Both the position numbers and the translations under genes were made by a program. A DNA stretch of 64,000 bases, from assembly GCF_001043175.1 (NCBI RefSeq), contig NZ_CP011494.1:3596001-3660000 (forward strand). The letters run 5' to 3'. The notes under the pieces are model-generated. The model worked only from the letters and a program-made list of their open reading frames with translations. It had not been told where the DNA came from and made no database searches. This document shows, in pieces, positions 1-64,000 of this stretch. Each line of letters opens with the position of its first letter. Within the stretch, counting starts at the first letter, position 1. This stretch comes from Marinobacter psychrophilus (lineage in GTDB: Bacteria; Pseudomonadota; Gammaproteobacteria; Pseudomonadales; Oleiphilaceae).

Positions 1-1
1 A

Positions 2-559
2 TCCAACATTACCGCCGCATTTGCCGGCGTAGAACGCAAAGTACTGACTTTTCGTATCCAGCGCGACATCAACACCTATGGTGAAGAGCCGCTAACCGCC
101 ATACTTCCCGGCGTTGCTCTGAGCGAGCTCTGGCGCTTATTGGGCCAGTTTGAAAAAGCGCTGTTGGGCATCACCGGCTTTGTGGTCGTAGTATGTCTGA
201 TCAGCCTGGCCACGGTACTGCTGACATTACAGGCCCAACGATCAGCCGAAATCGCCATACTTCGTGCAACCGGCGCCTCTGCCGGTTTAATTGCCAGCCT
301 TTACCTGCTGGAATCATTGGCAATCGCGCTGTTGGCCTGCGTTTTAGCGTTGGCGCTGGGCGCTGCCGGTATAGCCGCCGTCAGCCCTTGGCTGCAAGCC
401 AACTACGGCGTTTTGCTGACACTGCGCCCACTGAATCCGGACGAGTGGATTCTGCTGGCAGCGGTGCCAGTTGCCGCACTGGTGATTGGTTTGATGCCAG
501 CGCTGAGCGCCTGGCGCCGCGGCCGGCGGCCGGGCTGGCAAGTATTGGACGACGTCTGA
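2..559 (+). CDS. ABC transporter permease, FtsX/LolE-like, C-terminal part
   Basis: The reading frame is open from the window edge and stops at 557-559, so only the last 185 residues are present. They show the FtsX-like permease layout: a short periplasmic stretch, then three hydrophobic segments (about residues 55-80, 100-130 and 155-175), and a basic cytoplasmic tail. The stretch AEIAILRATGAS is the coupling-helix region typical of MacB/LolC/E-type permeases, which contacts the ATPase. Such proteins work in efflux or lipoprotein release rather than solute import. The ATPase partner should lie upstream, outside the window. The family is clear but the substrate is not. Confidence 0.82.
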   Translation, partial: SNITAAFAGVERKVLTFRIQRDINTYGEEPLTAILPGVALSELWRLLGQFEKALLGITGFVVVVCLISLATVLLTLQAQRSAEIAILRATGASAGLIASLYLLESLAIALLACVLALALGAAGIAAVSPWLQANYGVLLTLRPLNPDEWILLAAVPVAALVIGLMPALSAWRRGRRPGWQVLDDV

Positions 560-594
560 AATCTTTGCCCAAACGGGGATAACAGAGCTGTAAA

Positions 595-623
595 TTGACC
601 GGTATCCCATGCGCACTTATAGT
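595..623 (+). promoter_or_regulatory. Sigma-70 promoter for the zapB-like/zapA pair
   Basis: TTGACC at 595-600 and TATAGT at 618-623 are separated by 17 bases, close to consensus. They lie 37 bases before the start of the TIGR02449 gene and just after the upstream permease gene ends. The predicted start of transcription is near 630. Confidence 0.55.
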
Positions 624-659
624 TAGCAGTTCTTATCACCCATCGAGATCAGGCGCCCC

Positions 660-866
660 ATGGAACAGCCCGAAGTACAGGTGTTGGCGGACAAGCTGGA
701 TCAGCTTCTTGAACGTTACGGCAAGCTTGAGCTGGAAAACCAGGCACTAAAAACACGCCAGGAAGACTGGATTCGCGAGCGAGCTCAGCTGGTTCACAAG
801 AACGACCTCGCAAAAACCAAACTTGAAGCCATGATAGGCCGCCTGCGGGCATTGGAGCAGCATTAA
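660..866 (+). CDS. TIGR02449 family small coiled-coil protein (ZapB-like)
   Basis: This 68-residue protein is almost entirely predicted coiled coil, with heptad-like leucines (LADKLDQLLERYGKLELENQ) and no membrane segment. It matches my recollection of the TIGR02449 family, which commonly sits directly before zapA in pseudomonads and relatives and is likened to the Z-ring factor ZapB. The stop codon overlaps the zapA start (TAATG), indicating translational coupling. A role in divisome assembly with ZapA is inferred from position and coiled-coil character. The start ATG at 660 directly follows a promoter. Confidence 0.75.
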   Translation: MEQPEVQVLADKLDQLLERYGKLELENQALKTRQEDWIRERAQLVHKNDLAKTKLEAMIGRLRALEQH

Positions 867-1144
867 TGTCCACCAAATCTACGTTTGAGGTGAAAATTCT
901 CGACAAGGAATACCTGGTTACCTGCCCCGAACAGGAACAAGAGGCATTGTTGCGATCGGCACGACATCTGGACCGTAAAATGCGGGAGATCCGTAACAGC
1001 GGCAAGGTGTTTGGCACCGAACGAATTGCGGTGATGGCGGCGCTGAATATCACCAACGAAATGTTGGAGCGCGACACCATGTCAGAAGGCAGCAGCACGT
1101 TGCTAAAGGCTATGGACGACAAGCTGAACATCGCCCTAAAATAA
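866..1144 (+). CDS. zapA: Cell division protein ZapA
   Basis: ZapA binds FtsZ and cross-links protofilaments in the Z ring. The 92-residue length fits short proteobacterial ZapA. The N-terminal half carries the family motif around residues 9-40 (KILDKEYLVTCPEQEQEALL, then ARHLDRKMREIRNSGKV), followed by a dimerising helix with the pattern ERIAVMAALNITNEML. It is translationally coupled to the preceding ZapB-like gene by a one-base overlap and is followed by 6S RNA, the usual gammaproteobacterial arrangement (zapA-ssrS-fau). Confidence 0.93.
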   Translation: MSTKSTFEVKILDKEYLVTCPEQEQEALLRSARHLDRKMREIRNSGKVFGTERIAVMAALNITNEMLERDTMSEGSSTLLKAMDDKLNIALK

Positions 1145-1200
1145 AAAAATTTTATAAAACAGCAACAAACGACGATTTTTAACGGAATGACCAAGAGCAC

Positions 1201-1231
1201 TTGCAATAGGCACCCAACTTGACCTTATAAT
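1201..1231 (+). promoter_or_regulatory. Promoter of 6S RNA
   Basis: A perfect TATAAT at 1226-1231 lies 9 bases before the 5' end of the 6S RNA terminal stem. The best -35 candidate is TTGCAA at 1201-1206, with a rather long 19-base spacer. Confidence 0.5.
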
Positions 1232-1239
1232 GGAATCAC

Positions 1240-1414
1240 CTTCCTGGGCTGTGCGCTCGTCGGGTACGTCCTCGAGCCGATGCGCTTTACCCAGGTGGCC
1301 ACTTTAGGGCATTGTGAGCATGTCCCCTGCGGGGGAAAGCCTAATATGTCACAGCGGTCACCGACCTTGAACTTGGGTTCAAGGACCTACATCCGATAAC
1401 GGCAGCCCGGGAAG
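1240..1414 (+). ncRNA. ssrS: 6S RNA
   Basis: The region between zapA and fau holds a 6S RNA of about 175 bases. It sequesters sigma-70 RNA polymerase by mimicking an open promoter. The terminal stem is visible: CTTCCTGGGCTG at 1240-1251 pairs with CAGCCCGGGAAG at 1403-1414, allowing one G-U. Internal segments resemble the Pseudomonas molecule as I remember it (GAGCATGTCC, GGGGGAAAGCC, ACCTTGAACTTGGGTTCAAGG). No terminator follows, so transcription probably continues into fau as in other gammaproteobacteria. The exact ends are approximate. Confidence 0.9.
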
Positions 1415-1421
1415 CTTTATT

Positions 1422-2063
1422 TTGAGCGACAGCATCGCCCACCCTTCTTTTTTACCGTCTTCTGCACACCAGAACACTTCACGCAATCAGTTACGAAGAC
1501 AATTGCGCCAGCAACGCAACGCGTTGTCTTCCTTGCAACAAAGACACGCATCGCAGCAACTGGCCAAGCGCCTGTTAGCCAACCCCGATCTTTATCGCGC
1601 CCGCCACCTTGCCATTTATTGTCCAAACGATGGTGAAATTAGTCCCCTGCCCTATATGCGGGCTGCGCGTCGTCGCGGAATACGTGTTTACTTACCGGTA
1701 TTGCATCCACTTATACCCGGAAAATTGGTTTTCAGCCCTTACACGTCGCACACCCGCCTGCGGCCAAATCGTTTTGGCATTGCGGAGCCTGCGTTTAGCG
1801 CCGGCCTGAAACGGCCAGCCTGGGCAATGGACGCAATATTGTTTCCGCTGGTAGGGTTTGACGAGCGAGGAGGAAGACTGGGCATGGGCGGGGGGTTTTA
1901 CGACCGGACATTTGCCTTTAGTCGCACTCGGCCAAGACTCGCACCCAAGCTAATTGGCCTGGCTCATGATTTTCAGAGGGTGGAAAGCTTACCGATTGAG
2001 CCTTGGGATGTGCCTTTGCACTCGGTGGTTACCGAGCGTGGCTGTTATCGGGTAATGGTCTGA
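1422..2063 (+). CDS. fau: 5-formyltetrahydrofolate cyclo-ligase
   Basis: This enzyme converts 5-formyl-THF to 5,10-methenyl-THF with ATP, returning folate to one-carbon metabolism. The 213 residues include the basic N-terminal helix RNQLRRQLRQQRNAL and the ATP/phosphate-binding loop GRLGMGGGFYDRTF near residue 150, diagnostic of the YgfA family. The only start that keeps the family N-terminus is TTG at 1422; the next ATG would remove the conserved first helices. It follows 6S RNA by a few bases, consistent with co-transcription. The last 19 bases overlap a small ORF on the other strand. Confidence 0.9.
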   Translation: MSDSIAHPSFLPSSAHQNTSRNQLRRQLRQQRNALSSLQQRHASQQLAKRLLANPDLYRARHLAIYCPNDGEISPLPYMRAARRRGIRVYLPVLHPLIPGKLVFSPYTSHTRLRPNRFGIAEPAFSAGLKRPAWAMDAILFPLVGFDERGGRLGMGGGFYDRTFAFSRTRPRLAPKLIGLAHDFQRVESLPIEPWDVPLHSVVTERGCYRVMV

Positions 2064-2185
2064 TACCAAGGCTCTGCCGCTCGGGGGCTCTGTTCAGACG
2101 CTTGCAGCGAGGTGAATCCGGTAATAATAAGGCCAGCAGCGAATATCAGTGCGATGGTGCGGATCATATCTGGCTTGCGGCCCAT
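2045..2185 (-). CDS. Small single-pass membrane protein, 46 residues (hypothetical)
   Basis: A 46-codon ORF starts with ATG at 2185-2183, nine bases after a strong GGAG ribosome site. The product begins MGRKPDMIRTIAL, has one hydrophobic segment at about residues 9-27, and ends in a short polar tail rich in Pro, Glu and Ser. The last 19 bases overlap the 3' end of fau on the opposite strand. A possible promoter (TTGTAA/TAGTCT) lies about 80 bases upstream, and ilvA reads toward it from 167 bases further up. I do not recognise the family. The strong ribosome site and tidy basic-hydrophobic-polar layout argue that it is real. Confidence 0.55.
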   Translation of the reverse strand: MGRKPDMIRTIALIFAAGLIITGFTSLQASEQSPRAAEPWYQTITR

Positions 2186-2260
2186 TTCTTAACTCCGGAA
2201 CTGCTGTGGTAACCCATACAGGAAACGAAGGACCGATGCGGTCGTTCATAGAATGACGGA

Positions 2261-2288
2261 AGACTATCACTCCCCCGCCATTTTACAA
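2261..2288 (-). promoter_or_regulatory. Possible promoter for the 46-residue ORF
   Basis: Read on the minus strand, TTGTAA (2288-2283) and TAGTCT (2266-2261) are separated by 16 bases, between ilvA and the small ORF. The match is modest. Confidence 0.3.
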
Positions 2289-2352
2289 TTTTTGACAGAT
2301 TAATTTTCAGTAAGCTAGAGATCCGGGCAGGCACTTAGCACGTGCAACGCAA

Positions 2353-3894
2353 TCAGTTCGAGTAGCTGTTGCCGTTTCCTGCCCCGAGAAAAAGTTGGTA
2401 GGCTTCGTTATCGGTCATGTTTTCATAGCGGAAACCGACCTTCTCAAGCATTTTTTCAAAATCCTTCACTTCGTCATCGTCCACTTCAGCGCCCAACAGC
2501 ACTCGGCTATACGCCGCACCATGATTGCGGTAATGAAACATCGAAATATTCCAACGCGTGCCCAGCGACATCAAAAATTTCAACAAAGCCCCCGGACGCT
2601 CAGGGAACTCGAACTGGAACACTTTTTCATTGCTGATACCCGGAGCGTGCCCCCCCACCATGTGGCGAATGTGCTGCTTGGCCAAGTCGCTGTCTGTTAG
2701 GTCCAGCACCAAATAGCCGGTCTCGCGCAATTCTCTCACCAGTTCGTCTCGGCCCAGGCCACCGGCCTGAATCTGAATGCCAACAAATATCGTGGCTTGT
2801 TTGCTGTCCGCGTAACGATAATTAAACTCGGTGATGTTGCGCTTGTGCAGAGCGTTGATAAAGGTTTTGAAGGCGCCTGGTTTTTCAGGAATGGTCACCG
2901 CCAGGATGGCTTCGCGCTTCTCACCGATTTCGGTGCGCTCCGAAATATAACGCAGACGGTCAAAGTTCATATTGGCGCCGCTGAGCGTCGCAATCAGGTT
3001 TTCATTCTCGATTTTTTCCCGTTCTATATATTTTTTAATACCGGCCACACCAAGCGCCCCAGCGGGCTCGGCAATGGAGCGGGTGTCTTCAAAAATGTCT
3101 TTAATCGCGGCACAGATTTCATCGGTGGATACGGTGATCACTTCGTCTACGTGATCTTTGCAGATTTCCCAAGGGTAGGCACCAACCTGTTTGACCGCCA
3201 CGCCGTCGGCAAATATCCCAACTTCGTCCAGTATTACCCGCTTGCCGGCTTTCAACGCTGCCTGCAAACAGTTTGAGTCTTCCGGCTCTACACCTATCAC
3301 TTTTATCTCTGGGCGCAGATATTTTATGTAGGCCGCCATACCGGCAATCAGCCCGCCACCGCCCACACAGATAAACACCGCGTGGATGGGTTTGCTAAAT
3401 TGCCACAACAACTCCATGGCGACCGTGCCCTGGCCGGCGATAACGTCTGGGTCATCATAAGGCGGAATGTAGGTGTAACCGTGCTTTTCAATCAGTTCGT
3501 GGGCGTGGGCCGCGGCTTCGTCAAAAGCGTCACCTCGGAGCACCACCTTGCCACCGTGCTCACGCACAGACCTCACTTTGATCTCTGGCGTGGTCTGGGG
3601 CATTACGATGACGGCCTTGATGCCCAGTTTTTTTGCCGACAACGCCACGCCTTGGGCGTGATTACCGGCAGACGCACAGATTACCCCCTTGGCCTTCTGC
3701 TCCTCCGACAACTGCACCATCTTGTTATAAGCCCCGCGAATTTTAAACGAGAATACTGGCTGCAAATCTTCACGCTTCAAAAAAATGTTGTTGCCGAAGC
3801 GCCGCGACAGGCTAACGGCCTCGGTCAGCGGCGTTTTATTGGCAACATCGTAAACGCGGGCATTCAGTATTTTCTTGATATAGCGTTGGGGCAT
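2353..3894 (-). CDS. ilvA: Threonine ammonia-lyase, biosynthetic
   Basis: It deaminates threonine to 2-oxobutanoate, the first step toward isoleucine, using pyridoxal phosphate. The catalytic domain fills about residues 1-320, with the PLP lysine K51 in FSFKIRGAYN, SAGNHAQG and the glycine loop VGGGGLIAGMA. Two ACT-like regulatory domains follow at about 325-410 and 420-505, as in feedback-regulated biosynthetic forms. The 513-residue length agrees with this class rather than the short catabolic TdcB. It is monocistronic or leads into the small ORF downstream, and is divergent from rpiA across 196 bases with no obvious leader peptide. Confidence 0.95.
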   Translation of the reverse strand: MPQRYIKKILNARVYDVANKTPLTEAVSLSRRFGNNIFLKREDLQPVFSFKIRGAYNKMVQLSEEQKAKGVICASAGNHAQGVALSAKKLGIKAVIVMPQTTPEIKVRSVREHGGKVVLRGDAFDEAAAHAHELIEKHGYTYIPPYDDPDVIAGQGTVAMELLWQFSKPIHAVFICVGGGGLIAGMAAYIKYLRPEIKVIGVEPEDSNCLQAALKAGKRVILDEVGIFADGVAVKQVGAYPWEICKDHVDEVITVSTDEICAAIKDIFEDTRSIAEPAGALGVAGIKKYIEREKIENENLIATLSGANMNFDRLRYISERTEIGEKREAILAVTIPEKPGAFKTFINALHKRNITEFNYRYADSKQATIFVGIQIQAGGLGRDELVRELRETGYLVLDLTDSDLAKQHIRHMVGGHAPGISNEKVFQFEFPERPGALLKFLMSLGTRWNISMFHYRNHGAAYSRVLLGAEVDDDEVKDFEKMLEKVGFRYENMTDNEAYQLFLGAGNGNSYSN

Positions 3895-4090
3895 GTCGAT
3901 TCCGCAATGTAATTTAGGAATGAATTAGGCGTGATTCGAAAGAAATTTCCAGTAATTCGGAAAAATTGGCGTGAGGCATCACTGGAAGACGCCATAGTGT
4001 AGGAAGTTTTACCCGCAACCGTCTATAAGCAGCCCGACCAGACGCTGTATACTGCAAGCATCCCACTCATTTTACGCAACAGGCTCAACC

Positions 4091-4765
4091 ATGAACCAGG
4101 ACGAACTGAAGCAAGCGGTCGCCAAATCCGCTATTGACTACATCAGCCCCCGCCTGAACACCAGCAGCGTAATTGGTGTGGGCACTGGCAGCACTGCCAA
4201 CTGCTTCATTGATTTTCTGGCGGCCATTCGCAACGATTTTGACGGCGCCGTGGCCAGCTCCGAAGCCACCGCTGAACGCTTGAAAAGCCACGGTATTCCC
4301 GTTTATGAACTGAACAGCACCGCCGACCTGGAGTTTTATGTAGACGGTGCCGATGAAGTCAACGAACAGCTGGAACTGATCAAAGGCGGCGGCGGCGCGC
4401 TAACGCGAGAAAAGATTGTGGCTGAAGTGGCGCAGACGTTTATCTGCATTGCCGACGAGTCCAAAAAAGTGGACATTCTGGGTGACTTCCCACTGCCTCT
4501 GGAAGTGTTACCGATGGCCCGCAGCCACGTTGGCCGGGAAATCGTGAAACTTGGCGGCGATCCGGTGTACCGCGATGCTTTTACCACCGACAATGGCAAC
4601 ATCATTATTGACGTCTATAACTTGGACCTGTCGCGCCCAATTCAGGTGGAAGAACGCCTGAACCAGATTGTAGGTGTGGTCACCAACGGCCTGTTTGCCC
4701 GCCGCCCCGCCGATCTACTGCTGCTGGGTACAAAAACCGGCGTACGGACCCTCAAGCGCGGCTGA
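4091..4765 (+). CDS. rpiA: Ribose-5-phosphate isomerase A
   Basis: RpiA interconverts ribose 5-phosphate and ribulose 5-phosphate in the non-oxidative pentose phosphate pathway. The 224 residues contain the family signatures [11 protein letters not shown] (residues 28-38), the DGADEVN acidic loop near residue 83 and [12 protein letters not shown] near residue 97, which hold substrate and catalytic Asp, Glu and Lys. Pairing with a divergent ilvA is common in pseudomonads and relatives. The ATG follows a weak purine-rich site. Confidence 0.95.
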
Positions 4766-4888
4766 CCCACTCGACCGGCATGGCAGCCAGGGCCGGCTGC
4801 CATGCCAGACCAACGTTTAGTTTCGCAAAGCGACGCAGTTTCGTACAATAGCGCTCACTTTTTCACCCTACCCAGGAAGGACCACCCG

Positions 4889-5416
4889 ATGCAATTCGAC
4901 AACATCCCTGCCGGCAAAAATACACCCGAAGATATTTATGTAGCCATTGAAATCCCGGCCAACAGCTCACCGGTGAAGTACGAACTGGACAAAGACATGG
5001 GCGCGTTGCTGGTAGACCGTTTTATGGCCACGCCCATGTTCTATCCGGCCAACTACGGTTTTATTCCCCACACTCTGGCCGACGACGGTGATGCCCTGGA
5101 CGTACTGGTCATTACCCCCTACCCGATTCAGGCTGGCTGTGTGATTCGCTGTCGCCCGGTAGGCGTACTGAACATGGAAGACGAAGCCGGCGGCGACGCC
5201 AAGCTGGTCGCAGTGCCACACGACAAGCTGACCACGGCCTACGCCCATGTTCAAGACGTGACTGACTTGCCAGAGCTACTGCGCAACCAGATTCATCACT
5301 TCTTTGAAAACTACAAGGCGCTGGAAGCCGGAAAATGGGTGAAAATCCAAGGCTGGGACAACGCAGCGGCTGCGAAAAAAGCCATTGTTGACGCCATCAA
5401 AGCTTACGGCGGCTAA
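4889..5416 (+). CDS. ppa: Inorganic pyrophosphatase, family I
   Basis: It hydrolyses pyrophosphate to phosphate in the cytosol and so drives biosynthetic reactions. The frame is open from further upstream, but ATG at 4889 is preceded at eight bases by AGGAAGG and gives [20 protein letters not shown], the usual N-terminus and a normal length of 175. The metal-binding signature [10 protein letters not shown] is near residue 66, after the conserved [12 protein letters not shown], and [16 protein letters not shown] supplies the catalytic Glu and Lys. A strong terminator follows. Confidence 0.95.
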
Positions 5417-5441
5417 CAGCGGATTGCTTTATGCGATCCAC

Positions 5442-5470
5442 AAAAAACCGGGCATTCAGCCCGGTTTTTT
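5442..5470 (+). terminator. Rho-independent terminator after ppa, probably bidirectional
   Basis: The inverted repeat AAAAAACCGGGC / GCCCGGTTTTTT with a 5-base loop (ATTCA) ends in a T run on both strands. It lies between ppa and the convergent DUF2333 gene and can stop transcripts from both. Confidence 0.9.
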
Positions 5471-5498
5471 GTTGCCTGCAAATCCACGGAAGCCATTG

Positions 5499-6548
5499 CT
5501 AGCCCCGCGACAGTAACTCCCGCATGTCACTGATCGCCGCGTTGGCCCGCGACAAATAGGCCGCCATGGTCAGCGAATGGTTGGCCATTATGCCAAAGCC
5601 ACTGCCGTTGAGAATCACCGGGCTCCACATGTCGCCCTGCGCGCCCTCAAGCTCAATGATGATTTGCTTAACGCTGGCGGTAGCGTTCTTGTCCTGCAAT
5701 ACCTTGCGAAAATCCACTTCAATCGCACGGAATATATGCAGTAATGCCCAAGAACTGCCGCGGGCCTCGTAAAACACATCGTCTATCTTGGTCCAATCGG
5801 TTTTTACATTAATGCCTTCGGCTCGCTCATCCAGCGGATCCTGGCCGTCAAAATCCGCTACTGTGTCGGAAATAGAGGCTTTACCCACACTCTCACCCAG
5901 GGTGCGGGACAAGCTGCCCAAACGAGTTTCCAGATCTGCCAGCCAGTTGTTCAAGCTATCAGCGCGGGCAAAGAACTGGGCATCGCTCTGCTCCGGGTTT
6001 GACAGCCGATCCAAATACCGCTTCAAGGCGGTGATCCCGCGGCGATATTCGGATTCGGTCGAGGGAATCGCCCAGCTATCACTATCAAAGTGCAACTGGG
6101 GCTCGGCAATGATCAGGTCCGCGTCTTCCGAGGACTGGCTCTGGGCGCGACTGATGTCTTGTCGCATGGCTCGGGCCAGATCACGCACTTGCACCAGCAC
6201 ACCGAATTCCCAGTTGGGCACATTGTCTAGCCAAAGGCCCGGAGGGAAAATGTCGTTGGTAATGTAACCGCCGGGCTTGTCCAGCAGAGTTTCCGCGATT
6301 CGGATCATGGTGGCAGTGGTGGCAAAGCCAGTCACCGGTTCACGCTGCATGGCATTGGCAGTAGCACGGGTGTGTTCACGCACAGAGAAACTGGCGGGCT
6401 CACTGCTCCAGTACATACCCATGACCATGGCAATCAGCAGGTAGAGCACCACAACGATAAGCAGTAACTTGCCCACCATTCCACCACCGGAGGAATCTCG
6501 GGCATCACCTCTTTTGTCCCTGAAATACTGCCTGATTTTGCCTGGCAT
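5499..6548 (-). CDS. DUF2333 family membrane-anchored protein
   Basis: This 349-residue protein has a short basic N-terminus, one membrane segment at about residues 26-46 (GKLLLIVVVLYLLIAMVMGM) and a large presumed periplasmic domain. It matches the DUF2333 family by recollection (EHTRATANAMQREPVTGF; PGGYITNDIFPPGLWLDN). The function is unknown. It begins seven bases after the LapD-like gene ends, on the same strand and without a clear ribosome site of its own, suggesting co-transcription and coupled translation. A link to cyclic-di-GMP signalling or surface attachment is only an inference from that neighbour. Confidence 0.85.
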   Translation of the reverse strand: MPGKIRQYFRDKRGDARDSSGGGMVGKLLLIVVVLYLLIAMVMGMYWSSEPASFSVREHTRATANAMQREPVTGFATTATMIRIAETLLDKPGGYITNDIFPPGLWLDNVPNWEFGVLVQVRDLARAMRQDISRAQSQSSEDADLIIAEPQLHFDSDSWAIPSTESEYRRGITALKRYLDRLSNPEQSDAQFFARADSLNNWLADLETRLGSLSRTLGESVGKASISDTVADFDGQDPLDERAEGINVKTDWTKIDDVFYEARGSSWALLHIFRAIEVDFRKVLQDKNATASVKQIIIELEGAQGDMWSPVILNGSGFGIMANHSLTMAAYLSRANAAISDMRELLSRG

Positions 6549-6555
6549 AAGCGTA

Positions 6556-8586
6556 TTATTCCCCTGTCAATTGGTGGTTGTCTGCGGTAAACGGACGCCC
6601 CAGATGGTAGCCCATTGCGCCATCAATGCCCAAATTACACAGTACCTTGAATTCCTCGACGGTTTCCACGCCACTGGCAAACACTTTCACACCGCGACTG
6701 TGGGCAATATCAACAACCGACTTCAAAAAGAAGCGGTTATCACCATGTTCGTCAATGCCATGGGTGAAGCTGTTGTCAATTCGCAGAGCTTCGAGTCGCA
6801 GATTTTTCAAATAGCTAAACGGCACTCCGCCTACGCCAAAACGATCAACCACCACCGACACCTGCAAGTCGTTCAGCGACTGCACGAGCCGGGTAGCTGC
6901 CTCGCGGTGGCGGTGAATGGCCAACTCCGAAATGCCCACCCACAGGTTGCGGGCCACCGCTCCTGCTGCTTTTAATTCCGCCAGCAGGTCCTGCTGAAAC
7001 TTTGGGTCTTTGACTGAGGCGTTGCCCAACGAAATAGCCAGCGGCATCTGCGGACGCAGGCGCAGGTGTGCCAGAACGCGGCGTATCAATTGGCGATCAA
7101 TAGCCGCAATCAGCCCGAGGTGCTCCGCCATAGGCACAAACAGCGCGGCCTTTAGTGCGCCATCGGCCGTATTAATGCGCGAAAATACCTGATGGTAAAG
7201 CGGCTTACCATGAACCAGCCCTGCACAACTCATCACCGGCTGAAGCCACAGTGCAAAACGCTTCAGCGCCAGCGCTTCCTGCAACGTTACGCGCCAGGCC
7301 TCGGCGCCCAACTGTGCACCGCTACCGGGCATCAGCAAGCGGCAGCCAGACTCGCTCTGCGACTGGGCTTGGCGCAGAGCACTCTCAGCGGCGATCAGCA
7401 ACTCCGGCACGCCGGCGCCGTCAACGGTTGGCGCCAGCCCCCCGTGTACTGCAACCGCTAAGGGGTTGGCAACGGCACTGTAGGCGTCATCAATATCCGC
7501 CAGCAGTGACTGACACCAAGGCAAGGCATCGTCAGAGCTGACACCGGGCAAATACAGCACGAACGAAGCGCCCATGCGCCGGCCTGCAAAGGCATCGGCG
7601 TGCTGACTGGTAAAATGTTCGATGATTTTGGCCAGACGCGCCAAAAGCCGATCACCCTCCTGGCGCCCCCGCGACATATTAAACTTCGCAAACTGCGACA
7701 ACTGAAAAATCAGCAGCACACCCGGCGCCGCTCGCTCTTCAGACTGCACCTCTACTTTTAGGCGCTGGTCAAAAGCAGTGAGGCTGGCAAGACCGGTCAC
7801 CGGATCTTCATTGTTGAACTTGCGCAGCTTCTGAATCAGCCGTGCCTGCCCATAAAACAGCTTTTCCAGCTGATCCGCCATGGTATTCATGGCCACGGTG
7901 ACCTGGCGCAATTCACGGGTGCCTGCCACCCGAATGCGTTGGCGGAATTCACGCCGGCCAATCGCTTCAGCCTGTCGTTCCAGTGCATTTAAAGGCTGCA
8001 GAGTCTGCCGCAGTAAAAACCACAGACATAGCAGACCGATACCGCTGATAACGGCGGCACTCAAAACCAGCGCCACTGCGATGCGCCAAAGGTCCCGATA
8101 CGCCCGTCCGGGATGACTGACCACATTGACCAAACCTAGGCGCTGCCAGCCCCGCACCACTTGGGCCGTGGCAACCGGTGTCGGCAAATCTGCGAAGTGA
8201 ATAAACCAGGCGGGTGCATCAGCTTTACGGAGGCCAGTACGGCGCCCAGCCACCACAACGCCCGAATGATCAAGATACTCCACAGATAAATAACGTCCGC
8301 TGTCGAATACCGCATCAATCAAAGAGCTCGATGCAACGGGGTCGCGACCATCAATGGCGTTTGACAGAGACAGGCCAACGGCGGTCGCGCCATCCTGAGC
8401 GTGGCCAGCCAGTTGGCTACTGACATACTGACGAAAATAGCCGTAGCTAGCACTCATACTTGCCAACAGCACCGCTACCAGCAACACCCCGGTGAACAGC
8501 AGCAGCAAAGCTCGCAACGAAAAACTCCCTCGCTGATAATTCAGGCAGACTAAAGGCCTACTCATCCGGGCGTGTGCCTTGGTCAT
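6556..8586 (-). CDS. LapD-like cyclic-di-GMP receptor with degenerate GGDEF and EAL domains
   Basis: The 676 residues show a membrane segment (about 24-46), a periplasmic domain of LapD/MoxY type to about 165, a second membrane segment (170-192), HAMP, GGDEF-like (255-410) and EAL-like (425-670) domains. The GGDEF signature is replaced by GRRMGASFV. In the EAL domain the signature reads LYHQVFSRI (catalytic Glu lost), VNLS reads ISLG, and DDFG reads VDRFG; RIDNSF and ETVEEF remain. This is the LapD pattern: it binds cyclic-di-GMP without making or breaking it, and in Pseudomonas sequesters the protease LapG. No lapG adjoins it here. Start ATG at 8586 has GGAG 11 bases upstream; Met8 is an alternative. 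Confidence 0.82.
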   Translation of the reverse strand: MTKAHARMSRPLVCLNYQRGSFSLRALLLLFTGVLLVAVLLASMSASYGYFRQYVSSQLAGHAQDGATAVGLSLSNAIDGRDPVASSSLIDAVFDSGRYLSVEYLDHSGVVVAGRRTGLRKADAPAWFIHFADLPTPVATAQVVRGWQRLGLVNVVSHPGRAYRDLWRIAVALVLSAAVISGIGLLCLWFLLRQTLQPLNALERQAEAIGRREFRQRIRVAGTRELRQVTVAMNTMADQLEKLFYGQARLIQKLRKFNNEDPVTGLASLTAFDQRLKVEVQSEERAAPGVLLIFQLSQFAKFNMSRGRQEGDRLLARLAKIIEHFTSQHADAFAGRRMGASFVLYLPGVSSDDALPWCQSLLADIDDAYSAVANPLAVAVHGGLAPTVDGAGVPELLIAAESALRQAQSQSESGCRLLMPGSGAQLGAEAWRVTLQEALALKRFALWLQPVMSCAGLVHGKPLYHQVFSRINTADGALKAALFVPMAEHLGLIAAIDRQLIRRVLAHLRLRPQMPLAISLGNASVKDPKFQQDLLAELKAAGAVARNLWVGISELAIHRHREAATRLVQSLNDLQVSVVVDRFGVGGVPFSYLKNLRLEALRIDNSFTHGIDEHGDNRFFLKSVVDIAHSRGVKVFASGVETVEEFKVLCNLGIDGAMGYHLGRPFTADNHQLTGE

Positions 8587-8671
8587 AAATGAACTGCTCC
8601 GGGAATTTGGTGTTGCGTGCGACGTTCACAAAAGTCGAGCCGTTCCTATAATAGTCGCAATAACGCCGATT

Positions 8672-8701
8672 ATTGTAGTAAGCGTACGCCAAATCCGCCA
8701 A
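8672..8701 (-). promoter_or_regulatory. Possible promoter of the LapD-like gene
   Basis: On the minus strand, TTGGCG (8701-8696) and TACAAT (8677-8672) are 18 bases apart, about 85 bases before the start codon. The 338-base gap to aroQ holds no convincing gene; the rest shows nothing else I can support. Confidence 0.35.
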
Positions 8702-8924
8702 TGAGTTGCTCTATATGGAACCAACGTCTTATGGACGCTGTTGCAGCACTGTTTGACAATGATCGGCAGGATCAGAACGGCTGGGCCTGCATTAGGTCAC
8801 ATGAAGGCTCCTGATAACCGTCCAAACTTATCAAAAAGTATTGATATGAGCAGCATAAGTGCGCACCATGGGCACATTGTGTCGCTAACTTTGGCAATTC
8901 TGTAAAATAAAGGTATTGGTTTTT

Positions 8925-9362
8925 ATGGCAAGTATTCTCGTGCTTCACGGGCCAAATCTTAATATGCTGGGCGCCCGCGAACCTGAGGTCTATGGCTACG
9001 AAACCCTCGCAGAGATTAATCAGCGCCTTCAGAACAGCGCTGCAGCTGCGGGCCACCATCTGCTCCACCTGCAATCAAACGCCGAACACGAATTAATTGA
9101 ACGCATTCACGCCGCCAAAGCGGAAGGCGTAGACTACATTCTGTTTAATCCAGCCGCGTTTACCCACACCAGTGTCGCATTACGTGACGCACTGTTGGCG
9201 GTGTCCATACCGTTCATTGAGGTGCATCTGTCCAATGTGCACCAGCGAGAAGCCTTTCGGCACCACTCCTATTTCTCGGATATCGCCAAAGGCGTTATCT
9301 GCGGCCTCGGCAGCCAAGGCTATGACCTGGCGCTTCAGGCTGCACTCAAACAAACGCATTAA
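8925..9362 (+). CDS. aroQ: 3-dehydroquinate dehydratase, type II
   Basis: It converts 3-dehydroquinate to 3-dehydroshikimate in the shikimate pathway. The 145 residues begin [20 protein letters not shown], followed by [10 protein letters not shown] with the catalytic tyrosine region, [16 protein letters not shown] and [20 protein letters not shown], all type II signatures. The usual QSNHEGELI appears as QSNAEHELI, a small variation at the His-Glu pair. An in-frame TTG lies nine bases upstream, but AAAGG at 8909-8913 is better placed for the ATG at 8925. It leads the aroQ-accB-accC-prmA cluster. Confidence 0.93.
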
Positions 9363-9392
9363 CTAGACCTTACAAAAGAGGCTGAAGAAATC

Positions 9393-9857
9393 ATGGATAT
9401 TCGCAAAATCAAGAAATTGATCGAACTGCTTGACGAATCCGACGTCGAAGAACTGGAAATTCACGAGGGCGATGATTCCGTGCGGATCTCGCGCCGCCGT
9501 GAGCAGCCAGCCGGCACGCATTACGTCAGCCACATGGCACCGCAGCATGCCGCTCCTATGTACGCGCCAGCACCGGAAACCCCGGGTCCGGTTGACTATG
9601 AAGCCAAACCTGCAGCGCCCAAGGGCCATACCATTAATTCACCTATGGTGGGCACCTACTACAGTTCGCCATCACCTACCGCGCCAGAATTCATCGCCGT
9701 GGGCCAATCGATCAAAGCCGGTGACGTTATCTGTATCGTGGAAGCGATGAAGATGATGAACCAGATTGAAGCTGACAAAAGTGGCACCATCGTCGAAGTG
9801 CTGGTCGAAAACGGCCAGCCGGTGGAGTTTGACCAGCCTCTGGTCGTCATTTCCTGA
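9393..9857 (+). CDS. accB: Biotin carboxyl carrier protein of acetyl-CoA carboxylase
   Basis: The carrier holds biotin that is carboxylated by AccC and passed to acetyl-CoA by AccAD for fatty acid synthesis. Its 154 residues comprise an N-terminal helical region ([16 protein letters not shown]), a Pro/Ala-rich linker (about 48-78) and the C-terminal biotinyl domain with [15 protein letters not shown], the biotinylated lysine being K120. The thumb motif expected of bacterial BCCP ([13 protein letters not shown]) is present near residue 83. It is followed 18 bases later by accC. Confidence 0.96.
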
Positions 9858-9875
9858 ACCCGGTGATTGTGAGCC

Positions 9876-11222
9876 ATGGCCATGTTAGAAAAAGTATTGA
9901 TCGCAAACCGCGGTGAAATTGCCCTGCGAATTTTGCGCGCTTGTAAAGAATTAGGTATCAAAACCGTAGCCGTGCACTCTCAAGTCGACCGCGACTTGAT
10001 GCACGTACGCTTAGCCGATGAAACCGTCTGTATCGGCCCCAACAGTCCGACTGACAGCTACCTGAATATCCCGGCTATTATCAGCGCAGCGGAAGTAACT
10101 GACTCGGTAGGCATCCACCCCGGTTACGGCTTTTTGGCGGAAAACGCCGACTTTGCCGAGCAGGTCGAAAAAAGCGGGTTCCGCTTTATCGGCCCCAGAG
10201 CCGAGACCATTCGGCTGATGGGCAACAAAGTGTCGGCCATCAACGCCATGATCAGTGCCGGCGTACCCACCGTTCCGGGTTCTAACGGCGCGCTGACCGA
10301 AGACGACGATCTGACGCTCAAAGTCGCTAAAGAAATTGGCTACCCGGTGATTATTAAAGCCGCATCGGGCGGCGGCGGTCGCGGTATGCAGGTGGTGCAT
10401 TCAGAAGCCGCATTGCTCAGGGCCGTACAGATTACCCAGACCGAAGCGCGCAACGCGTTTGGCGACCCGACCGTGTATCTTGAAAAATTCCTTGAGCGCC
10501 CGCGCCACGTGGAAGTTCAGGTACTGGCAGATATGCACGGCAACTGCATTCACTTGGGCGACCGCGACTGCTCATTCCAGCGCCGTCACCAGAAAGTGCT
10601 GGAAGAAGCGCCAGCGCCGGGTATTGACCCCGAAGCTCGGAAAAAAACACTGAAAGCGTGTGTTGATGCCTGTAAGGAAATTGGCTATGTGGGTGCCGGC
10701 ACCTTCGAATTCCTGTATCAAGACGGTGGCTTCTATTTCATCGAAATGAACACCCGCGTGCAGGTTGAGCACCCGGTATCAGAAATGGTGAGCGGCGTAG
10801 ATATCGTTCGCGAACAACTGCGTATCGCCAGCGGTCTGCCGTTGCAGTACACACAGGACGACATCAAGATTACCGGGCATGCCATCGAGTGCCGAATCAA
10901 CGCAGAAGATCCACAAACCTTTGTGCCCAGCCCTGGTAAAGTGAAGCACTTTCACGCTCCCGGCGGTAACGGTGTGCGGGTAGATTCGCACCTCTACAAT
11001 GGTTACACCGTACCACCCTATTACGATTCCCTGATCGCCAAACTGATCACCTGGGGTGACGACCGCGAAATGGCGCGTCGGCGCATGAAAAACGCCCTTG
11101 ACGAGATGGTGGTTGAAGGCATTAAAACCAATCAGCCGCTGCACCGCAGATTGGTGCGCGATAGCGGCTTTAAACAGGTAGACTTCACCATTCATTACCT
11201 TGAAAAGCTGATTCGGGACTGA
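9876..11222 (+). CDS. accC: Biotin carboxylase of acetyl-CoA carboxylase
   Basis: This ATP-grasp enzyme carboxylates biotin on AccB using bicarbonate. The 448-residue length is normal. It starts [19 protein letters not shown], has [15 protein letters not shown] near residue 79, the glycine-rich ATP loop [14 protein letters not shown] near residue 160, and the active-site segment [16 protein letters not shown] near residue 288. The upstream ATG gives [10 protein letters not shown]; Met3 is equally possible. It is the middle of an accB-accC-prmA group. Confidence 0.96.
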
Positions 11223-11250
11223 GTCCTGCGTCGACAATGCGGAAAGCAAT

Positions 11251-12144
11251 ATGCCCTGGATACAACTAAAGATTCCGGCTGACCCAGACAACGCCGATCT
11301 ACTTGAAGACGTGTTGATGGAAATGGGTGCCGATGCGGTGTCGATGGAAGACGCCGCTGACCAGCCTTTGTATGAGCCGGACCTTGGCACCACACCTTTG
11401 TGGAGCCAAACCACCGTAACCGGACTGTTTCAGTCCAGTTACGATATTAACGAGTTGTGTTCCAACATCCGCGACGCCTGGCACCAGCAAACCCAGCAGA
11501 GTCTGGCGGACATAGACGTAACGTTGGTTGAAGATAAAGACTGGGCACGGGTCTGGATGGACGACTTCCACCCGCTGCGCTTTGGCGAACGTTTGTGGAT
11601 AGTACCCAGCTGGCACGACGCGCCTGATCCAGACGCAGCCAATTTGTTGCTCGACCCGGGCCTGGCGTTTGGTACCGGCACTCACGACACGACGGCCCTG
11701 TGCCTGCAGTGGCTAGACGGCGCTGATGTACAGGGCAAACAGGTGATCGATTATGGCTGTGGCTCCGGCATTTTAGGCCTGGCCGCATTGTTGCTGGGTG
11801 CAGACCATGTAATGGGAGTCGACACCGACCCTCAGGCGCTGGAAGCCAGCCGTGAAAACGCCCGCCGCAACGACGTGGACGAAAGCAGACTGTCTTTATA
11901 TCTGCCAAAAGACGAACCCGACGCCTTGGCCGACATTACACTCGCCAATATTCTGGCTCAACCACTGATCGGACTGGCGCCACACCTGGCAGCGAAAACC
12001 CGCCCAGGCGGCGACATTGTGCTGTCTGGCATCCTCAACCATCAGGCCCGCGATGTGATGGTGGCTTATGAGCCCTGGTTTATTATGGATGAACCAGAAC
12101 AGCAGGGTGAATGGATACGGCTCACAGGGCGACGACACCGTTGA
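11251..12144 (+). CDS. prmA: Ribosomal protein L11 methyltransferase
   Basis: PrmA trimethylates ribosomal protein L11 with S-adenosylmethionine. The 297 residues include the N-terminal L11-recognition domain (about 1-100), then PGLAFGTGTHDTTALCLQWL and the SAM motif VIDYGCGSGILGLAALLLGA near residue 165, with GVDTDPQAL as the acidic loop. NILAQPLIGLAP provides the NxL motif of this family. Its position 28 bases after accC is conserved in related bacteria. Confidence 0.95.
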   Translation: MPWIQLKIPADPDNADLLEDVLMEMGADAVSMEDAADQPLYEPDLGTTPLWSQTTVTGLFQSSYDINELCSNIRDAWHQQTQQSLADIDVTLVEDKDWARVWMDDFHPLRFGERLWIVPSWHDAPDPDAANLLLDPGLAFGTGTHDTTALCLQWLDGADVQGKQVIDYGCGSGILGLAALLLGADHVMGVDTDPQALEASRENARRNDVDESRLSLYLPKDEPDALADITLANILAQPLIGLAPHLAAKTRPGGDIVLSGILNHQARDVMVAYEPWFIMDEPEQQGEWIRLTGRRHR

Positions 12145-12224
12145 TAGCGCCACAATTGCTTAAGCAGTAAGGCCAAAGATCTAGACGATCGTGCATTCAG
12201 TTTCTTTGTATTCAAGGATTTAGA

Positions 12225-13364
12225 ATGGCTTCCAGCAACCTTCAAACTCAGTGTCCCCACTGCCAGACGCGTTTCCGGGTAACCGAGGAGCAACTGGAGG
12301 TTGCCAAGGGGCGAGTGCGCTGCGGCAGCTGCATGAAGATTTTTAATGCCTTTGAAAATCGCATCAAAGAGCCGAAGCCTGTTATTACAGCACCCCCGGA
12401 GCCAGCTATCAATCCGGATCCGGACGACGATCTGGTGTTTGCGGACAACCCGGAAGAAGATGCAGCCCACGGTGCTTACATTAAATCCGACATGACGTTT
12501 TCCGAAGACGAACTCAGCGACAGTTTTCGCTCCATGGATCGGAGTGTTTACAGCGATGACCGCGACAGCAGCAGCGACATAAACGTGAATTCGGACGAAA
12601 GCTGGGCCCAAGCCATTTTGAATGAAGCCAGCCGTCCCGACAGCCCAAGACGCCCCGCCCCGCTGGGTAAAGCAGCCCATCCCGTCGAAGCAGCGCCGAC
12701 CAAGAATCAACCACCCGCTGAAGATTCGGATATTGAAACGCAAGGCCTGGCGCAACCCAGCAACGGCTGGCCGTTGCCGTCCGAACATCAGATTTACGCC
12801 GAGAGTGGCGCCCGACCGCAGCACACGCTTTACAGCAATCTTCGCCAAGAACCCATTCCAGTTCAGCGCAATCACGGCGGAAAAATCCGGGCGCTGGCCT
12901 GGTCACTGATTGTTTTGGCCATTCTGGGGGTGATCGCCTCACAGTTGGTTTGGGTTCAGTTTGACAAATTCTCCAAAATTCCCCAGCTACGCCCTTTTTA
13001 CGATAAGGGCTGCGAACTCGCCGGTTGCACGTTGCCACCGCTGATAGACATGAGTGCTATAGACAGCCGCAAACTGGTGGTAAAAACCAACCCTGCTAAC
13101 CGCAGCGAACTGGTAGTAGACGCTGTAATTATCAACCGTGCCGCCTTCGCACAGCCATTTCCAGCCATTGTTTTGACCTTCGCAGATTTGAACGGGCAAG
13201 AAGTTACACAACGTGTATTCAGCCCTGCAGATTACCTGGCAGATCAGGGCGGACAGTTGCGGGAAATGCCGCCGCAGACTCCGGTACGTATAGCCATCGC
13301 TATTCAGGACCCGGGACAAACGGCGGTCAGCTACAACATCGACTTCCGCTCACAGGCCGAGTAG
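12225..13364 (+). CDS. Zinc-ribbon and DUF3426 domain membrane protein
   Basis: The N-terminus carries an MJ0042-type zinc ribbon, CPHCQTRF then RCGSCMKIFNA, with four cysteines (about residues 8-42). A long acidic, low-complexity cytoplasmic stretch follows (about 45-220), then one membrane segment (about 224-248) and a C-terminal DUF3426 domain that would lie in the periplasm. Two more cysteines (KGCELAGCTLP) lie just after the membrane. The family usually sits between prmA and dusB in this lineage. The function is unknown. Confidence 0.85.
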   Translation: MASSNLQTQCPHCQTRFRVTEEQLEVAKGRVRCGSCMKIFNAFENRIKEPKPVITAPPEPAINPDPDDDLVFADNPEEDAAHGAYIKSDMTFSEDELSDSFRSMDRSVYSDDRDSSSDINVNSDESWAQAILNEASRPDSPRRPAPLGKAAHPVEAAPTKNQPPAEDSDIETQGLAQPSNGWPLPSEHQIYAESGARPQHTLYSNLRQEPIPVQRNHGGKIRALAWSLIVLAILGVIASQLVWVQFDKFSKIPQLRPFYDKGCELAGCTLPPLIDMSAIDSRKLVVKTNPANRSELVVDAVIINRAAFAQPFPAIVLTFADLNGQEVTQRVFSPADYLADQGGQLREMPPQTPVRIAIAIQDPGQTAVSYNIDFRSQAE

Positions 13365-13493
13365 TCCAGCGCGAGCCCGCTGAACTATCTCAATTTGTAA
13401 TCTTTCGCCAAGCTCACAAAAGTCAACCAAAAAGCACGAAAAATAATCAGATTTTTCACGACTTTGCCTCTTCAATCGTGGCCGCACCAGCGG

Positions 13494-13536
13494 TATCATT
13501 AGCGCCCTCCGGAATGCGGCCGTTCAATTATTGAAC
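13494..13536 (+). promoter_or_regulatory. Candidate dusB-fis promoter with a Fis-consensus palindrome
   Basis: A TATCAT -10-like box at 13494-13499 is followed by a GC-rich discriminator (GCGCCCTCCGG). The -35 candidate (TTCAAT, 13471-13476) is weak. At 13522-13536 lies GTTCAATTATTGAAC, a 15-base palindrome with a single central base, which satisfies every fixed position of the degenerate Fis consensus G-N2-Y-R-N2-W-N2-Y-R-N2-C. An AT-rich stretch (13428-13457) lies upstream. Autoregulation of the operon by Fis is an inference. Confidence 0.5.
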
Positions 13537-13588
13537 AGTTCACCGATATTCAGGCCTTGCGTTAACTTCCGTAACACGGATTCAGATC

Positions 13589-14587
13589 ATGCTGCCAACG
13601 GCAAAAATCGGGCCGTATACCTTGCCCAATCCGCTGATTGTTGCGCCCATGGCCGGTGTAACAGACCGGCCTTTTCGGTTGCTGTGTCGGCGTATGGGCG
13701 CAGGACTAGCCGTTTCGGAAATGGTGATTGCTGATAGCAAAATGTGGCACACCCGGAAATCTCGCAGCCGTCTGAATCATCAAGGTGAGCCCGAGCCCCG
13801 CTCGGTGCAGATTGCCGGCGGAGATCCGCAGATGCTAGCGCAAGCGGCTCGTATGAACGCTGCGTCTGGGGCCCAGATCATCGACATCAATATGGGTTGT
13901 CCGGCCAAAAAAGTGTGCAATAAGGCGGCCGGCTCTGCACTGATGAAAGACGAAGCTCTGGTGCTGCAGATTCTGAAGGCGGTGGTAGCCGCTGTAGACA
14001 TACCGGTGACCCTAAAAATGCGAACCGGTTGGGATGAAGGCCACCGCAACGCGCCGATTATTGCACGCATGGCGGAAGAAGCCGGTATTCAGGCGCTGGC
14101 CATTCATGGCCGCACCCGCACCGACAAATACACGGGCAATGCCGAGTACGACACCATTGCCCGAGTTAAGTCCGACGTTGGCATTCCGGTATTCGCCAAC
14201 GGCGACATCACCAGCCCGGAAAAAGCGCGCGACGTGCTCCAATACACCGGAGCCGATGGCCTGCTGATTGGCCGTGCGGCTCAGGGCCAGCCTTGGATTT
14301 TTCGGGAAATCCTGCATTTTCTGGAAACAGGCGAACACATGAAGCCGCCACCGCTGAATGAAGTGGAAACGATACTGAGCGAGCACCTGCTGGCACTGCA
14401 CGATTTTTATGGAGAAACCATGGGTGTACGCATTGCTCGCAAACATGTGGGCTGGTATTTGCAAAGCCACGACCAAGACAAACGCTTCCGGCAAAGCTTT
14501 AACGCCATAGACAACGCGTTGGAGCAGCACGACAGCATTCAACAGTATTTCGCAAGCTTACGAAATGAAGAGGTATTCGCAGCATGA
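13589..14587 (+). CDS. dusB: tRNA-dihydrouridine synthase B
   Basis: DusB is an FMN enzyme that reduces uridines in the tRNA D-loop. The 332 residues begin with an FMN-binding start ([20 protein letters not shown]) and carry the Dus signature [19 protein letters not shown] with the catalytic cysteine C110. [16 protein letters not shown] and [13 protein letters not shown] supply FMN-phosphate and substrate contacts. The stop overlaps the fis start by four bases, the widely conserved dusB-fis operon. Confidence 0.95.
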
Positions 14588-14901
14588 AAGCTGAAACTTT
14601 GGCAAACGACACCCTAAACGCATCCGCCAATGATGACATTCACCAGCTGCAAACGGCTGGCACCAGCGGTAACTCAGTCACTCTGCGTGACAGCGTGGAA
14701 ATTGCACTGACCAACTACTTTACCCAGCTTGATGGCGCTCCGGTAACCGAGGTTTATCAATTGGTGCTGTCAGAAGTAGAAGCTCCACTGCTAGAACAGG
14801 TGATGAAGTACACCCGCAACAACCAGACCAAAGCGTCCACCATGCTAGGCCTGAACCGCGGCACCCTGCGCAAGAAGCTTAAGCAATACGATCTGCTTTA
14901 A
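14584..14901 (+). CDS. fis: DNA-binding protein Fis
   Basis: Fis is a small nucleoid protein that bends DNA and activates rRNA and growth-related promoters. The 105 residues end in the helix-turn-helix [20 protein letters not shown] (about 80-100), nearly identical to the enterobacterial protein, while the N-terminal 30 residues are variable, as is usual outside enterics. The start overlaps dusB (ATGA), so translation is coupled. An upstream perfect Fis-consensus site suggests autoregulation. Confidence 0.96.
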
Positions 14902-14932
14902 ACCCGACATCCGATCCGGAAGAAAGTGACCC

Positions 14933-16513
14933 ATGGCAAATCAGGCAAATACTCCCGTTCGTCGTGCGCTGATCAGTGTCAGTGACAAAACCGGCATTGT
15001 TGAATTTGGTCGCGCGCTCAGCGAGCTTGGCATAGAACTGCTGTCCACCGGCGGCACCTTTCGTGTGCTCAAGGACAACAACGTCGCCGTTACCGAGGTG
15101 TCTGACTACACCGGTTTCCCGGAGATGATGGATGGCCGGGTGAAAACCCTGCACCCGAAAATTCACGGTGGCGTTTTGGGCCGCCGTGGCACCGACGACG
15201 CCGTCATGGCCGAACACGGCATAGACCCCATCGACATGGTGGTGGTGAATCTCTATCCGTTTGAAGACACCATCGCCAATCCGGATTGCGACTTGGCGAC
15301 AGCCATTGAAAACATCGACATTGGCGGCCCCACCATGGTTCGCGCGGCAGCCAAGAACCACAAAGATGTGGCGATAGTGGTGAATACCCGCGATTACAGC
15401 CGGGTATTGAAAGAACTGGAAAGTAACGATGGCGAACTAACCTTTGCTACGCGTTTTGACCTGGCCGTAAAAGCATTTGAGCACACCGCCGGCTACGACG
15501 GTGCTATCGCTAACTATTTGGGTGGGCGCACCGCCGATAACGACAATGCCGAATTCCCGCGCACCTTCAACGCCCAGTTTGTGAAAGTGCAGGACATGCG
15601 CTACGGCGAAAACCCGCACCAGCGCGCCGCATTCTACGCCGAGCGCAATCCGAAAGAAGCCTGTGTGGCGACCGCTACCCAGCTCCAGGGTAAAGCGTTG
15701 TCGTACAACAACGTGGCCGACACCGACGCCGCGCTTGAGTGTGTAAAACCCTTCGCCGACCCGGCTTGCGTGATCGTCAAACACGCCAATCCCTGTGGTG
15801 TAGCCATTGGCGCCGACATTCTGCAAGCTTACGAGCTGGCCTATGCAACGGATCCCACCTCGGCGTTTGGCGGCATCATAGCCTTCAACCGCGAGCTGGA
15901 CGCAGCGACCGCCAAGGCCATTATTGATCGCCAGTTTGTGGAAGTGATCATCGCTCCCAGTATCAGCGCCGAAGCAGTAGAACTGATAGCCGCCAAGAAA
16001 AACCTGCGTTTGCTGGCCTGCGGCGAATTTGACGGTGAGCGCGCCCCGGCATTGGATTACAAGCGCGTGACCGGTGGCTTACTGGTGCAAGAACGTGACC
16101 TGGGCATGGTTGCCATGCGTGATGTGAAAGTGGTCACCCAACGCCAGCCCAGCGAGGAAGAACTGAACGATTTACTGTTTGCCTGGGAAGTGGCCAAATA
16201 CGTCAAATCCAACGCCATTGTGTACGCGAGAGCAGGCCGCACCATTGGCGTGGGCGCAGGCCAGATGAGCCGCGTGTACAGCGCCAGGATTGCCGGTATC
16301 AAAGCCGCCGATGAAGGCTTGGAAGTAAAAGGCTCGGTCATGTCGTCTGACGCCTTCTTCCCGTTCCGCGACGGTATTGATGCCGCCGCCGCTGCCGGTA
16401 TTACCGCGGTGATCCAACCCGGTGGTTCCATGCGTGATCAGGAAGTGATCGACGCCGCCAACGAGCACGGCATTGCTATGGTGTTCACTGGCATGCGCCA
16501 TTTCCGCCATTAA
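14933..16513 (+). CDS. purH: Bifunctional AICAR formyltransferase / IMP cyclohydrolase
   Basis: PurH catalyses the last two steps of IMP synthesis. The N-terminal MGS-like cyclohydrolase domain (about 1-200) shows [23 protein letters not shown] and [13 protein letters not shown]. The C-terminal formyltransferase domain contains [11 protein letters not shown] near residue 282, with the catalytic Lys-His pair. The 526-residue length is normal. purD follows 17 bases later. Confidence 0.96.
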
Positions 16514-16530
16514 CCCGCAGAGACCGCATC

Positions 16531-17817
16531 ATGAATATTCTGATTATTGGCAATGGCGGGCGCGAACACGCCCTGGCGTGGAAAGCCGCGCAGTCGGAAC
16601 TGGCCGATACCGTGTTCGTAGCGCCCGGTAACGCCGGCACCGCCATCGAAGCCGGTGTCGAAAACGTCGCCATCGATGTGATGGATTTGAACGGCTTGGC
16701 TGATTTCGCTGCCCGCAATAACGTTGGCCTGACCATCGTGGGGCCCGAGGCACCACTGGTTGCCGGTGTTGTAGACTTGTTTGAAGAGCGTGGCCTGAGA
16801 GTGTTTGGCCCCAGCGCCGGCGCTGCACAGCTAGAAGGCTCAAAAGCCTTTACCAAAGACTTTCTGGCGCGCCAGAAAATCCCTACCGGTTCCTACGGCA
16901 ACTTTACCGACGTTGATGAAGCATTGGCCTACGTGCGCCAGCAAGGTGCGCCTATTGTGGTCAAAGCTGACGGCCTGGCTGCGGGTAAAGGCGTGATTGT
17001 GGCCATGACTCTGGCCGAAGCGGAAGACGCCGTCCGCGATATGCTGGCGGGCAACGCGTTTGGCGACGCTGGCAGTCGCGTGGTTGTTGAAGAATTTCTG
17101 GACGGCGAAGAGGCCAGCTTCATCGTTATGGTCGACGGCGACAACGTGCTGGCCATGGCTACCTCGCAAGACCATAAGCGCGTGGGCGATGGCGACACCG
17201 GTCCCAACACCGGTGGCATGGGTGCTTATTCCCCTGCCCCGGTGGTGACCCCCAACGTGCACCAACGCATTATGGATGAGGTGATCTACCCAACCGTGCG
17301 CGGCATGAAAGCCGAGGGCCACCCCTACAAAGGTTTCCTTTATGCCGGCCTGATGATCGATTCTGCCGGTGCTCCCAAAGTGATCGAATTCAACTGCCGC
17401 TTTGGCGATCCGGAAACTCAGCCCATCATGCTGCGCATGCAGTCTGATTTGGTGGCTCTGTGTCAGGCCGCGATTGACGGCAAACTTGACCAGTGCAGCT
17501 CTGATTGGGACCCCCGGGCCGCCGTGGGTGTTGTTCTGGCGGCAGGGGGTTATCCCGGCAGCTACAGCAAAGGCGATGCTATCTCTGGCCTGTCGGAAAC
17601 CGAAACCGAGGGCGAAAAAGCGTTCCACGCCGGCACAAAACTGGATGGCAACCGGGTGGTCACCAGCGGTGGCCGGGTGCTCTGCGCAACCGCACTGGGC
17701 AATACCGTGACCGAAGCCCAACAACGGGCTTACAAGCTGGCCAGACAAATACGCTGGAACGGTGCATTTTACCGCAAAGACATTGCGTATCGGGCCATAG
17801 CCCGCGAGCAGGCGTAG
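16531..17817 (+). CDS. purD: Phosphoribosylamine-glycine ligase
   Basis: This ATP-grasp enzyme joins glycine to phosphoribosylamine in purine synthesis. The 428 residues open with MNILIIGNGGREHALAWK, carry VGPEAPLVAGVVD, the ATP loop KADGLAAGKGVIV and the metal/substrate segment EFNCRFGDPETQPIM near residue 287. It is the last gene of the purH-purD pair and is followed directly by a strong terminator. Confidence 0.96.
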   Translation: MNILIIGNGGREHALAWKAAQSELADTVFVAPGNAGTAIEAGVENVAIDVMDLNGLADFAARNNVGLTIVGPEAPLVAGVVDLFEERGLRVFGPSAGAAQLEGSKAFTKDFLARQKIPTGSYGNFTDVDEALAYVRQQGAPIVVKADGLAAGKGVIVAMTLAEAEDAVRDMLAGNAFGDAGSRVVVEEFLDGEEASFIVMVDGDNVLAMATSQDHKRVGDGDTGPNTGGMGAYSPAPVVTPNVHQRIMDEVIYPTVRGMKAEGHPYKGFLYAGLMIDSAGAPKVIEFNCRFGDPETQPIMLRMQSDLVALCQAAIDGKLDQCSSDWDPRAAVGVVLAAGGYPGSYSKGDAISGLSETETEGEKAFHAGTKLDGNRVVTSGGRVLCATALGNTVTEAQQRAYKLARQIRWNGAFYRKDIAYRAIAREQA

Positions 17818-17832
17818 TGCGATATCCTAAGC

Positions 17833-17862
17833 AAAAGCCCGGTCGTTGACCGGGCTTTTTTA
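17833..17862 (+). terminator. Rho-independent terminator after purD
   Basis: AAAAGCCCGGTC and GACCGGGCTTTT form a perfect 12-base stem with a 3-base loop (GTT), followed by more T residues, 16 bases after the purD stop. Confidence 0.93.
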
Positions 17863-17920
17863 TGGGGTAACATAAATTCACTTGCCTGCCCCATCACACA
17901 AACAGCCTGGAACTGCTCAA

Positions 17921-18868
17921 ATGCTGCAAAAGTCACCCTGTACCGTCTTTTTCTTGCTCTTATCCATTGTGCTTTTAAGCGCATGCTCCCGCCAGGACAT
18001 ATACCAAAAGGCTATCGGCTTCGAGCGTTCCGCCGCCGGACTTGAGGCCGCCAGCATCACCTTGGGCGAACTGGACATTGCGTACCTGCGAAACGCAGAC
18101 ATGAACAGCGGTGATACCATCGTGATGGTTCATGGTTTCGGTGCCAACAAAGATAACTGGACCCGCATGGCCCGGGAGCTCACCGATAAATTCAACGTTT
18201 ATGCCATAGACCTTCCGGGCCACGGCGAAAGCAGCAAGCCGCTGGATCTCGGTTATCGGCTGGACCAGCAAGTGGCTCATCTTGCCCGTATTCTTCAGGC
18301 TCTGGACATTGCCGAGATGCACATGATGGGCAACTCCATGGGCGGCGCCATTACGGCTTTGTATGCTGCCGCTTATCCGGAACAGATCAAAACCGCCGTA
18401 CTGTTCGACCCGGCTGGTATTCTTGAGTACGAGAGCGAGCTGTTTGATTTAGTCGTCGCTGGTGACAATCCGCTTATCCCCTCAAAACCCGGCGATTTCG
18501 AGCGCCTGATGGATTTCGCGCTTGAGAAAAAGCCATTTATTCCCTGGCCCGTTCTTGGGGTTATGGAAGACCAGGCTCTTGCCAATCAGACCGTAAATAA
18601 AGTGATTTTTGCCGCCATCCGGGACGCTGGATTCGAGACAGATTTCCGCAGTATCGTCAGCCGCATCAAAGCCCCGGTGCTGGTCGTCTGGGGCAAGGAA
18701 GACCGTGTGATTAACTACCGTAACGGCGAAGTCTTTGTGGACATCATTCCGGGTGCACGACTGGAGGTATTAGACGGGGTTGGTCACGTGCCCATGATTG
18801 AAGCACCGGAGGAGTCAGCTCGTCTGTTCCTGGAGTTTGCCAAATCACATGCTCCAAAAGCCGGGTAA
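17921..18868 (+). CDS. Alpha/beta hydrolase lipoprotein
   Basis: Starting at ATG 17921 (an in-frame TTG at 17882 would add 13 residues) gives a 315-residue protein with a lipoprotein signal: hydrophobic core then LLSACS, lipidated at C22. The fold shows the oxyanion motif MVHGFGANKDNW, the nucleophile elbow GNSMGG (S139), an acid in WGKEDRVI and the histidine in GVGHVPM. This is a complete Ser-Asp-His triad of the esterase/lipase type. The true substrate is unknown; it resembles envelope lipases of pseudomonads. It lies alone between a terminator and the Kef-type antiporter. Confidence 0.85.
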   Translation: MLQKSPCTVFFLLLSIVLLSACSRQDIYQKAIGFERSAAGLEAASITLGELDIAYLRNADMNSGDTIVMVHGFGANKDNWTRMARELTDKFNVYAIDLPGHGESSKPLDLGYRLDQQVAHLARILQALDIAEMHMMGNSMGGAITALYAAAYPEQIKTAVLFDPAGILEYESELFDLVVAGDNPLIPSKPGDFERLMDFALEKKPFIPWPVLGVMEDQALANQTVNKVIFAAIRDAGFETDFRSIVSRIKAPVLVVWGKEDRVINYRNGEVFVDIIPGARLEVLDGVGHVPMIEAPEESARLFLEFAKSHAPKAG

Positions 18869-18969
18869 CACCAACAGCCACGGGGCTCTGTTGTTATCGG
18901 CTTCAACGACCGGGAGAAACAAGGTAGCCTTATAGTGATAATAATCCGTTTTCCCTGAAAGAACCTCTC

Positions 18970-20556
18970 ATGCCTGAAGCTGTATGGATTTCCTTTGCAT
19001 TTTGTCTTGGCCTGCTGGTCAAGGTGGTTCATTTACCACCCCTGGTGGGTTATCTGGCGGCCGGTTTCACACTCAGCGCACTAACGGCGTTCCCGGGTTC
19101 CAATATCTCTGCCGAGCCCACCGAAGTATTAGGCCACATTGCCCACCTGGGCGTGTTACTGATGCTGTTTACGGTGGGCTTGAAGTTGAAATTCAAGACC
19201 ATCATCAGCCCCGAGGTTATTGGCGGTAGCCTGCTGCACTTTGGCATAACCTGCTTTGTGTTCACTCCCGGGTTGTATCTAATTTTGGATATTACCTGGT
19301 ACGTTGCCTTCATGCTGGCGGCGGCACTGTCGTTTTCATCCACTATTCTGGTCGCTAAAGTGCTGGATAGTAAGCGCGAGTTACGCGCATTCCATGGCCG
19401 CGTAGCCATCGGTATTCTGGTTATGCAAGACCTGATCGCACTGGTCGTAATGAGCCTGGCTGCGGGGAAAACGCCGTCGGAATGGGCCTTGATTGTGTTC
19501 GGCCTGCCGCTATTGCGACCATTGCTGTTCCGCCTGTTGGATGCCAGCGGCCACGATGAACTACTGGTGCTGTTGGGCATGCTTTTAGCACTGGTATTGG
19601 GCGGCTTGGGCTTTGAAGCCTTGGGCCTGAGCTCCGAGCTTGGTGCCTTGCTGTTTGGTGCGGTGCTGGCCAATCACCCACGCAGTCAGGAGCTGGCCAA
19701 ATCTCTGTGGAGTGTGAAAGAAATATTCCTGGTTGGGTTTTTCCTGCAAATCGGCATTGGCGGGCTGCCAGACGCCCATTCACTAATGTTTGCATTGGCT
19801 GCCAGCCTGATTCTACCGTTGAAAGGAATACTGTTTTTCTTCCTCATGATTCTGTTCCGCCTGCGTGCGCGCAGCAGTTTTCTAACGTCGTTGGCGCTGA
19901 CCAACTACAGCGAATTCGGCCTGATTGTGGCCAGCATTGCGCTGCCCCAATGGATGGTGCCGTTGGCCATCAGCGTGGCGCTGTCGTTTGTCATTTCAGC
20001 GCCCCTGAATCGCATCGCTCACAGCCTTTACGAGCGCTTTGCCAGCCGCCTGGAATGCTACGAAACCAATAACCATCACCCAGACGAACAACCCTTGGCG
20101 CTGTCTGACGCCAAGGTTCTCATCCTGGGTATGGGGCGCACCGGTACCGCCGCTTACGACTGGCTGATCGAAACCGAACCGACCCTGGTCGGGCTGGATT
20201 CTGACCCCAACAAAATCACCCAACACGGCGTGGCCGGGCGCAATGTGGTGTTTGCCGACGCTGAAGACACCACCTTCTGGAGCAATCTGCATATGCCCCA
20301 GGTGCATTCAGTAATTCTCGCCATGGCCGACATTGAAGGCAAACTGATTGCCGCCCGCATGCTGCGGCGCATGGGTTTCACCGGCTACATTGTGGCCCAC
20401 ACCATGTTCCAGGACGAAGCTCACCAAATACGTGAAGCCGGCGCCGACGACGCCTACCTGACCATGAGCGAAACCGGTGTAGCCCTGGCAAGCCACATCA
20501 TAGAGCGGGAAGCCTCGGAGCCAGATATTGCTCTGAAACCGTTAGGCCGCGGATAA
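18970..20556 (+). CDS. Kef-type cation:proton antiporter with a TrkA-N domain
   Basis: The 528 residues comprise about twelve membrane segments (1-370) of the CPA2 monovalent cation:proton antiporter family, followed by a cytoplasmic Rossmann domain (about 378-510) with the nucleotide motif ILGMGRTGTAAYDW and the acidic GLDSDPNK. The sequence LPPLVGYLAAGF near the N-terminus is typical of Kef/YbaL proteins. It probably exports potassium or sodium in exchange for protons under NAD(H)-linked control. It stands alone; no KefF/KefG ancillary gene adjoins it. Confidence 0.88.
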   Translation: MPEAVWISFAFCLGLLVKVVHLPPLVGYLAAGFTLSALTAFPGSNISAEPTEVLGHIAHLGVLLMLFTVGLKLKFKTIISPEVIGGSLLHFGITCFVFTPGLYLILDITWYVAFMLAAALSFSSTILVAKVLDSKRELRAFHGRVAIGILVMQDLIALVVMSLAAGKTPSEWALIVFGLPLLRPLLFRLLDASGHDELLVLLGMLLALVLGGLGFEALGLSSELGALLFGAVLANHPRSQELAKSLWSVKEIFLVGFFLQIGIGGLPDAHSLMFALAASLILPLKGILFFFLMILFRLRARSSFLTSLALTNYSEFGLIVASIALPQWMVPLAISVALSFVISAPLNRIAHSLYERFASRLECYETNNHHPDEQPLALSDAKVLILGMGRTGTAAYDWLIETEPTLVGLDSDPNKITQHGVAGRNVVFADAEDTTFWSNLHMPQVHSVILAMADIEGKLIAARMLRRMGFTGYIVAHTMFQDEAHQIREAGADDAYLTMSETGVALASHIIEREASEPDIALKPLGRG

Positions 20557-20623
20557 GCCAGCGACGAGTGCGGAGCTGACCCTGGCTGCCCATTTAAGCT
20601 CTACTGTAGCCTGATAAAAGCAG

Positions 20624-20953
20624 TCACGCCCACACCCACATGATCATCGGCACCGCTACCACCGTCACTATGATCGATAACGGCAAACCCAGGCGCCAGT
20701 AGTCACCAAACTGATAGCCGCCGGGCTCCATCACCAGTGCGTTAGACCGGTGGCCAATGGGTGTCATGAAGGCGGATGAGGCCCCCATGGCTACCGCCAT
20801 CAACACCGCGTCGGTAGGCACGTTTAGCGATGTTGCCAGGCTCAAAGCGACCGGCGCCAGCATCGACACCACATCAAACCGCAGTCGATTCCAGATAAAC
20901 AGCGCCAGCGTAATGCCCAATACCGTAAACACAATGCCTTGATCCAGATTCAA
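20624..20953 (-). pseudogene. SLC13-family permease remnant with a large internal deletion
   Basis: The 109-residue frame starts at TTG 20953 with AGGAG about 11 bases upstream. It joins the extreme N-terminus of an SLC13 (TrkA-C containing) permease (GIVFTVLGITLALFIWNRLR, then FDVVSML) directly to its C-terminal membrane region (APVALSLATSLNVP, AFMTPIGHRSNALVM, PGGYQFGDYWRLGLPL). Intact relatives are several hundred residues long, so most of the transport core and the RCK domains are missing without a frameshift. It could still yield a three-helix membrane peptide, but transport is unlikely. The call rests on recognising both ends of the family. Confidence 0.72.
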
Positions 20954-21024
20954 TCGCCCTGCTCCTGCCTGAACACGCTGTTTCTATTAGCATAGAACAA
21001 GACCTCAACCTTGATCCGGCGCCA

Positions 21025-21065
21025 CAAAAAAACCCGCACCTGGCGAACCAGTGTGCGGGTTTTTA
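21025..21065 (-). terminator. Rho-independent terminator after aceA
   Basis: AACCCGCAC and GTGCGGGTT arms with a 13-base loop are flanked by A and T runs, 50 bases beyond the aceA stop. The A run at 21026-21032 becomes the terminal U run of the aceA transcript. Confidence 0.88.
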
Positions 21066-21114
21066 AATCCCGGAAAAGGGAGTTGCGGCGTCCGTGCCGC
21101 GTCAGATCAGCCTG

Positions 21115-22707
21115 TTAACCAAACTGATTCATGGTGTTGTCTTTACCACCGGCTTTCAACGCGGCGTCGCCAGCGAAAAATTCTTTGTGGTCGTCACCAA
21201 TGTTAGAGCCGGCCATGTCCTGGTGCTTAACAGTGGCGATACCCTGGCGGATTTCCTTGCGCTGAACACCGGCCACATAGGCCAGCATGCCTTCGGCACC
21301 GAAGTAACCTTTGGCCAGATTGTCGGTAGACAGGGCTGCCGTGTGATAAGTCGGCAGCGTGATCAGGTGGTGAAATACACCGGCTTCGCGAGCGGCATCG
21401 CGCTGGAAGTCAGCCGTCCACTGATCGGCCAGCTTGCCCAAGTCGGTGCTGTCGTATTCTTCGCTCATCAGCGCAGCACGCTCGTAGCCCGATACGTCTT
21501 TGCCTTCTTCTTTCCAGGAATCGAACACCTGCTGGCGGAAACTCAGGGTCCAGTTGAACGACGGGCTGTTGTTGTAAACCAGCTTGGCGTTAGGAACCAC
21601 TTCCTTGATGCGGTTAACCATCGCTGCGATCTGGCCAACGTGAGGCTTCTCGGTTTCGATCCACAGCATGTCAGCGCCGTTCTGCAGGCTGGTGATGCAA
21701 TCCAGAATAACCCGGTCTTCGCCACTACCTGCCTTGAACTGGAACAAACCAGACGCCAGGCGCTTGGGCTTGACTAGCTGACCGTTTTGCTTGATCACCA
21801 CGTCGCCGTTATTAATGTCTTCGGCTTTGGCAATCACCTCACCGTCGATAAAGCTGTTGTACTGGTCGCCCAGGTCACCCGGCTCTTCAGTAACAGCAAT
21901 CTTCTGAGTCAGGCCAGCGCCCAAAGAGTCAGTACGCGCAACAATCACGCCGTCATCCACACCCAGTTCCAGGAAGGCCAAACGCACAGCGTTTATCTTG
22001 GCCAGGAAGTCAGCGTGGGGAACGGTTACTTTGCCATCTTGGTGGCCGCACTGCTTCTCGTCCGATACCTGGTTTTCGATCTGGATACAGCAGGCACCGG
22101 CTTCAATCATCTGCCTGGCCAGCAGGTAAGTAGCTTCGGCGTTACCAAAACCGGCATCGATGTCGGCAATAATCGGCACAATGTGAGTCTGGTGGTTATC
22201 AATCTGGCTTATCAACTGCTCAGCCTTGGCGTCGTCGCCGGCGTTCTGAGCTTCTTCTAAATCGCGGAACAGATGGTTCAGCTCCCAGGAATCAGCTTGG
22301 CGCAGAAAGGTGTACAACTCGCCAATCAGGCTGGATACGGCGGTTTTCTCGTGCATAGACTGGTCTGGCAGCGGGCCGAACTCTGAACGCAGGGCGGCAA
22401 CCATCCAACCGGACAGGTACAAGTAACGGCGTGAGGTATCGCCGAAGTGCTTCTTGATGGAAATCATCTTCTGCTGGCCGATAAAACCGTGCCAGCAACC
22501 CAAAGACTGGGTGTATTGAGAGGTATCGTTATCGTAGTTCGCCATGTCTTCGCGCATAATCTTGGCGGTGTACTTGGCGATATCCAGACCGGTCTGAAAT
22601 TTGTTCTGGGCGCGCATACGGGCCGCGTGCTCAGGCTTGATGGCGTTCCAGGTAGGATTCTGTTTCAACAGAGTGGTAAGGGCATCAACGTCTTTTGAGT
22701 AGGGCAT
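21115..22707 (-). CDS. aceA: Isocitrate lyase (long form)
   Basis: It cleaves isocitrate to glyoxylate and succinate in the glyoxylate bypass, needed on acetate, fatty acids or alkanes. The 530-residue length marks the longer isocitrate lyase typical of Pseudomonas, Acinetobacter and Marinobacter rather than the 434-residue E. coli enzyme. The active-site motif is KQCGHQDGK with catalytic C220; ADIDAGFGNAEATYLLARQM and RTDSLGA are also present. The start has AAAGGA seven bases upstream. No malate synthase gene lies nearby. Confidence 0.95.
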   Translation of the reverse strand: MPYSKDVDALTTLLKQNPTWNAIKPEHAARMRAQNKFQTGLDIAKYTAKIMREDMANYDNDTSQYTQSLGCWHGFIGQQKMISIKKHFGDTSRRYLYLSGWMVAALRSEFGPLPDQSMHEKTAVSSLIGELYTFLRQADSWELNHLFRDLEEAQNAGDDAKAEQLISQIDNHQTHIVPIIADIDAGFGNAEATYLLARQMIEAGACCIQIENQVSDEKQCGHQDGKVTVPHADFLAKINAVRLAFLELGVDDGVIVARTDSLGAGLTQKIAVTEEPGDLGDQYNSFIDGEVIAKAEDINNGDVVIKQNGQLVKPKRLASGLFQFKAGSGEDRVILDCITSLQNGADMLWIETEKPHVGQIAAMVNRIKEVVPNAKLVYNNSPSFNWTLSFRQQVFDSWKEEGKDVSGYERAALMSEEYDSTDLGKLADQWTADFQRDAAREAGVFHHLITLPTYHTAALSTDNLAKGYFGAEGMLAYVAGVQRKEIRQGIATVKHQDMAGSNIGDDHKEFFAGDAALKAGGKDNTMNQFG

Positions 22708-22922
22708 GGTTCATTCCTTTGTACGTCAGTTTTTTCAAGGGCGTCGAATTTAAATCCAATTCTTCCCGGACATTGGCGACTACTTTAATGCCTCTCACCG
22801 CATAACTGAAATTTATATAATCTATATTCAGCATTTTTTTTGTGAATGGTTTGGCAGCATCAAAACCGGATGTCAACCGTTTACAAATCCACAGCAGACA
22901 GCCTCGGTGATGACGGTAAGTA

Positions 22923-24884
22923 TTAATCAGATACCTGGTCTGTTAAACACAAAATCACCAACCGGTCTCCAGGCTTAACATCAAGATAATCCCGCCTCGG
23001 CGGGTTTAGCCTCAGATGCCGACCCTTGGCATCCGCCTGGCTTCGATAGATGCCAAGCGCTATTTCGCCCTCTTTCGCCAACGTTCGTTCCAGCAACTGA
23101 AAATCAACGCTAGCCGGAAGCGTGTAATCGCCCGGGTCCCGAAATTGAATTTCCGCACCACCCACCGTGAAGAGCTCATCCAAGACCACTCGCAACTCTC
23201 GCCTCAGGGCCACCTGAGCCAGAACATGGCTGAGTATCATCGGGCTGATCAACATTTCGCTGCCGTGGTTGTACAGCAAATGGCTGTTGTCCGGATCGCT
23301 CAGTTCCATGATCAACTGCGGACGCCGTAGTTGATCCGCCAGTACATCTTCCAATTGTAAATAACCCACCATGGTGCGGGCGTCAGCTTCTTCGCCGGAG
23401 GCAAGGCGATCGCTGCTCAGCAGCATCACTGTGTCGTAGGCCGCTGGCTGCAATTGGCGCAGCTCGGCTTCAACCATATAATCGGCTTCGATGTGCTGAA
23501 CAACCATGTCTACCTTTTTCCCCAGATGGCGCCGGGTCCGCTCGTCGCGCTCCGCCGCGCCGACAACCGAAATCACATCCACTTGAAACGGCCGATAGTG
23601 GTAACTCGACAACTCCGCCAGCAGGCTGGGCACCCGTCGATTCCAGCCCAACACCAGTATTCTCTGGAGTTTCTGCACCGGCGCGGCGGTCACTATCCGT
23701 GGGCAACCACGCTGAACCACGGGTAACGGCAGCAGCTTGGGGTTGAGGTCGGTTTCGGCGTAAAACCGCGCCATCATGATCACCCGGTCTTCTTCGTTAA
23801 TCACACTGTCTGTTGGCGCCATCAACCAAACTTTCCACTGTTCACCCTGGCGTTTCAGCAGGCCCAACACAATCGCCAGCGGACGCTGCGCGGCCACCTC
23901 AGCGAGGGTCATGCCAACCATCGTTTCGCCACCGCGCACATACAGTTCGTTACCGTCGCCAGCGGTGAGCAGTTCGTTATAAATTTCCGACAGGCCCGGA
24001 TGCAAGATATTCTGCGCCATCAAACGGCTTATGGTGGCATCGCCGGCCACCACTTCTACCGCACCGGGATAGGCTCGTTGGATCACCGGCAATTTTCGCA
24101 AGTCCTGAATCTCGGCCACGACATAAGGCAGTGGCACGTTGTATTGGCGTGCCTGAGCGGCAATCGACAGCAGCGCTTTGACGATTTCCACATCCCGCGT
24201 TAGCAGGCTGCCGGCGTCTATATGGCCGCTGGGCACAATAACTGCGGCGGCATCCAGACACGCAACCCTATGCAGGGCGTCGGGCTGAATGGGTGAACCG
24301 CTGCGCAAAATGATCTGCCGCGCACGACGGCCGATACCGGGCTCCATGCGTAATTCGTGTACCTGCTCCGCACTGGCATGCTCTGAGAGCACTACTAGAT
24401 TGAGCTGGCCGGCATCGTGCTTCTCCAGAAACCGACGCATACGGCCTGATGCACTGAGCAATTCCGTCAGCAATGGCAGGGTATGCCGGGTCCAGCCCAA
24501 CACCACAATGTGATTTTTCAGCGTGACCGGAGTCAGGCCCCGCTCCAGTTCCTCCATTTTGGCAATCAGCCAGCGGGTGAGGATGGCAACCAAGGTGCCC
24601 ATAAACACAACATAACCGCTGACGGTAAGCAGGGTAGATACAAAACGCTGCCAAGCGCCTACGTCATCCCCCAGATAGCCGGGATCTGTCAGGCGCAAAA
24701 ACGCCCACCAAACGGCCGCGCCTACACTGTCAAATTTTTGCCCGACCGCCAATACCGCAAGTCCGCCAGCAATCGAAATCAGCGCAATAAAGGCGGCAAC
24801 CACCAATAGCTGGAAACCCGCACCTTTTACCAACTGGCGCTCAACAACGAACTTAATGCGGTCCACAATTCGGAATGGCAGCAT
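22923..24884 (-). CDS. CASTOR/POLLUX-like ion channel with paired NAD-binding domains
   Basis: The 653 residues have an N-terminal membrane region with hydrophobic segments at about 22-48 and 82-105, and a pore-like loop AVWWAFLRLTDPGYLGDD between them. Two Rossmann/RCK-type domains follow: IVVLGWTRHTLPLL near residue 127 and RILVLGWNRRVPSLL near residue 391. This layout matches bacterial homologues of plant CASTOR/POLLUX channels. The pore lacks the potassium-channel TVGYG filter, so ion selectivity is open. It lies 106 bases downstream of the SulP gene on the same strand; co-transcription is possible. Confidence 0.8.
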   Translation of the reverse strand: MLPFRIVDRIKFVVERQLVKGAGFQLLVVAAFIALISIAGGLAVLAVGQKFDSVGAAVWWAFLRLTDPGYLGDDVGAWQRFVSTLLTVSGYVVFMGTLVAILTRWLIAKMEELERGLTPVTLKNHIVVLGWTRHTLPLLTELLSASGRMRRFLEKHDAGQLNLVVLSEHASAEQVHELRMEPGIGRRARQIILRSGSPIQPDALHRVACLDAAAVIVPSGHIDAGSLLTRDVEIVKALLSIAAQARQYNVPLPYVVAEIQDLRKLPVIQRAYPGAVEVVAGDATISRLMAQNILHPGLSEIYNELLTAGDGNELYVRGGETMVGMTLAEVAAQRPLAIVLGLLKRQGEQWKVWLMAPTDSVINEEDRVIMMARFYAETDLNPKLLPLPVVQRGCPRIVTAAPVQKLQRILVLGWNRRVPSLLAELSSYHYRPFQVDVISVVGAAERDERTRRHLGKKVDMVVQHIEADYMVEAELRQLQPAAYDTVMLLSSDRLASGEEADARTMVGYLQLEDVLADQLRRPQLIMELSDPDNSHLLYNHGSEMLISPMILSHVLAQVALRRELRVVLDELFTVGGAEIQFRDPGDYTLPASVDFQLLERTLAKEGEIALGIYRSQADAKGRHLRLNPPRRDYLDVKPGDRLVILCLTDQVSD

Positions 24885-24990
24885 GCAAAACCTTTTTTGC
24901 TGTTAGCTGGAGCACTTTATTATCAGAGCGCCGTTTATCAGAGCTCCATTTGTTGGAACTCGATTTTATAGCAGGTGATGTTGATAGCGA

Positions 24991-26712
24991 TCAGTGCTCG
25001 CCGACTTGCACCAGAGCATCAGCCAGTGTGTGTGTAAAGCGGCTAACACCGTTTACCGGCGCCACCCCTGCACGAGCCAGAGCTCGCAGTGGCTGGAACT
25101 GCAAATCGGCAATAATAATACGAGTACCATCGCGCTCGCAGGCAGCCAGGAGCTTATTCAATGCAGACAGACCGCCTGCGTCAAGCAAGGTCACGCCATC
25201 CATATACAGTATAAAACCACGGGCGTTTTTGGACAGTGCCGCCAGCTCGCCAAAGATGCGCTCAGCGGCGGCAAAGAACAGCGGCCCGTTGATCTTGAAC
25301 ACCTGCCAGCCGGCAGGCAAATTAGCCTGCGTCACCCGCAGGTTGGTGGATATGTCAGTCACCCGTGTCATCCGCGCCATTTCGCGCATGAACAACACCG
25401 CTGCCAGCAGAACGCCTGTGGTAATGGCAATCACCATATCCAGCGCCACCGTCAGGCTAAAGCAGGTCAGGAACACCAGAACATCGCCGCGGGGCGCGGT
25501 TTTCAGAAGATGCACGGCTTTTGGCGCTTCGCTCATATTCCACGCCACTATCAGCAGCAACGCCGCCATCGCCGGCATTGGCATGTAAGACAGCACCCCT
25601 GCCAACGCTACCAGCGCCAGCACCACCACCAGCGAGTGCACAATTGCAGAAACCGGCGACTCGGCGCCAGCGCGATAGTTGGCGGCCGAGCGAGCGATCG
25701 CCGCGGTGGCTGTAATACCACCGAAGAAGGGTGCGATTATGTTGGCCAGACCCTGCCCCAGCAATTCACTGTTGGCACTGTGGCGCTTACCGGTCATGCC
25801 ATCCAGCACCACCGCACACAGTAAGGATTCAATCGCGCCCAACATGGCAATGGCAAACGCTGCCGGAATCAGAGCCTGAATCAGATTCCAGGACACCACC
25901 AGGGGGCTGCCATCGGCACCGGCCCGCTGCCAGGGCAAAATAAACTCGGGCAAGACCGGAGGAATGCCACTGCCACTGGTTCCATCGGCTAATAAATAAC
26001 TGAAACGCGAACCGATGGTATCGATGGAGGCACCCTGGCTGTTCAGCCACAGCGCCAACAAACTACCGACGATTACAGCGGGCAAATGCGGCGGCACCGC
26101 TGTTTTCAACCGCGGCCACAGAAGCATGATCGCCAATGTGACACCGGCTACCAGAGTACTCATGGCATCCAGAGAGGGCACCGCTTGAACCAGCGCAGCC
26201 AGCTTTCCCCAATAATGCTCGGGCATGGCCGCAATCGGCAAACCGAACAGGTCTTTCACCTGAAGAGTTGCGATCACCACCGCAATACCGCCGGTAAATC
26301 CCAGAGTCACCGGCTCCGGTATGTACTCTATAAAGCGCCCCAAGCGCATAACCGCCATAATTAGAAGCAACACCCCGGACATCACCGTGGCTAGCAGCAA
26401 ACCGCCCAAGCCGTATTCTTGGGCAATGGGATATAGAATCACCACAAAAGCGGCGGTAGGACCGGAAATGCTGTAACGGCTGCCGCCCGTGAGCGCAATC
26501 ACCGCGCCGGCAATAATGGCCGTATACAAACCGTATTGAGGGGCCACACCGCTGGCAATAGCCAGTGCCATGGCCAACGGAATAGCAATAATTCCCACGG
26601 TAATACCGGCCATTATATCTTTTGCAAAACGCCGGGAACTGTAGGGCTCCTGCACGCAGGCTTCGCGGATCGCGTGGCCTGGGCGCAGGGAAAACAAATG
26701 ACTGCGGGACAT
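24991..26712 (-). CDS. SulP family anion transporter with a C-terminal STAS domain
   Basis: The protein has about twelve to fourteen membrane segments, the SulP start motif (AKDIMAGITVGIIAIPLAMA), GLYTAIIAGAVIALTGGSRY, and a cytoplasmic STAS domain at about the last 130 residues (YMDGVTLLDAGGLSALNKLL). SulP proteins carry sulfate, bicarbonate or dicarboxylates; no carbonic anhydrase or sulfur gene adjoins, so the substrate is open. An ATG at 26748 would add 12 residues but overlaps a TATAAT box (26752-26747), so ATG 26712 (573 residues) is preferred. It is divergent from the ChaN-like gene. Confidence 0.88.
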   Translation of the reverse strand: MSRSHLFSLRPGHAIREACVQEPYSSRRFAKDIMAGITVGIIAIPLAMALAIASGVAPQYGLYTAIIAGAVIALTGGSRYSISGPTAAFVVILYPIAQEYGLGGLLLATVMSGVLLLIMAVMRLGRFIEYIPEPVTLGFTGGIAVVIATLQVKDLFGLPIAAMPEHYWGKLAALVQAVPSLDAMSTLVAGVTLAIMLLWPRLKTAVPPHLPAVIVGSLLALWLNSQGASIDTIGSRFSYLLADGTSGSGIPPVLPEFILPWQRAGADGSPLVVSWNLIQALIPAAFAIAMLGAIESLLCAVVLDGMTGKRHSANSELLGQGLANIIAPFFGGITATAAIARSAANYRAGAESPVSAIVHSLVVVLALVALAGVLSYMPMPAMAALLLIVAWNMSEAPKAVHLLKTAPRGDVLVFLTCFSLTVALDMVIAITTGVLLAAVLFMREMARMTRVTDISTNLRVTQANLPAGWQVFKINGPLFFAAAERIFGELAALSKNARGFILYMDGVTLLDAGGLSALNKLLAACERDGTRIIIADLQFQPLRALARAGVAPVNGVSRFTHTLADALVQVGEH

Positions 26713-26823
26713 AAACAACTTGCCTGTACGAAGGGCTTCGTCCGGCATTATACTCGCTATACAGGCAGATCGTATTCGGAAAACTTATTAGTAGTGTGCT
26801 TACCGCAACGGAATTTCGCGCTT

Positions 26824-27849
26824 ATGTCCACAAGTCTTTGCAACGTTCGTTACCTGATTGGCGCTTTAGTGTTGGCAATAACCGCCGGCTGCGCGACCTC
26901 CCCAACCTCACACAACACCTTGAAAGCACCGCTAAACCAGTATCAGGCGCAGATAGTTGACCCGAAGTCTGACACCCTGAATACGTTAACCGTAGAGCAG
27001 TTGGCAAGGCGCTTAGCCGACGCCGATGTGGTGGTCGTTGGCGAATATCACGGCCATCATGCCAGCCATCTGCTGCAAGCTCAGCTACAGTTGGCGCTGT
27101 TTCAGCAGCAACCCCAACAGATACTGAGCATGGAGCAATTTGAAACCCATCAGCAGGATGCGCTAAACCAGTATCTGGCGGGCAGCAGCGGCGAAAGCGA
27201 AATGATTGAAGACACCGGCGCCTGGGACAATTATCGCGCGTCTTACCGGCCGCTGGTCGAGTTCGCTCTTAGCCATCAATTACCCGTGATCGCTGCCAAT
27301 GCACCGGGTGCCATCGTGCGTTGTGTCGGCCGCGAAGGGCCGCACATCATTGACGATTTATCTCAGGCACAGCGCCAAACCATTGCCCAACAACCGTTTC
27401 TGGACACCCCGGCCTACCGGCAACGCTTTGATGACGCCATTGGTGCGAGTCATGGCGGCGACGACGACGACGGCGCTATGAAACAGCGGCTGGACAACAG
27501 CTACAAAGCACAGCTACTGCGCGACAACACCATGGCCGAACGCATTTTGCAGGCCCGCCGGGATTACCCGGGCCAACAGATACTGCACATAAACGGCATT
27601 TTCCACAGCGAACAACGTCAGGGCGCGGTAGCGTTGCTGCACGCACGTGCTCCAGAGTTGAACATCAAGGTGATCAGCCCGGTTTTCTGGCCCGAAGATG
27701 AAGCCATGCCAGAGTTGTCCGACCATCGTACCAATGGTGACTTCCTGTATTTTCTGCAGCCACTGCCCGACGCTTACAAAAGCGACGACCGTCGCAACCG
27801 CGCCATGCGCGAGCGTTTCAGCCAAGCCGAACAGCAACCCTGCAACTAA
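26824..27849 (+). CDS. ChaN-like (DUF399) lipoprotein
   Basis: Starting at ATG 26824 gives 341 residues with a lipoprotein signal (IGALVLAITAGC, lipidated at about C23). The ChaN/DUF399 core includes VVVVGEYHGHHASHLLQAQL near residue 76, SMEQFE and INGIFHSEQRQGAVALL. ChaN of Campylobacter binds two cofacial haems between dimers and is iron-regulated; here haem binding is inferred from family only. The long in-frame upstream extension (from 26536) runs antisense through the SulP start and is not used. It converges on the GH84 gene with an 8-base gap. Confidence 0.87.
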   Translation: MSTSLCNVRYLIGALVLAITAGCATSPTSHNTLKAPLNQYQAQIVDPKSDTLNTLTVEQLARRLADADVVVVGEYHGHHASHLLQAQLQLALFQQQPQQILSMEQFETHQQDALNQYLAGSSGESEMIEDTGAWDNYRASYRPLVEFALSHQLPVIAANAPGAIVRCVGREGPHIIDDLSQAQRQTIAQQPFLDTPAYRQRFDDAIGASHGGDDDDGAMKQRLDNSYKAQLLRDNTMAERILQARRDYPGQQILHINGIFHSEQRQGAVALLHARAPELNIKVISPVFWPEDEAMPELSDHRTNGDFLYFLQPLPDAYKSDDRRNRAMRERFSQAEQQPCN

Positions 27850-27857
27850 CTAACAGA

Positions 27858-28925
27858 TTATTGGGTCGCTACAACTTCGTTGGTAACGGCGTAGTCGCCA
27901 GCCAGCCAGCGCAGTAATTCGTCGGCCGCCGGGTGGTCAAAGCCGTCATAGGTATGCACTAAAGCCTGCGTCCGTTCGTCGGACAGGCGCTCCAGACCGG
28001 CGTCTTGCAATACCAACAAGTCTGCCTGCAGGCAGTCCGCAAACTCGGTCCCAAGAACCTCCTGCGCGGCTTGATAAAACGCCTTGCCGTATTCGTAATC
28101 CGGCCCGAGCTGATAACTCTGCGCCAGGGTAATGGCCGGAATGCAGGTCAGCGTTGGCTGTAGCGCCGGATTAATGGCATGGCCGGCGATGTACGCAGCA
28201 TTAGCCGCTGGGCGTCCGGTAAAACCGCGCAAGTGCAAGTGGCGCGACATGCGATCGCCATCATTAACCGGGTAGTTGTCCCACAGCAGCGGCTTTCGCC
28301 CCAGAAGATCACCCACTCTTTGCAAGTGGCCGGGTGAAATCTCCCGCGAGCACACTTCCTCGCCGGTCCAGAATATCTGTATGGCGGGGTCCAGCGCCTG
28401 TCCCAGCGTTTGTAGATAGTCCACCGGGCGCGGGCCAAACACTCGATCCAACACCGGGTCATCCGAGTAATAGGTCGGGCACACACTGATGCGCCGAACC
28501 GCGGAGTGTTCGGCAACCCAGTGCACAATATCTGCCTGTGCCTGCGCCGTGTGCGGCCCGCTGCCGTGCATATCGTCAAACAGGATCGCCAGTTCATCCA
28601 GCCCCAGCTGGTCAAAAAACGCCAGCTTGCGCGCCAGTGACTGCTGGCCGGCTTCATCAAAATTGTTAAACAGTTCAAACGGGCTCAGACCCACACCAAA
28701 ACGCACCCCAGCGGCTTTACAGAAGCTGGCGAAGGCAGCCATTTCTGCGGCAGCTTGGGGCGGATGTGGCTCCCGCCAGCGCCGCCTTAAAAACGCATCG
28801 GCCTTGGGCGCATAAAGATAAAAACTGTAACCGTGGGGCGCCAGCCTGTGCACCAACTGCCGGCGCTGCTCCCAACTCCATAGCGGGCCATAAAAGCCCT
28901 CAATAATTCCTAGCTCTGCTGCCAT
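27858..28925 (-). CDS. GH84 beta-N-acetylglucosaminidase domain protein
   Basis: The 355-residue protein is essentially a bare GH84 catalytic domain: GIIEGFYGPLWSWEQR at the N-terminus, FYLYAPKADAFLRRRW, and the catalytic aspartate pair D117-D118 in LAILFDDMHG. LWDNYPVNDGDR supplies further substrate contacts. GH84 enzymes remove N-acetylglucosamine from proteins (O-GlcNAcase) or act on hyaluronan-like sugars by substrate assistance. There is no signal peptide, so it is predicted cytoplasmic. The physiological substrate is unclear. The start at 28925 is well defined by the conserved N-terminus. Confidence 0.85.
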   Translation of the reverse strand: MAAELGIIEGFYGPLWSWEQRRQLVHRLAPHGYSFYLYAPKADAFLRRRWREPHPPQAAAEMAAFASFCKAAGVRFGVGLSPFELFNNFDEAGQQSLARKLAFFDQLGLDELAILFDDMHGSGPHTAQAQADIVHWVAEHSAVRRISVCPTYYSDDPVLDRVFGPRPVDYLQTLGQALDPAIQIFWTGEEVCSREISPGHLQRVGDLLGRKPLLWDNYPVNDGDRMSRHLHLRGFTGRPAANAAYIAGHAINPALQPTLTCIPAITLAQSYQLGPDYEYGKAFYQAAQEVLGTEFADCLQADLLVLQDAGLERLSDERTQALVHTYDGFDHPAADELLRWLAGDYAVTNEVVATQ

Positions 28926-29067
28926 AACTAATCTCCCTGCGGCTGCCTGCGTTGAACCCGACGTTTGTAATGAATGATGAACACATCGTATAGCGCGGAC
29001 AAGGTAACCGTATAGCTAAGCCAGATTGCCGAAACGCAAAGCAGACTACTATAAGCCGAATCCGTGA

Positions 29068-29460
29068 CGAGACCGCCCAACCGCAAATGCCATTCTGCTC
29101 GCACTGGCTGTCTGTCATAGCCTTTTTACCTACAAATTTCCGTACAGCTTATTCGTTCTGGACTGTTTCTCGATATTTTCTCTGGCTGTGGCAGGGCGCC
29201 TGAACTGGCCAGCCAACGGCCCCTTACTCTGGCTCGGAGGGCTTTCTTACAGCCCTTATTTAACACATCAAAATATTGGCTACGGGGTAATTAGCTGGAG
29301 CTACAACGCAGACATGCCCGGCTGGTTCGGTATCTGCCTTGCTCTTGGCATCGTTCTGCTTTTCGCCTGACTGAGCCATTACGGCGTTGAAAACCCCGCA
29401 TTGCGACGTTTCAGGACGTGGCGCGTGCGCGAATATTGCCCGAGCCGTTACAGCGCCTAA
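29068..29460 (+). pseudogene. Acyltransferase-3 family remnant
   Basis: The frame opened after a stop at 29065 encodes a hydrophobic stretch ending like the C-terminus of OafA/YrhL acyltransferases: PLLWLGGLSYSPYLTHQNIG, a further membrane helix, then an in-frame TGA at 29368-29370. Reading on past it gives LSHYGVENPALRRFR and a stop at 29458-29460, matching the usual family end. The first two-thirds of the protein is absent and there is a nonsense codon, so this is a decayed fragment. The rest of the gap 28926-29589 (before 29068 and after 29460) shows no gene. Confidence 0.65.
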
Positions 29461-29589
29461 CACCTATATCTGATACCCTGTATTTGTCGTTTCACCGATT
29501 AAAAATACCTGATAATGTAAACTAGTTTTACTGCGTTTATAAAAGAGCGCAGACTCAGCGCACAAAAATTATAAAAGGAAGCAAAAACA

Positions 29590-30666
29590 ATGATGATTCG
29601 TTCCATTTTCTCCGCGGCAATACTCGCGGTGGCAACGACCTTTGCCCCTACACACGCACTGGCTCAGGATACATTTACCTTAAAGCTGGCAGAAACCTGG
29701 GGACCTAACTTTCCGATTTTCGGTGACGCCACGAAAAACATGGCTGCCATGGCCGAGAAAATGTCCAATGGCCGGCTGCAAATCCGGATTGACTCCTCTA
29801 ACAAGCACAAGGCCCCGCTGGGCGTGTTTGATATGGTAAGGGCCGGACAATATGACATGGGTCATTCCGCCTCCTACTACTGGAAAGGCAAAGTACCCAA
29901 CACCCTGTTCTTCACCAGCATGCCATTTGGCATGACAGCACTTGAGCAGTACGCCTGGTTTTACTACGGCGACGGTATGGATCTGATGCAGGAAGTCTAT
30001 GAGCCTCTCGGACTGAAGTCATTCCCGGGCGGCAACACCGGCGTTCAGATGGGCGGTTGGTTCCGCAAGGAAATCAAATCTGTTGAGGATCTGCAAGGTC
30101 TGAAAATGCGGATTCCCGGTTTCGCCGGTGAGGTATTTGCCGAGGTCGGCGTAAACCCGACCAACATCGCTCCGGGCGAGCTTTACACTGCGCTAGAGCG
30201 GAACACCATCGATGCTGTTGAGTGGGTTGGTCCAGCCTTGGACCTGCGTCTGGGTTTCCAGCAGATTGCTGACTACTACTACACCGGCTGGCACGAGCCT
30301 GCGACCGAGCTGCAGTTCCTGGTCAACCAGAAAGTCTGGGAAGAGCTGCCGGCAGATCTTCAGGAAATTCTGCGGATTTCCATGCGTACCGCAGCCTATG
30401 ACATGCTGATCCAGTCGCAGCATGAAAACGCCAAGGCCTGGGCAAACATCAAGAGCGAATACCCGAACGTTCAGATCAAGAATTTCCCGGACGATGTGTT
30501 CCAAGCCATGTACAAGGCTAACAACAAATTGCTGGCAGAGGCTGCGGCCGGTGATGAGCTTGCGGCGAAGATTATCAAATCTCAGGAAGACTATCTCAAG
30601 GACTCACGCGCTTACACAGACATTTCCGAGCGTGCATACCTAAACACCATGGGCACAGTCGAGTAA
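29590..30666 (+). CDS. TRAP transporter periplasmic solute-binding protein (DctP family)
   Basis: This is the binding component of a tripartite ATP-independent periplasmic transporter. The 358 residues begin with a signal peptide (cleavage after THALA, about residue 25) and show the DctP fold with conserved LKMRIPGFAGEVFAEVGVNP, LYTALERNTIDAVEWVGPAL and the arginine that contacts the carboxylate of the ligand (in KMRIPG). The sequence GWHEPATELQFLVN resembles binding proteins for 2-oxo acids or similar carboxylates. A strong AAAAGGAAG ribosome site lies nine bases before the ATG. A terminator-like hairpin separates it from the membrane genes. Confidence 0.92.
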   Translation: MMIRSIFSAAILAVATTFAPTHALAQDTFTLKLAETWGPNFPIFGDATKNMAAMAEKMSNGRLQIRIDSSNKHKAPLGVFDMVRAGQYDMGHSASYYWKGKVPNTLFFTSMPFGMTALEQYAWFYYGDGMDLMQEVYEPLGLKSFPGGNTGVQMGGWFRKEIKSVEDLQGLKMRIPGFAGEVFAEVGVNPTNIAPGELYTALERNTIDAVEWVGPALDLRLGFQQIADYYYTGWHEPATELQFLVNQKVWEELPADLQEILRISMRTAAYDMLIQSQHENAKAWANIKSEYPNVQIKNFPDDVFQAMYKANNKLLAEAAAGDELAAKIIKSQEDYLKDSRAYTDISERAYLNTMGTVE

Positions 30667-30683
30667 GATACAGGCCGTAATGG

Positions 30684-30720
30684 AGCCGGGATCGCTCTGA
30701 AGGCGACCCCGGTTTTTTTT
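30684..30720 (+). terminator. Intercistronic terminator/attenuator between TRAP P and Q genes
   Basis: CCGGGATCGC and GCGACCCCGG form a 10-base stem with one mismatch, a TCTGAAG loop and a run of eight T residues, 20 bases after the binding-protein stop. Partial readthrough would give more binding protein than membrane subunits. Confidence 0.8.
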
Positions 30721-30768
30721 GTTTATTAAGATAGAAGGATCGCCAGCCTTTCTGGCCGAGGATCATGA

Positions 30769-31314
30769 ATGCAGTGGATCATAAAGCTTGATGAAGGCTT
30801 GGCGCGCTTGTCCAATTTCTGCGGCTGGGTTGCCTGTGTCGCAATGCTGCTGATGGCCGGTAACGTTTTTTACGACGTTGTTGCCCGTTACGCGTTCAAC
30901 GAAGTATCTATCGGGATGCAAGAGATGGAATGGCACCTCTACTCGGTGGTCTTCCTGTTTGGTATTCCCTATGCCCTGCGCACAGACGGCCATGTTCGGG
31001 TTGACGTGCTTTATACGAAATGGAGCAACAAAACCAAGGCATGGGTGAACCTGACAGGCGCTCTGGTATTTGTCGTGCCATTCGCCTATTTGATTGGCCT
31101 TTACGGCTACGATTTCGCGCTAGACTCCTACAGCATGGGTGAAGGCAGCGGTGACCCTGGTGGCCTGCCCTATCGCTGGATTATCAAAGCCGTGATTCCA
31201 GTCTCAGCGTTTTTTATCGCCATGGCGGGCCTCAACATGGCAACCTTCGCCCTTCGGGTTATGTCTGGTGAAAAACAATACGCAGGTGAACACAGCGCGG
31301 GAGGACTCGCATGA
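30769..31314 (+). CDS. TRAP transporter small permease (DctQ family)
   Basis: The 181 residues form four membrane segments (about 17-38, 52-72, 93-113 and 140-165), the DctQ plan. Conserved features include NVFYDVVARYAFN and the E-M-E-W region (MQEMEWHLYSVVFLFGIPYA) at the second helix, then DGHVRVDVLY. It partners the large DctM subunit; the stop overlaps the next start (ATGA), giving translational coupling. GAGG seven bases before ATG 30769 supports the start. Confidence 0.9.
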   Translation: MQWIIKLDEGLARLSNFCGWVACVAMLLMAGNVFYDVVARYAFNEVSIGMQEMEWHLYSVVFLFGIPYALRTDGHVRVDVLYTKWSNKTKAWVNLTGALVFVVPFAYLIGLYGYDFALDSYSMGEGSGDPGGLPYRWIIKAVIPVSAFFIAMAGLNMATFALRVMSGEKQYAGEHSAGGLA

Positions 31315-32606
31315 TTGGCATGATTATGTTCGCTGTTGCCCTCGTCATGCTGATGCTGGGTTTCCCTGTCGCTTTCACTTTTGGCGGTCTTGCTTTGTTC
31401 TTTGGTGTGTTTGCAGAAGGCATGGATCTGTTTGCCTTTATGCCTTATCGCATCATGAGCGTTATGCAGAATACTGTTCTGATGGCCGTGCCCCTGTTCA
31501 TCTTCATGGGCGTCGTTCTGCAGCGTACACGCCTGGCCGAACAGTTGCTTACCTCCATGGGACGTCTTTTTGGCGGCCTACCGGGTGGCCTGGCTATCTC
31601 TACTATTCTAGTGGGCGCCCTGCTTGCAGCCTCCACCGGCGTTGTGGGCGCCAGCGTGGTGGCGATGGGCCTGATTTCCCTGCCGGTCATGATGGCTCAC
31701 AACTACGACAAGCGCCTCGCAACCGGCACCATCTGTGCGGCGGGTACGCTGGGCCAGATCGTTCCACCGTCGATCATTCTGATTATTCTGGGCGATGTGC
31801 TTGGGCTGCCAGTCGGCGATCTGTTCAGGGCCGCCGTCGGACCGGGCATGGTTCTTATTGGGCTCTATATTGTTTATATCCTGATAATAACCCGCTTCAA
31901 GCCTGAAATGGCTCCGGCCATGCCTGAGGACAGCAGCATTTCCCGTAAAAAGGAAGTTATGAATGCGCTGCTGGCGATCATCCCGCCGTTAGCGCTGATT
32001 GTCATTGTGCTTGGCTCGATTTTTACCGGCATTGCGACACCCACAGAATCCTCCGCACTAGGTGGTATTGGCGCTATTGTTCTTTCCATAATCTACCGGC
32101 AGTTCTCATTCCAGATGGTTTGGGGTGCATCGAAAGACACGGTCAAAGTGACGGCCATGGTGTTCGCCATCCTGGTCGGTGCAACTGCCTTCTCTATGGT
32201 CTTCAGCTACACCGGCGGCGATTACCTGCTGGAAGAGTGGATGCTGGCGCTGCCGGGCGAGAAATGGGGCTTTATCATTTTGGCCATGCTGGTAATTATG
32301 GTGCTGGGTTTCTTCATCGATTTTGTTGAAATCTCCTTCATCATCGTGCCCATTCTAGCGCCAGTGGCCGAAGCCTTGGGCATCAACATGCTCTGGTTTG
32401 CCATTCTTATCGCCATGAACCTGCAAACCAGCTTCCTGACCCCACCTTTTGGGTTCTCTTTGTTCTACTTGAGGGGGGTTGCACCACCAGAAGTGCGAAC
32501 GATCGACATCTACAAGGGGGTGCTTCCGTTCATCCTCCTGCAGGTGTTTGTGCTGGCACTGATTGTGATTTTCCCCGAGTGGTTCGGCATGAGTTCCTCT
32601 TACTAG
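31311..32606 (+). CDS. TRAP transporter large permease (DctM family)
   Basis: This 431-residue integral membrane protein has about twelve hydrophobic segments and is the sodium-driven transport subunit. Family motifs include MLMLGFPVAFTFGGLALFFG at the N-terminus, PLFIFMGVVLQRT, AASTGVVGASVVAMGLISLP, GTLGQIVPPSIILIILGD and TPTESSALG near residue 243. It is coupled to DctQ by a four-base overlap. The solute cannot be told from the permease. Confidence 0.93.
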   Translation: MIGMIMFAVALVMLMLGFPVAFTFGGLALFFGVFAEGMDLFAFMPYRIMSVMQNTVLMAVPLFIFMGVVLQRTRLAEQLLTSMGRLFGGLPGGLAISTILVGALLAASTGVVGASVVAMGLISLPVMMAHNYDKRLATGTICAAGTLGQIVPPSIILIILGDVLGLPVGDLFRAAVGPGMVLIGLYIVYILIITRFKPEMAPAMPEDSSISRKKEVMNALLAIIPPLALIVIVLGSIFTGIATPTESSALGGIGAIVLSIIYRQFSFQMVWGASKDTVKVTAMVFAILVGATAFSMVFSYTGGDYLLEEWMLALPGEKWGFIILAMLVIMVLGFFIDFVEISFIIVPILAPVAEALGINMLWFAILIAMNLQTSFLTPPFGFSLFYLRGVAPPEVRTIDIYKGVLPFILLQVFVLALIVIFPEWFGMSSSY

Positions 32607-32612
32607 CGGATA

Positions 32613-32644
32613 AAAAAATGGCGGCCATATGGCCGCCATTTTTA
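32613..32644 (+). terminator. Bidirectional terminator, perfect palindrome
   Basis: A 30-base perfect palindrome (32614-32643, arm AAAAATGGCGGCCAT) has an A run on one side and a T run on the other. It separates the TRAP permease gene from the convergent dps and can end both transcripts. Confidence 0.85.
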
Positions 32645-32658
32645 ACCCCTACCGAGGT

Positions 32659-33132
32659 TTATTGGCCCAGATAGCTGCGGTACATCCACAAGGTTTTTTC
32701 CTGTTCGGCGATGTAATCACTCATCAGCGACGCAGTGCCTTCATCGTCAGCGGCGTTGGCCAAGCTCAACAGTTCGCGCTGCTTACCAATCAATTTTACG
32801 AAACTCTCCGCTATGTTCTGCACGGCGTCTTTGCCGTTAGACACGTCTTTTCGCTCAGGAATGTCAGAGCGCTCCATGTAGGTGCTGTAAGCGTGGGCAG
32901 GGCGATAGCCCAGAGTCAAAACACGCTCGGCAATTTCATCGATTTTCAGTAACAACGCGTCGTACTGCTCTTCAAATTTGACGTGCAGCTCAAAGAAGTT
33001 ATCGCCCTTGATGTTCCAGTGATAGCCACGCACGTTCATGTAAAAAATTTGATAGTTAGACAGCAAGTCGTTTAACGAATCCGCCAGCTCCTGAGTTTTC
33101 GCAGTATCCAAACCAAGAAAGTTCTTACTCAT
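32659..33132 (-). CDS. dps: DNA-protecting ferritin-like protein Dps
   Basis: Dps forms a 12-subunit shell that oxidises and stores iron with peroxide, protecting DNA. The 157 residues carry the ferroxidase segment GYHWNIKGDNFFELHVKFEE followed by a second helix with D and E ligands (QYDALLLKIDEIAERVLTLG). The N-terminus is short and has only two lysines, so direct DNA binding may be weak. The 175-base gap upstream, toward the flavoprotein gene, holds no other gene; I could not fix a promoter there. Confidence 0.93.
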   Translation of the reverse strand: MSKNFLGLDTAKTQELADSLNDLLSNYQIFYMNVRGYHWNIKGDNFFELHVKFEEQYDALLLKIDEIAERVLTLGYRPAHAYSTYMERSDIPERKDVSNGKDAVQNIAESFVKLIGKQRELLSLANAADDEGTASLMSDYIAEQEKTLWMYRSYLGQ

Positions 33133-33307
33133 GTTCGTCTCCTTGACGTTCGATTTTGTTAAACCAGTGTGGCGCCGCGCGCGTTAAAGCGGAAGTTTAA
33201 CGAGTTGATCACCGCTATAGGGTTAGACTTGGGCCCGCCTCAGGTTAATTTCAAGGCCATGTGGTACCCAAGCTCCATAACAAACGTTCATCTAGACCGG
33301 CCAAATG

Positions 33308-34750
33308 TCATACTCCCGGACCGCAGTCCATGCAGTTACTGTCAGCAGCAGGGCCCATACTAAGTTTACGGCTCAGGTCCTGTAAGGCACTGCGCAGACC
33401 TTCTTCAATCACCGGGTGATAGAACGGCATTTCGAGCATTTCACTTACCGTCATTCGGCGCTGAGCCGACCAGGCCAGCAAATGGGCAATGTGCTCGGCG
33501 GCAGGGCCAAACATCTCGGCGCCCATAAACAAACCGCTGCCGTGTTCGCCGTATACTCTCAGCAGCCCGCGGTTTTTACCAATCACCCGGCTGCGGCCCT
33601 GATCTTCAAAACTGACTTCACCCACCGCGTAATGGCCGCGGCAACGTTCATCCACCTGCTGTATTGTCAGCCCCACCGAAGCGATCTGCGGGTCGGTAAA
33701 CACCACCGCCAACGGCACCTTGCGCAAACCTGCGCGAACATCCGGGTAACGGCCGGCGTTGTCGCCAGCAATGCGGCCTTCATCAGCGGCTTCGTGCAGC
33801 AAAGGCGCTTCGTTGTTAACGTCGCCAACGATGAATATATGGCTGTCACCACAGCGCAGAGTGTAACCGTTGAACACCGGTATGCCTTGGTCATCCAATT
33901 GCAGATCCGCGTTTTGTATGTCCAGCCCGTCAATATTCGGGCGCCGACCGGTAGCTGCCAGCAGGCAGTCAAATTCTTCGGTCACGATCTTACCGTCGGC
34001 GGTTTTAAAGCTTATGGAGACACCCTCGGCACTGCGCGCAACTGCCGTGACATCGGCGTCGGGGTCCAGCGGGAACTCGCGGTTAAAGGTTTTTAGCGCG
34101 TAGTCCCGCAACTGCGGATCTTGCAGCGACCCCAGGCTTCCACCCACGCCAAACATGCGAATGCGCACACCCAGCCGAGCCAGTGCCTGGCCCAACTCCA
34201 GGCCAATGACTCCGGGACCAAATACCGCCGCCGAGGCCGGTAAATCATGCCAGTCAAACAAATCGTCATTGACCACCAGGCGGTCTCCGGCTTCTTTCAA
34301 AAACCCGGGAATATGGGGGCGCGAACCGGTCGCGATGACGATGCGCTCAGCTGTCACTTCGGTATGGTCACCCACCATTAACCGGTGCGGCGATGCAAAA
34401 CGCACATTGCCGTGCAGCCGATCTTGCTCAGGATAGTTTTCTGCAGACTTAACAACCGATGCAACAAACCGATCCCGCTCCGATCGCACCCGAGCCATCA
34501 CCGCCTCACCATCAACCGCAACGGTGGGGCAGGTTATTCCGAAAAGGCCTGTACTGCGGGCTGCGTGAGCCGCATCGGCGGCGGCGATCAGCAGCTTGCT
34601 GGGCATACACCCTACACGGGCGCAAGTTGTTCCGTATTGCTTGCCTTCGATTAGCAACACGCTATCGGTATGTTTACGCGCCCGCTGGTAGGCAACCATA
34701 CCGGCGGTGCCGGCACCAATAATGGCCACCTTAACCTTTCGCTGTTTCAT
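33308..34750 (-). CDS. Dihydrolipoamide dehydrogenase-like flavoprotein disulfide reductase
   Basis: Starting at ATG 34750 (GAGG eight bases upstream) gives 480 residues. The FAD motif VAIIGAGTAGMVAYQRA opens the protein, the redox disulfide is CARVGC in TTCARVGCMPSKLLIA, the NAD motif is FGPGVIGLELGQAL and the catalytic His-Glu pair is in FYHPVIEEGLRSAL. No lipoyl enzyme gene adjoins, so this is probably not the E3 of a dehydrogenase complex; a quinone, metal or thiol reductase is equally possible. The tail ends with CMDCGPGV, an extra CxxC. The in-frame upstream extension to 35014 runs antisense to the LysE gene and is rejected. Confidence 0.85.
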   Translation of the reverse strand: MKQRKVKVAIIGAGTAGMVAYQRARKHTDSVLLIEGKQYGTTCARVGCMPSKLLIAAADAAHAARSTGLFGITCPTVAVDGEAVMARVRSERDRFVASVVKSAENYPEQDRLHGNVRFASPHRLMVGDHTEVTAERIVIATGSRPHIPGFLKEAGDRLVVNDDLFDWHDLPASAAVFGPGVIGLELGQALARLGVRIRMFGVGGSLGSLQDPQLRDYALKTFNREFPLDPDADVTAVARSAEGVSISFKTADGKIVTEEFDCLLAATGRRPNIDGLDIQNADLQLDDQGIPVFNGYTLRCGDSHIFIVGDVNNEAPLLHEAADEGRIAGDNAGRYPDVRAGLRKVPLAVVFTDPQIASVGLTIQQVDERCRGHYAVGEVSFEDQGRSRVIGKNRGLLRVYGEHGSGLFMGAEMFGPAAEHIAHLLAWSAQRRMTVSEMLEMPFYHPVIEEGLRSALQDLSRKLSMGPAADSNCMDCGPGV

Positions 34751-34871
34751 AGCTGCCTCTTTAAGTGCGTATCCTGAACACTCACTATAGCAGCCGTTTG
34801 TATTTGGCATATCGATGCGTTGTGTTTCACAATACCGGCCTCTTACCAGATCCACACAAGGAGTCCGTGGC

Positions 34872-35543
34872 ATGAACACGTTCTGGCCAGAATTTCTGAT
34901 CGTCGTTTTAGTGCATTTTCTGGCGGTCGCCAGCCCCGGACCCGACTTCGCGGTTATGTTGCGCCAGGCATTGTGCCAAACCCGCGCAAACTCGCTGTTA
35001 ACGGCCGCAGGCATAGGCGCGGGGATTTTAGTGCATGTGGCTTATTCACTGTTGGGCATAGGGCTGCTTATTCAGCAATCGGTGCTGCTGTTCAGCATTT
35101 TGAAAGTGATTGGCGCTCTGTATCTGACGTGGATTGCGTTGCAATGCCTGCGTGCCAAGGCCGGAGGGGTTTACGTGGAGGCTGCAAAAGCACCGCATCA
35201 AAGCCGCTTGGCCGCGCTGCGCCTGGGCTTTTTGACGAACGCGCTCAACCCCAAAGCTACGCTCTTTTTTGTCTCGCTGTTTTCGGTGATTATCAGTCCC
35301 GGCACGCCGGTTATTGTACAAACCGGCTATGGCCTGTACATGGCTTTAGCCACTTTTTTGTGGTTTAGCCTGGTGACTGTGTTCTTTAGCCAACCAAGGG
35401 TGCGCAGGGGCTTTAACCGTTTCGGTCACTGGCTGGACCGGCTGATGGGCGGCGTGCTGCTGCTTTTGGCCGGTCAGTTATTGCTGTCTACAGTGAGCGG
35501 ATCAGAGCCTCTGTCTGCTCCCATCCCAGGCACGGATCGGTAA
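34872..35543 (+). CDS. LysE/RhtB family amino acid exporter
   Basis: Starting at ATG 34872, with AAGGAG nine bases upstream, gives 223 residues. The LysE signature HFLAVASPGPDFAVMLRQAL is near residues 16-35, and GFLTNALNPKATLFFVSLFS near residue 135; there are about six membrane segments. Members export lysine, arginine, threonine, homoserine or similar compounds. Its last 56 bases overlap the 3' end of the DAHP synthase gene on the other strand, so its C-terminal tail (EPLSAPIPGTDR) is encoded antisense to conserved synthase sequence. Confidence 0.88.
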   Translation: MNTFWPEFLIVVLVHFLAVASPGPDFAVMLRQALCQTRANSLLTAAGIGAGILVHVAYSLLGIGLLIQQSVLLFSILKVIGALYLTWIALQCLRAKAGGVYVEAAKAPHQSRLAALRLGFLTNALNPKATLFFVSLFSVIISPGTPVIVQTGYGLYMALATFLWFSLVTVFFSQPRVRRGFNRFGHWLDRLMGGVLLLLAGQLLLSTVSGSEPLSAPIPGTDR

Positions 35544-36570
35544 TCGAGCAGCCGTATTGAAGGTCAGCGCCGTCGTTCTGGCGGCCCGGCTGTAAAAAGC
35601 TTTCCAACATTAGCCCACAAATGTGGCGATTGCCAGCGCGCCGTTGGGCGACCACATCGCGGGCTATTTCCTGCTGGCGCTCGTGTTGCTTGCAGGCGTT
35701 ATCGTGGCTGCAGTCCACCATCACCGCCGGATTCAGGCCTGCCTGCTGCAGCGCATGGGTCGCGCGGGCAATGCTGTGACTGTCGTAATTGGTGATACCG
35801 CGACCGCCGCGCAAAACCAGATGGGTGTCAGCGTTGCCCTCTGTAGAAATCATTACCGGCGTGCCTCGGGCAGACAGCCCGGGATGATGGTGGCCGTGGG
35901 CCGCGGACTTCATCGCATTGGTGGCCGCCGCGATGCCGCCGTCGGTGCCATTTTTAAAACCCACCGGCATTGGCAAGCCGCTGGCCATTTCGCGATGCAG
36001 TTGCGATTCAGTGGTGCGGGCACCAATAGCCGTCCAGCTCACCAGGTCCCCCAGGTAATCCATAGCAAACGGGCTCAGCGCTTCCGTGGCTAGCGGCAGG
36101 CCGGTGGCCGCCAGATTCAGCAACAACTGCCGCGAGCGCACCAAGCCTTGATGCAAATCGCCCTGCCCGTTGCGCTCAGGATCGTATAACAAACCTTTCC
36201 AGCCAACTGTGGTGCGAGGTTTCTCCAAGTAGGCGCGCATCACAATCAACATACGGTCACTAACCTCCGCCGCAAGCTGTTTCAGCCTTTGCGCGTATTC
36301 CAGTGCGGCCACCTCGTCGTGAATGGAACATGGCCCGATCACTACCAGCAGGCGGTCGTCCGCTCCATTAAGGATATTACGAATCGCCTGGCGCTGATGT
36401 TCAACCTGTGCTTCAAGCTTCGCCACTAGCGGAAAATTCCCGCGCAACTGATCAGGCGTGGGCAAAGCCACCTCGCGGCGACGGGCTGGGGTAATTTTTA
36501 CCGCATGTTCTGCGTCGCTTTTTACGGCATTCTCTATCGGATTCTCAACAGCAATTAATGGCATATTCAT
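35488..36570 (-). CDS. 3-deoxy-7-phosphoheptulonate (DAHP) synthase, class I
   Basis: It condenses phosphoenolpyruvate with erythrose 4-phosphate, the first step of aromatic biosynthesis. The 360 residues show VVIGPCSIHD near residue 75, MRAYLEKPRTTVGWKGL, GARTTESQLHREMASGL, VGFKNGTDG and MVDCSHDNACKQ, all AroF/G/H signatures. ATG 36570 is preferred; the frame upstream runs through the attenuator. The C-terminus (GWEQTEALIRSL) ends several residues earlier than I expect for this family. Which aromatic amino acid inhibits it cannot be told. The upstream leader peptide and terminator point to control by aromatic amino acid supply. Confidence 0.93.
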   Translation of the reverse strand: MNMPLIAVENPIENAVKSDAEHAVKITPARRREVALPTPDQLRGNFPLVAKLEAQVEHQRQAIRNILNGADDRLLVVIGPCSIHDEVAALEYAQRLKQLAAEVSDRMLIVMRAYLEKPRTTVGWKGLLYDPERNGQGDLHQGLVRSRQLLLNLAATGLPLATEALSPFAMDYLGDLVSWTAIGARTTESQLHREMASGLPMPVGFKNGTDGGIAAATNAMKSAAHGHHHPGLSARGTPVMISTEGNADTHLVLRGGRGITNYDSHSIARATHALQQAGLNPAVMVDCSHDNACKQHERQQEIARDVVAQRRAGNRHICGLMLESFLQPGRQNDGADLQYGCSITDPCLGWEQTEALIRSL

Positions 36571-36601
36571 GGCGGTGTGTCCGTTTCCCTGTTCCAAAAT
36601 C

Positions 36602-36636
36602 AAAAAACCCCGGCTGGGCTACCAGTCGGGGTTTTT
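36602..36636 (-). terminator. Attenuator terminator before DAHP synthase
   Basis: On the minus strand, CCCCGACTGG, loop TAGC, CCAGCCGGGG (one A-C mismatch) is followed by six T residues, ending 31 bases before the synthase ATG. A second hairpin (GGCAGCC / GGCTGCC, 36676-36649) lies just upstream. No gene ends nearby on this strand, so this terminator sits in a leader and would cut off the synthase transcript unless prevented. Confidence 0.82.
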
Positions 36637-36698
36637 GAGTCCGGTGGCAGCCTGGGTGGTCTGCCGGGCTGCCTTCCTCGTTGTTCGGTGATGAAGAT

Positions 36699-36764
36699 CT
36701 AAGGGCGGCCCGGGGTCTGGCTAAAATAAAAGCCATAGTCGCGCCACCAAAACGAAACAGCCAA
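36699..36764 (-). CDS. Putative aromatic leader peptide controlling DAHP synthase
   Basis: A 21-codon ORF starts at TTG 36764 and stops at TAG 36699. It encodes FWWRDYGFYF at residues 5-14: seven aromatic residues (three Phe, two Trp, two Tyr) in ten. It lies 62 bases before a Rho-independent terminator and about 130 bases before the DAHP synthase start, the geometry of a ribosome-mediated attenuator. Stalling at these codons when charged Phe, Tyr or Trp tRNAs are scarce would alter downstream folding and allow readthrough. The start is a weak point: TTG with no strong ribosome site, and no in-frame ATG or GTG upstream. The peptide itself is probably not functional. Confidence 0.65.
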   Translation of the reverse strand: MAVSFWWRDYGFYFSQTPGRP

Positions 36765-36940
36765 TGCTGCAGCTAACGGTTCACTACCGAAAGCTTGCTG
36801 AACATTTAATTGGCAAATTGCTGGCTGAGTCTTCATGCTTTTTACTATAACCGGCCTGTTTTCAACTTGGCAACCACTTATGCAAAGTTTTTATCTGGCG
36901 CTGTCAATAGCAGGCACCTGCCCAAACCGCGGAGTACTCC

Positions 36941-37774
36941 ATGACTTGTCCCCGTATTTCCCGACTCACAGCGCCAAACGTAATGGCGCTGTTTATTACG
37001 TTCCTCCTGTTTTTGGTTTCAGCCAATGCCTTTGCGGCCAGCCAAAGCCGGGCTTACAACCTGAACCAACGCCCGGCTGCTGATGTGGCGGCGCAAATTC
37101 GCGATCTTTACGAAGAAGTAAATGTCACCGTTGTCGGGCAGAAAATTGTAGCTCGCGGGGAGACTCGCCTACTGGACGAGATCGGTCAAATTATTCAGCA
37201 ACTGGACGTTGCTACGGCACAGCTACGCATCAGCGTGCAGTCTCGGGAGAATCTCGGCGGTAAACGTAGCGGTGGCGGCGTCAATCTGACTCAAAATAAC
37301 GCGTCAAGTAATCGCAACATCATTAATAGCAATACAGTCACCATAAATGCGCAGAGCAAAACGATCAGATCATCCGGCAATCGCGAGCGCTCATTAATTG
37401 TGCAAGACGGACAATCGGCTCAGGTCAGTGCCGGCCAGATTCGCAGCTTGCCGTTCGCGGCCCGTGGCGGCCGAAATCCAGCTGTATTGTTGCAGCTGGT
37501 GGAAACCCGCAGCGGCTTTGTGGTTACTCCGCGGATGATTTCACCGCAGAATATAGAACTCAGTATTATGTCGTTTGAGCAAGACGCCCCTGCCATGCCC
37601 GGTTATGACACGGAAGCGCTAATGACCATTCGCCAGGTTCAACCCGGGCAATGGGTTTCTCTGGGTGGTGTTGACCGCAGCGAAAACCACGAAAATTCCG
37701 GCATTGTGTACCAAGTTAATAGCAGTGAAAATCACACCAGCGAGATTCGCGTGCGGGTGGACATTCTGCCCTAA
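36941..37774 (+). CDS. Secretin-like periplasmic protein (short, no full secretin barrel)
   Basis: ATG 36941 has GGAG seven bases upstream. The 277 residues begin with a signal peptide ending near ANAFA (about residue 31). A secretin N-domain follows (RAYNLNQRPAADVAAQIRDL to QIIQQLDVATAQLRISVQSR, about 35-105), then an Asn/Ser-rich linker and a C-terminal region whose LMTIRQVQPGQWVSLGGVDR resembles the last strands of secretin modules. Full secretins exceed 400 residues, so an outer-membrane channel is not expected. Related short proteins occur beside other genes in pseudomonads by recollection. The function is unknown. It converges on the J-domain gene with 3 bases between. Confidence 0.7.
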   Translation: MTCPRISRLTAPNVMALFITFLLFLVSANAFAASQSRAYNLNQRPAADVAAQIRDLYEEVNVTVVGQKIVARGETRLLDEIGQIIQQLDVATAQLRISVQSRENLGGKRSGGGVNLTQNNASSNRNIINSNTVTINAQSKTIRSSGNRERSLIVQDGQSAQVSAGQIRSLPFAARGGRNPAVLLQLVETRSGFVVTPRMISPQNIELSIMSFEQDAPAMPGYDTEALMTIRQVQPGQWVSLGGVDRSENHENSGIVYQVNSSENHTSEIRVRVDILP

Positions 37775-37777
37775 GCC

Positions 37778-38302
37778 TCAGGTTTTGGCCCCACGCAGTA
37801 GAACACGTTTTGCCTCGTTAACTTTGGCGGCCAGATAGTCGTTGCCGCCGCGATCGGGGTGGATTTTTTGCATCAGCCGCCGATGGGCCATCACAATGTC
37901 ATCGCGGTTGCACTCTGGCTCCACTCCAAGAATCTCGCAGGCTTCGCGCTCGCTGACCTGCCCGGCCACATCAGCACCTGTCCGCTGGCGCTCCTCGCCG
38001 TCGGTGCTACCCTGATTATTGCGGCCTTGGCCATTGCCCGCCTGACCATTAAGAGTGCGCTGAATAAAGGGCAAGTATTTCAACAGCGCTGGCAGCTTTC
38101 TCAGCAAAGGCAGCAAAGCGGCAACAGCAGCTGTCAAAACGTGAATGCGCCCAGTCAACACCATCAGCAGCAACAGTCCGCCACCGCCGATAAGAATGGC
38201 TTTCCAGGTGGCCGCTTTTTTCTTTTCTGGCGACAAAGTCCCCCATTGCCGCAACACCACAAACAGCCCGGCGGCCAAGGCAATTCCCAAAATCCAGTGC
38301 AT
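37778..38302 (-). CDS. Membrane-anchored J-domain protein
   Basis: The 174 residues have an N-terminal hydrophobic segment (1-19), a second hydrophobic region (about 35-68, [16 protein letters not shown] and following) and a C-terminal J domain (about 117-172). The HPD motif that stimulates DnaK ATPase is intact in [20 protein letters not shown]. The layout resembles Pam18/TIM14-like or DjlC-type membrane J proteins. It probably recruits DnaK to the inner membrane for an unknown client. A Gly/Asn/Gln-rich linker joins the membrane part to the J domain. Confidence 0.85.
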
Positions 38303-38447
38303 GCGTTAATCCCGATGGTAACGTAGGCCGTAATTCTGTCATCAACGGCCAGTACAAAGCCAGATAGGACATCGTTTCAGTATCGTTTCGGCGGTGCCTT
38401 GCAAGTATCACCGACCTTATAAGTCTATTCATAAAAGCAGATGAACG

Positions 38448-38476
38448 TTTCAGCGACTTTCATAGGATGCTATACT
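38448..38476 (+). promoter_or_regulatory. Possible promoter of the RND efflux operon
   Basis: TTTCAG (38448-38453) and TATACT (38471-38476) are separated by 17 bases and lie 82 bases before the adaptor start. No adjacent regulator gene is present. Confidence 0.42.
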
Positions 38477-38558
38477 TCTTCGCTTAACTTAATTTTCCCC
38501 ACCGCTGCCATGCCTGTGCGATTATGGGGCGTAATCTGAATTATCAAGGTCTGTCATC

Positions 38559-39686
38559 ATGCGCACTGTTTTTCGCTTCGTTATTGTTATTGTTTTTCTC
38601 GGCGTCGTTCTTGGCGGTGTTTTCGGATACAAATTCTGGCAAACTGGCCAGATGCAGGCACAAATGTCACAACCGCAGCCGCCAGCAGAAATCTCGGTGG
38701 TGCAATCGCAGACTGAGAAGTGGACACCGGCCGTGAAAGCCGTCGGCAGCATTGTGGCGGTGAATGGCATTGATGTGGCCAATGAAGTGCCAGGCGTTAT
38801 CCAGCAGATCAACTTTGAATCCGGCGACCTTGTCAGCAAAGGCGACGTGCTGATTCGCCTAGACGCCGCCATTGAAGAAGCAGCCCTGCGCACCCGCGGC
38901 GCCGAGGCCCAGCTCGCCCGCCAAGAGTTCAAGCGCATTGCCGATCTGTTGCCGAAACGCGCGGTATCGCAGTCGCAGTATGATCAAGCCAAGGCGAACT
39001 ACGATGCCGCCAACGCCCGGGTGAACGAAGCCGAAGCCCAGCTCAGTAAAAAAGTAATTCGCGCACCTTTTGACGGCACCTTGGGTATTCGCCTGGTGGA
39101 TCAGGGGCAGTACATTGGCACCGGCACGCCGATTGTTGAAATCAACATGCTCGACCCTATTTACGCCGATTACACCCTGTCGGAAAAAAATCTACCTGAT
39201 GTAGCCGTGGGCTATGCTGTGGCGGCCACCGTTGCTGCGGCGCCAAATACTGAATTCAAAGGCACCGTCAGCGCCATCAATATCTCGGTGAACGCCGACA
39301 CCCGCACTGTGCGCATTCGCGCTACCCTTGCCAACCGCGACCAACGGCTACGCCCGGGCATGTTTGCCACGGTGAGTACGCGTCAACCTGACGACATAAC
39401 CGTAGTGACTGTGCCGCGCACCGCAATCTCTTACAATACCTATGGCGATTTCGCCTTCGTAGTAGAAGACAATGACCAAGGCCAAAAAGTGGTCAAACGT
39501 CGCAGTGTTCGCTCGGGCGATGCCCGTGAAAACAGGGTTGCGGTTCTTGAGGGCCTGGAAGCCGGCGAAACGGTGGTCTCCAAGGGCCTGCTGCGACTGC
39601 GCTCGGGCCAGCCCGTGAAGATTCAGGACGACAGTGACAACGCTGAAAAGAACGCCAGCCAAGGTCAACAGGAGGCGTCTGAATAA
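38559..39686 (+). CDS. RND efflux periplasmic adaptor (membrane fusion protein)
   Basis: The adaptor links an inner-membrane RND pump to an outer-membrane channel. The 375 residues have an N-terminal membrane anchor (about 3-28, no lipobox), a barrel-sandwich lipoyl half-motif (GVIQQINFESGDLVSKGDVL), a coiled-coil hairpin (about 100-150), the second lipoyl half (KKVIRAPFDGTLGIRLVDQG) and beta-barrel and membrane-proximal domains. The stop overlaps the permease start (TAATG). The class is clear; the substrate is not. Confidence 0.92.
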   Translation: MRTVFRFVIVIVFLGVVLGGVFGYKFWQTGQMQAQMSQPQPPAEISVVQSQTEKWTPAVKAVGSIVAVNGIDVANEVPGVIQQINFESGDLVSKGDVLIRLDAAIEEAALRTRGAEAQLARQEFKRIADLLPKRAVSQSQYDQAKANYDAANARVNEAEAQLSKKVIRAPFDGTLGIRLVDQGQYIGTGTPIVEINMLDPIYADYTLSEKNLPDVAVGYAVAATVAAAPNTEFKGTVSAINISVNADTRTVRIRATLANRDQRLRPGMFATVSTRQPDDITVVTVPRTAISYNTYGDFAFVVEDNDQGQKVVKRRSVRSGDARENRVAVLEGLEAGETVVSKGLLRLRSGQPVKIQDDSDNAEKNASQGQQEASE

Positions 39687-42600
39687 TGCGTTTCACCGAT
39701 ATATTTATCCAGCGCCCGGTGCTGGCAATCGTCATAAGCCTGCTAATTATGCTGCTGGGTGTTCGCGCGGCCATGGACCTGGAAATACGCCAGTACCCGC
39801 AGCTGGAAACCACCACCGTCACCGTCTCTACCTCTTATCCAGGCGCCAGCTCAGACCTGATTCAAGGCTTTATCACTACGCCACTTCAACAGGCCATCGC
39901 TGAATCAAGCGGTATCGACTATCTGATTTCGACCAGTGCCCAGGGCTCTTCAACCATAGCAGCCCACATGAATCTAAACTACGACGCCAATGCGGCCCTT
40001 GCCGAGATTCAGTCGAAAGTGGCAAGCCAACGTAACGTGTTGCCGACCGAAGCCCAAGACCCTGTCATTAGCTCCAGCACCGGCGACTCCACTGCACTGA
40101 TGTACATCGCGTTTTACAGTGAAGGCGAATTAAGCGTACCGCAAATTACCGACTACCTGACCCGGGTTGTGCAGCCCCAGTTGCAAGCGATTAGCGGCGT
40201 CGGTAAGGCTCAGTTGCTCGGACGTACGTTTGCTGTGCGGGTATGGCTGGACCCGGAACGCCTGGCTGCGGTGAACATGACCCCGGTAGAGGTTGTCGAT
40301 CAATTGCGTGCGAATAACTATCAGGCCGCGGTTGGCACCACCAGAGGTGAGTTTACCGAGGTAGCGCTGACCAGCAACACCGACATTGCCGATCCTGAAG
40401 ACTTCAAACAACTCGTGGTAAAACAAAAGGACGGCACCCAGATCCGCTTGCAAGACATTGCGCGGGTCGAACTGGGCGCACAATCTTACGACCAGCTAGC
40501 CATGTACAAAGGCATCCCGGCCACCTTCACCGCTATTGAGCTAGCCCCCGGCGCTAACCCCCTAACCGTTGCCAAGCTGGTGAAAGATGAACTGCCGGGT
40601 ATTCGCAGTCAGGTGCCCGCAGGCCTCGAGGTTCAGCTGGCCTACGACGGCTCACAGTTTATAGAGGATTCCATCAGCGAAGTGATCAAAACCTTGGCCG
40701 AAGCGATGGTGATTGTCTTGGTCGTGGTGTTTTTATGCCTGGGCTCTGTGCGCGCCTCTATCGTTCCCGCTATTGCGGTTCCACTTTCGTTGGTAGGCGG
40801 TGTGTTTATAATGCTGCTGTTTGGCTTCTCGCTGAACCTACTGACCCTTCTTTCAATGGTGCTCGCAATCGGCCTGGTGGTGGATGATGCCATCATCATG
40901 GTGGAAAACATTCACCGGCACATTGAAAACGGCGAATCACGATACGATGCGGCGATCCATGGCGCCCGGGAAATGGCCGTTCCCATTATCGCGATGACAA
41001 CAACCCTGGTGGCGGTGTATGCGCCCATCGGCTTTATGGGGGGCCTTGTAGGCTCACTGTTCACCGAGTTCGCCTTTACTCTGGCTGGCACCGTGGTGAT
41101 TTCCGGAATTGTCGCCTTGACCCTGTCGCCCATGCTGTCAGGAAAAGTTCTTAAACCCCACGGCGATCCCGGCAAATTCGAACATCTGGTAGAGCGCACC
41201 TTCCAGGGCATCGCCAATGGTTATTCCACGGCCCTTGTGTCGCTGATGAAAACCAAGTCGGTGGTAGTGTTTTTTGCCTTGGCGATATTGTGCTCAATCT
41301 ACTTTATGGTCACCATGAGCCAGAATGAACTGGCGCCGACCGAAGATCAGGGCATTTTGTTCTACCAGGGTCTGGGCCCCCAAACCTCCACCCTCGACTA
41401 TTTGCTCGAAAACGGGAAAGAAGTTCAAGATCGGTTATCGACAGTCGACGGCTATTACGAAGACTTTATGGTTCTGGGTTTCACTGCGCCAAACGCGGTG
41501 TTTGGCGGACTAAAAATGAAGCCCTCGGCAGAGCGCGACATAACCCAGTTTGAAGTGCAGCCTAAAATGACCGCTGAACTGAACAAAGTGACTGGTTTGC
41601 AAACGGCGGTGTTCGCGCCACCCGCCCTACCCGGTTCTGGCGGCGGTCTGCCGTTCCAGTTTGTGGTGACCACTGGTGGCAGTTACGAGCAATTGAGCAG
41701 CGTTGCCGACGAACTGGTAGGCGTGGCCATGCGAAGTGGAAACTTCCTGTTCCTGCGAACGTCCATCAGCTTTGACAAGCCGGTTACCCGCATCGATGTG
41801 GATCGTGATCGAGTAGCAGACCTGGGCCTGTCGATGAGAGACGTTGGCCAGCAGCTGAGCAGTATGCTCGGCGGCGGTTACGTTAACCGGTTCAATATGG
41901 AGGGCCGTTCCTATCAGGTTATTCCCCAAGTGGATCGAAACTTCCGCACAGACGAACAGGCTCTGAAGGATTACTACATTCGTGCCGACAACGGCACCCT
42001 GGTGCCTTTGTCCAGCGTGGTGTCTTTCAGCAGCGATGTAGAACCATCGAACCGTACCCAGTTCAACCAACAAAATTCGCTGACCCTTGAGGGCGTGGTT
42101 TCACCCGGTGTGGCCTCTGGCACCGCCATGGACTTCATGGAGCAGACGTCGGCGGACATATTCCCGCAGGGCTTTGGTTTTGACTACAAGGGCGAAACCC
42201 GTCAGCAAGCAAAACAGGGCAACGCTTTGATGGTGACCTTCTTACTGTCGCTCTTGGTGATTTATCTGGTGCTGGCGGCGCAGTTTGAAAGCTGGCGCGA
42301 CCCATTGATCATTTTGATCTCAGTGCCCATGTCGGTAGCCGGCGCCATGGCGTTTATTGTGCTGGGCTTTGCTACCATGAACATCTACACCCAGGTAGGC
42401 CTGATTACTCTGATAGGCGTGGTGTCGAAGAACGGAATATTGATTGTGGAGTTCGCCAACCAGCTGCAAAAAGTCAAAGGACTGAATAGACTGGATGCCG
42501 TGGTGGAAGCCGCATCCATTCGTTTACGGCCTATTATTATGACGTCACTGGCGCTGATTTTCGCGATGGTACCGCTGCTGCTAGCATCCGGACCGGGCGC

Positions 42601-42787
42601 TCAAAGCCGCTTCGCGATCGGACTCACGATTACCGCCGGGCTGGGCATTGGTACTTTGCTCACTGTGTTTGTACTGCCAGCATTTTACGTGCTCCTGGCG
42701 CGGGACCACAACGCCGCCAGCAAAGACAAGCATGAGGATGACAATGGAGAACATCGCGATCACGCCAACCACGCTCCAGCCAGCTAA
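39686..42787 (+). CDS. RND family efflux permease (HAE1-type)
   Basis: This 1033-residue proton-driven pump has twelve membrane segments and two large periplasmic loops. The N-terminus MRFTDIFIQRPVLAIVISLL is typical, and the two proton-relay aspartates are present in LAIGLVVDDAIIMVENIHRH (TM4). The second half repeats the plan, with PMSVAGAMAFIVLG and GVVSKNGILIVEFANQ. It forms a two-gene operon with the adaptor; no TolC-type channel gene is present, so it probably shares one encoded elsewhere. Multidrug or solvent export is the likely class role. Confidence 0.93.
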   Translation: MRFTDIFIQRPVLAIVISLLIMLLGVRAAMDLEIRQYPQLETTTVTVSTSYPGASSDLIQGFITTPLQQAIAESSGIDYLISTSAQGSSTIAAHMNLNYDANAALAEIQSKVASQRNVLPTEAQDPVISSSTGDSTALMYIAFYSEGELSVPQITDYLTRVVQPQLQAISGVGKAQLLGRTFAVRVWLDPERLAAVNMTPVEVVDQLRANNYQAAVGTTRGEFTEVALTSNTDIADPEDFKQLVVKQKDGTQIRLQDIARVELGAQSYDQLAMYKGIPATFTAIELAPGANPLTVAKLVKDELPGIRSQVPAGLEVQLAYDGSQFIEDSISEVIKTLAEAMVIVLVVVFLCLGSVRASIVPAIAVPLSLVGGVFIMLLFGFSLNLLTLLSMVLAIGLVVDDAIIMVENIHRHIENGESRYDAAIHGAREMAVPIIAMTTTLVAVYAPIGFMGGLVGSLFTEFAFTLAGTVVISGIVALTLSPMLSGKVLKPHGDPGKFEHLVERTFQGIANGYSTALVSLMKTKSVVVFFALAILCSIYFMVTMSQNELAPTEDQGILFYQGLGPQTSTLDYLLENGKEVQDRLSTVDGYYEDFMVLGFTAPNAVFGGLKMKPSAERDITQFEVQPKMTAELNKVTGLQTAVFAPPALPGSGGGLPFQFVVTTGGSYEQLSSVADELVGVAMRSGNFLFLRTSISFDKPVTRIDVDRDRVADLGLSMRDVGQQLSSMLGGGYVNRFNMEGRSYQVIPQVDRNFRTDEQALKDYYIRADNGTLVPLSSVVSFSSDVEPSNRTQFNQQNSLTLEGVVSPGVASGTAMDFMEQTSADIFPQGFGFDYKGETRQQAKQGNALMVTFLLSLLVIYLVLAAQFESWRDPLIILISVPMSVAGAMAFIVLGFATMNIYTQVGLITLIGVVSKNGILIVEFANQLQKVKGLNRLDAVVEAASIRLRPIIMTSLALIFAMVPLLLASGPGAQSRFAIGLTITAGLGIGTLLTVFVLPAFYVLLARDHNAASKDKHEDDNGEHRDHANHAPAS

Positions 42788-42793
42788 TTCGCA

Positions 42794-43105
42794 TTGACGC
42801 TGCTCAATCTGTTTTGGCTGTTTGTTCTTGGCTTTGCTACCTGGTATTGGTGGCGGGCCAAGGCCATCAAAGATGGCGTGCTGGTTGCGGCCAAGCGCTA
42901 CTGCAAAACCATGGATGTGATGCTGCTGGATGACGTTGTATATCTGCGCGGCGTGTGGGTAAAACGCGACAGCGGCGGACAGCTGCGGGTTTGGCGGCGC
43001 TTCATGTTTGACTTCACCACCACCGGCGAAGAACGTTATAGCGGCCGCATTATTATGCTGGGGCGGAAGATTGTTCACACGGAGCTGGAACCACACCGGA
43101 TCTGA
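42794..43105 (+). CDS. DUF3301 family small membrane protein
   Basis: The 103-residue protein starts at TTG 42794, six bases after the RND gene, with no later usable start before residue 40. One membrane segment (about 2-20, LLNLFWLFVLGFATWYWWR) precedes a basic, beta-rich cytoplasmic domain with the DUF3301 pattern CKTMDVMLLDDVVYLRGVW and RRFMFDFTTTGEERYSGRII. It is typical of gammaproteobacteria and its function is unknown. Closeness to the RND genes may only reflect read-through. Confidence 0.82.
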   Translation: MTLLNLFWLFVLGFATWYWWRAKAIKDGVLVAAKRYCKTMDVMLLDDVVYLRGVWVKRDSGGQLRVWRRFMFDFTTTGEERYSGRIIMLGRKIVHTELEPHRI

Positions 43106-43200
43106 GCACCGCTTTGCGAAAAACCTTGATGTGCGCGGGGCGACCCACAGACAACATGCTAATTAAATGCGCTCATCTGTTTCAACGGCCAGGAGGCGCC

Positions 43201-44037
43201 ATGTCTGATTCTGTTTCCCTGCACGAAATCACCGATTTTGCCCAAGCCCTGGCCCTCGAAGCCGGAGAGCTAATTCGCCACGAGCGCGATCACAATACCC
43301 TGCGTACCGATTACAAACAGCAAACCGAGCTGGTGACCCACGCTGATATAATGGCGGATGAGTTTATTACCGGTGCCATCCGTAAACGCTTTCCGGAACA
43401 TCGCATTCTGTCGGAAGAAACCATGCCCGACCTGACTCAGGCCGAGCACATCGATACGCCGCTGTGGGTGATTGACCCGATCGATGGCACCGTGAACTAC
43501 GCCTACGGCCACCCACAAGTAGCCGTTTCCATCGCCTACGCCGAGCGCGGCCAAGTACAGGCAGGCATTGTGCACGCACCCTTCGCCGGCCAGAACGGCA
43601 AAGGTGAAACCTTCCGCGCTACCCGCGGTGATGGGGCAACCTTAAACGGCCAGGCGATCCGCCACAGCAACGCCAGCGAACTACGCCAGGCGCTGTTTGC
43701 CACCGGTTTCCCTTACACAAAAGACGCGCTAGAACCGCTGTTAAAGCGGTTGGATGCGATGATTCACCAATGCCGTGATTTGCGCCGAATGGGTTCTGCC
43801 GCTCTGGATATATGCTGGGTGGCCTGCGGCCGGTTAGACGTGTACTACGAAAATGTCAGCCCCTGGGATTTTGCCGCCGCAAGGCTGATAGCCATAGAGG
43901 CCGGCGCCCATGCCGGACACTTCGGCGAGGTACCCGAAAATCAACCGGCGGACTTATGGGGCAAAGATATACTGATTAGCTCGCCCAAGCTGTGGCTGTC
44001 TGTGCGAGAGGTTTTGCGGAATGCGTCGGGTTATTAA
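43201..44037 (+). CDS. Inositol monophosphatase family phosphatase
   Basis: Starting at ATG 43201, with AGGAGG four bases upstream, gives 278 residues. The metal-binding motifs of the lithium-sensitive phosphatase family are complete: ILSEETMPD (Glu), VIDPIDGTVNYAYGHPQV and VSPWDFAAARLIAIEAG. SuhB proper is the main IMPase of these bacteria; this protein could act on inositol phosphates, nucleotide phosphates such as PAP, or fructose bisphosphate, and the family alone does not decide. Its 3' end overlaps thiS on the other strand by four bases. Confidence 0.87.
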   Translation: MSDSVSLHEITDFAQALALEAGELIRHERDHNTLRTDYKQQTELVTHADIMADEFITGAIRKRFPEHRILSEETMPDLTQAEHIDTPLWVIDPIDGTVNYAYGHPQVAVSIAYAERGQVQAGIVHAPFAGQNGKGETFRATRGDGATLNGQAIRHSNASELRQALFATGFPYTKDALEPLLKRLDAMIHQCRDLRRMGSAALDICWVACGRLDVYYENVSPWDFAAARLIAIEAGAHAGHFGEVPENQPADLWGKDILISSPKLWLSVREVLRNASGY

Positions 44038-44234
44038 CCGCCACCAATGGCGCGTACCACTTCTATCTGATCGCCCTCAGCCAATGCCGTATCTGCGTGC
44101 TGGCTGAGCGGCACTATGTCTTCGTTCAATTCAATCGCCAGGCGTTTGCCCACCAAGCCCAGATGCTCGATTAAGGCACCCACGGTAGCGCCAGCTGGCA
44201 GCGCCATTGGCTCGCCGTTCACTGTTAACTTCAT
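44034..44234 (-). CDS. thiS: Sulfur carrier protein ThiS
   Basis: The 66-residue ubiquitin-fold protein starts MKLTVNGEPMALPAGATVGA and ends VRAIGGG. Its C-terminal Gly-Gly is adenylated and thiocarboxylated to donate sulfur for the thiazole of thiamine. The frame extends 25 codons further upstream, but the conserved MKLTVNGEP start marks ATG 44234. The usual partner thiG does not follow; instead the gene converges on the IMPase-family gene. It lies ten bases after the DUF423 gene and may be co-transcribed with it and apaH. Confidence 0.92.
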   Translation of the reverse strand: MKLTVNGEPMALPAGATVGALIEHLGLVGKRLAIELNEDIVPLSQHADTALAEGDQIEVVRAIGGG

Positions 44235-44244
44235 AGCCGTTACC

Positions 44245-44697
44245 TTATTCAATCTGTTTTGAATGCGCTTTACATGTGAGTGCCGCCAACGCAAGCAGCG
44301 ACCAGCCAATCATGAAACATAAGCCGCCAATCGGCGTAATAAGACCAATACCCTTGGTTTGAAACAGTGCCAGCGCATACAAACTGCCGCTGAACAGAAC
44401 CACACCAGCGAGCATGAAAGCCGCCGCCGCCGTCAGCAGCTTACGTGACACGCCAAAGCCGGCCAATGCAGCCACCAGAATAAGTCCCAAGGCATGATAC
44501 ATCTGGTAAGTCGCAGCCATCTCAAACACTTCCAAGCCGCGAGCATCGACCACATTACGCAGGCCGTGGGCACCAAAAGCACCCGCCATCACCGCAGTCA
44601 GTGCCAGTAAGGCACCGGTTACCAAAGCCCAGATCATCAACGCTGGACGAGCCGCAGTTTGGCCAGCCAGTCCCGACTCAGCATGCTTAGCAGTCAC
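44245..44697 (-). CDS. DUF423 family membrane protein (YgdD-like)
   Basis: The 150 residues form four hydrophobic segments (about 20-42, 65-85, 90-108 and 118-140) and carry the DUF423 pattern AGAFGAHGLRN, YHALGLILVA, and TPIGGLCFMIGWSLLALA. The function is unknown. The start overlaps the apaH stop by 11 bases, indicating coupling to the apaH/rsmA transcript. Confidence 0.88.
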   Translation of the reverse strand: MTAKHAESGLAGQTAARPALMIWALVTGALLALTAVMAGAFGAHGLRNVVDARGLEVFEMAATYQMYHALGLILVAALAGFGVSRKLLTAAAAFMLAGVVLFSGSLYALALFQTKGIGLITPIGGLCFMIGWSLLALAALTCKAHSKQIE

Positions 44698-45487
44698 AGC
44701 AGGTGATCTCCTCGCTATCCAGGTCCATCAAGGTCAGTGCTCCGCCCCAGACACAGCCGGTATCCAGACCGATAAAGCGTTTGTGACCGGTATGGCCCTC
44801 CAGCGCGGCCCAGTGGCCGAACACAACGCGGGTGCTGTCGTCGCGGGCGTAGTCAAACCAGGGCGCAAATCCCGCCGGTGCGGTGTCCACCGATTCTTTG
44901 GCCGTCAGTTCCAAAGCGCCATCAGGTGAGATAAAGCGCATGCGGGTAAAGTAATTGGTGATCACCCGCCAGCGGTCCATGCCACTCAGGCCAGAGTGCC
45001 AGGCTGCGGGCTGATTGCCGTACATGCCGGCAAAATATTCAGCGGCTTGCGGGCCACGGATCACCTGTTCTACTTCGCGAGCGTGGGTACCGGCCTGCGC
45101 CACCGTCCAGATATGAGGCAGCCCGGCGTGAGCCATAAACAGATCACGCTTGGGGTCATAAACGCAAAGTTTCTGCTGGCGCAGCCAATCCAGAAGCTGA
45201 TCGCGATCGGGCGCCGTTAAAATGCTGTCGAGAGTGTCTTTACGCTTTGTCTTGTGGTCTGCCATCGCGACTGCTAGCAGGTGCAAGTCATGATTGCCTA
45301 AAACCACCTCGGCGCTGGTGCCCAGGTTGGCAATATAACGCAGTGTTTTCAGAGACTCCGGACCGCGGTTGATTAAATCTCCCGCTACCCACAAACGGTC
45401 CCGCGACGGCGAGAATCCGACCTTGTCTAACACCTGCTGCAAAGCGTCGTAACACCCTTGAATGTCACCAATGGCATACTCACTCAT
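44687..45487 (-). CDS. apaH: Symmetrical bis(5'-nucleosyl)-tetraphosphatase
   Basis: ApaH splits diadenosine tetraphosphate to two ADP and can remove Np4 caps from RNA. The 266 residues show the calcineurin-type metallophosphatase motifs GDIQGCYDAL, VAGDLINRGPESL and VLGNHDLHLLAV. It follows rsmA by six bases, where many relatives have apaG between the two; apaG is missing here. The C-terminus is cysteine-rich (EEITCCDC). Confidence 0.94.
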   Translation of the reverse strand: MSEYAIGDIQGCYDALQQVLDKVGFSPSRDRLWVAGDLINRGPESLKTLRYIANLGTSAEVVLGNHDLHLLAVAMADHKTKRKDTLDSILTAPDRDQLLDWLRQQKLCVYDPKRDLFMAHAGLPHIWTVAQAGTHAREVEQVIRGPQAAEYFAGMYGNQPAAWHSGLSGMDRWRVITNYFTRMRFISPDGALELTAKESVDTAPAGFAPWFDYARDDSTRVVFGHWAALEGHTGHKRFIGLDTGCVWGGALTLMDLDSEEITCCDC

Positions 45488-45493
45488 AGACGG

Positions 45494-46327
45494 TCACTCA
45501 TTGCCAGCTCCAGGCGCCTCGATGTCAGCACTTGGTACGCGTGTTACCAGATAGTCAGCGATGGCGACATAGTCCGCCAGACCGAGATTTTCCGGGCGCA
45601 GGCCGTCATTGATGCCTAACTGCTGGAGCTCGGCGGCGGTCACAAAACCGCCAAGGGCCTTGCGCAGGGTTTTACGACGGGCGTTAAACGCACTGCGCAC
45701 CACCGCCTGCAGCGTACCCAGGTCTTTAGCCGGGTGCGGTAAGGTGACGTAAGGCACCAGCCGGACAATGAACGAGTCCACTTTTGGTGCAGGGCGGAAG
45801 GCATCCGGCCCAACTTCAAACAGTGGCTGCACTTTGCAGAAATACTGGGTCATGATGCCCAAACGGCCATAATTGTTGTCGCCCGGAATCGCCGCCATAC
45901 GCTGCACCACTTCTTTTTGCAGCATGAAGTGCATGTCCTTAACCACGCCACTGTGGGCCAGCAAGTGAAAAATCAGTGGAGTTGAGATGTTATAGGGCAG
46001 ATTGCCAATAATCCGCAGCGGCTGTTCGCCCACCAGTTCGTTAAAATCGAACTTCAGCGCGTCAGCCTGGTGGATGCGAAATTCCGGATAGTTAAAGAAT
46101 TTGGTGCGCAATATTGGTATCAAATCGCGATCCAGCTCCACCACCTGCAGGCGTGGATTCACCGCCAGAATTTCTTCAGTGATGGCGCCCAGGCCGGGGC
46201 CGATTTCAACAATAGACTGATCGGGCTTGGGGGCAATAGAGCGGACAATACGCTCGATAACACCGGGGTCGTGCAGGAAGTTCTGGCCAAAGCGTTTGCG
46301 GGCCTGATGGCCGGGTTGTCTGCTCAC
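45494..46327 (-). CDS. rsmA: 16S rRNA dimethyladenosine transferase
   Basis: RsmA (KsgA) dimethylates A1518 and A1519 of 16S rRNA late in 30S assembly. The 277 residues contain [20 protein letters not shown], the SAM motif [15 protein letters not shown] and the catalytic [15 protein letters not shown] (NLPY). The start overlaps the pdxA stop by four bases, matching the conserved surA-pdxA-rsmA order. Confidence 0.95.
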
Positions 46328-47337
46328 GGTATTTCTCTCTTTATCTGATTGGCGCGCAAACCACGGGCCATTTGTTCACCCACGCGAATGGCTGTTAACA
46401 GGCTGCCACCATCGGCTTTGCCGGTGCCAGCCAAATCCAGCGCGGTGCCATGGTCTACCGAAGTGCGCACAATGGGCAAGCCGAGGGTGATATTCACCGC
46501 GCGACCAAAACCCTGAAATTTCAACACCGGCAGGCCTTGATCGTGAAACATCGCCAGTGCGACGTCGGCGTTATCAAGCCAGTGCGGCGTAAATAGAGTA
46601 TCTGCGGGTAGTGGACCGGTCAGACCTATACCTTCGGCGCGCAACCGCGCCAGCGTGGGTTCAATCACTTCGATTTCTTCCCGCCCCAAATGCCCGCCTT
46701 CACCGGCATGGGGGTTCAGTCCGGCCACCAGAATGCGCGGCTGGGCAATATTGAAAAAGGTTTTCAGATCGGCGTTCAGAATCCGCACCACCTGGCTCAA
46801 ACGTTCGGGGGTTATGGCCGCCGACACGTCTTTAAGGGGCAAGTGGGTGGTGACCAACGCCACCCGCAATTCGTCGGTGGCCAACATCATGACCACCCGT
46901 TCAACACCACACAACTCCTGCAGGAACTCGGTGTGACCAATAAAGGCGATGCCTGCGTCGTTAATCACCCCCTTATGCACCGGTGCGGTCACCATGCCGT
47001 CAAAACTGCCGTTCAGGCAACCTTCAGCAGCGCACGTCAGGGTATCCAGCACATATTGGCTGTTGCCGGTATCCAGCTGGCCAGCCTGATCACTAATACA
47101 ACCGTTAACGTGCAATACCGACAACTCGCCGGCGGCAGTGCTAGCGACCATTCCGGGCTGCCACGCTATGATTTGAACGCTTAGCCCCAGCAAGCGGGCA
47201 CGGGCTTCCAGCAACGGCTGGCTGGCCACCGCAACAATGCCTACCCGCCGTTCCTGACCGGCCAGTTGCAGGCACAATTCAGGCCCAATGCCGGCGGGTT
47301 CCCCCGCGGTCAGGGCCAGGGTAATCCGCTCACTCAT
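46324..47337 (-). CDS. pdxA: 4-hydroxythreonine-4-phosphate dehydrogenase
   Basis: PdxA oxidises 4-phosphohydroxy-L-threonine in the DXP-dependent route to pyridoxal phosphate. The 337 residues include [28 protein letters not shown], the metal-binding histidines in [11 protein letters not shown] and [20 protein letters not shown], and [13 protein letters not shown]. Four-base overlaps join it to surA upstream and rsmA downstream. Confidence 0.95.
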
Positions 47338-48683
47338 GATGCGTTTTCATCTATGTTGGCAGCCTCAGTGTTACTGCTTTCGGCATGCCCCGGCTTGAAC
47401 TCAACAAAAGCCTCATCACGAATTTCCCGCAACCAGTTCTGCAGTTCATTTTCAAACTTACGCTGGTACAGGGTCTGGCGGGTTTCAGATTCACGAAATT
47501 CGTCGCTCATGTCTTTCTGCCGACGCTCTTGCACCTGCAAAAGATGCCAACCGAACTGGGAACGCACGGGGCCTTCAATCTGCCCCACGGTGGCGGTTTG
47601 CATAGCCTGTTCAAATTCTGGCACCATCTGCCCGGGATTTACCCAACCCAGGTTACCACCGTCAGAACCCGATACTGTGTCGTCAGACTCGGCCTTGGCC
47701 AGCTCGGCGAAATCAGCGCCGTTCTGCAATTTTTCAAAAAGATCGCGGACCTTGTCCTCGGCTTCGGCCTCGGTGATCGCGTCAGACGGCTGCACCAGAA
47801 TATGCCTTACCCGGTTTTGCTGAACCAGTTTCTGCTGTTCGCCACCGCGCTGCTCCATCACCATCACCAGGTGAAAACCGCTGCTATTCTGTAGTACGTC
47901 AGACGGCTGGCCCACCATCAGGTCTGGCACGACCGGAGCCACCAGAGACGGCAATTGGCTTTCAACGCGCCAGCCCATGTCACCGCCCTCGAGGGCGTTG
48001 CTGGCATCCGATTCTGCTACCGCAACCGCGCGAAAATCCCGGCCTTCCACAATCTGCTGGCGCAGTGTCTCTGCCTTGCTGCGAGCGGCTTGAACCGACG
48101 CATCGCTGCTTGGGTCCTCGGTTTCGATAAAGATGTAAGCCAGGCGATACTCGGCGGTGTTGCCACCGCCGGCTTGCTGCGCCTGCTGATAATTTTCCAC
48201 TTCGCGGTCTGTTACCCGAATACGGCTGCCTACCTGGCGCTGCTGAACCCGGCTGGTGAGCAGTTCATTGCGGATCTGCTCGCGGGCATCACGGTAGCTG
48301 ACGCCTTCGCTGGCCAACTGCTGTTCGAACTGCTCCAGGCTCATGCCATTGCGGCCGGCAATGCTGCCCATGGTTTCGTTCAGTTCGTTATCGCTGATAC
48401 GCATGCCCATTTTGCCCGCCATCTGCAGCTGCACCGATTCGGTAATCAGCTGATCCAGCACCCGCTCCTGAAGCAAACTGCGCGGCGGCAAGGTGGTTTC
48501 CTGGGCTTGCAGCCGGGTAACAATGGTGTTGATGCGGGCATCCAGCTCGGTGGCCAGAATCACGTCGTCATCGACAATCGCAACCACTTGGTCCAGCAGT
48601 TGGCGCTCGGCCTGAGCCGCCAGCGGTAGCAATGCCAACACCAGCATCAGGGATGTTACACAGTGGCGAAAGGTCGCCTTCAT
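47334..48683 (-). CDS. surA: Periplasmic peptidyl-prolyl isomerase and chaperone SurA
   Basis: SurA escorts outer-membrane proteins, including LptD, to the BAM complex. ATG 48683 with GAGGTG five bases upstream gives 449 residues with a signal peptide (cleavage after AAQAE region, about residue 25). An N-terminal chaperone domain ([20 protein letters not shown]), two parvulin domains (about 190-290 and 300-400, the second with [20 protein letters not shown]) and a C-terminal helix follow. The long frame extension upstream lies inside the lptD 3' end and is not used. Confidence 0.94.
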
Positions 48684-48735
48684 AGTCACCTCATTGTTAA
48701 ACAGTGGCATAGCGTTTAAGAGCTCCAAAATTGTG

Positions 48736-51138
48736 TTACGGCGCACTAAAGCGGCGGCGTTCGCGCTCATCAAAACCATAAATGGCGTCGGCAATGCTGG
48801 TAGAGGCGCCGCCGGTGCCCCCCAGGCCTTTAAGCTGTATCTGGAACAGTATACGGCTGTCCAGTTCTTGATCGTCGGTAAAGTAATTCTGGTGTACCAG
48901 CTGCAGACTCCAGCAACAATTATTGTATTCCACTCCCGCCAGCGAACCCACGGTACGGTCCAGATCGGTGTCGTGCACCCAACGCCCAATCAGGCTCAGG
49001 CGTTTGCTAACCGGAAACACCACCCCCACATCGGCCTGTTCCAGTTGGGTCGCCGCGGCAGTACCTTTGCTGTAGGTGTGGCCCACGCTGGCCAGATAGC
49101 GGTAATCGCGAGAATGGAAGGTTAACTGGCTGCGGCCTTCCTCGGTTTGGTTGGCGTCCGGATCCCACAGCAGAGAACTGCGAATTTCCAGAGTATCCAG
49201 CGGGCTCAGCACCACTTCAGCTGCCATCGGCGATCGGCTGCGGTCTTCCGCGCCCGCGCCAAATAGACTGACGTCTCGATCTTCAAAATACTGGATCTGG
49301 CCCAGACTAAAGCGAGCGCGTTCGGCACCGGTCTGCAGATCGTTAAAACGGCTCGTCAGTGCCACCGTTAACTGATTGGTGTCGCCTACCCGGTCGCCAC
49401 CGGTAAAGCGGTTGCGCTGAAACAGTTGATCAAAGCGGAAAGACTTCAAATCAGTGTCAAAATCAGGGATGTCATTCTGGTCAGCGTCGGCGTCGGCCCA
49501 AGCGTAATAAAGCCGCGGCTCCAGAGTCTGGTTAAAAGGTATATCAAACAAGCTGCCCTGGCGATCGAAATACAAACCGTTATCCCACTGAACCACCGGC
49601 ACCGTGCGTTCAAGATTACCGCCACCCAAGGTGTAGTCTTCCAGTTGATAACGGGTGTAGTCCACACTGAAGGAAGGCCGACTGTAACCCCAAAGTGCGC
49701 GCATCGGCAAAGCCAGTTCTGGTACCAGGCGAAAGCGCTGGCCATTGGCTCGATCCAGGCCGCTCAGGTTGTCGTTGTCGCGGTGGAAATAGGTGTACTG
49801 ACTTTCAACGCCCAACTCCAAGGCGCCGGCATCCGTCAGGGCCGAATACAGAACCTCCGGTAACTGGGCGTAAGGTCGGTTCACGTCGGCGATGCGCTTC
49901 GCCACGGTCTGATAATCGTTCAGATACGCGTCAAAGTACTGGCTGGCATCCTGATAGCGCACGCCACTGCGACGCTGAAGATGAGTCGCCTGGCTGATAT
50001 CCAGGCTGCGATTCAGGTCGCTCAGGTAATCGTCATCACTGACCACTGAAAAATCGCCGTACCCCGTCCAGCCTTGGCCCAAGGCCGCTTCGGTGGTGGC
50101 ATCCAGCGCCCAGCGCTGGCCATTTTCGCCCGGATTTTCATCGCGGTAAAACGTATCGTTATCGATATAGCCCAGCTGCAACGAGGTTTCGCCATAGCTA
50201 CTCAAATAGCGACCTTCCGCTTCGGTAAACAGACCGCGACCACCAATGACTTGAGGCGTAATGGTGGCATCGTAGTTGGGCGCCAGGTTCAGGTAATAAG
50301 GCAGCGCCACAAAACCACCTCCGCCAGCGTTAGAAGTACCGAATCCCGGATACAAAAACCCGCTCTTGCGACGGTCATCGATAGGAAAACTAACCCACGG
50401 CCAATAAAACACCGGCACATCCAATACTTCCAGACGTAAATGTTTGGCAGTGCCAAAACCTTTTGCCTGATCCAACCGGATCTCCTGCGCTACCAGCGCC
50501 CAGTCGTTCTGCTGCGGGCCACAAGTCGTTAGCAGACCCTGGCTGATGAGAACTTCGTTATCGCCGATTCGGGCCAGGCTCTGTGCCTGGCCGCGCATCT
50601 CCGGCCCGTGCAGCAAAAAGGTCGCGGTATTGATGTCTAAGCGACCGCTTTCGACGTTGTAATTAGCGGAATCACCTGTCAGCAAAAAACCTTCACCGCG
50701 GCTTGTCAAAGGACCGGTGATGGCCACTTGGCCCTCTGCTTGGCGATATCGAGCCTCGGTGCCAGACACCTGAAAGCCTCCCTGGCGCAGCGTCACGTCG
50801 CCCTGCAGGTACAATTCACTGTCGATTTCATAGCGCGCCGTCAGGCCGCTGGCCTGCAGTGGCTGCCCGCCACCGCTTTGCAGCGACACCATCGCATCAC
50901 TGCCTTCAACAGTGCTCCCGCCCGGTAAATAACCACCCTCGCAAAAAGACGGCAGGCGCGCTTGGGCGCTGACAGGCAGTTGCTCGCGCAGCCGCCAGTC
51001 TATTTCAGCCGCCGATGGCGCCAGTTGTGCTGCCGCAGCCAAGCCGCCACAACCCAAGATCCCGCCGCTCAGCAGACAGACCAGCGAGCGCGGCAAGCGG
51101 CCAAAAAAATGCTGCCGTGGGTGATTACGCAATAACAC
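48736..51138 (-). CDS. lptD: LPS-assembly protein LptD
   Basis: LptD is the outer-membrane barrel that inserts lipopolysaccharide with LptE. GTG 51138, with AGGA ten bases upstream, gives 800 residues and a signal peptide (basic HPRQHFFGRLPRS then a hydrophobic core); TTG 51177 would add 13. A periplasmic OstA jellyroll follows (YEIDSELYLQGDVTLRQGGF, about 90-215), then the barrel with VLDVPVFYWPWVSFPIDD and GVEYNNCCWSLQLVHQNYF. The two adjacent cysteines near the end are those of the family's disulfide pairs. It heads the lptD-surA-pdxA-rsmA-apaH transcript and is divergent from amgK. Confidence 0.92.
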   Translation of the reverse strand: MLLRNHPRQHFFGRLPRSLVCLLSGGILGCGGLAAAAQLAPSAAEIDWRLREQLPVSAQARLPSFCEGGYLPGGSTVEGSDAMVSLQSGGGQPLQASGLTARYEIDSELYLQGDVTLRQGGFQVSGTEARYRQAEGQVAITGPLTSRGEGFLLTGDSANYNVESGRLDINTATFLLHGPEMRGQAQSLARIGDNEVLISQGLLTTCGPQQNDWALVAQEIRLDQAKGFGTAKHLRLEVLDVPVFYWPWVSFPIDDRRKSGFLYPGFGTSNAGGGGFVALPYYLNLAPNYDATITPQVIGGRGLFTEAEGRYLSSYGETSLQLGYIDNDTFYRDENPGENGQRWALDATTEAALGQGWTGYGDFSVVSDDDYLSDLNRSLDISQATHLQRRSGVRYQDASQYFDAYLNDYQTVAKRIADVNRPYAQLPEVLYSALTDAGALELGVESQYTYFHRDNDNLSGLDRANGQRFRLVPELALPMRALWGYSRPSFSVDYTRYQLEDYTLGGGNLERTVPVVQWDNGLYFDRQGSLFDIPFNQTLEPRLYYAWADADADQNDIPDFDTDLKSFRFDQLFQRNRFTGGDRVGDTNQLTVALTSRFNDLQTGAERARFSLGQIQYFEDRDVSLFGAGAEDRSRSPMAAEVVLSPLDTLEIRSSLLWDPDANQTEEGRSQLTFHSRDYRYLASVGHTYSKGTAAATQLEQADVGVVFPVSKRLSLIGRWVHDTDLDRTVGSLAGVEYNNCCWSLQLVHQNYFTDDQELDSRILFQIQLKGLGGTGGASTSIADAIYGFDERERRRFSAP

Positions 51139-51358
51139 GGTGGCCGTTATCCTATGGTCAGTGGGTGAAAGGTCCAACAGTTTACACGGCGCCCCCCGGC
51201 TTGTTAACGGAAACCCCCTCCGGGCGAGCTTAACTTTCTTACGGTCGCCGTTGCAGCAAGCTTTACTCCAACCGCGGATCTTCGTAGTTTAGTGCTCCAG
51301 AAGCCCGCATCCAAGCTGCGGGTACCGGCTTTGTACCCTTTAAGGAAACCCGCGCGCC

Positions 51359-52435
51359 ATGGACCACCGTCTGCAACTGCTGACCCGCTGGGTCAGTCAA
51401 TTCCCCGGCTTTGCAAACACCGTCGTGGCGCCTGTAGCCGGCGATGCCAGTTTCAGGCGTTATTTTCGAGTATGGCGCAGCGCTGATTGGCGAGAGGCGC
51501 GGGGGGTGGCAAGGGCACACGGAGCGCAAGTCAATCAGGCGTTTATTGTGATGGACGCACCACCCGAGCACGAAGACTGCCTGCCTTTTGTTACCCTAGC
51601 TCAACATTGGCGTAGTCAGGGCGTTAAAGTGCCCGCCATTGTGCAGCAAGATCTGGCCCAGGGCCTTCTTCTGATCGAGGATTTTGGCGATTGCCTGTTG
51701 CTGGGTCAGCTCAACACGGCTAACACAGACAAACTTTACGGCAACGCACTGGCAGAACTCCTGCGCATTCAACAACTGCCCAACAACCCTGACGATCCGC
51801 TGGCGCCCTATAGCAACGATTTACTGGATAGGGAAATGGCACTGTTCCGCGACTGGCTGCTACAGCGCCAACTAGGGCTAGAGCTGAACGACAGCGATCT
51901 TGCCATGCTGAGCAACACATTTACCCTGTTACGGGAAAGTGCCAGTGCACAGCCAACGGTGCCAGTTCACCGTGACTACCACTCCCGCAATCTGCTGGTA
52001 ACGGGCGGCGACGATCGCCCCGGCGTCATTGATTTTCAAGATGCGGTCATGGGGCCTGTCACCTATGACTTGGTATCACTACTGAAGGACTGCTACGTGC
52101 AATGGCCTGACGAGCGAGTTCAGAACTGGATGGAAAGCTATCGCCAGAGCAGCCTGAGCGCCGGCTTGCACAGCGCTGATGCTGCCACCTTCCGCCAATG
52201 GTTCGAACTGATGGGCATGCAACGCCACCTGAAAGCCGCGGGTATTTTTGCCCGCCTGGCGCTGCGCGATGGCAAGCCGGACTACCTCAATGACATTCCC
52301 CGCACCCTTGGGTATCTGTCCAGTGCGAGCGGCCGCCAGCCGGCTTTGCGCCCCTTCCATGACTGGTTGTTGAACACTGTGGTGCCGGCGGTAGAAGTCA
52401 CTTTGGGCCCAGTGCCCGGCGCGCACCAGCCATGA
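51359..52435 (+). CDS. amgK: N-acetylmuramate/N-acetylglucosamine 1-kinase
   Basis: AmgK phosphorylates MurNAc at the anomeric position in the peptidoglycan recycling route that bypasses de novo UDP-MurNAc synthesis. The 358 residues are of the aminoglycoside-phosphotransferase fold, with GDASFRRYFRVW as the nucleotide loop, VPVHRDYHSRNLLV (catalytic Asp and Asn) and GVIDFQDAVMGPVTYDLVSL (metal Asp). Position before murU and divergent from lptD is that of Pseudomonas amgK. In pseudomonads this route underlies intrinsic fosfomycin tolerance. Confidence 0.9.
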   Translation: MDHRLQLLTRWVSQFPGFANTVVAPVAGDASFRRYFRVWRSADWREARGVARAHGAQVNQAFIVMDAPPEHEDCLPFVTLAQHWRSQGVKVPAIVQQDLAQGLLLIEDFGDCLLLGQLNTANTDKLYGNALAELLRIQQLPNNPDDPLAPYSNDLLDREMALFRDWLLQRQLGLELNDSDLAMLSNTFTLLRESASAQPTVPVHRDYHSRNLLVTGGDDRPGVIDFQDAVMGPVTYDLVSLLKDCYVQWPDERVQNWMESYRQSSLSAGLHSADAATFRQWFELMGMQRHLKAAGIFARLALRDGKPDYLNDIPRTLGYLSSASGRQPALRPFHDWLLNTVVPAVEVTLGPVPGAHQP

Positions 52436-53136
52436 AAGCCATGATTCTGGCCGCGGGCAAAGGCGAGCGCATGCGTCCTCTGACCCTGCACACACCAAAA
52501 CCACTGCTGCAAGCCGGCGGCCAACCGCTGATTCACTACCATCTGCAGCGCCTTGCGCGCAGCGGTTTTAACGACGTTATTATCAACTTGGCCTGGCTGG
52601 GCGAGCAGATTGCAAAGGCGTTGGGCAAGGGCGACGCCTTTGGCTTGAAGCTGAGTTATTCGCGCGAAGGCGAACCGCTGGAAACCGCCGGTGGCATTGT
52701 CCGCGCACTGCCCATGCTGACCGACGCCGGCGACGACTGGTTCGTGGTGATTAACGGCGACATCTGGTGCGACTTCGATTTGCGCGGGTTAAAACCACCC
52801 GGCAATGCCGACGCGTTGCTGGTTCTCACCGACAACCCCGCACACAACCCGAAAGGGGACTTTGCACTAAAGCCAGATGGCCGTATCAGCTGTAATGAAA
52901 CCTTGCCCAAGCTTACATTTACCGGCGTTAGCCTGCTTAACCGCCGTCTGTTTACAGGGTTAACAGACCAATCCGGCAAACTCGGGCCATTATTGCAGCA
53001 AGCCGCCGCGGCAAACCGAGTGAAAGGCGTTTATCATGACGGTCAATGGCTGGACGTAGGTACACCGGAACGCCTCAGCTGGCTTGACCAGCAACTGCGC
53101 GCGCCAAGTTCTCGAGGGTTTCGAGGTTTCCGATGA
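52432..53136 (+). CDS. murU: N-acetylmuramate alpha-1-phosphate uridylyltransferase
   Basis: MurU joins UTP and MurNAc-1-phosphate to give UDP-MurNAc. The 234 residues open with the nucleotidyltransferase signature MILAAGKGERMRPLTLHTPK and have VVINGDIWCDFD as the metal-binding loop. It overlaps amgK and the next gene by four bases each, so the three are translated together. Confidence 0.93.
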   Translation: MKAMILAAGKGERMRPLTLHTPKPLLQAGGQPLIHYHLQRLARSGFNDVIINLAWLGEQIAKALGKGDAFGLKLSYSREGEPLETAGGIVRALPMLTDAGDDWFVVINGDIWCDFDLRGLKPPGNADALLVLTDNPAHNPKGDFALKPDGRISCNETLPKLTFTGVSLLNRRLFTGLTDQSGKLGPLLQQAAAANRVKGVYHDGQWLDVGTPERLSWLDQQLRAPSSRGFRGFR

Positions 53137-53882
53137 TAAAAAGACGCCCGGCATCACGGCGACTCGATAACGCCCTGCGCTATCTCCTTCCGCGACTTAC
53201 ACATTGCCAGAATCAGGCTGCAGAACTGCTTAAGCAGCAGCGGCTGCCACTTTTTGGTCAGCGCTATCTGTTCTTTTTCCTCGGCTATATTGCCAAGGCA
53301 GAAGGCACAATCGGTAAGGCAGACATTCACTACGCCGAGGCGCTGATGGCCGCATTAAGCCTGAATCAGCGCCAGCGTAAACGCGCCGTTCACTGGTTCA
53401 CTCAAGGCAAAACCAGGGGTCAACTTGGGCCGTTGAGGGCTTGGTGGCTAACCATGGTTACGCCCCTATTGGCACAGCGGGCTGTGATGTTGGCCATTTG
53501 CCTGTGCCACAGCGCACAACTGCATGGCCGGCCATCACAGGCGCGACGTTACCGCTGTGAAGACGCCATAGTGCAGAGTGGCCTGCCGGTAGGCGTAAGC
53601 GATGACATCTTAGACCATTACGCCGCCCAGACGTGGCCGCCAGCGACGACCCTACCCCCAGCACCGAAAAGCTACCAAGACGCCTGCGAGATTCTGGGCA
53701 TTACTCGCCACGATTCTCTACAAGAGGCCAAACGTATTTGGCGCCGCAAAGTTTCTTCAATACATCCGGACAAACTCGCCCAGCAACAACTTACCCACAC
53801 CGAACTGGCGGCTGCAAAAGAACGCCTGCTGCGCTATCAGCAAGCCTGGGAGTTCATTAAACAACGCCACAAGCCATCGTAG
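53133..53882 (+). CDS. DjlA-like co-chaperone with TerB-like and J domains
   Basis: The 249 residues hold a helical TerB-like region (about 45-135, GYIAKAEGTIGKADIHYAEA) and a C-terminal J domain (about 180-245) with an intact HPD (SSIHPDKLAQQQL). This is the DjlA plan, but the N-terminal membrane helix of E. coli DjlA is not evident; the start at 53133 is fixed by the four-base overlap with murU. It should stimulate DnaK. The same order after murU occurs in pseudomonads by recollection. There is no terminator in the 50 bases before the convergent DUF3530 gene. Confidence 0.85.
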   Translation: MIKRRPASRRLDNALRYLLPRLTHCQNQAAELLKQQRLPLFGQRYLFFFLGYIAKAEGTIGKADIHYAEALMAALSLNQRQRKRAVHWFTQGKTRGQLGPLRAWWLTMVTPLLAQRAVMLAICLCHSAQLHGRPSQARRYRCEDAIVQSGLPVGVSDDILDHYAAQTWPPATTLPPAPKSYQDACEILGITRHDSLQEAKRIWRRKVSSIHPDKLAQQQLTHTELAAAKERLLRYQQAWEFIKQRHKPS

Positions 53883-53932
53883 TGCTGATGCCTTAGCTCG
53901 TTCGGCCGCAGCGCTTCACGCCAAGCAATCTG

Positions 53933-55063
53933 CTAATCCATAGCCGGCTTGTTGTCCGCTTTTATCCACGCCGCCAGGCGGCTGGCCAAAGCGTCACCTT
54001 GCTGCGCTTGCACCGGCTCTTGCACCATTACTCGCTGGCGCTGGTACTGCGCAACCCCAACCTGGTTCATAACGGTCGTGCGCTGCATTGCGCTCTGCGA
54101 CCGGTTACCCCGCGCAGCCTGCACATCTAGCACACGTAAGCGGGGAGTTTCGGTAAAACGTTCTGCCAACACGTCAAGGTCACGAGGATAAAACTTGGGC
54201 AATAGCCAAACCAAACCTGCGCTGCCGGCCAATTCTGGCAGCGCAGTGGCAAAATTGGCGCCCCGGCCAACGCCCACAATCACCACTTTCGGGTAACCTT
54301 CGCGTTTCAGATAGCCAACGGCCGCTCGTAACTGCGCAGCCACTTCCTGGCGATACTGCACCTCCGCCTCAGACAATTCGGTACCCGCCATTACGTCAAT
54401 CAGCATAGGGTCTGGATCTGGGTTTGAGGACGTTTCAGCAACCCCGGCCGCCACCGGCTGGGGTTGCTGGCCTTCATCTGCAGTTGACACAGCAGGCGAT
54501 ACTTCAGATAGCGGCAGTTCGCGCTCCATCACCTGTTTCAACCCACCCGTCGGCGCCCTCAGGCCTAGCGTAAGAGCTGCCAGCCCCCTGTCAGCCAGGC
54601 TTCCGGCAAAGGCGGTCACAAATCCTTCACCTGCGTTATGGCCTTCATCTGCCAATACCACAACACCAATGGTTGCTGCATTTTTCAGTGGTGTGAAAAC
54701 CAGCGACAGCACAGAAGTTGGCGTGCCGTCGGCGCCATCGACCTCTAGCCACAACGCAGACTGAGGCCACTGCTGCTGCAGTGCCATGGTGCCCTGGCCG
54801 GTTACCACGCTGGCCCGTTGTGGCCTGTCGCCAGCTAGCTGCGCCGCTTTGTCGTCGGGATTAGAATTTGGCTCCGCTACCTCATCAGCAGCGGCGACAT
54901 CATCACCGGTCTGAACCGCAGCGGCAGGCTCATCTTGCGCCTGAGTCAAAGACGGAGCAGACATGACCAACAACCCGGTAAATGACAACAGTATTGCCTG
55001 AAGCCTGAAACTGCACCCAACGGACCGCAGGCCGGCGTTCAACAACAAACTTTTATCCATCAC
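53933..55063 (-). CDS. DUF3530 family alpha/beta-hydrolase-like exported protein
   Basis: The 376 residues have a signal-like N-terminus (hydrophobic core about 20-40, ending LTQAQ) then an acidic low-complexity stretch. The DUF3530 body has hydrolase-fold features: VVVLADEGHNAGEGFVTAF, RGLAALTLGLRAP and the elbow-like VIVGVGRGANFATALPEL, where the usual nucleophile serine is replaced (GVGRGA). A Pro/Ser/Asp-rich insertion lies near residues 175-215. Without a nucleophile serine at the elbow, esterase activity is doubtful. The function is unknown. Confidence 0.78.
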   Translation of the reverse strand: MMDKSLLLNAGLRSVGCSFRLQAILLSFTGLLVMSAPSLTQAQDEPAAAVQTGDDVAAADEVAEPNSNPDDKAAQLAGDRPQRASVVTGQGTMALQQQWPQSALWLEVDGADGTPTSVLSLVFTPLKNAATIGVVVLADEGHNAGEGFVTAFAGSLADRGLAALTLGLRAPTGGLKQVMERELPLSEVSPAVSTADEGQQPQPVAAGVAETSSNPDPDPMLIDVMAGTELSEAEVQYRQEVAAQLRAAVGYLKREGYPKVVIVGVGRGANFATALPELAGSAGLVWLLPKFYPRDLDVLAERFTETPRLRVLDVQAARGNRSQSAMQRTTVMNQVGVAQYQRQRVMVQEPVQAQQGDALASRLAAWIKADNKPAMD

Positions 55064-55196
55064 TTACATTGCCACCCATTGCGCTATCTCGCTGCGAAAA
55101 ACTCTTGTGAACTGATAGACTAGCAGTCGCAGCCGTGCCCAGCACCAACCATACCGAAATGCCGGAACCGTTCCGGCCGACAGCCAGAGGCGAACC

Positions 55197-55883
55197 ATGA
55201 ATCCGTACCTGATCGCACCCTCCATCCTTTCTGCCGATTTTGCCCGTTTGGGCGAGGAAGTGGACAACGTATTGGCCGCCGGTGCCGACGTGGTGCATTT
55301 TGATGTTATGGACAATCATTACGTGCCCAACCTGACCATCGGCCCAATGGTCTGCGAGGCACTGCGCAAACACGGCGTTACCGCGCCCATTGACGTACAT
55401 CTTATGGTGTCTCCAGTGGACGACCTGATTCGCAAGTTCATAGATGCAGGCGCCAGCTATATTACTTTCCACCCGGAAGCGTCCCAGCACGTTGACCGTT
55501 CTTTGCAGCTGATCCGCGATGGCGGCTGCAAAGCCGGGCTGGTGTTTAATCCTGCAACGTCGCTCCAGTACATGGACTATGTGATGGACAAGCTCGACAT
55601 GGTTCTGATGATGTCGGTAAACCCTGGTTTTGGCGGCCAGAAGTTCATCCCCGGCACCCTGGATAAACTGCGCGAAGCGCGTAAGCGTATAGACGCCAGC
55701 GATTACAATATCCGCCTTGAAATAGATGGCGGAGTTAAAACAGGCAATATTCGCGAAATTGCCGAAGCGGGTGCCGATACTTTTGTTGCCGGTTCAGCCA
55801 TTTTCAATACCGATGATTACAAGGCCACCATTGACGCCATACGCGCCGAACTTGAACACGCCAGTAAAACTCTGGGCTTTTGA
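55197..55883 (+). CDS. rpe: Ribulose-phosphate 3-epimerase
   Basis: Rpe interconverts ribulose 5-phosphate and xylulose 5-phosphate. The 228 residues have the TIM-barrel signatures [69 protein letters not shown] and [11 protein letters not shown], with the metal ligands (two His, two Asp). It starts the rpe-gph-trp series. Confidence 0.96.
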
Positions 55884-55895
55884 ACGGAACCTGCC

Positions 55896-56585
55896 ATGAC
55901 TCTGAAAGGTCTTTTTAACACACACTGGCCAGCCGCCGCCCTGTTTGATCTGGATGGCACCCTGGTTGATAGCGCGCTGGACTTGGCCGCTGCCGTTGAC
56001 CAAACCCTGGAACGGCTGGATCGCCCACCTGCCGGCATTGATCAGGTGCACCAGTGGGTAGGCCACGGCGCCGCCATTCTGATCCGCCGCGCGCTGGCAG
56101 GAAAAGCCGACTGGCAGCCAGCTAATGCTGCCGATGAAGCCCTATTCGAGGAGGCTATGACGCTGTTCTTTCAGCACTATGAAATAGCCAACGGCCAGCA
56201 TGCCAAGGTGTACTCAGGCGTATTGGAATGCCTGAATCGATTGCAGCAAATGAACTGCCCGATGGCAATCGTCACCAACAAACCCGAGCAGTTTGTTGCA
56301 CCCCTGTTAAAGCAGCTGAAACTCGACGGTTATTTCCAGCTGATCATAGGGGGCGACACTCTGGCCAGTAAAAAGCCCAATCCGGAACCTTTGCTGTACG
56401 CCATGGAAAAACTAAACGGCCGGCCAGCCACGACGGTAATGGTCGGCGACTCGGCCGCTGATGTGCAAGCAGCCAAAGCCGCGGGCATTTCGTGCGTGGC
56501 CGTTACTTACGGCTACAACTTTGGCAACCCCGTGCAGGCGCTGGGAGCCAATGCCGTGGTTGATTCCCTGAGCGAGCTTTTATAA
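55896..56585 (+). CDS. gph: Phosphoglycolate phosphatase
   Basis: This HAD hydrolase removes phosphate from 2-phosphoglycolate formed in DNA repair and oxidative damage. The 229 residues show motif [21 protein letters not shown], motif [10 protein letters not shown], the lysine of motif III ([14 protein letters not shown]) and [16 protein letters not shown] (motif IV). It is 12 bases after rpe and 26 bases before trpE. Confidence 0.93.
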
Positions 56586-56611
56586 CCTCGCAGAATATAG
56601 GAAGCCCGATC

Positions 56612-58099
56612 ATGACCCCCGAAAATTTCCGCGAGCTGGCACAAGCCGGCTACAACCGTATCCCCGTGTACCGTGAAGTACTGGCGGATATGGACACCCC
56701 GTTAAGCACCTATCTAAAACTGGCTAGCGGGCCCTATTCCTACCTGTTTGAATCCGTTCAGGGTGGAGAAAAATGGGGCCGTTATTCGATCATCGGCCTG
56801 CCCAGCCAGGAAGTGCTGAAAGTCTTCGATCACCGTATCGAAATCCGTCGCCATGGCGAGCTGGTAGAAAGCAGCGAAGTAAAAGACCCACTGGCCTTCA
56901 TCGCCAGCTATCAGGAACGTTTCCACGCCCCTGATCTGGTTGAACTGCCGCGTTTCAACGGTGGCTTGGTGGGCTATTTTGGCTACGATACCGTTCGCTA
57001 CATTGAAAAGCGTTTGGCCAGCAGCTGCCCGCCAGACCGCATTGGCACACCGGACATCCTGCTAATGGTGTCTAACGAACTGGTGGTGTTCGACAACCTG
57101 CGCGGCAAACTGCATCTGATTGTTCACGTAAACCCGGCCAACGAAGGCGCCTTTGAACAGGCCCAGAAGCGCCTGGATCAACTGGAAAAGCAGTTACGCC
57201 AAAACACCGCTCAAACACCAAAAACCCCGGCTCATCTGCGCGGCAAAACCGTGGATGAAAGCGAGTTCGTGTCCGGCTTCAGCCAAGAAAAATTCGAAGC
57301 CGCCGTGGACACCATCAAGGACTACGTACTGGATGGCGACGTGATGCAAACCGTCATTTCCCAACGCATGTCGATTCCGTTTGAGGCGCCGCCGCTGAAT
57401 CTGTACCGCTCGCTGCGAATAATGAATCCCTCGCCGTACATGTACTTTCTGGACCTGGACGATTTTCACATTGTGGGTTCGTCACCGGAAATTCTGGCGC
57501 GAATGGAAGACCGCGAAGTGACCGTGCGGCCCATCGCCGGCACCCGCAAACGCGGCGCGACCGAAGCTGAAGACCGCGCCCTGGAAGCCGAACTGCTGGC
57601 TGACCCAAAAGAAATTGCCGAGCACCTGATGCTGATTGACTTGGGCCGCAACGACGCGGGCCGGGTATCGGAAACCGGCACCGTAAGACTGACCGAGAAA
57701 ATGGCGGTTGAGCGCTACTCCCATGTAATGCACATCGTATCGAACGTCACCGGCCAGGTAAAAGACGGCATCAGCTGCCTTGATGTCCTAAAAGCCACTC
57801 TGCCTGCCGGCACATTAAGCGGCGCACCAAAAACCCGTGCCATGGAAATCATTGACGAGCTGGAGCCGGTCAAACGCGGCGTGTATGGCGGCGCCGTGGG
57901 CTATTTGTCGTTCAACGGCAATATGGACACCGCCATCGCCATCCGCACCGCGGTGATCAAAGACAACACCCTGCACATACAGGCCGGCGCCGGTATAGTC
58001 GCAGATTCTGTACCACGCCTGGAATGGAAAGAAACCATGAACAAAGGCCGCGCCATTTTCCGCGCCGTCGCCATGACCTACAACGACTTTGACCACTAA
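56612..58099 (+). CDS. trpE: Anthranilate synthase component I
   Basis: TrpE aminates chorismate to anthranilate with ammonia from TrpG. The 495 residues have the N-terminal tryptophan-binding region ([20 protein letters not shown]) and the chorismate-binding domain with [24 protein letters not shown] and [20 protein letters not shown]. Only 26 bases separate it from gph and there is no trp leader peptide or terminator in that gap, so an E. coli-type attenuator is absent here. Confidence 0.96.
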
Positions 58100-58114
58100 G
58101 GCGAGGGACAAATT

Positions 58115-58705
58115 ATGCTTTTAATGATCGACAACTATGACTCCTTCACCTACAACGTGGTGCAGTACCTGGCCGAGCTGGGCGCCGATGTGCAGGTGCA
58201 TCGCAACGACGAAATCACCGTGAAGCAGATTGAAGCGCTAAACCCGGAACGGCTGGTGATTTCCCCCGGCCCCTGTACCCCCAGCGAAGCCGGCATCTCT
58301 ATGGACGTTATCCGTCATTTCGCCGGCAAAATTCCCATATTGGGCATCTGCCTTGGCCACCAGGCTATCGGCCAGGTGTTCGGCGGCCAAGTGATTCGGG
58401 CCGGCCGAGTCATGCACGGCAAAGTGTCTCCGGTTTACCATCACAGCAAAGGCGTATTCCGCGGCCTGAACAACCCGCTGCAGGCCACCCGCTACCACAG
58501 CCTGGTGATTGAACAGGGCACCCTGCCGGAGTGCCTGGACGTGACCGCCTGGACTCGCAACAACGACGGCAGCGTGGAAGAAATCATGGGTGTGCGCCAC
58601 AAAACCCTGGCCGTGGAAGGCGTCCAGTTTCACCCTGAATCCATCATGAGTGAACAGGGCCACGAACTGCTGCGCAATTTCCTGCGAACCGAACAAAAAG
58701 GCTGA
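58115..58705 (+). CDS. trpG: Anthranilate synthase glutamine amidotransferase component
   Basis: This class I amidotransferase supplies ammonia to TrpE and may also serve PabB. The 196 residues contain [20 protein letters not shown], the oxyanion loop [12 protein letters not shown], the nucleophile cysteine in [15 protein letters not shown] and the His-Glu pair in [14 protein letters not shown]. It sits 15 bases after trpE and 4 bases before trpD. Confidence 0.95.
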
Positions 58706-58709
58706 CGTA

Positions 58710-59738
58710 ATGGATATGAAAGACGCACTGAACCGGATCGCTGAAAGTCTCGACATGTCCCGTGACGAAATGAAACAGGTGATGCGCATTGTCATGAACG
58801 GCGAAGCCACCAACGCCCAGATTGGCGCTCTGCTGATGGGCCTGCGCATAAAGAGCGAAACCGTGGATGAAATTACCGGCGCGGTAGAAGTCATGCGCGA
58901 ACTGGTGTCCGCTGTAAACGTTAACGCCGAACCGTTGGTCGACATAGTTGGCACCGGCGGCGACGGCGCCAACCTGTTCAACGTCTCTTCCGCGGCCGCC
59001 TTTGTCGTGGCTGCAGCCGGCGGCTTTGTAGCCAAACACGGCAACCGTGCGGTGTCTTCAAAAAGTGGCAGCGCCGATCTCATCGAACAGGCCGGAATCA
59101 ACCTGAATTTAACACCGGAACAGGTCGCCCGCTGCGTTGAACAGGTCGGCGTTGGCTTTATGTTCGCCCCGGCCCACCACGGCGCCATGAAACACGCCAT
59201 AGGCCCGCGCAAAGAGCTGGGCTGCCGCACTCTGTTTAACATCCTCGGCCCGATGACCAACCCCGCCGGTGTAAAACGCCAGTTGGTGGGTGTTTTCAGC
59301 AAAACTCTGTGCCGCCCCATGGCCGAAGTGCTGCAAAAACTCGGCTCTGAACACATCATGGTGGTGGCCTCAAAAGACGGCCTGGACGAAATCAGCCTGG
59401 CCAGCAGCACCCACGTGGCCGAGCTTAAAAACGGTGAAATCTTTGAATATGAAATAACGCCGGAAGACCTGGGCATAAAAAGCCAAACCCTGTCTGGTTT
59501 GACCGTCAATACCGCCGAAGAATCCTTGACCCTGATCAAAGCCGCCTTTGGCCGCGACCGCAACGAAAGCGCTGAGAAAGCCCGCGACATGATCGCCCTG
59601 AACGCCGGCGCTGCGATTTATATTGCGGGTCTGGCAGCCACCGCTAAAGAAGGCGTACAGCTGGCCCTGGACGCCCTCGGCTCCGGTCGGGCCAAGGGTA
59701 AGCTGAGCGAACTGGCGACGTTCTCCCAGTGCTTTTGA
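58710..59738 (+). CDS. trpD: Anthranilate phosphoribosyltransferase
   Basis: TrpD joins anthranilate to PRPP. ATG 58710, starting [20 protein letters not shown], gives 342 residues; an in-frame upstream start overlaps trpG and is not the conserved one. The PRPP/phosphate loop is [20 protein letters not shown], followed by [20 protein letters not shown] and [14 protein letters not shown]. It is a separate protein, not fused to trpG. Confidence 0.95.
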
Positions 59739-59781
59739 GCAACATGAACAGCAGATCAGCGCAAATACGGAAGCAAAAAAA

Positions 59782-60591
59782 ATGAACACACAGAACGACA
59801 AAACCCCCACCATCCTGCGCAAAATCGTCGACAGGAAATGGCAGGAAATTGAACAGCGCCAGCGCACCTCCAGCCTGGCGGACCTAAAAGCACGCGCCGG
59901 CGACCAACCCGGCACCCGCGGCTTTGCCAAAGCTCTGCGCCAGCGCATAGAAGCCTCAAAACCTGCGGTTATTGCCGAAATTAAAAAAGCGTCGCCCAGC
60001 AAAGGCATACTGCGCGACCCCTTCGAGCCGGCGCAGGTCGCCGAAAGCTATGAAAAAGGCGGCGCTACTTGCCTATCCGTACTCACCGACCACGACTTCT
60101 TCCAGGGCCACGAAGACTTCATGGTGGCCGCCCGCAACGCCTGCAGCCTACCCGTTATCCGTAAAGATTTTATGGTATCGCCCTACCAGATCTATGAATC
60201 CCGCAGCATTGGTGCCGATTGCATACTGCTTATTGCGGCCTGCCTGACCAGAGGCCAGATGCAGGAACTCGAAGGCATTGCCTACGAAACAGGCCTCGAC
60301 GTGCTGGTAGAAGTTCACAATAGCGAAGAATTGGACGACGCCCTCACCCTCAGCACCCCGCTTGTAGGCATCAACAACCGCGACCTGCACAGCTTTGAGG
60401 TATCACTGGAAACCACCTTTAACCTGCACCAGCTGATTGGTCCCGAGCGACTCGTCATCACCGAAAGCGGGATTATGACCCGCACCGACGTCGAAACCAT
60501 GACCGGCCGCGGCATTTATGGTTTTCTAATCGGCGAGTCATTCATGCGCGCCCCTGACCCGGGAGCCAAGCTGCAGGAACTGTTTGCATAA
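59782..60591 (+). CDS. trpC: Indole-3-glycerol phosphate synthase
   Basis: TrpC closes the indole ring from CdRP. The 269 residues have the conserved [20 protein letters not shown] near residue 58, [49 protein letters not shown] and [12 protein letters not shown]. It is not fused to TrpF; trpF, trpB and trpA are elsewhere. There is no terminator within the 147 bases that follow. Confidence 0.95.
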
Positions 60592-60709
60592 TCTTTTTCA
60601 CAGTGTTCGCTAACGCAGCGTATTTAACGAATACAGTTCAACCACAATTTAATGGTTGAGGTTGTAACCGGCAGACATTTGGTTAACTATCATAAATATA
60701 TATACGCCA

Positions 60710-60724
60710 GTGAACGCTGTTCAC
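60710..60724 (+). promoter_or_regulatory. Operator-like inverted repeat before the diguanylate cyclase
   Basis: GTGAAC (60710-60715), GCT, GTTCAC (60719-60724) is a perfect 6-base inverted repeat with a 3-base centre. It lies between an AT-rich, -10-like stretch (60692-60703) and the AAGGA ribosome site (60725-60729). A bound repressor here could block transcription or ribosome loading. The binding protein is unknown. Confidence 0.4.
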
Positions 60725-60738
60725 AAGGATGAACTGTC

Positions 60739-61878
60739 GTGATCTTTCACCGCACGTCCATACCTCCGAAGTGGCAATCCACTTATGAAGACTTCCTGTG
60801 CCAGGTTGAGAAACAGATCGCACTGGTCGCCGGTTGGTTAATAACAGTCATTCTCGTGATTTATCAGGTTAACCAAAATCAGCGGGGCATCGACGGCAAT
60901 ATTCACATCATCGAAACCTTGCTGCGGGCGCCGGTAATGCTGGTGGCTCTGTTTACGTTGTTTGTCCACTACACGAAAAAGCCCCAGGTAGACCCGGGCT
61001 TGTTGCTGCGCGTTATCGCGCTATCGGTGATGGGCCTGTCACTGTCGCTGTTTGTAGCCCACGCACTTTACAGCCCTGATACTTTGTACCAGATGTCCAA
61101 TGTCTTGATGATCGGTTTTTTTGGTGTGTCCATGCTCTCGGTTCGCGGTCTGGAGCAGTGGTGGACGTTGTTTGTACTCCCGTTGATGCTGTTCTTTGCT
61201 GCCCTTGTCATTGTAGATCTGGAATTCAAACAGCTTCTACCGTTTCTGTTTGACCCGTTGGTGATGATTTTTGTGGGCATGGTGGTCAGCTGTTCCCTCA
61301 GCCAGCTGCGGCGCTCCGAGTTTCTAACCCGGCAACAGCTCAAAAGCCTGGCGTTGACCGATCAGCTAACCGGACTGCTCAACCGCCACGCTATTCATAC
61401 ATCACTTGAGCAATTGGTCACTCGTTATGCCCGCCACGGGCATCCGTTCAGCCTGATATTGGGTGATCTGGACAAATTCAAGCGGGTTAACGACAGCTAC
61501 GGCCATAATGTGGGCGATGAAGTACTGATCGAAACCGCAAACCGCCTGCAAGATCATGTGCGTGCCGGCGACATCGTGTGCCGCTGGGGAGGTGAGGAGC
61601 TGCTTGTGGTTTTGCCAGACACCGAACTGGACAGTGCCCTGGCGGTCGCAGAAAAGCTGCGCTGCGCTGTAGGGGAAACGCCTATGACAGCCGCCGGGCA
61701 CAGCATCAAGCAAACCATCAGCTTCGGGGTCACCTGCTACCACGACGGCGAGCACATCGACACCACTATAATGCGCGCCGACAGTGCTCTATACCTGGCC
61801 AAGGAGGGCGGTCGCAACCGCGCGGCGAGTGTCGAACCCGGCGCTGGCGCCCCGGACTCAATACCGGCTACTTTATAG
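60739..61878 (+). CDS. Membrane-bound diguanylate cyclase (GGDEF)
   Basis: It should make cyclic-di-GMP from two GTP. The 379 residues start at GTG 60739, ten bases after AAGGA. About six membrane segments fill residues 28-195 and a GGDEF domain the rest (about 205-370). The active site is intact as GGEEL (284-288), with LTDQLTGLLNRHAI and LGDLDKFKRVNDSYGH providing metal and GTP contacts. The RAGD motif at 275-278, five residues before GGEEL, is a complete inhibitory site for product feedback. The membrane part matches no sensor domain I can name. Confidence 0.9.
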   Translation: MIFHRTSIPPKWQSTYEDFLCQVEKQIALVAGWLITVILVIYQVNQNQRGIDGNIHIIETLLRAPVMLVALFTLFVHYTKKPQVDPGLLLRVIALSVMGLSLSLFVAHALYSPDTLYQMSNVLMIGFFGVSMLSVRGLEQWWTLFVLPLMLFFAALVIVDLEFKQLLPFLFDPLVMIFVGMVVSCSLSQLRRSEFLTRQQLKSLALTDQLTGLLNRHAIHTSLEQLVTRYARHGHPFSLILGDLDKFKRVNDSYGHNVGDEVLIETANRLQDHVRAGDIVCRWGGEELLVVLPDTELDSALAVAEKLRCAVGETPMTAAGHSIKQTISFGVTCYHDGEHIDTTIMRADSALYLAKEGGRNRAASVEPGAGAPDSIPATL

Positions 61879-61883
61879 CAAGC

Positions 61884-62504
61884 CTAAACCTTCGCCGAAG
61901 GTCGTGACTTGATGCGGTCAAACCAGGCCTGCAGGTTCTGGTGTTCTGCCGCGATACGAATATTCACCACCCGCGCAAAGGCAACGGTGGCAAACGCATT
62001 GATATCCGCAGCCGTAAAACGATCGCAGCAAATGAAGTCTTTACCTGCCAAGTGCTCATCCAGAAAAGCCATGAACGAAACCACTGCCTTGCCACAGTCT
62101 TCGCCCCATTCTTGAATCGGATTCATGCGATCACTGAAATAACCGCTGGTGTGCTGGAAGCACATGCCCGTGGGCATAAAAAAGTAAAAATCTATCCAGC
62201 GCAGCCACTGCTCAATCCGTGTTTTCTCCAACGCCGTGTCACCCAATAATGTGGGCGAATCGGGGTAGCTTTCTTCAAAATAACGGCAAATCGCCATCGT
62301 TTCGGCCACCGCCGTGCCATCGCCCAATTCCATTACCGGCACTTTCTTGAACGGATTACGGGCGGCAAATTCGGGCGTCAGGTTTTCGCCTTTTTGCAGA
62401 TCAATTTCGACAAATTCAGCGACGTCCAGCAGGCCCTTTTCCGCCATGAACATACGCACACGCCGTGGGTTGGGTGCGGTTTTTGTTTCGTAGATTTTTA
62501 TCAT
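61884..62504 (-). CDS. Glutathione S-transferase family protein
   Basis: ATG 62504, with GGAG nine bases upstream, gives 206 residues. The N-terminal thioredoxin fold begins MIKIYETKTAPNPRRVRMFM, with the cis-proline FKKVPVMEL and ETMAICRYFEESYP for glutathione binding; an all-helical domain follows with CCDRFTAADINAFATVAFA as the N-capping box. The active-site position carries Asn-Pro rather than a clear Tyr/Ser/Cys, as in several bacterial GSTs. The substrate is unknown. Confidence 0.88.
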   Translation of the reverse strand: MIKIYETKTAPNPRRVRMFMAEKGLLDVAEFVEIDLQKGENLTPEFAARNPFKKVPVMELGDGTAVAETMAICRYFEESYPDSPTLLGDTALEKTRIEQWLRWIDFYFFMPTGMCFQHTSGYFSDRMNPIQEWGEDCGKAVVSFMAFLDEHLAGKDFICCDRFTAADINAFATVAFARVVNIRIAAEHQNLQAWFDRIKSRPSAKV

Positions 62505-62646
62505 TGAGGCGGACTCCAAAATATAATAACGTTGCTAATAACCTGTAAACGTTGGCGGGACGCTACGACTTCGTCAAGCGTAGTCGAATAACGACAGCAA
62601 GCCAAACACACGCTAGAAACAAAATTCGCATCTTGGCCCAGCTGAT

Positions 62647-63507
62647 ATGAACAGTCGACCCCGGCCCCACGATCCCTATCTCCCCTTGCTGGCATTTTTG
62701 CTGTTATTCATGGCGGTTGCCCAGTCTTCAAATGCGGATGAGCTGACCCCTCTGCCCGGTCAGGTCGTGCTCGCCGCAGATCCCTGGTGCCCCCACAACT
62801 GCGAGGCCGGTTCAACCGTAGAAGGGTATATGGTGGACATTCTCCGCCAGGCCTTCGCTCTTCAGGATATATCCGTAAACTACGTCAATATGAGCTGGGA
62901 GCGGGCTTTGCAACAGGCGCGGAGCCACCGTGTGGATGGCATTATTGGGGTTTTTGCCGGCGACGCCAGCGATTTTTTATTCCCGGAAGAAGCACTGGGC
63001 TACTCGGAAACAATGTTTTTTGCTCACCCAGACAGCCACTGGACGTATGAGGGCCTGAAATCACTGGAAAACCGGACATTGCTGGTCATTTCCGATTATT
63101 TTTACGCTCCGGGCATCTCTCAGTATATTAATAACAACCGCCACCAGCAGGATCTTGTTTGGGAACTTTCGGGAGAGCAGCCCCTAACCCGGGCCATTAC
63201 GCTGATTGGTCAAAAGCGCGCCAACCTGTTGTTTGAAGATCGCCAAGTGATGGCCTGGACCCTGCGTAAAAGGCCTGACCTGCCAAAACTTCGAAGTTCT
63301 GGCAACATATACGCTGCGCCCGTTTATGCCGCCTTTGCGCCGGCTCATCCCCATGCGCAGGCGCTGGCTCGAATTCTCAGCGATGGCGTGCGCCACCTGC
63401 GGGCCACAGGTGAACTCAAGCGTATTTATCAGAGCTATGGCTTGGGTGCAGACGGGAAAGCGCGGATGGTTTCGCCCGCAGGGGCGCCCAACAATAGCTC
63501 GCCGTGA
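62647..63507 (+). CDS. Periplasmic solute-binding protein, family 3-like
   Basis: The 286 residues have a signal peptide (hydrophobic core about 12-26, cleavage near SSNA-D) and the family-3 binding fold: VEGYMVDILRQAFAL, NMSWERALQQARSHRVDGII, a hinge region, and LKRIYQSYGLG at the C-terminus. No ABC or TRAP permease gene adjoins, so it may be a stand-alone sensor or orphan binding protein rather than a transporter part. Two cysteines lie in DPWCPHNCEAG near the N-terminus, unusual at the ligand cleft. Confidence 0.8.
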   Translation: MNSRPRPHDPYLPLLAFLLLFMAVAQSSNADELTPLPGQVVLAADPWCPHNCEAGSTVEGYMVDILRQAFALQDISVNYVNMSWERALQQARSHRVDGIIGVFAGDASDFLFPEEALGYSETMFFAHPDSHWTYEGLKSLENRTLLVISDYFYAPGISQYINNNRHQQDLVWELSGEQPLTRAITLIGQKRANLLFEDRQVMAWTLRKRPDLPKLRSSGNIYAAPVYAAFAPAHPHAQALARILSDGVRHLRATGELKRIYQSYGLGADGKARMVSPAGAPNNSSP

Positions 63508-63837
63508 TCACCAAAGCGCGCTTGGTTTACATTCATAAGCAGCGTCACAAAGTAGTCTTCCTAACTCATCAACGCGGGCGGACAAACCATTCGAGTAGTA
63601 GATGCCGATATGCGAGTTGTCGACAAGGTCTCTGCCTCCCAAATCCTCCACAACCCATTTGCCACCCTGCAGCAAGCCGTCCGTTGTGACACGCTCTTAA
63701 TTGGCGTCCGGCGTGTTGGTGCAAGCGCTTCGAAAAAGCGTCGAACTGTCATGCTCAACGAACGGCACCACCGGGCCCGCGTGAGCCAAACCCGATGCGC
63801 AGCTTGTTTTATCCACCAGAATACAGAGACTCACTGC

Positions 63838-64000
63838 ATGTTTACCTTTAATCGCCTGATTTCACGCTTCATTGCCGCTGCACTGCTGTTTTTTATGGCC
63901 AGCCTGGCCGGTGCTGAACCTTTACGCATTGCGGTTGCCGCTAACTTTACTGACACCACCCGTGACCTTATTGCCTTGTTTGAAGAAACCACCGGTCACT
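63838..64000 (+). CDS. modA: Molybdate ABC transporter substrate-binding protein, N-terminal part
   Basis: Only the first 54 codons lie in the window. They encode a signal peptide (FIAAALLFFMASLAGA) followed by EPLRIAVAANFTDTTRDLIA and LFEETTGH, the start of ModA, which binds molybdate or tungstate in the periplasm. The remainder and modBC should follow outside. The 330-base gap before it (63508-63837) contains no gene I can name; a long open frame there is noted separately. Confidence 0.82.
   Translation, partial: MFTFNRLISRFIAAALLFFMASLAGAEPLRIAVAANFTDTTRDLIALFEETTGH

Follow-up and report, generated by a model that had tools for sequence, protein, structure and literature searches.

The window, 64,000 nucleotides of Marinobacter psychrophilus DNA, carries on its minus strand a class I DAHP synthase gene of the aroFGH type, preceded by a short leader gene, a hairpin and an intrinsic terminator (Table 1). 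The leader ORF ends in FWWRDYGFYFSQTPGRP and is followed by the hairpin, in which GGCAGCC pairs with GGCTGCC (36673-36667 with 36652-36646), and then by the terminator (CCCCGACTGG/CCAGCCGGGG plus six T, 36631-36602), which lies between the leader and the synthase gene. An earlier note on this DNA had reported both structures together with the peptide stretch FWWRDYGFYF, aromatic at seven of its ten residues, and all three were found again, the peptide in the frame closing at 36699 on the minus strand. The same note had the leader start as a 21-codon ORF at a TTG (36764). That start was rejected, since relatives share a frame opening at a conserved ATG (36836), which runs for 45 codons and has the TTG inside it. 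A search of the window's own genome found the leader peptide a single time, and an NCBIfam search gave no family matching it.

Table 1 The putative attenuator and the gene behind it in the window, with segment partners in the predicted off and on states
Feature	Position	Strand	Remarks
Putative -35 box TTGCCA	36868..36873	-	18 nt upstream of the -10 box; TTG-type -35 in 74/74 Marinobacter-group sequences
Putative -10 box TATAGT	36844..36849	-	ends 7 nt before the leader ATG
Leader peptide gene, 45 codons, MKTQPAICQLNVQQAFGSEPLAAALAVSFWWRDYGFYFSQTPGRP	36699..36836	-	ATG at 36836, stop ends at 36699
Putative sensor run, codons F29-F38 (FWWRDYGFYF)	36723..36752	-	kept in relatives
Segment B, CCGGGCCGCC (codons P42-P45)	36704..36713	-	partner of C
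Segment C, GGCAGCCCGG	36664..36673	-	partner of D (off) or B (on)
Segment D, GGCTGCCA	36645..36652	-	partner of C (off) or E (on)
Segment E, CCCCGACTGGTAGCC	36617..36631	-	terminator 5' arm and loop; partner of F (off) or D (on)
Segment F, CCAGCCGGGG, and T-run	36602..36617	-	3' half of the intrinsic terminator; T-run ends at 36602, 32 nt upstream of the synthase ATG at 36570
Class I DAHP synthase gene (aroFGH type), presumed target of the control	35488..36570	-	TIGR00034, 443.9 bits (cut-off 173.2)

The leader recurs wherever the orthologous synthase gene was followed upstream. We took the best 80 of 179 synthase loci (73 from Marinobacter, one from Tamilnaduibacter and six others from Halovibrio, Thalassolituus and kin) and left out one (L010), whose sequence begins 25 bases before the gene; an aromatic leader stands ahead of the synthase gene in all 79 loci with upstream sequence, and its consensus over 26 rows reads MKTxxAxCQLNVLxAFGxxPxAAVAAVFFWWFGYGFYFSQxPGRP. 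In addition, 391 genomes of the order were searched for the synthase gene and, by sampling from the matches listed, upstream stretches were taken for 62 closer matches, forming an orthologue group from 62 other Pseudomonadales genomes, and for 18 lower-scoring loci of a second group. Every one of the 62 orthologue loci has an aromatic leader (55 found by motif scan, seven by eye), in forms that include YFFYGYWFSQRRA, FYFGYWFSRSRA and FWYWGYWFSAGVPAARS. The motif scan found it in 55/62 of these upstream regions in sense orientation versus 2/62 in antisense, and because of this difference and the recurrence in 79/79 loci we consider the leader to be more than chance. In the second DAHP synthase group the scan detected it in 0/18 loci. 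In two of that group (L232, 716-925, and L239, minus strand) an aromatic leader of divergent sequence (GFSWQGFFTYFYM, GWWFTYFKS) does occur, together with a C:D-type hairpin and a terminator, and the group is therefore not wholly leader-free. A profile of the peptide matched 28 of 390 genomes of the order at E 0.05; eight of the 12 profile loci outside the genus lie beside a DAHP synthase gene, and the remaining four (E 0.007-0.012) do not and were taken as chance. Among 369 genomes of the class the profile retrieved only the window's own genome, a Marinobacter-like profile not being expected to detect the Pseudomonas form. Conservation of the aromatic codons and hairpins across Marinobacter and relatives, which the earlier note had put forward as the check on its proposal, is found for both.

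Substitution patterns indicate that the leader ORF is translated and that its aromatic codons are conserved: over the whole length of 45 distinct leaders of 45 codons pN/pS comes to 0.43, with 0.20 for the aromatic run and 0.38 for codons 1-17. Synonymous change is scarce in the final seven codons, where segment B lies (pS 0.103, ratio 0.89), which would fit a constraint on the RNA itself. Within the last 19 codons of the Marinobacter leaders, Phe and Tyr are mostly encoded by U-ending codons (TTT for 291 of 323 Phe, TAT for 150 of 156 Tyr), compared to 83/315 and 92/398 in the synthase gene; the lean is weaker in families f3 and f222 (TTT 34/45 and 20/35). Slow decoding or absence of RNA structure may be the cause of this preference in the sensor run. 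The N-terminal half of the leader (36756-36836 in the window, MKTTHATCQLNVLQAFG type) shows conservation at the protein level in Marinobacter, and an attenuator model has no need of it; this long conserved half of the peptide may have an added function in trans.

The region ahead of the leader is conserved as well. In 72 of the 74 sequences of a Marinobacter-group promoter set that includes the window, a -10 box reading TATATT, TATAGT or TATGAT lies exactly 7 nt before the ATG. The promoter scan alone found two promoters in the window versus 1.2 expected, which is not above chance, and the promoter call gains its weight from this conservation and not from the scan. No Shine-Dalgarno site occurs within 14 nt of the ATG in the window, and a match of -6 kcal/mol or lower within that distance precedes 1 of the 74 Marinobacter-group leaders. 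Widening the interval to 20 nt gave stronger values (mean -6.0), because GG-rich stretches sit further up, beyond the reach of initiation and upstream of the presumed transcript start. The promoter spacing and the lack of a Shine-Dalgarno site suggest that the Marinobacter leader is probably translated leaderless, from a transcript starting at or next to the ATG. Five leaders inspected from families f3, f222 and f4 have GGAG ahead of the start, which Marinobacter leaders do not.

For the RNA we predict an off state, made up of C:D and the terminator E:F, and an on state, made up of B:C and D:E. Comparison was based on 142 sequences (the window and the 79 and 62 loci above). Six failed the terminator pattern (L196, L197, L210, L215, L220, L225), their leaders being visible nonetheless, and twelve were dropped for a wrong frame or for want of a clean terminator fold (L005, L008, L019, L034, L035, L053, L174, L180, L199, L221, L226, L227). 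Energy tests covered 124 of the 142 loci, or after removal of duplicates 110 sequences in the duplex swap test and 117 in the distance correlation. Alignment A2 holds 39 thinned rows, four of which were re-cut by hand to the right frame. In this alignment 96.0% of the C:D and E:F cells are paired, with 6 double-change pairs versus 3.1 in shuffles (3/500) and a covariation score above that of all 500 shuffles. B:C with part of D:E is paired in 91.9% of cells, barely above the 91.3% of shuffles (29/500), and shows four double-change pairs (13/500), the column count alone being weak; controls slid along the sequence are paired in at most 43.1% of cells, yet contain two to five double-change pairs. 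This count is weak because MAFFT splits segment E in Marinobacter, and the heptamers were therefore tabulated by hand and a duplex swap test was done.

Tabulated in this way, the heptamers of D and E are seen to vary in step: GGCTGCC:GGTAGCC in Marinobacter, GACTGCC:GGCAGTC in Thalassolituus-like sequences, AGCTGCT:AGCAGCT in L211, GACTGCT:AGCAGTT in L179 and GTGCTGCC:GGCAGCAC in family f4 (L213, L218). Exceptions are a mismatch that is kept in L194, L217, L172 and L073 and a base lost in L028. Within f4, B:C reads GGCGTGCC:GGCACGCC in L201, GGTGTGCC:GGCACACC in L198 and GGCACGCC:GGCGTGCC in L213 and L218. The swap test compared own partners with cross-family swaps over 110 sequences in 8 groups, and own partners were on average the stronger in 8/8 groups for C:D, B:C and E:F and in 7/8 for D:E. 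Among pairings that were not proposed, own partners were stronger in 2/8 groups for C:E, 3/8 for B:D and 6/8 for D:F, the last figure being a warning, because segments with common partners resemble each other. Swaps made within a family gave values close to chance, E:F (0.72) apart, and the test is therefore informative only on change between families. Such between-family covariation, in heptamers and swap test, argues for a putative antiterminator that is exclusive with the terminator. The earlier note had instead let the leader codons pair directly with the 3' arm of the terminator (B:F), a simpler fold that would replace the relay; that pairing holds up in Marinobacter, where own pairs are stronger than cross-family swaps (-11.9 versus -10.3), but own pairs are weaker than swaps in the other seven of the eight groups, and every group has a stronger B:C than B:F. 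As the main alternative fold B:F was therefore rejected as exceedingly improbable, the relay of B:C and D:E appearing as the better-supported antiterminator. Two further features of the RNA were seen. A helix A:B within the leader is present in the consensus of the Rfam family P15, discussed below, and is imperfect in the window by eye; and a purine-rich, Shine-Dalgarno-like stretch (AACGAGGAAGG, 36675-36685 in the window) between the leader stop and C is conserved in Marinobacter and is not followed by a start codon.

Ribosome stalling was simulated by folding RNA that reached to the end of E, on which a ribosome masked 12 nt counted from the A-site codon. In the window, before F is made, B:C and D:E form together when the A site holds any of codons 28-31 or 36-38; at codons 32-35 B:C forms without D:E, and from S39 (codon 39) on the fold is C:D. 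Once F is made, the terminator E:F is the minimum-energy fold at every ribosome position, and the switch must therefore be kinetic. Across the 124 loci, aromatic codons gave the on state 486 times, the off state 158 times and no decision 4 times, and other codons 187, 891 and 134 times, respectively. The last codon to give the on state is the last aromatic codon in 67/124 loci and lies within one codon of it in 90/124; switching comes two to four codons late in 28/124 loci, and six of the 124 show no on state. Each change of 3 nt in the footprint assumed shifts the result by one codon. The switch tracks the distance of the aromatic run from the stop (Spearman 0.57 over 117 sequences, kinship ignored). 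Per-codon averages were drawn from up to 12 loci per group (12 of 68 in Marinobacter), and in the Marinobacter sample codons F-14 to G-11, including Y-12, lean to off, so that the positions read there would be -16/-15 for Trp and -10 to -8 for Phe/Tyr. In this model a stalled ribosome is predicted to favour the antiterminator, and in most loci the flip falls on the last aromatic codon or close to it.

Taken together, the conserved aromatic codons, the co-changing helices and the predicted fold switch support what the earlier note had supposed, a ribosome-stalling attenuator reading Phe, Tyr and Trp. Expression of the DAHP synthase gene is very probably set by ribosome-mediated transcription attenuation in response to the supply of charged tRNAs for these three amino acids, a reading for which comparison supplies the leader, its aromatic codons, the helices and their geometry. 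For the sensing of tRNA, termination in the cell and the direction of the response we infer the following course. The transcript would begin at the leader ATG or beside it, and translation of the leader would do without a Shine-Dalgarno site. A shortage of any one of the three tRNAs would keep the ribosome waiting in the aromatic run, with its edge leaving segment B free; B would pair with C, and D, thereby freed, with E before F is made, so that the terminator would fail and the synthase gene be transcribed. When all three are plentiful, the ribosome would run on and cover B, C:D and E:F would form and the polymerase would stop at the T-run. It is at the DAHP synthase step that carbon becomes committed to the three aromatic amino acids, and one RNA reading the supply of Phe, Tyr and Trp together would be a simple control of the shared pathway; E. 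coli, in contrast, uses the TyrR and TrpR repressors with three isoenzymes.

Stalling might also be due to the nascent peptide, as in TnaC, with the leader peptide itself and free aromatic amino acids, and not hungry codons, arresting the ribosome. Conserved G, S and Q residues flanking the aromatic run and the conserved N-terminal half of the peptide (pN/pS as given above) would fit such an arrest. Against it, families differ freely in how many F, Y and W they have and in what order (FFWWFGYGFYF, YFFYGYWF, FWYWGYWF), the residues after the run differ, and what persists is that aromatic codons lie at the proper distance from segment B, which makes peptide arrest quite improbable compared to attenuation by hungry codons.

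The attenuator appears to be related to an RNA already catalogued. Rfam family RF00627 (Pseudomonas sRNA P15) scores 17.9 bits on the window, below the gathering cut-off of 70. On 20 chosen loci it exceeds the cut-off in ten (94-126 bits) and stays below it in four, all of them in families f3, f222 and f4, and at E 0.1 it gives no match in the other six (Marinobacter-like and other). From these scores and general taxonomy, f3 seems to be Pseudomonas-like and f4 Halomonas-like. P15 was found in 47 of the 391 genomes of the order, over the cut-off in 22, and in 0/14 control genomes; 46 of the 47 matches lie 55-339 nt upstream of an orthologous synthase match on the same strand. The lone match without an orthologous synthase gene (G824:C1:4642218-4642354, family f198) scores 33.1 bits, below the cut-off. 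An RNA model, R1, built from alignment A2 without loci of f3, f222 or f4, detects 24/24 loci tested from these families (of 51 fetched), 23 at E <=0.0034 and L198 at 0.017; in the window's genome it scores 131.1 bits at the leader and at most 29.2 elsewhere. It is because of the synteny and the R1 matches, and not of the window's RF00627 score, that we propose P15 as a homologous element, the Pseudomonas form of the attenuator. P15 shares with the window the gene neighbourhood, aromatic leader codons, a C:D-type hairpin and the terminator, and differs in being catalogued as an sRNA gene. The P. aeruginosa synthase concerned is, we presume, PA1750; the main text of a study of P. aeruginosa 3' ends (PMC8297930) names neither PA1750 nor P15. 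Sub-threshold Rfam matches to His_leader, sar and others were rejected, His_leader being at chance level only and on the plus strand.

The listing of P15 in Rfam as an RNA gene raises the question whether the terminated leader acts mainly in trans, as a small RNA or small messenger comparable to rnTrpL of Sinorhizobium, its place before the synthase gene being secondary. Attenuator products are described as able to act in trans (PMC7298713), and the conserved N-terminal half of the peptide would suit a messenger; the position of 46/47 P15 matches upstream of the synthase gene and conserved features that fit cis control give a mainly trans-acting leader only a slim chance, and a role in trans and attenuation are not mutually exclusive. 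A ligand-binding riboswitch, at which Livny et al. 2008, where they treat P15, only guessed from synteny (PMC2527527), can practically be dismissed, as the conserved part consists of a translated aromatic run and alternative stems and Rfam matches at a permissive threshold in 36000-37500 include no riboswitch. Under the attenuator reading a function would be given to a catalogued 'sRNA' family, and a prediction made of how Pseudomonas-like and Marinobacter strains tune their aromatic output.

Downstream of the terminator, a second short aromatic ORF (Y..WRFS type) precedes the synthase gene in 46 of the 62 non-Marinobacter loci scanned, including all 16 loci of family f3 (for example MNTTYYRYYRNSDWRFSSALRATQRALPRTLR in L189, region from 856). 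By eye, no obvious second T-run terminator accompanies it, and our guess would be that it controls translation of the synthase. The window has no room for such a second leader. It is conceivable, though we hold it for rather doubtful, that much of the Pseudomonadales has tandem leaders, a tri-aromatic transcription attenuator followed by a second aromatic leader controlling synthase translation; if true, the first step of the shikimate pathway would be governed by a two-stage sensor, read by ribosomes and responsive to all three of the pathway's end products.

Several known systems resemble the one proposed here. In the his attenuator the off state consists of A:B, C:D and E:F and the on state of B:C and D:E, and the his-type helices B:C, C:D, D:E and E:F are all supported in our data by heptamers, A2 and the swap test. 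A leader peptide, a terminator and mutually exclusive helices are likewise shared with the enterobacterial trp and phe attenuators; his, trp and phe differ in the gene controlled, with three amino acids and a longer peptide in the present case, and no sequence relation to them is shown. The E. coli ilvGMEDA and thr attenuators also use one leader for more than one amino acid, which are the branched-chain ones or Thr and Ile and not the aromatic ones.

Closest in the gene controlled is aroR-aroF of Corynebacterium glutamicum, described as a DAHP synthase attenuator with Phe-Tyr-Phe in its leader (PMC11802643, PMC4046766), where an aromatic-codon leader gene likewise stands before the DAHP synthase gene; it belongs to an actinobacterium, its reported motif is without Trp codons, and the likeness is one of description and not of compared RNA. 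Leaderless leader genes, with transcripts starting at the ATG, are reported for trpL of Sinorhizobium (rnTrpL/peTrpL) and in Streptomyces (PMC7298713, PMC8079986); as described, these are concerned with a single amino acid and have shorter peptides, and the leaderless start proposed here is read from promoter spacing alone. A Shewanella survey lists aroF with an 'attenuator sensing tyr-tRNA', with reference to E. coli work from 1980 (PMC2659441). Our literature search, whose scope excluded most subscription journals and the survey likeliest to contain a forerunner, Vitreschak et al. 2004 (FEMS Microbiol Lett 234:357), found no DAHP synthase attenuator in Pseudomonadales and no such function for P15. 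Compared to these systems, what appears to be new is the presence of all three aromatics in a single leader, the relay of his type, the start without a Shine-Dalgarno site and the proposed identity of P15.
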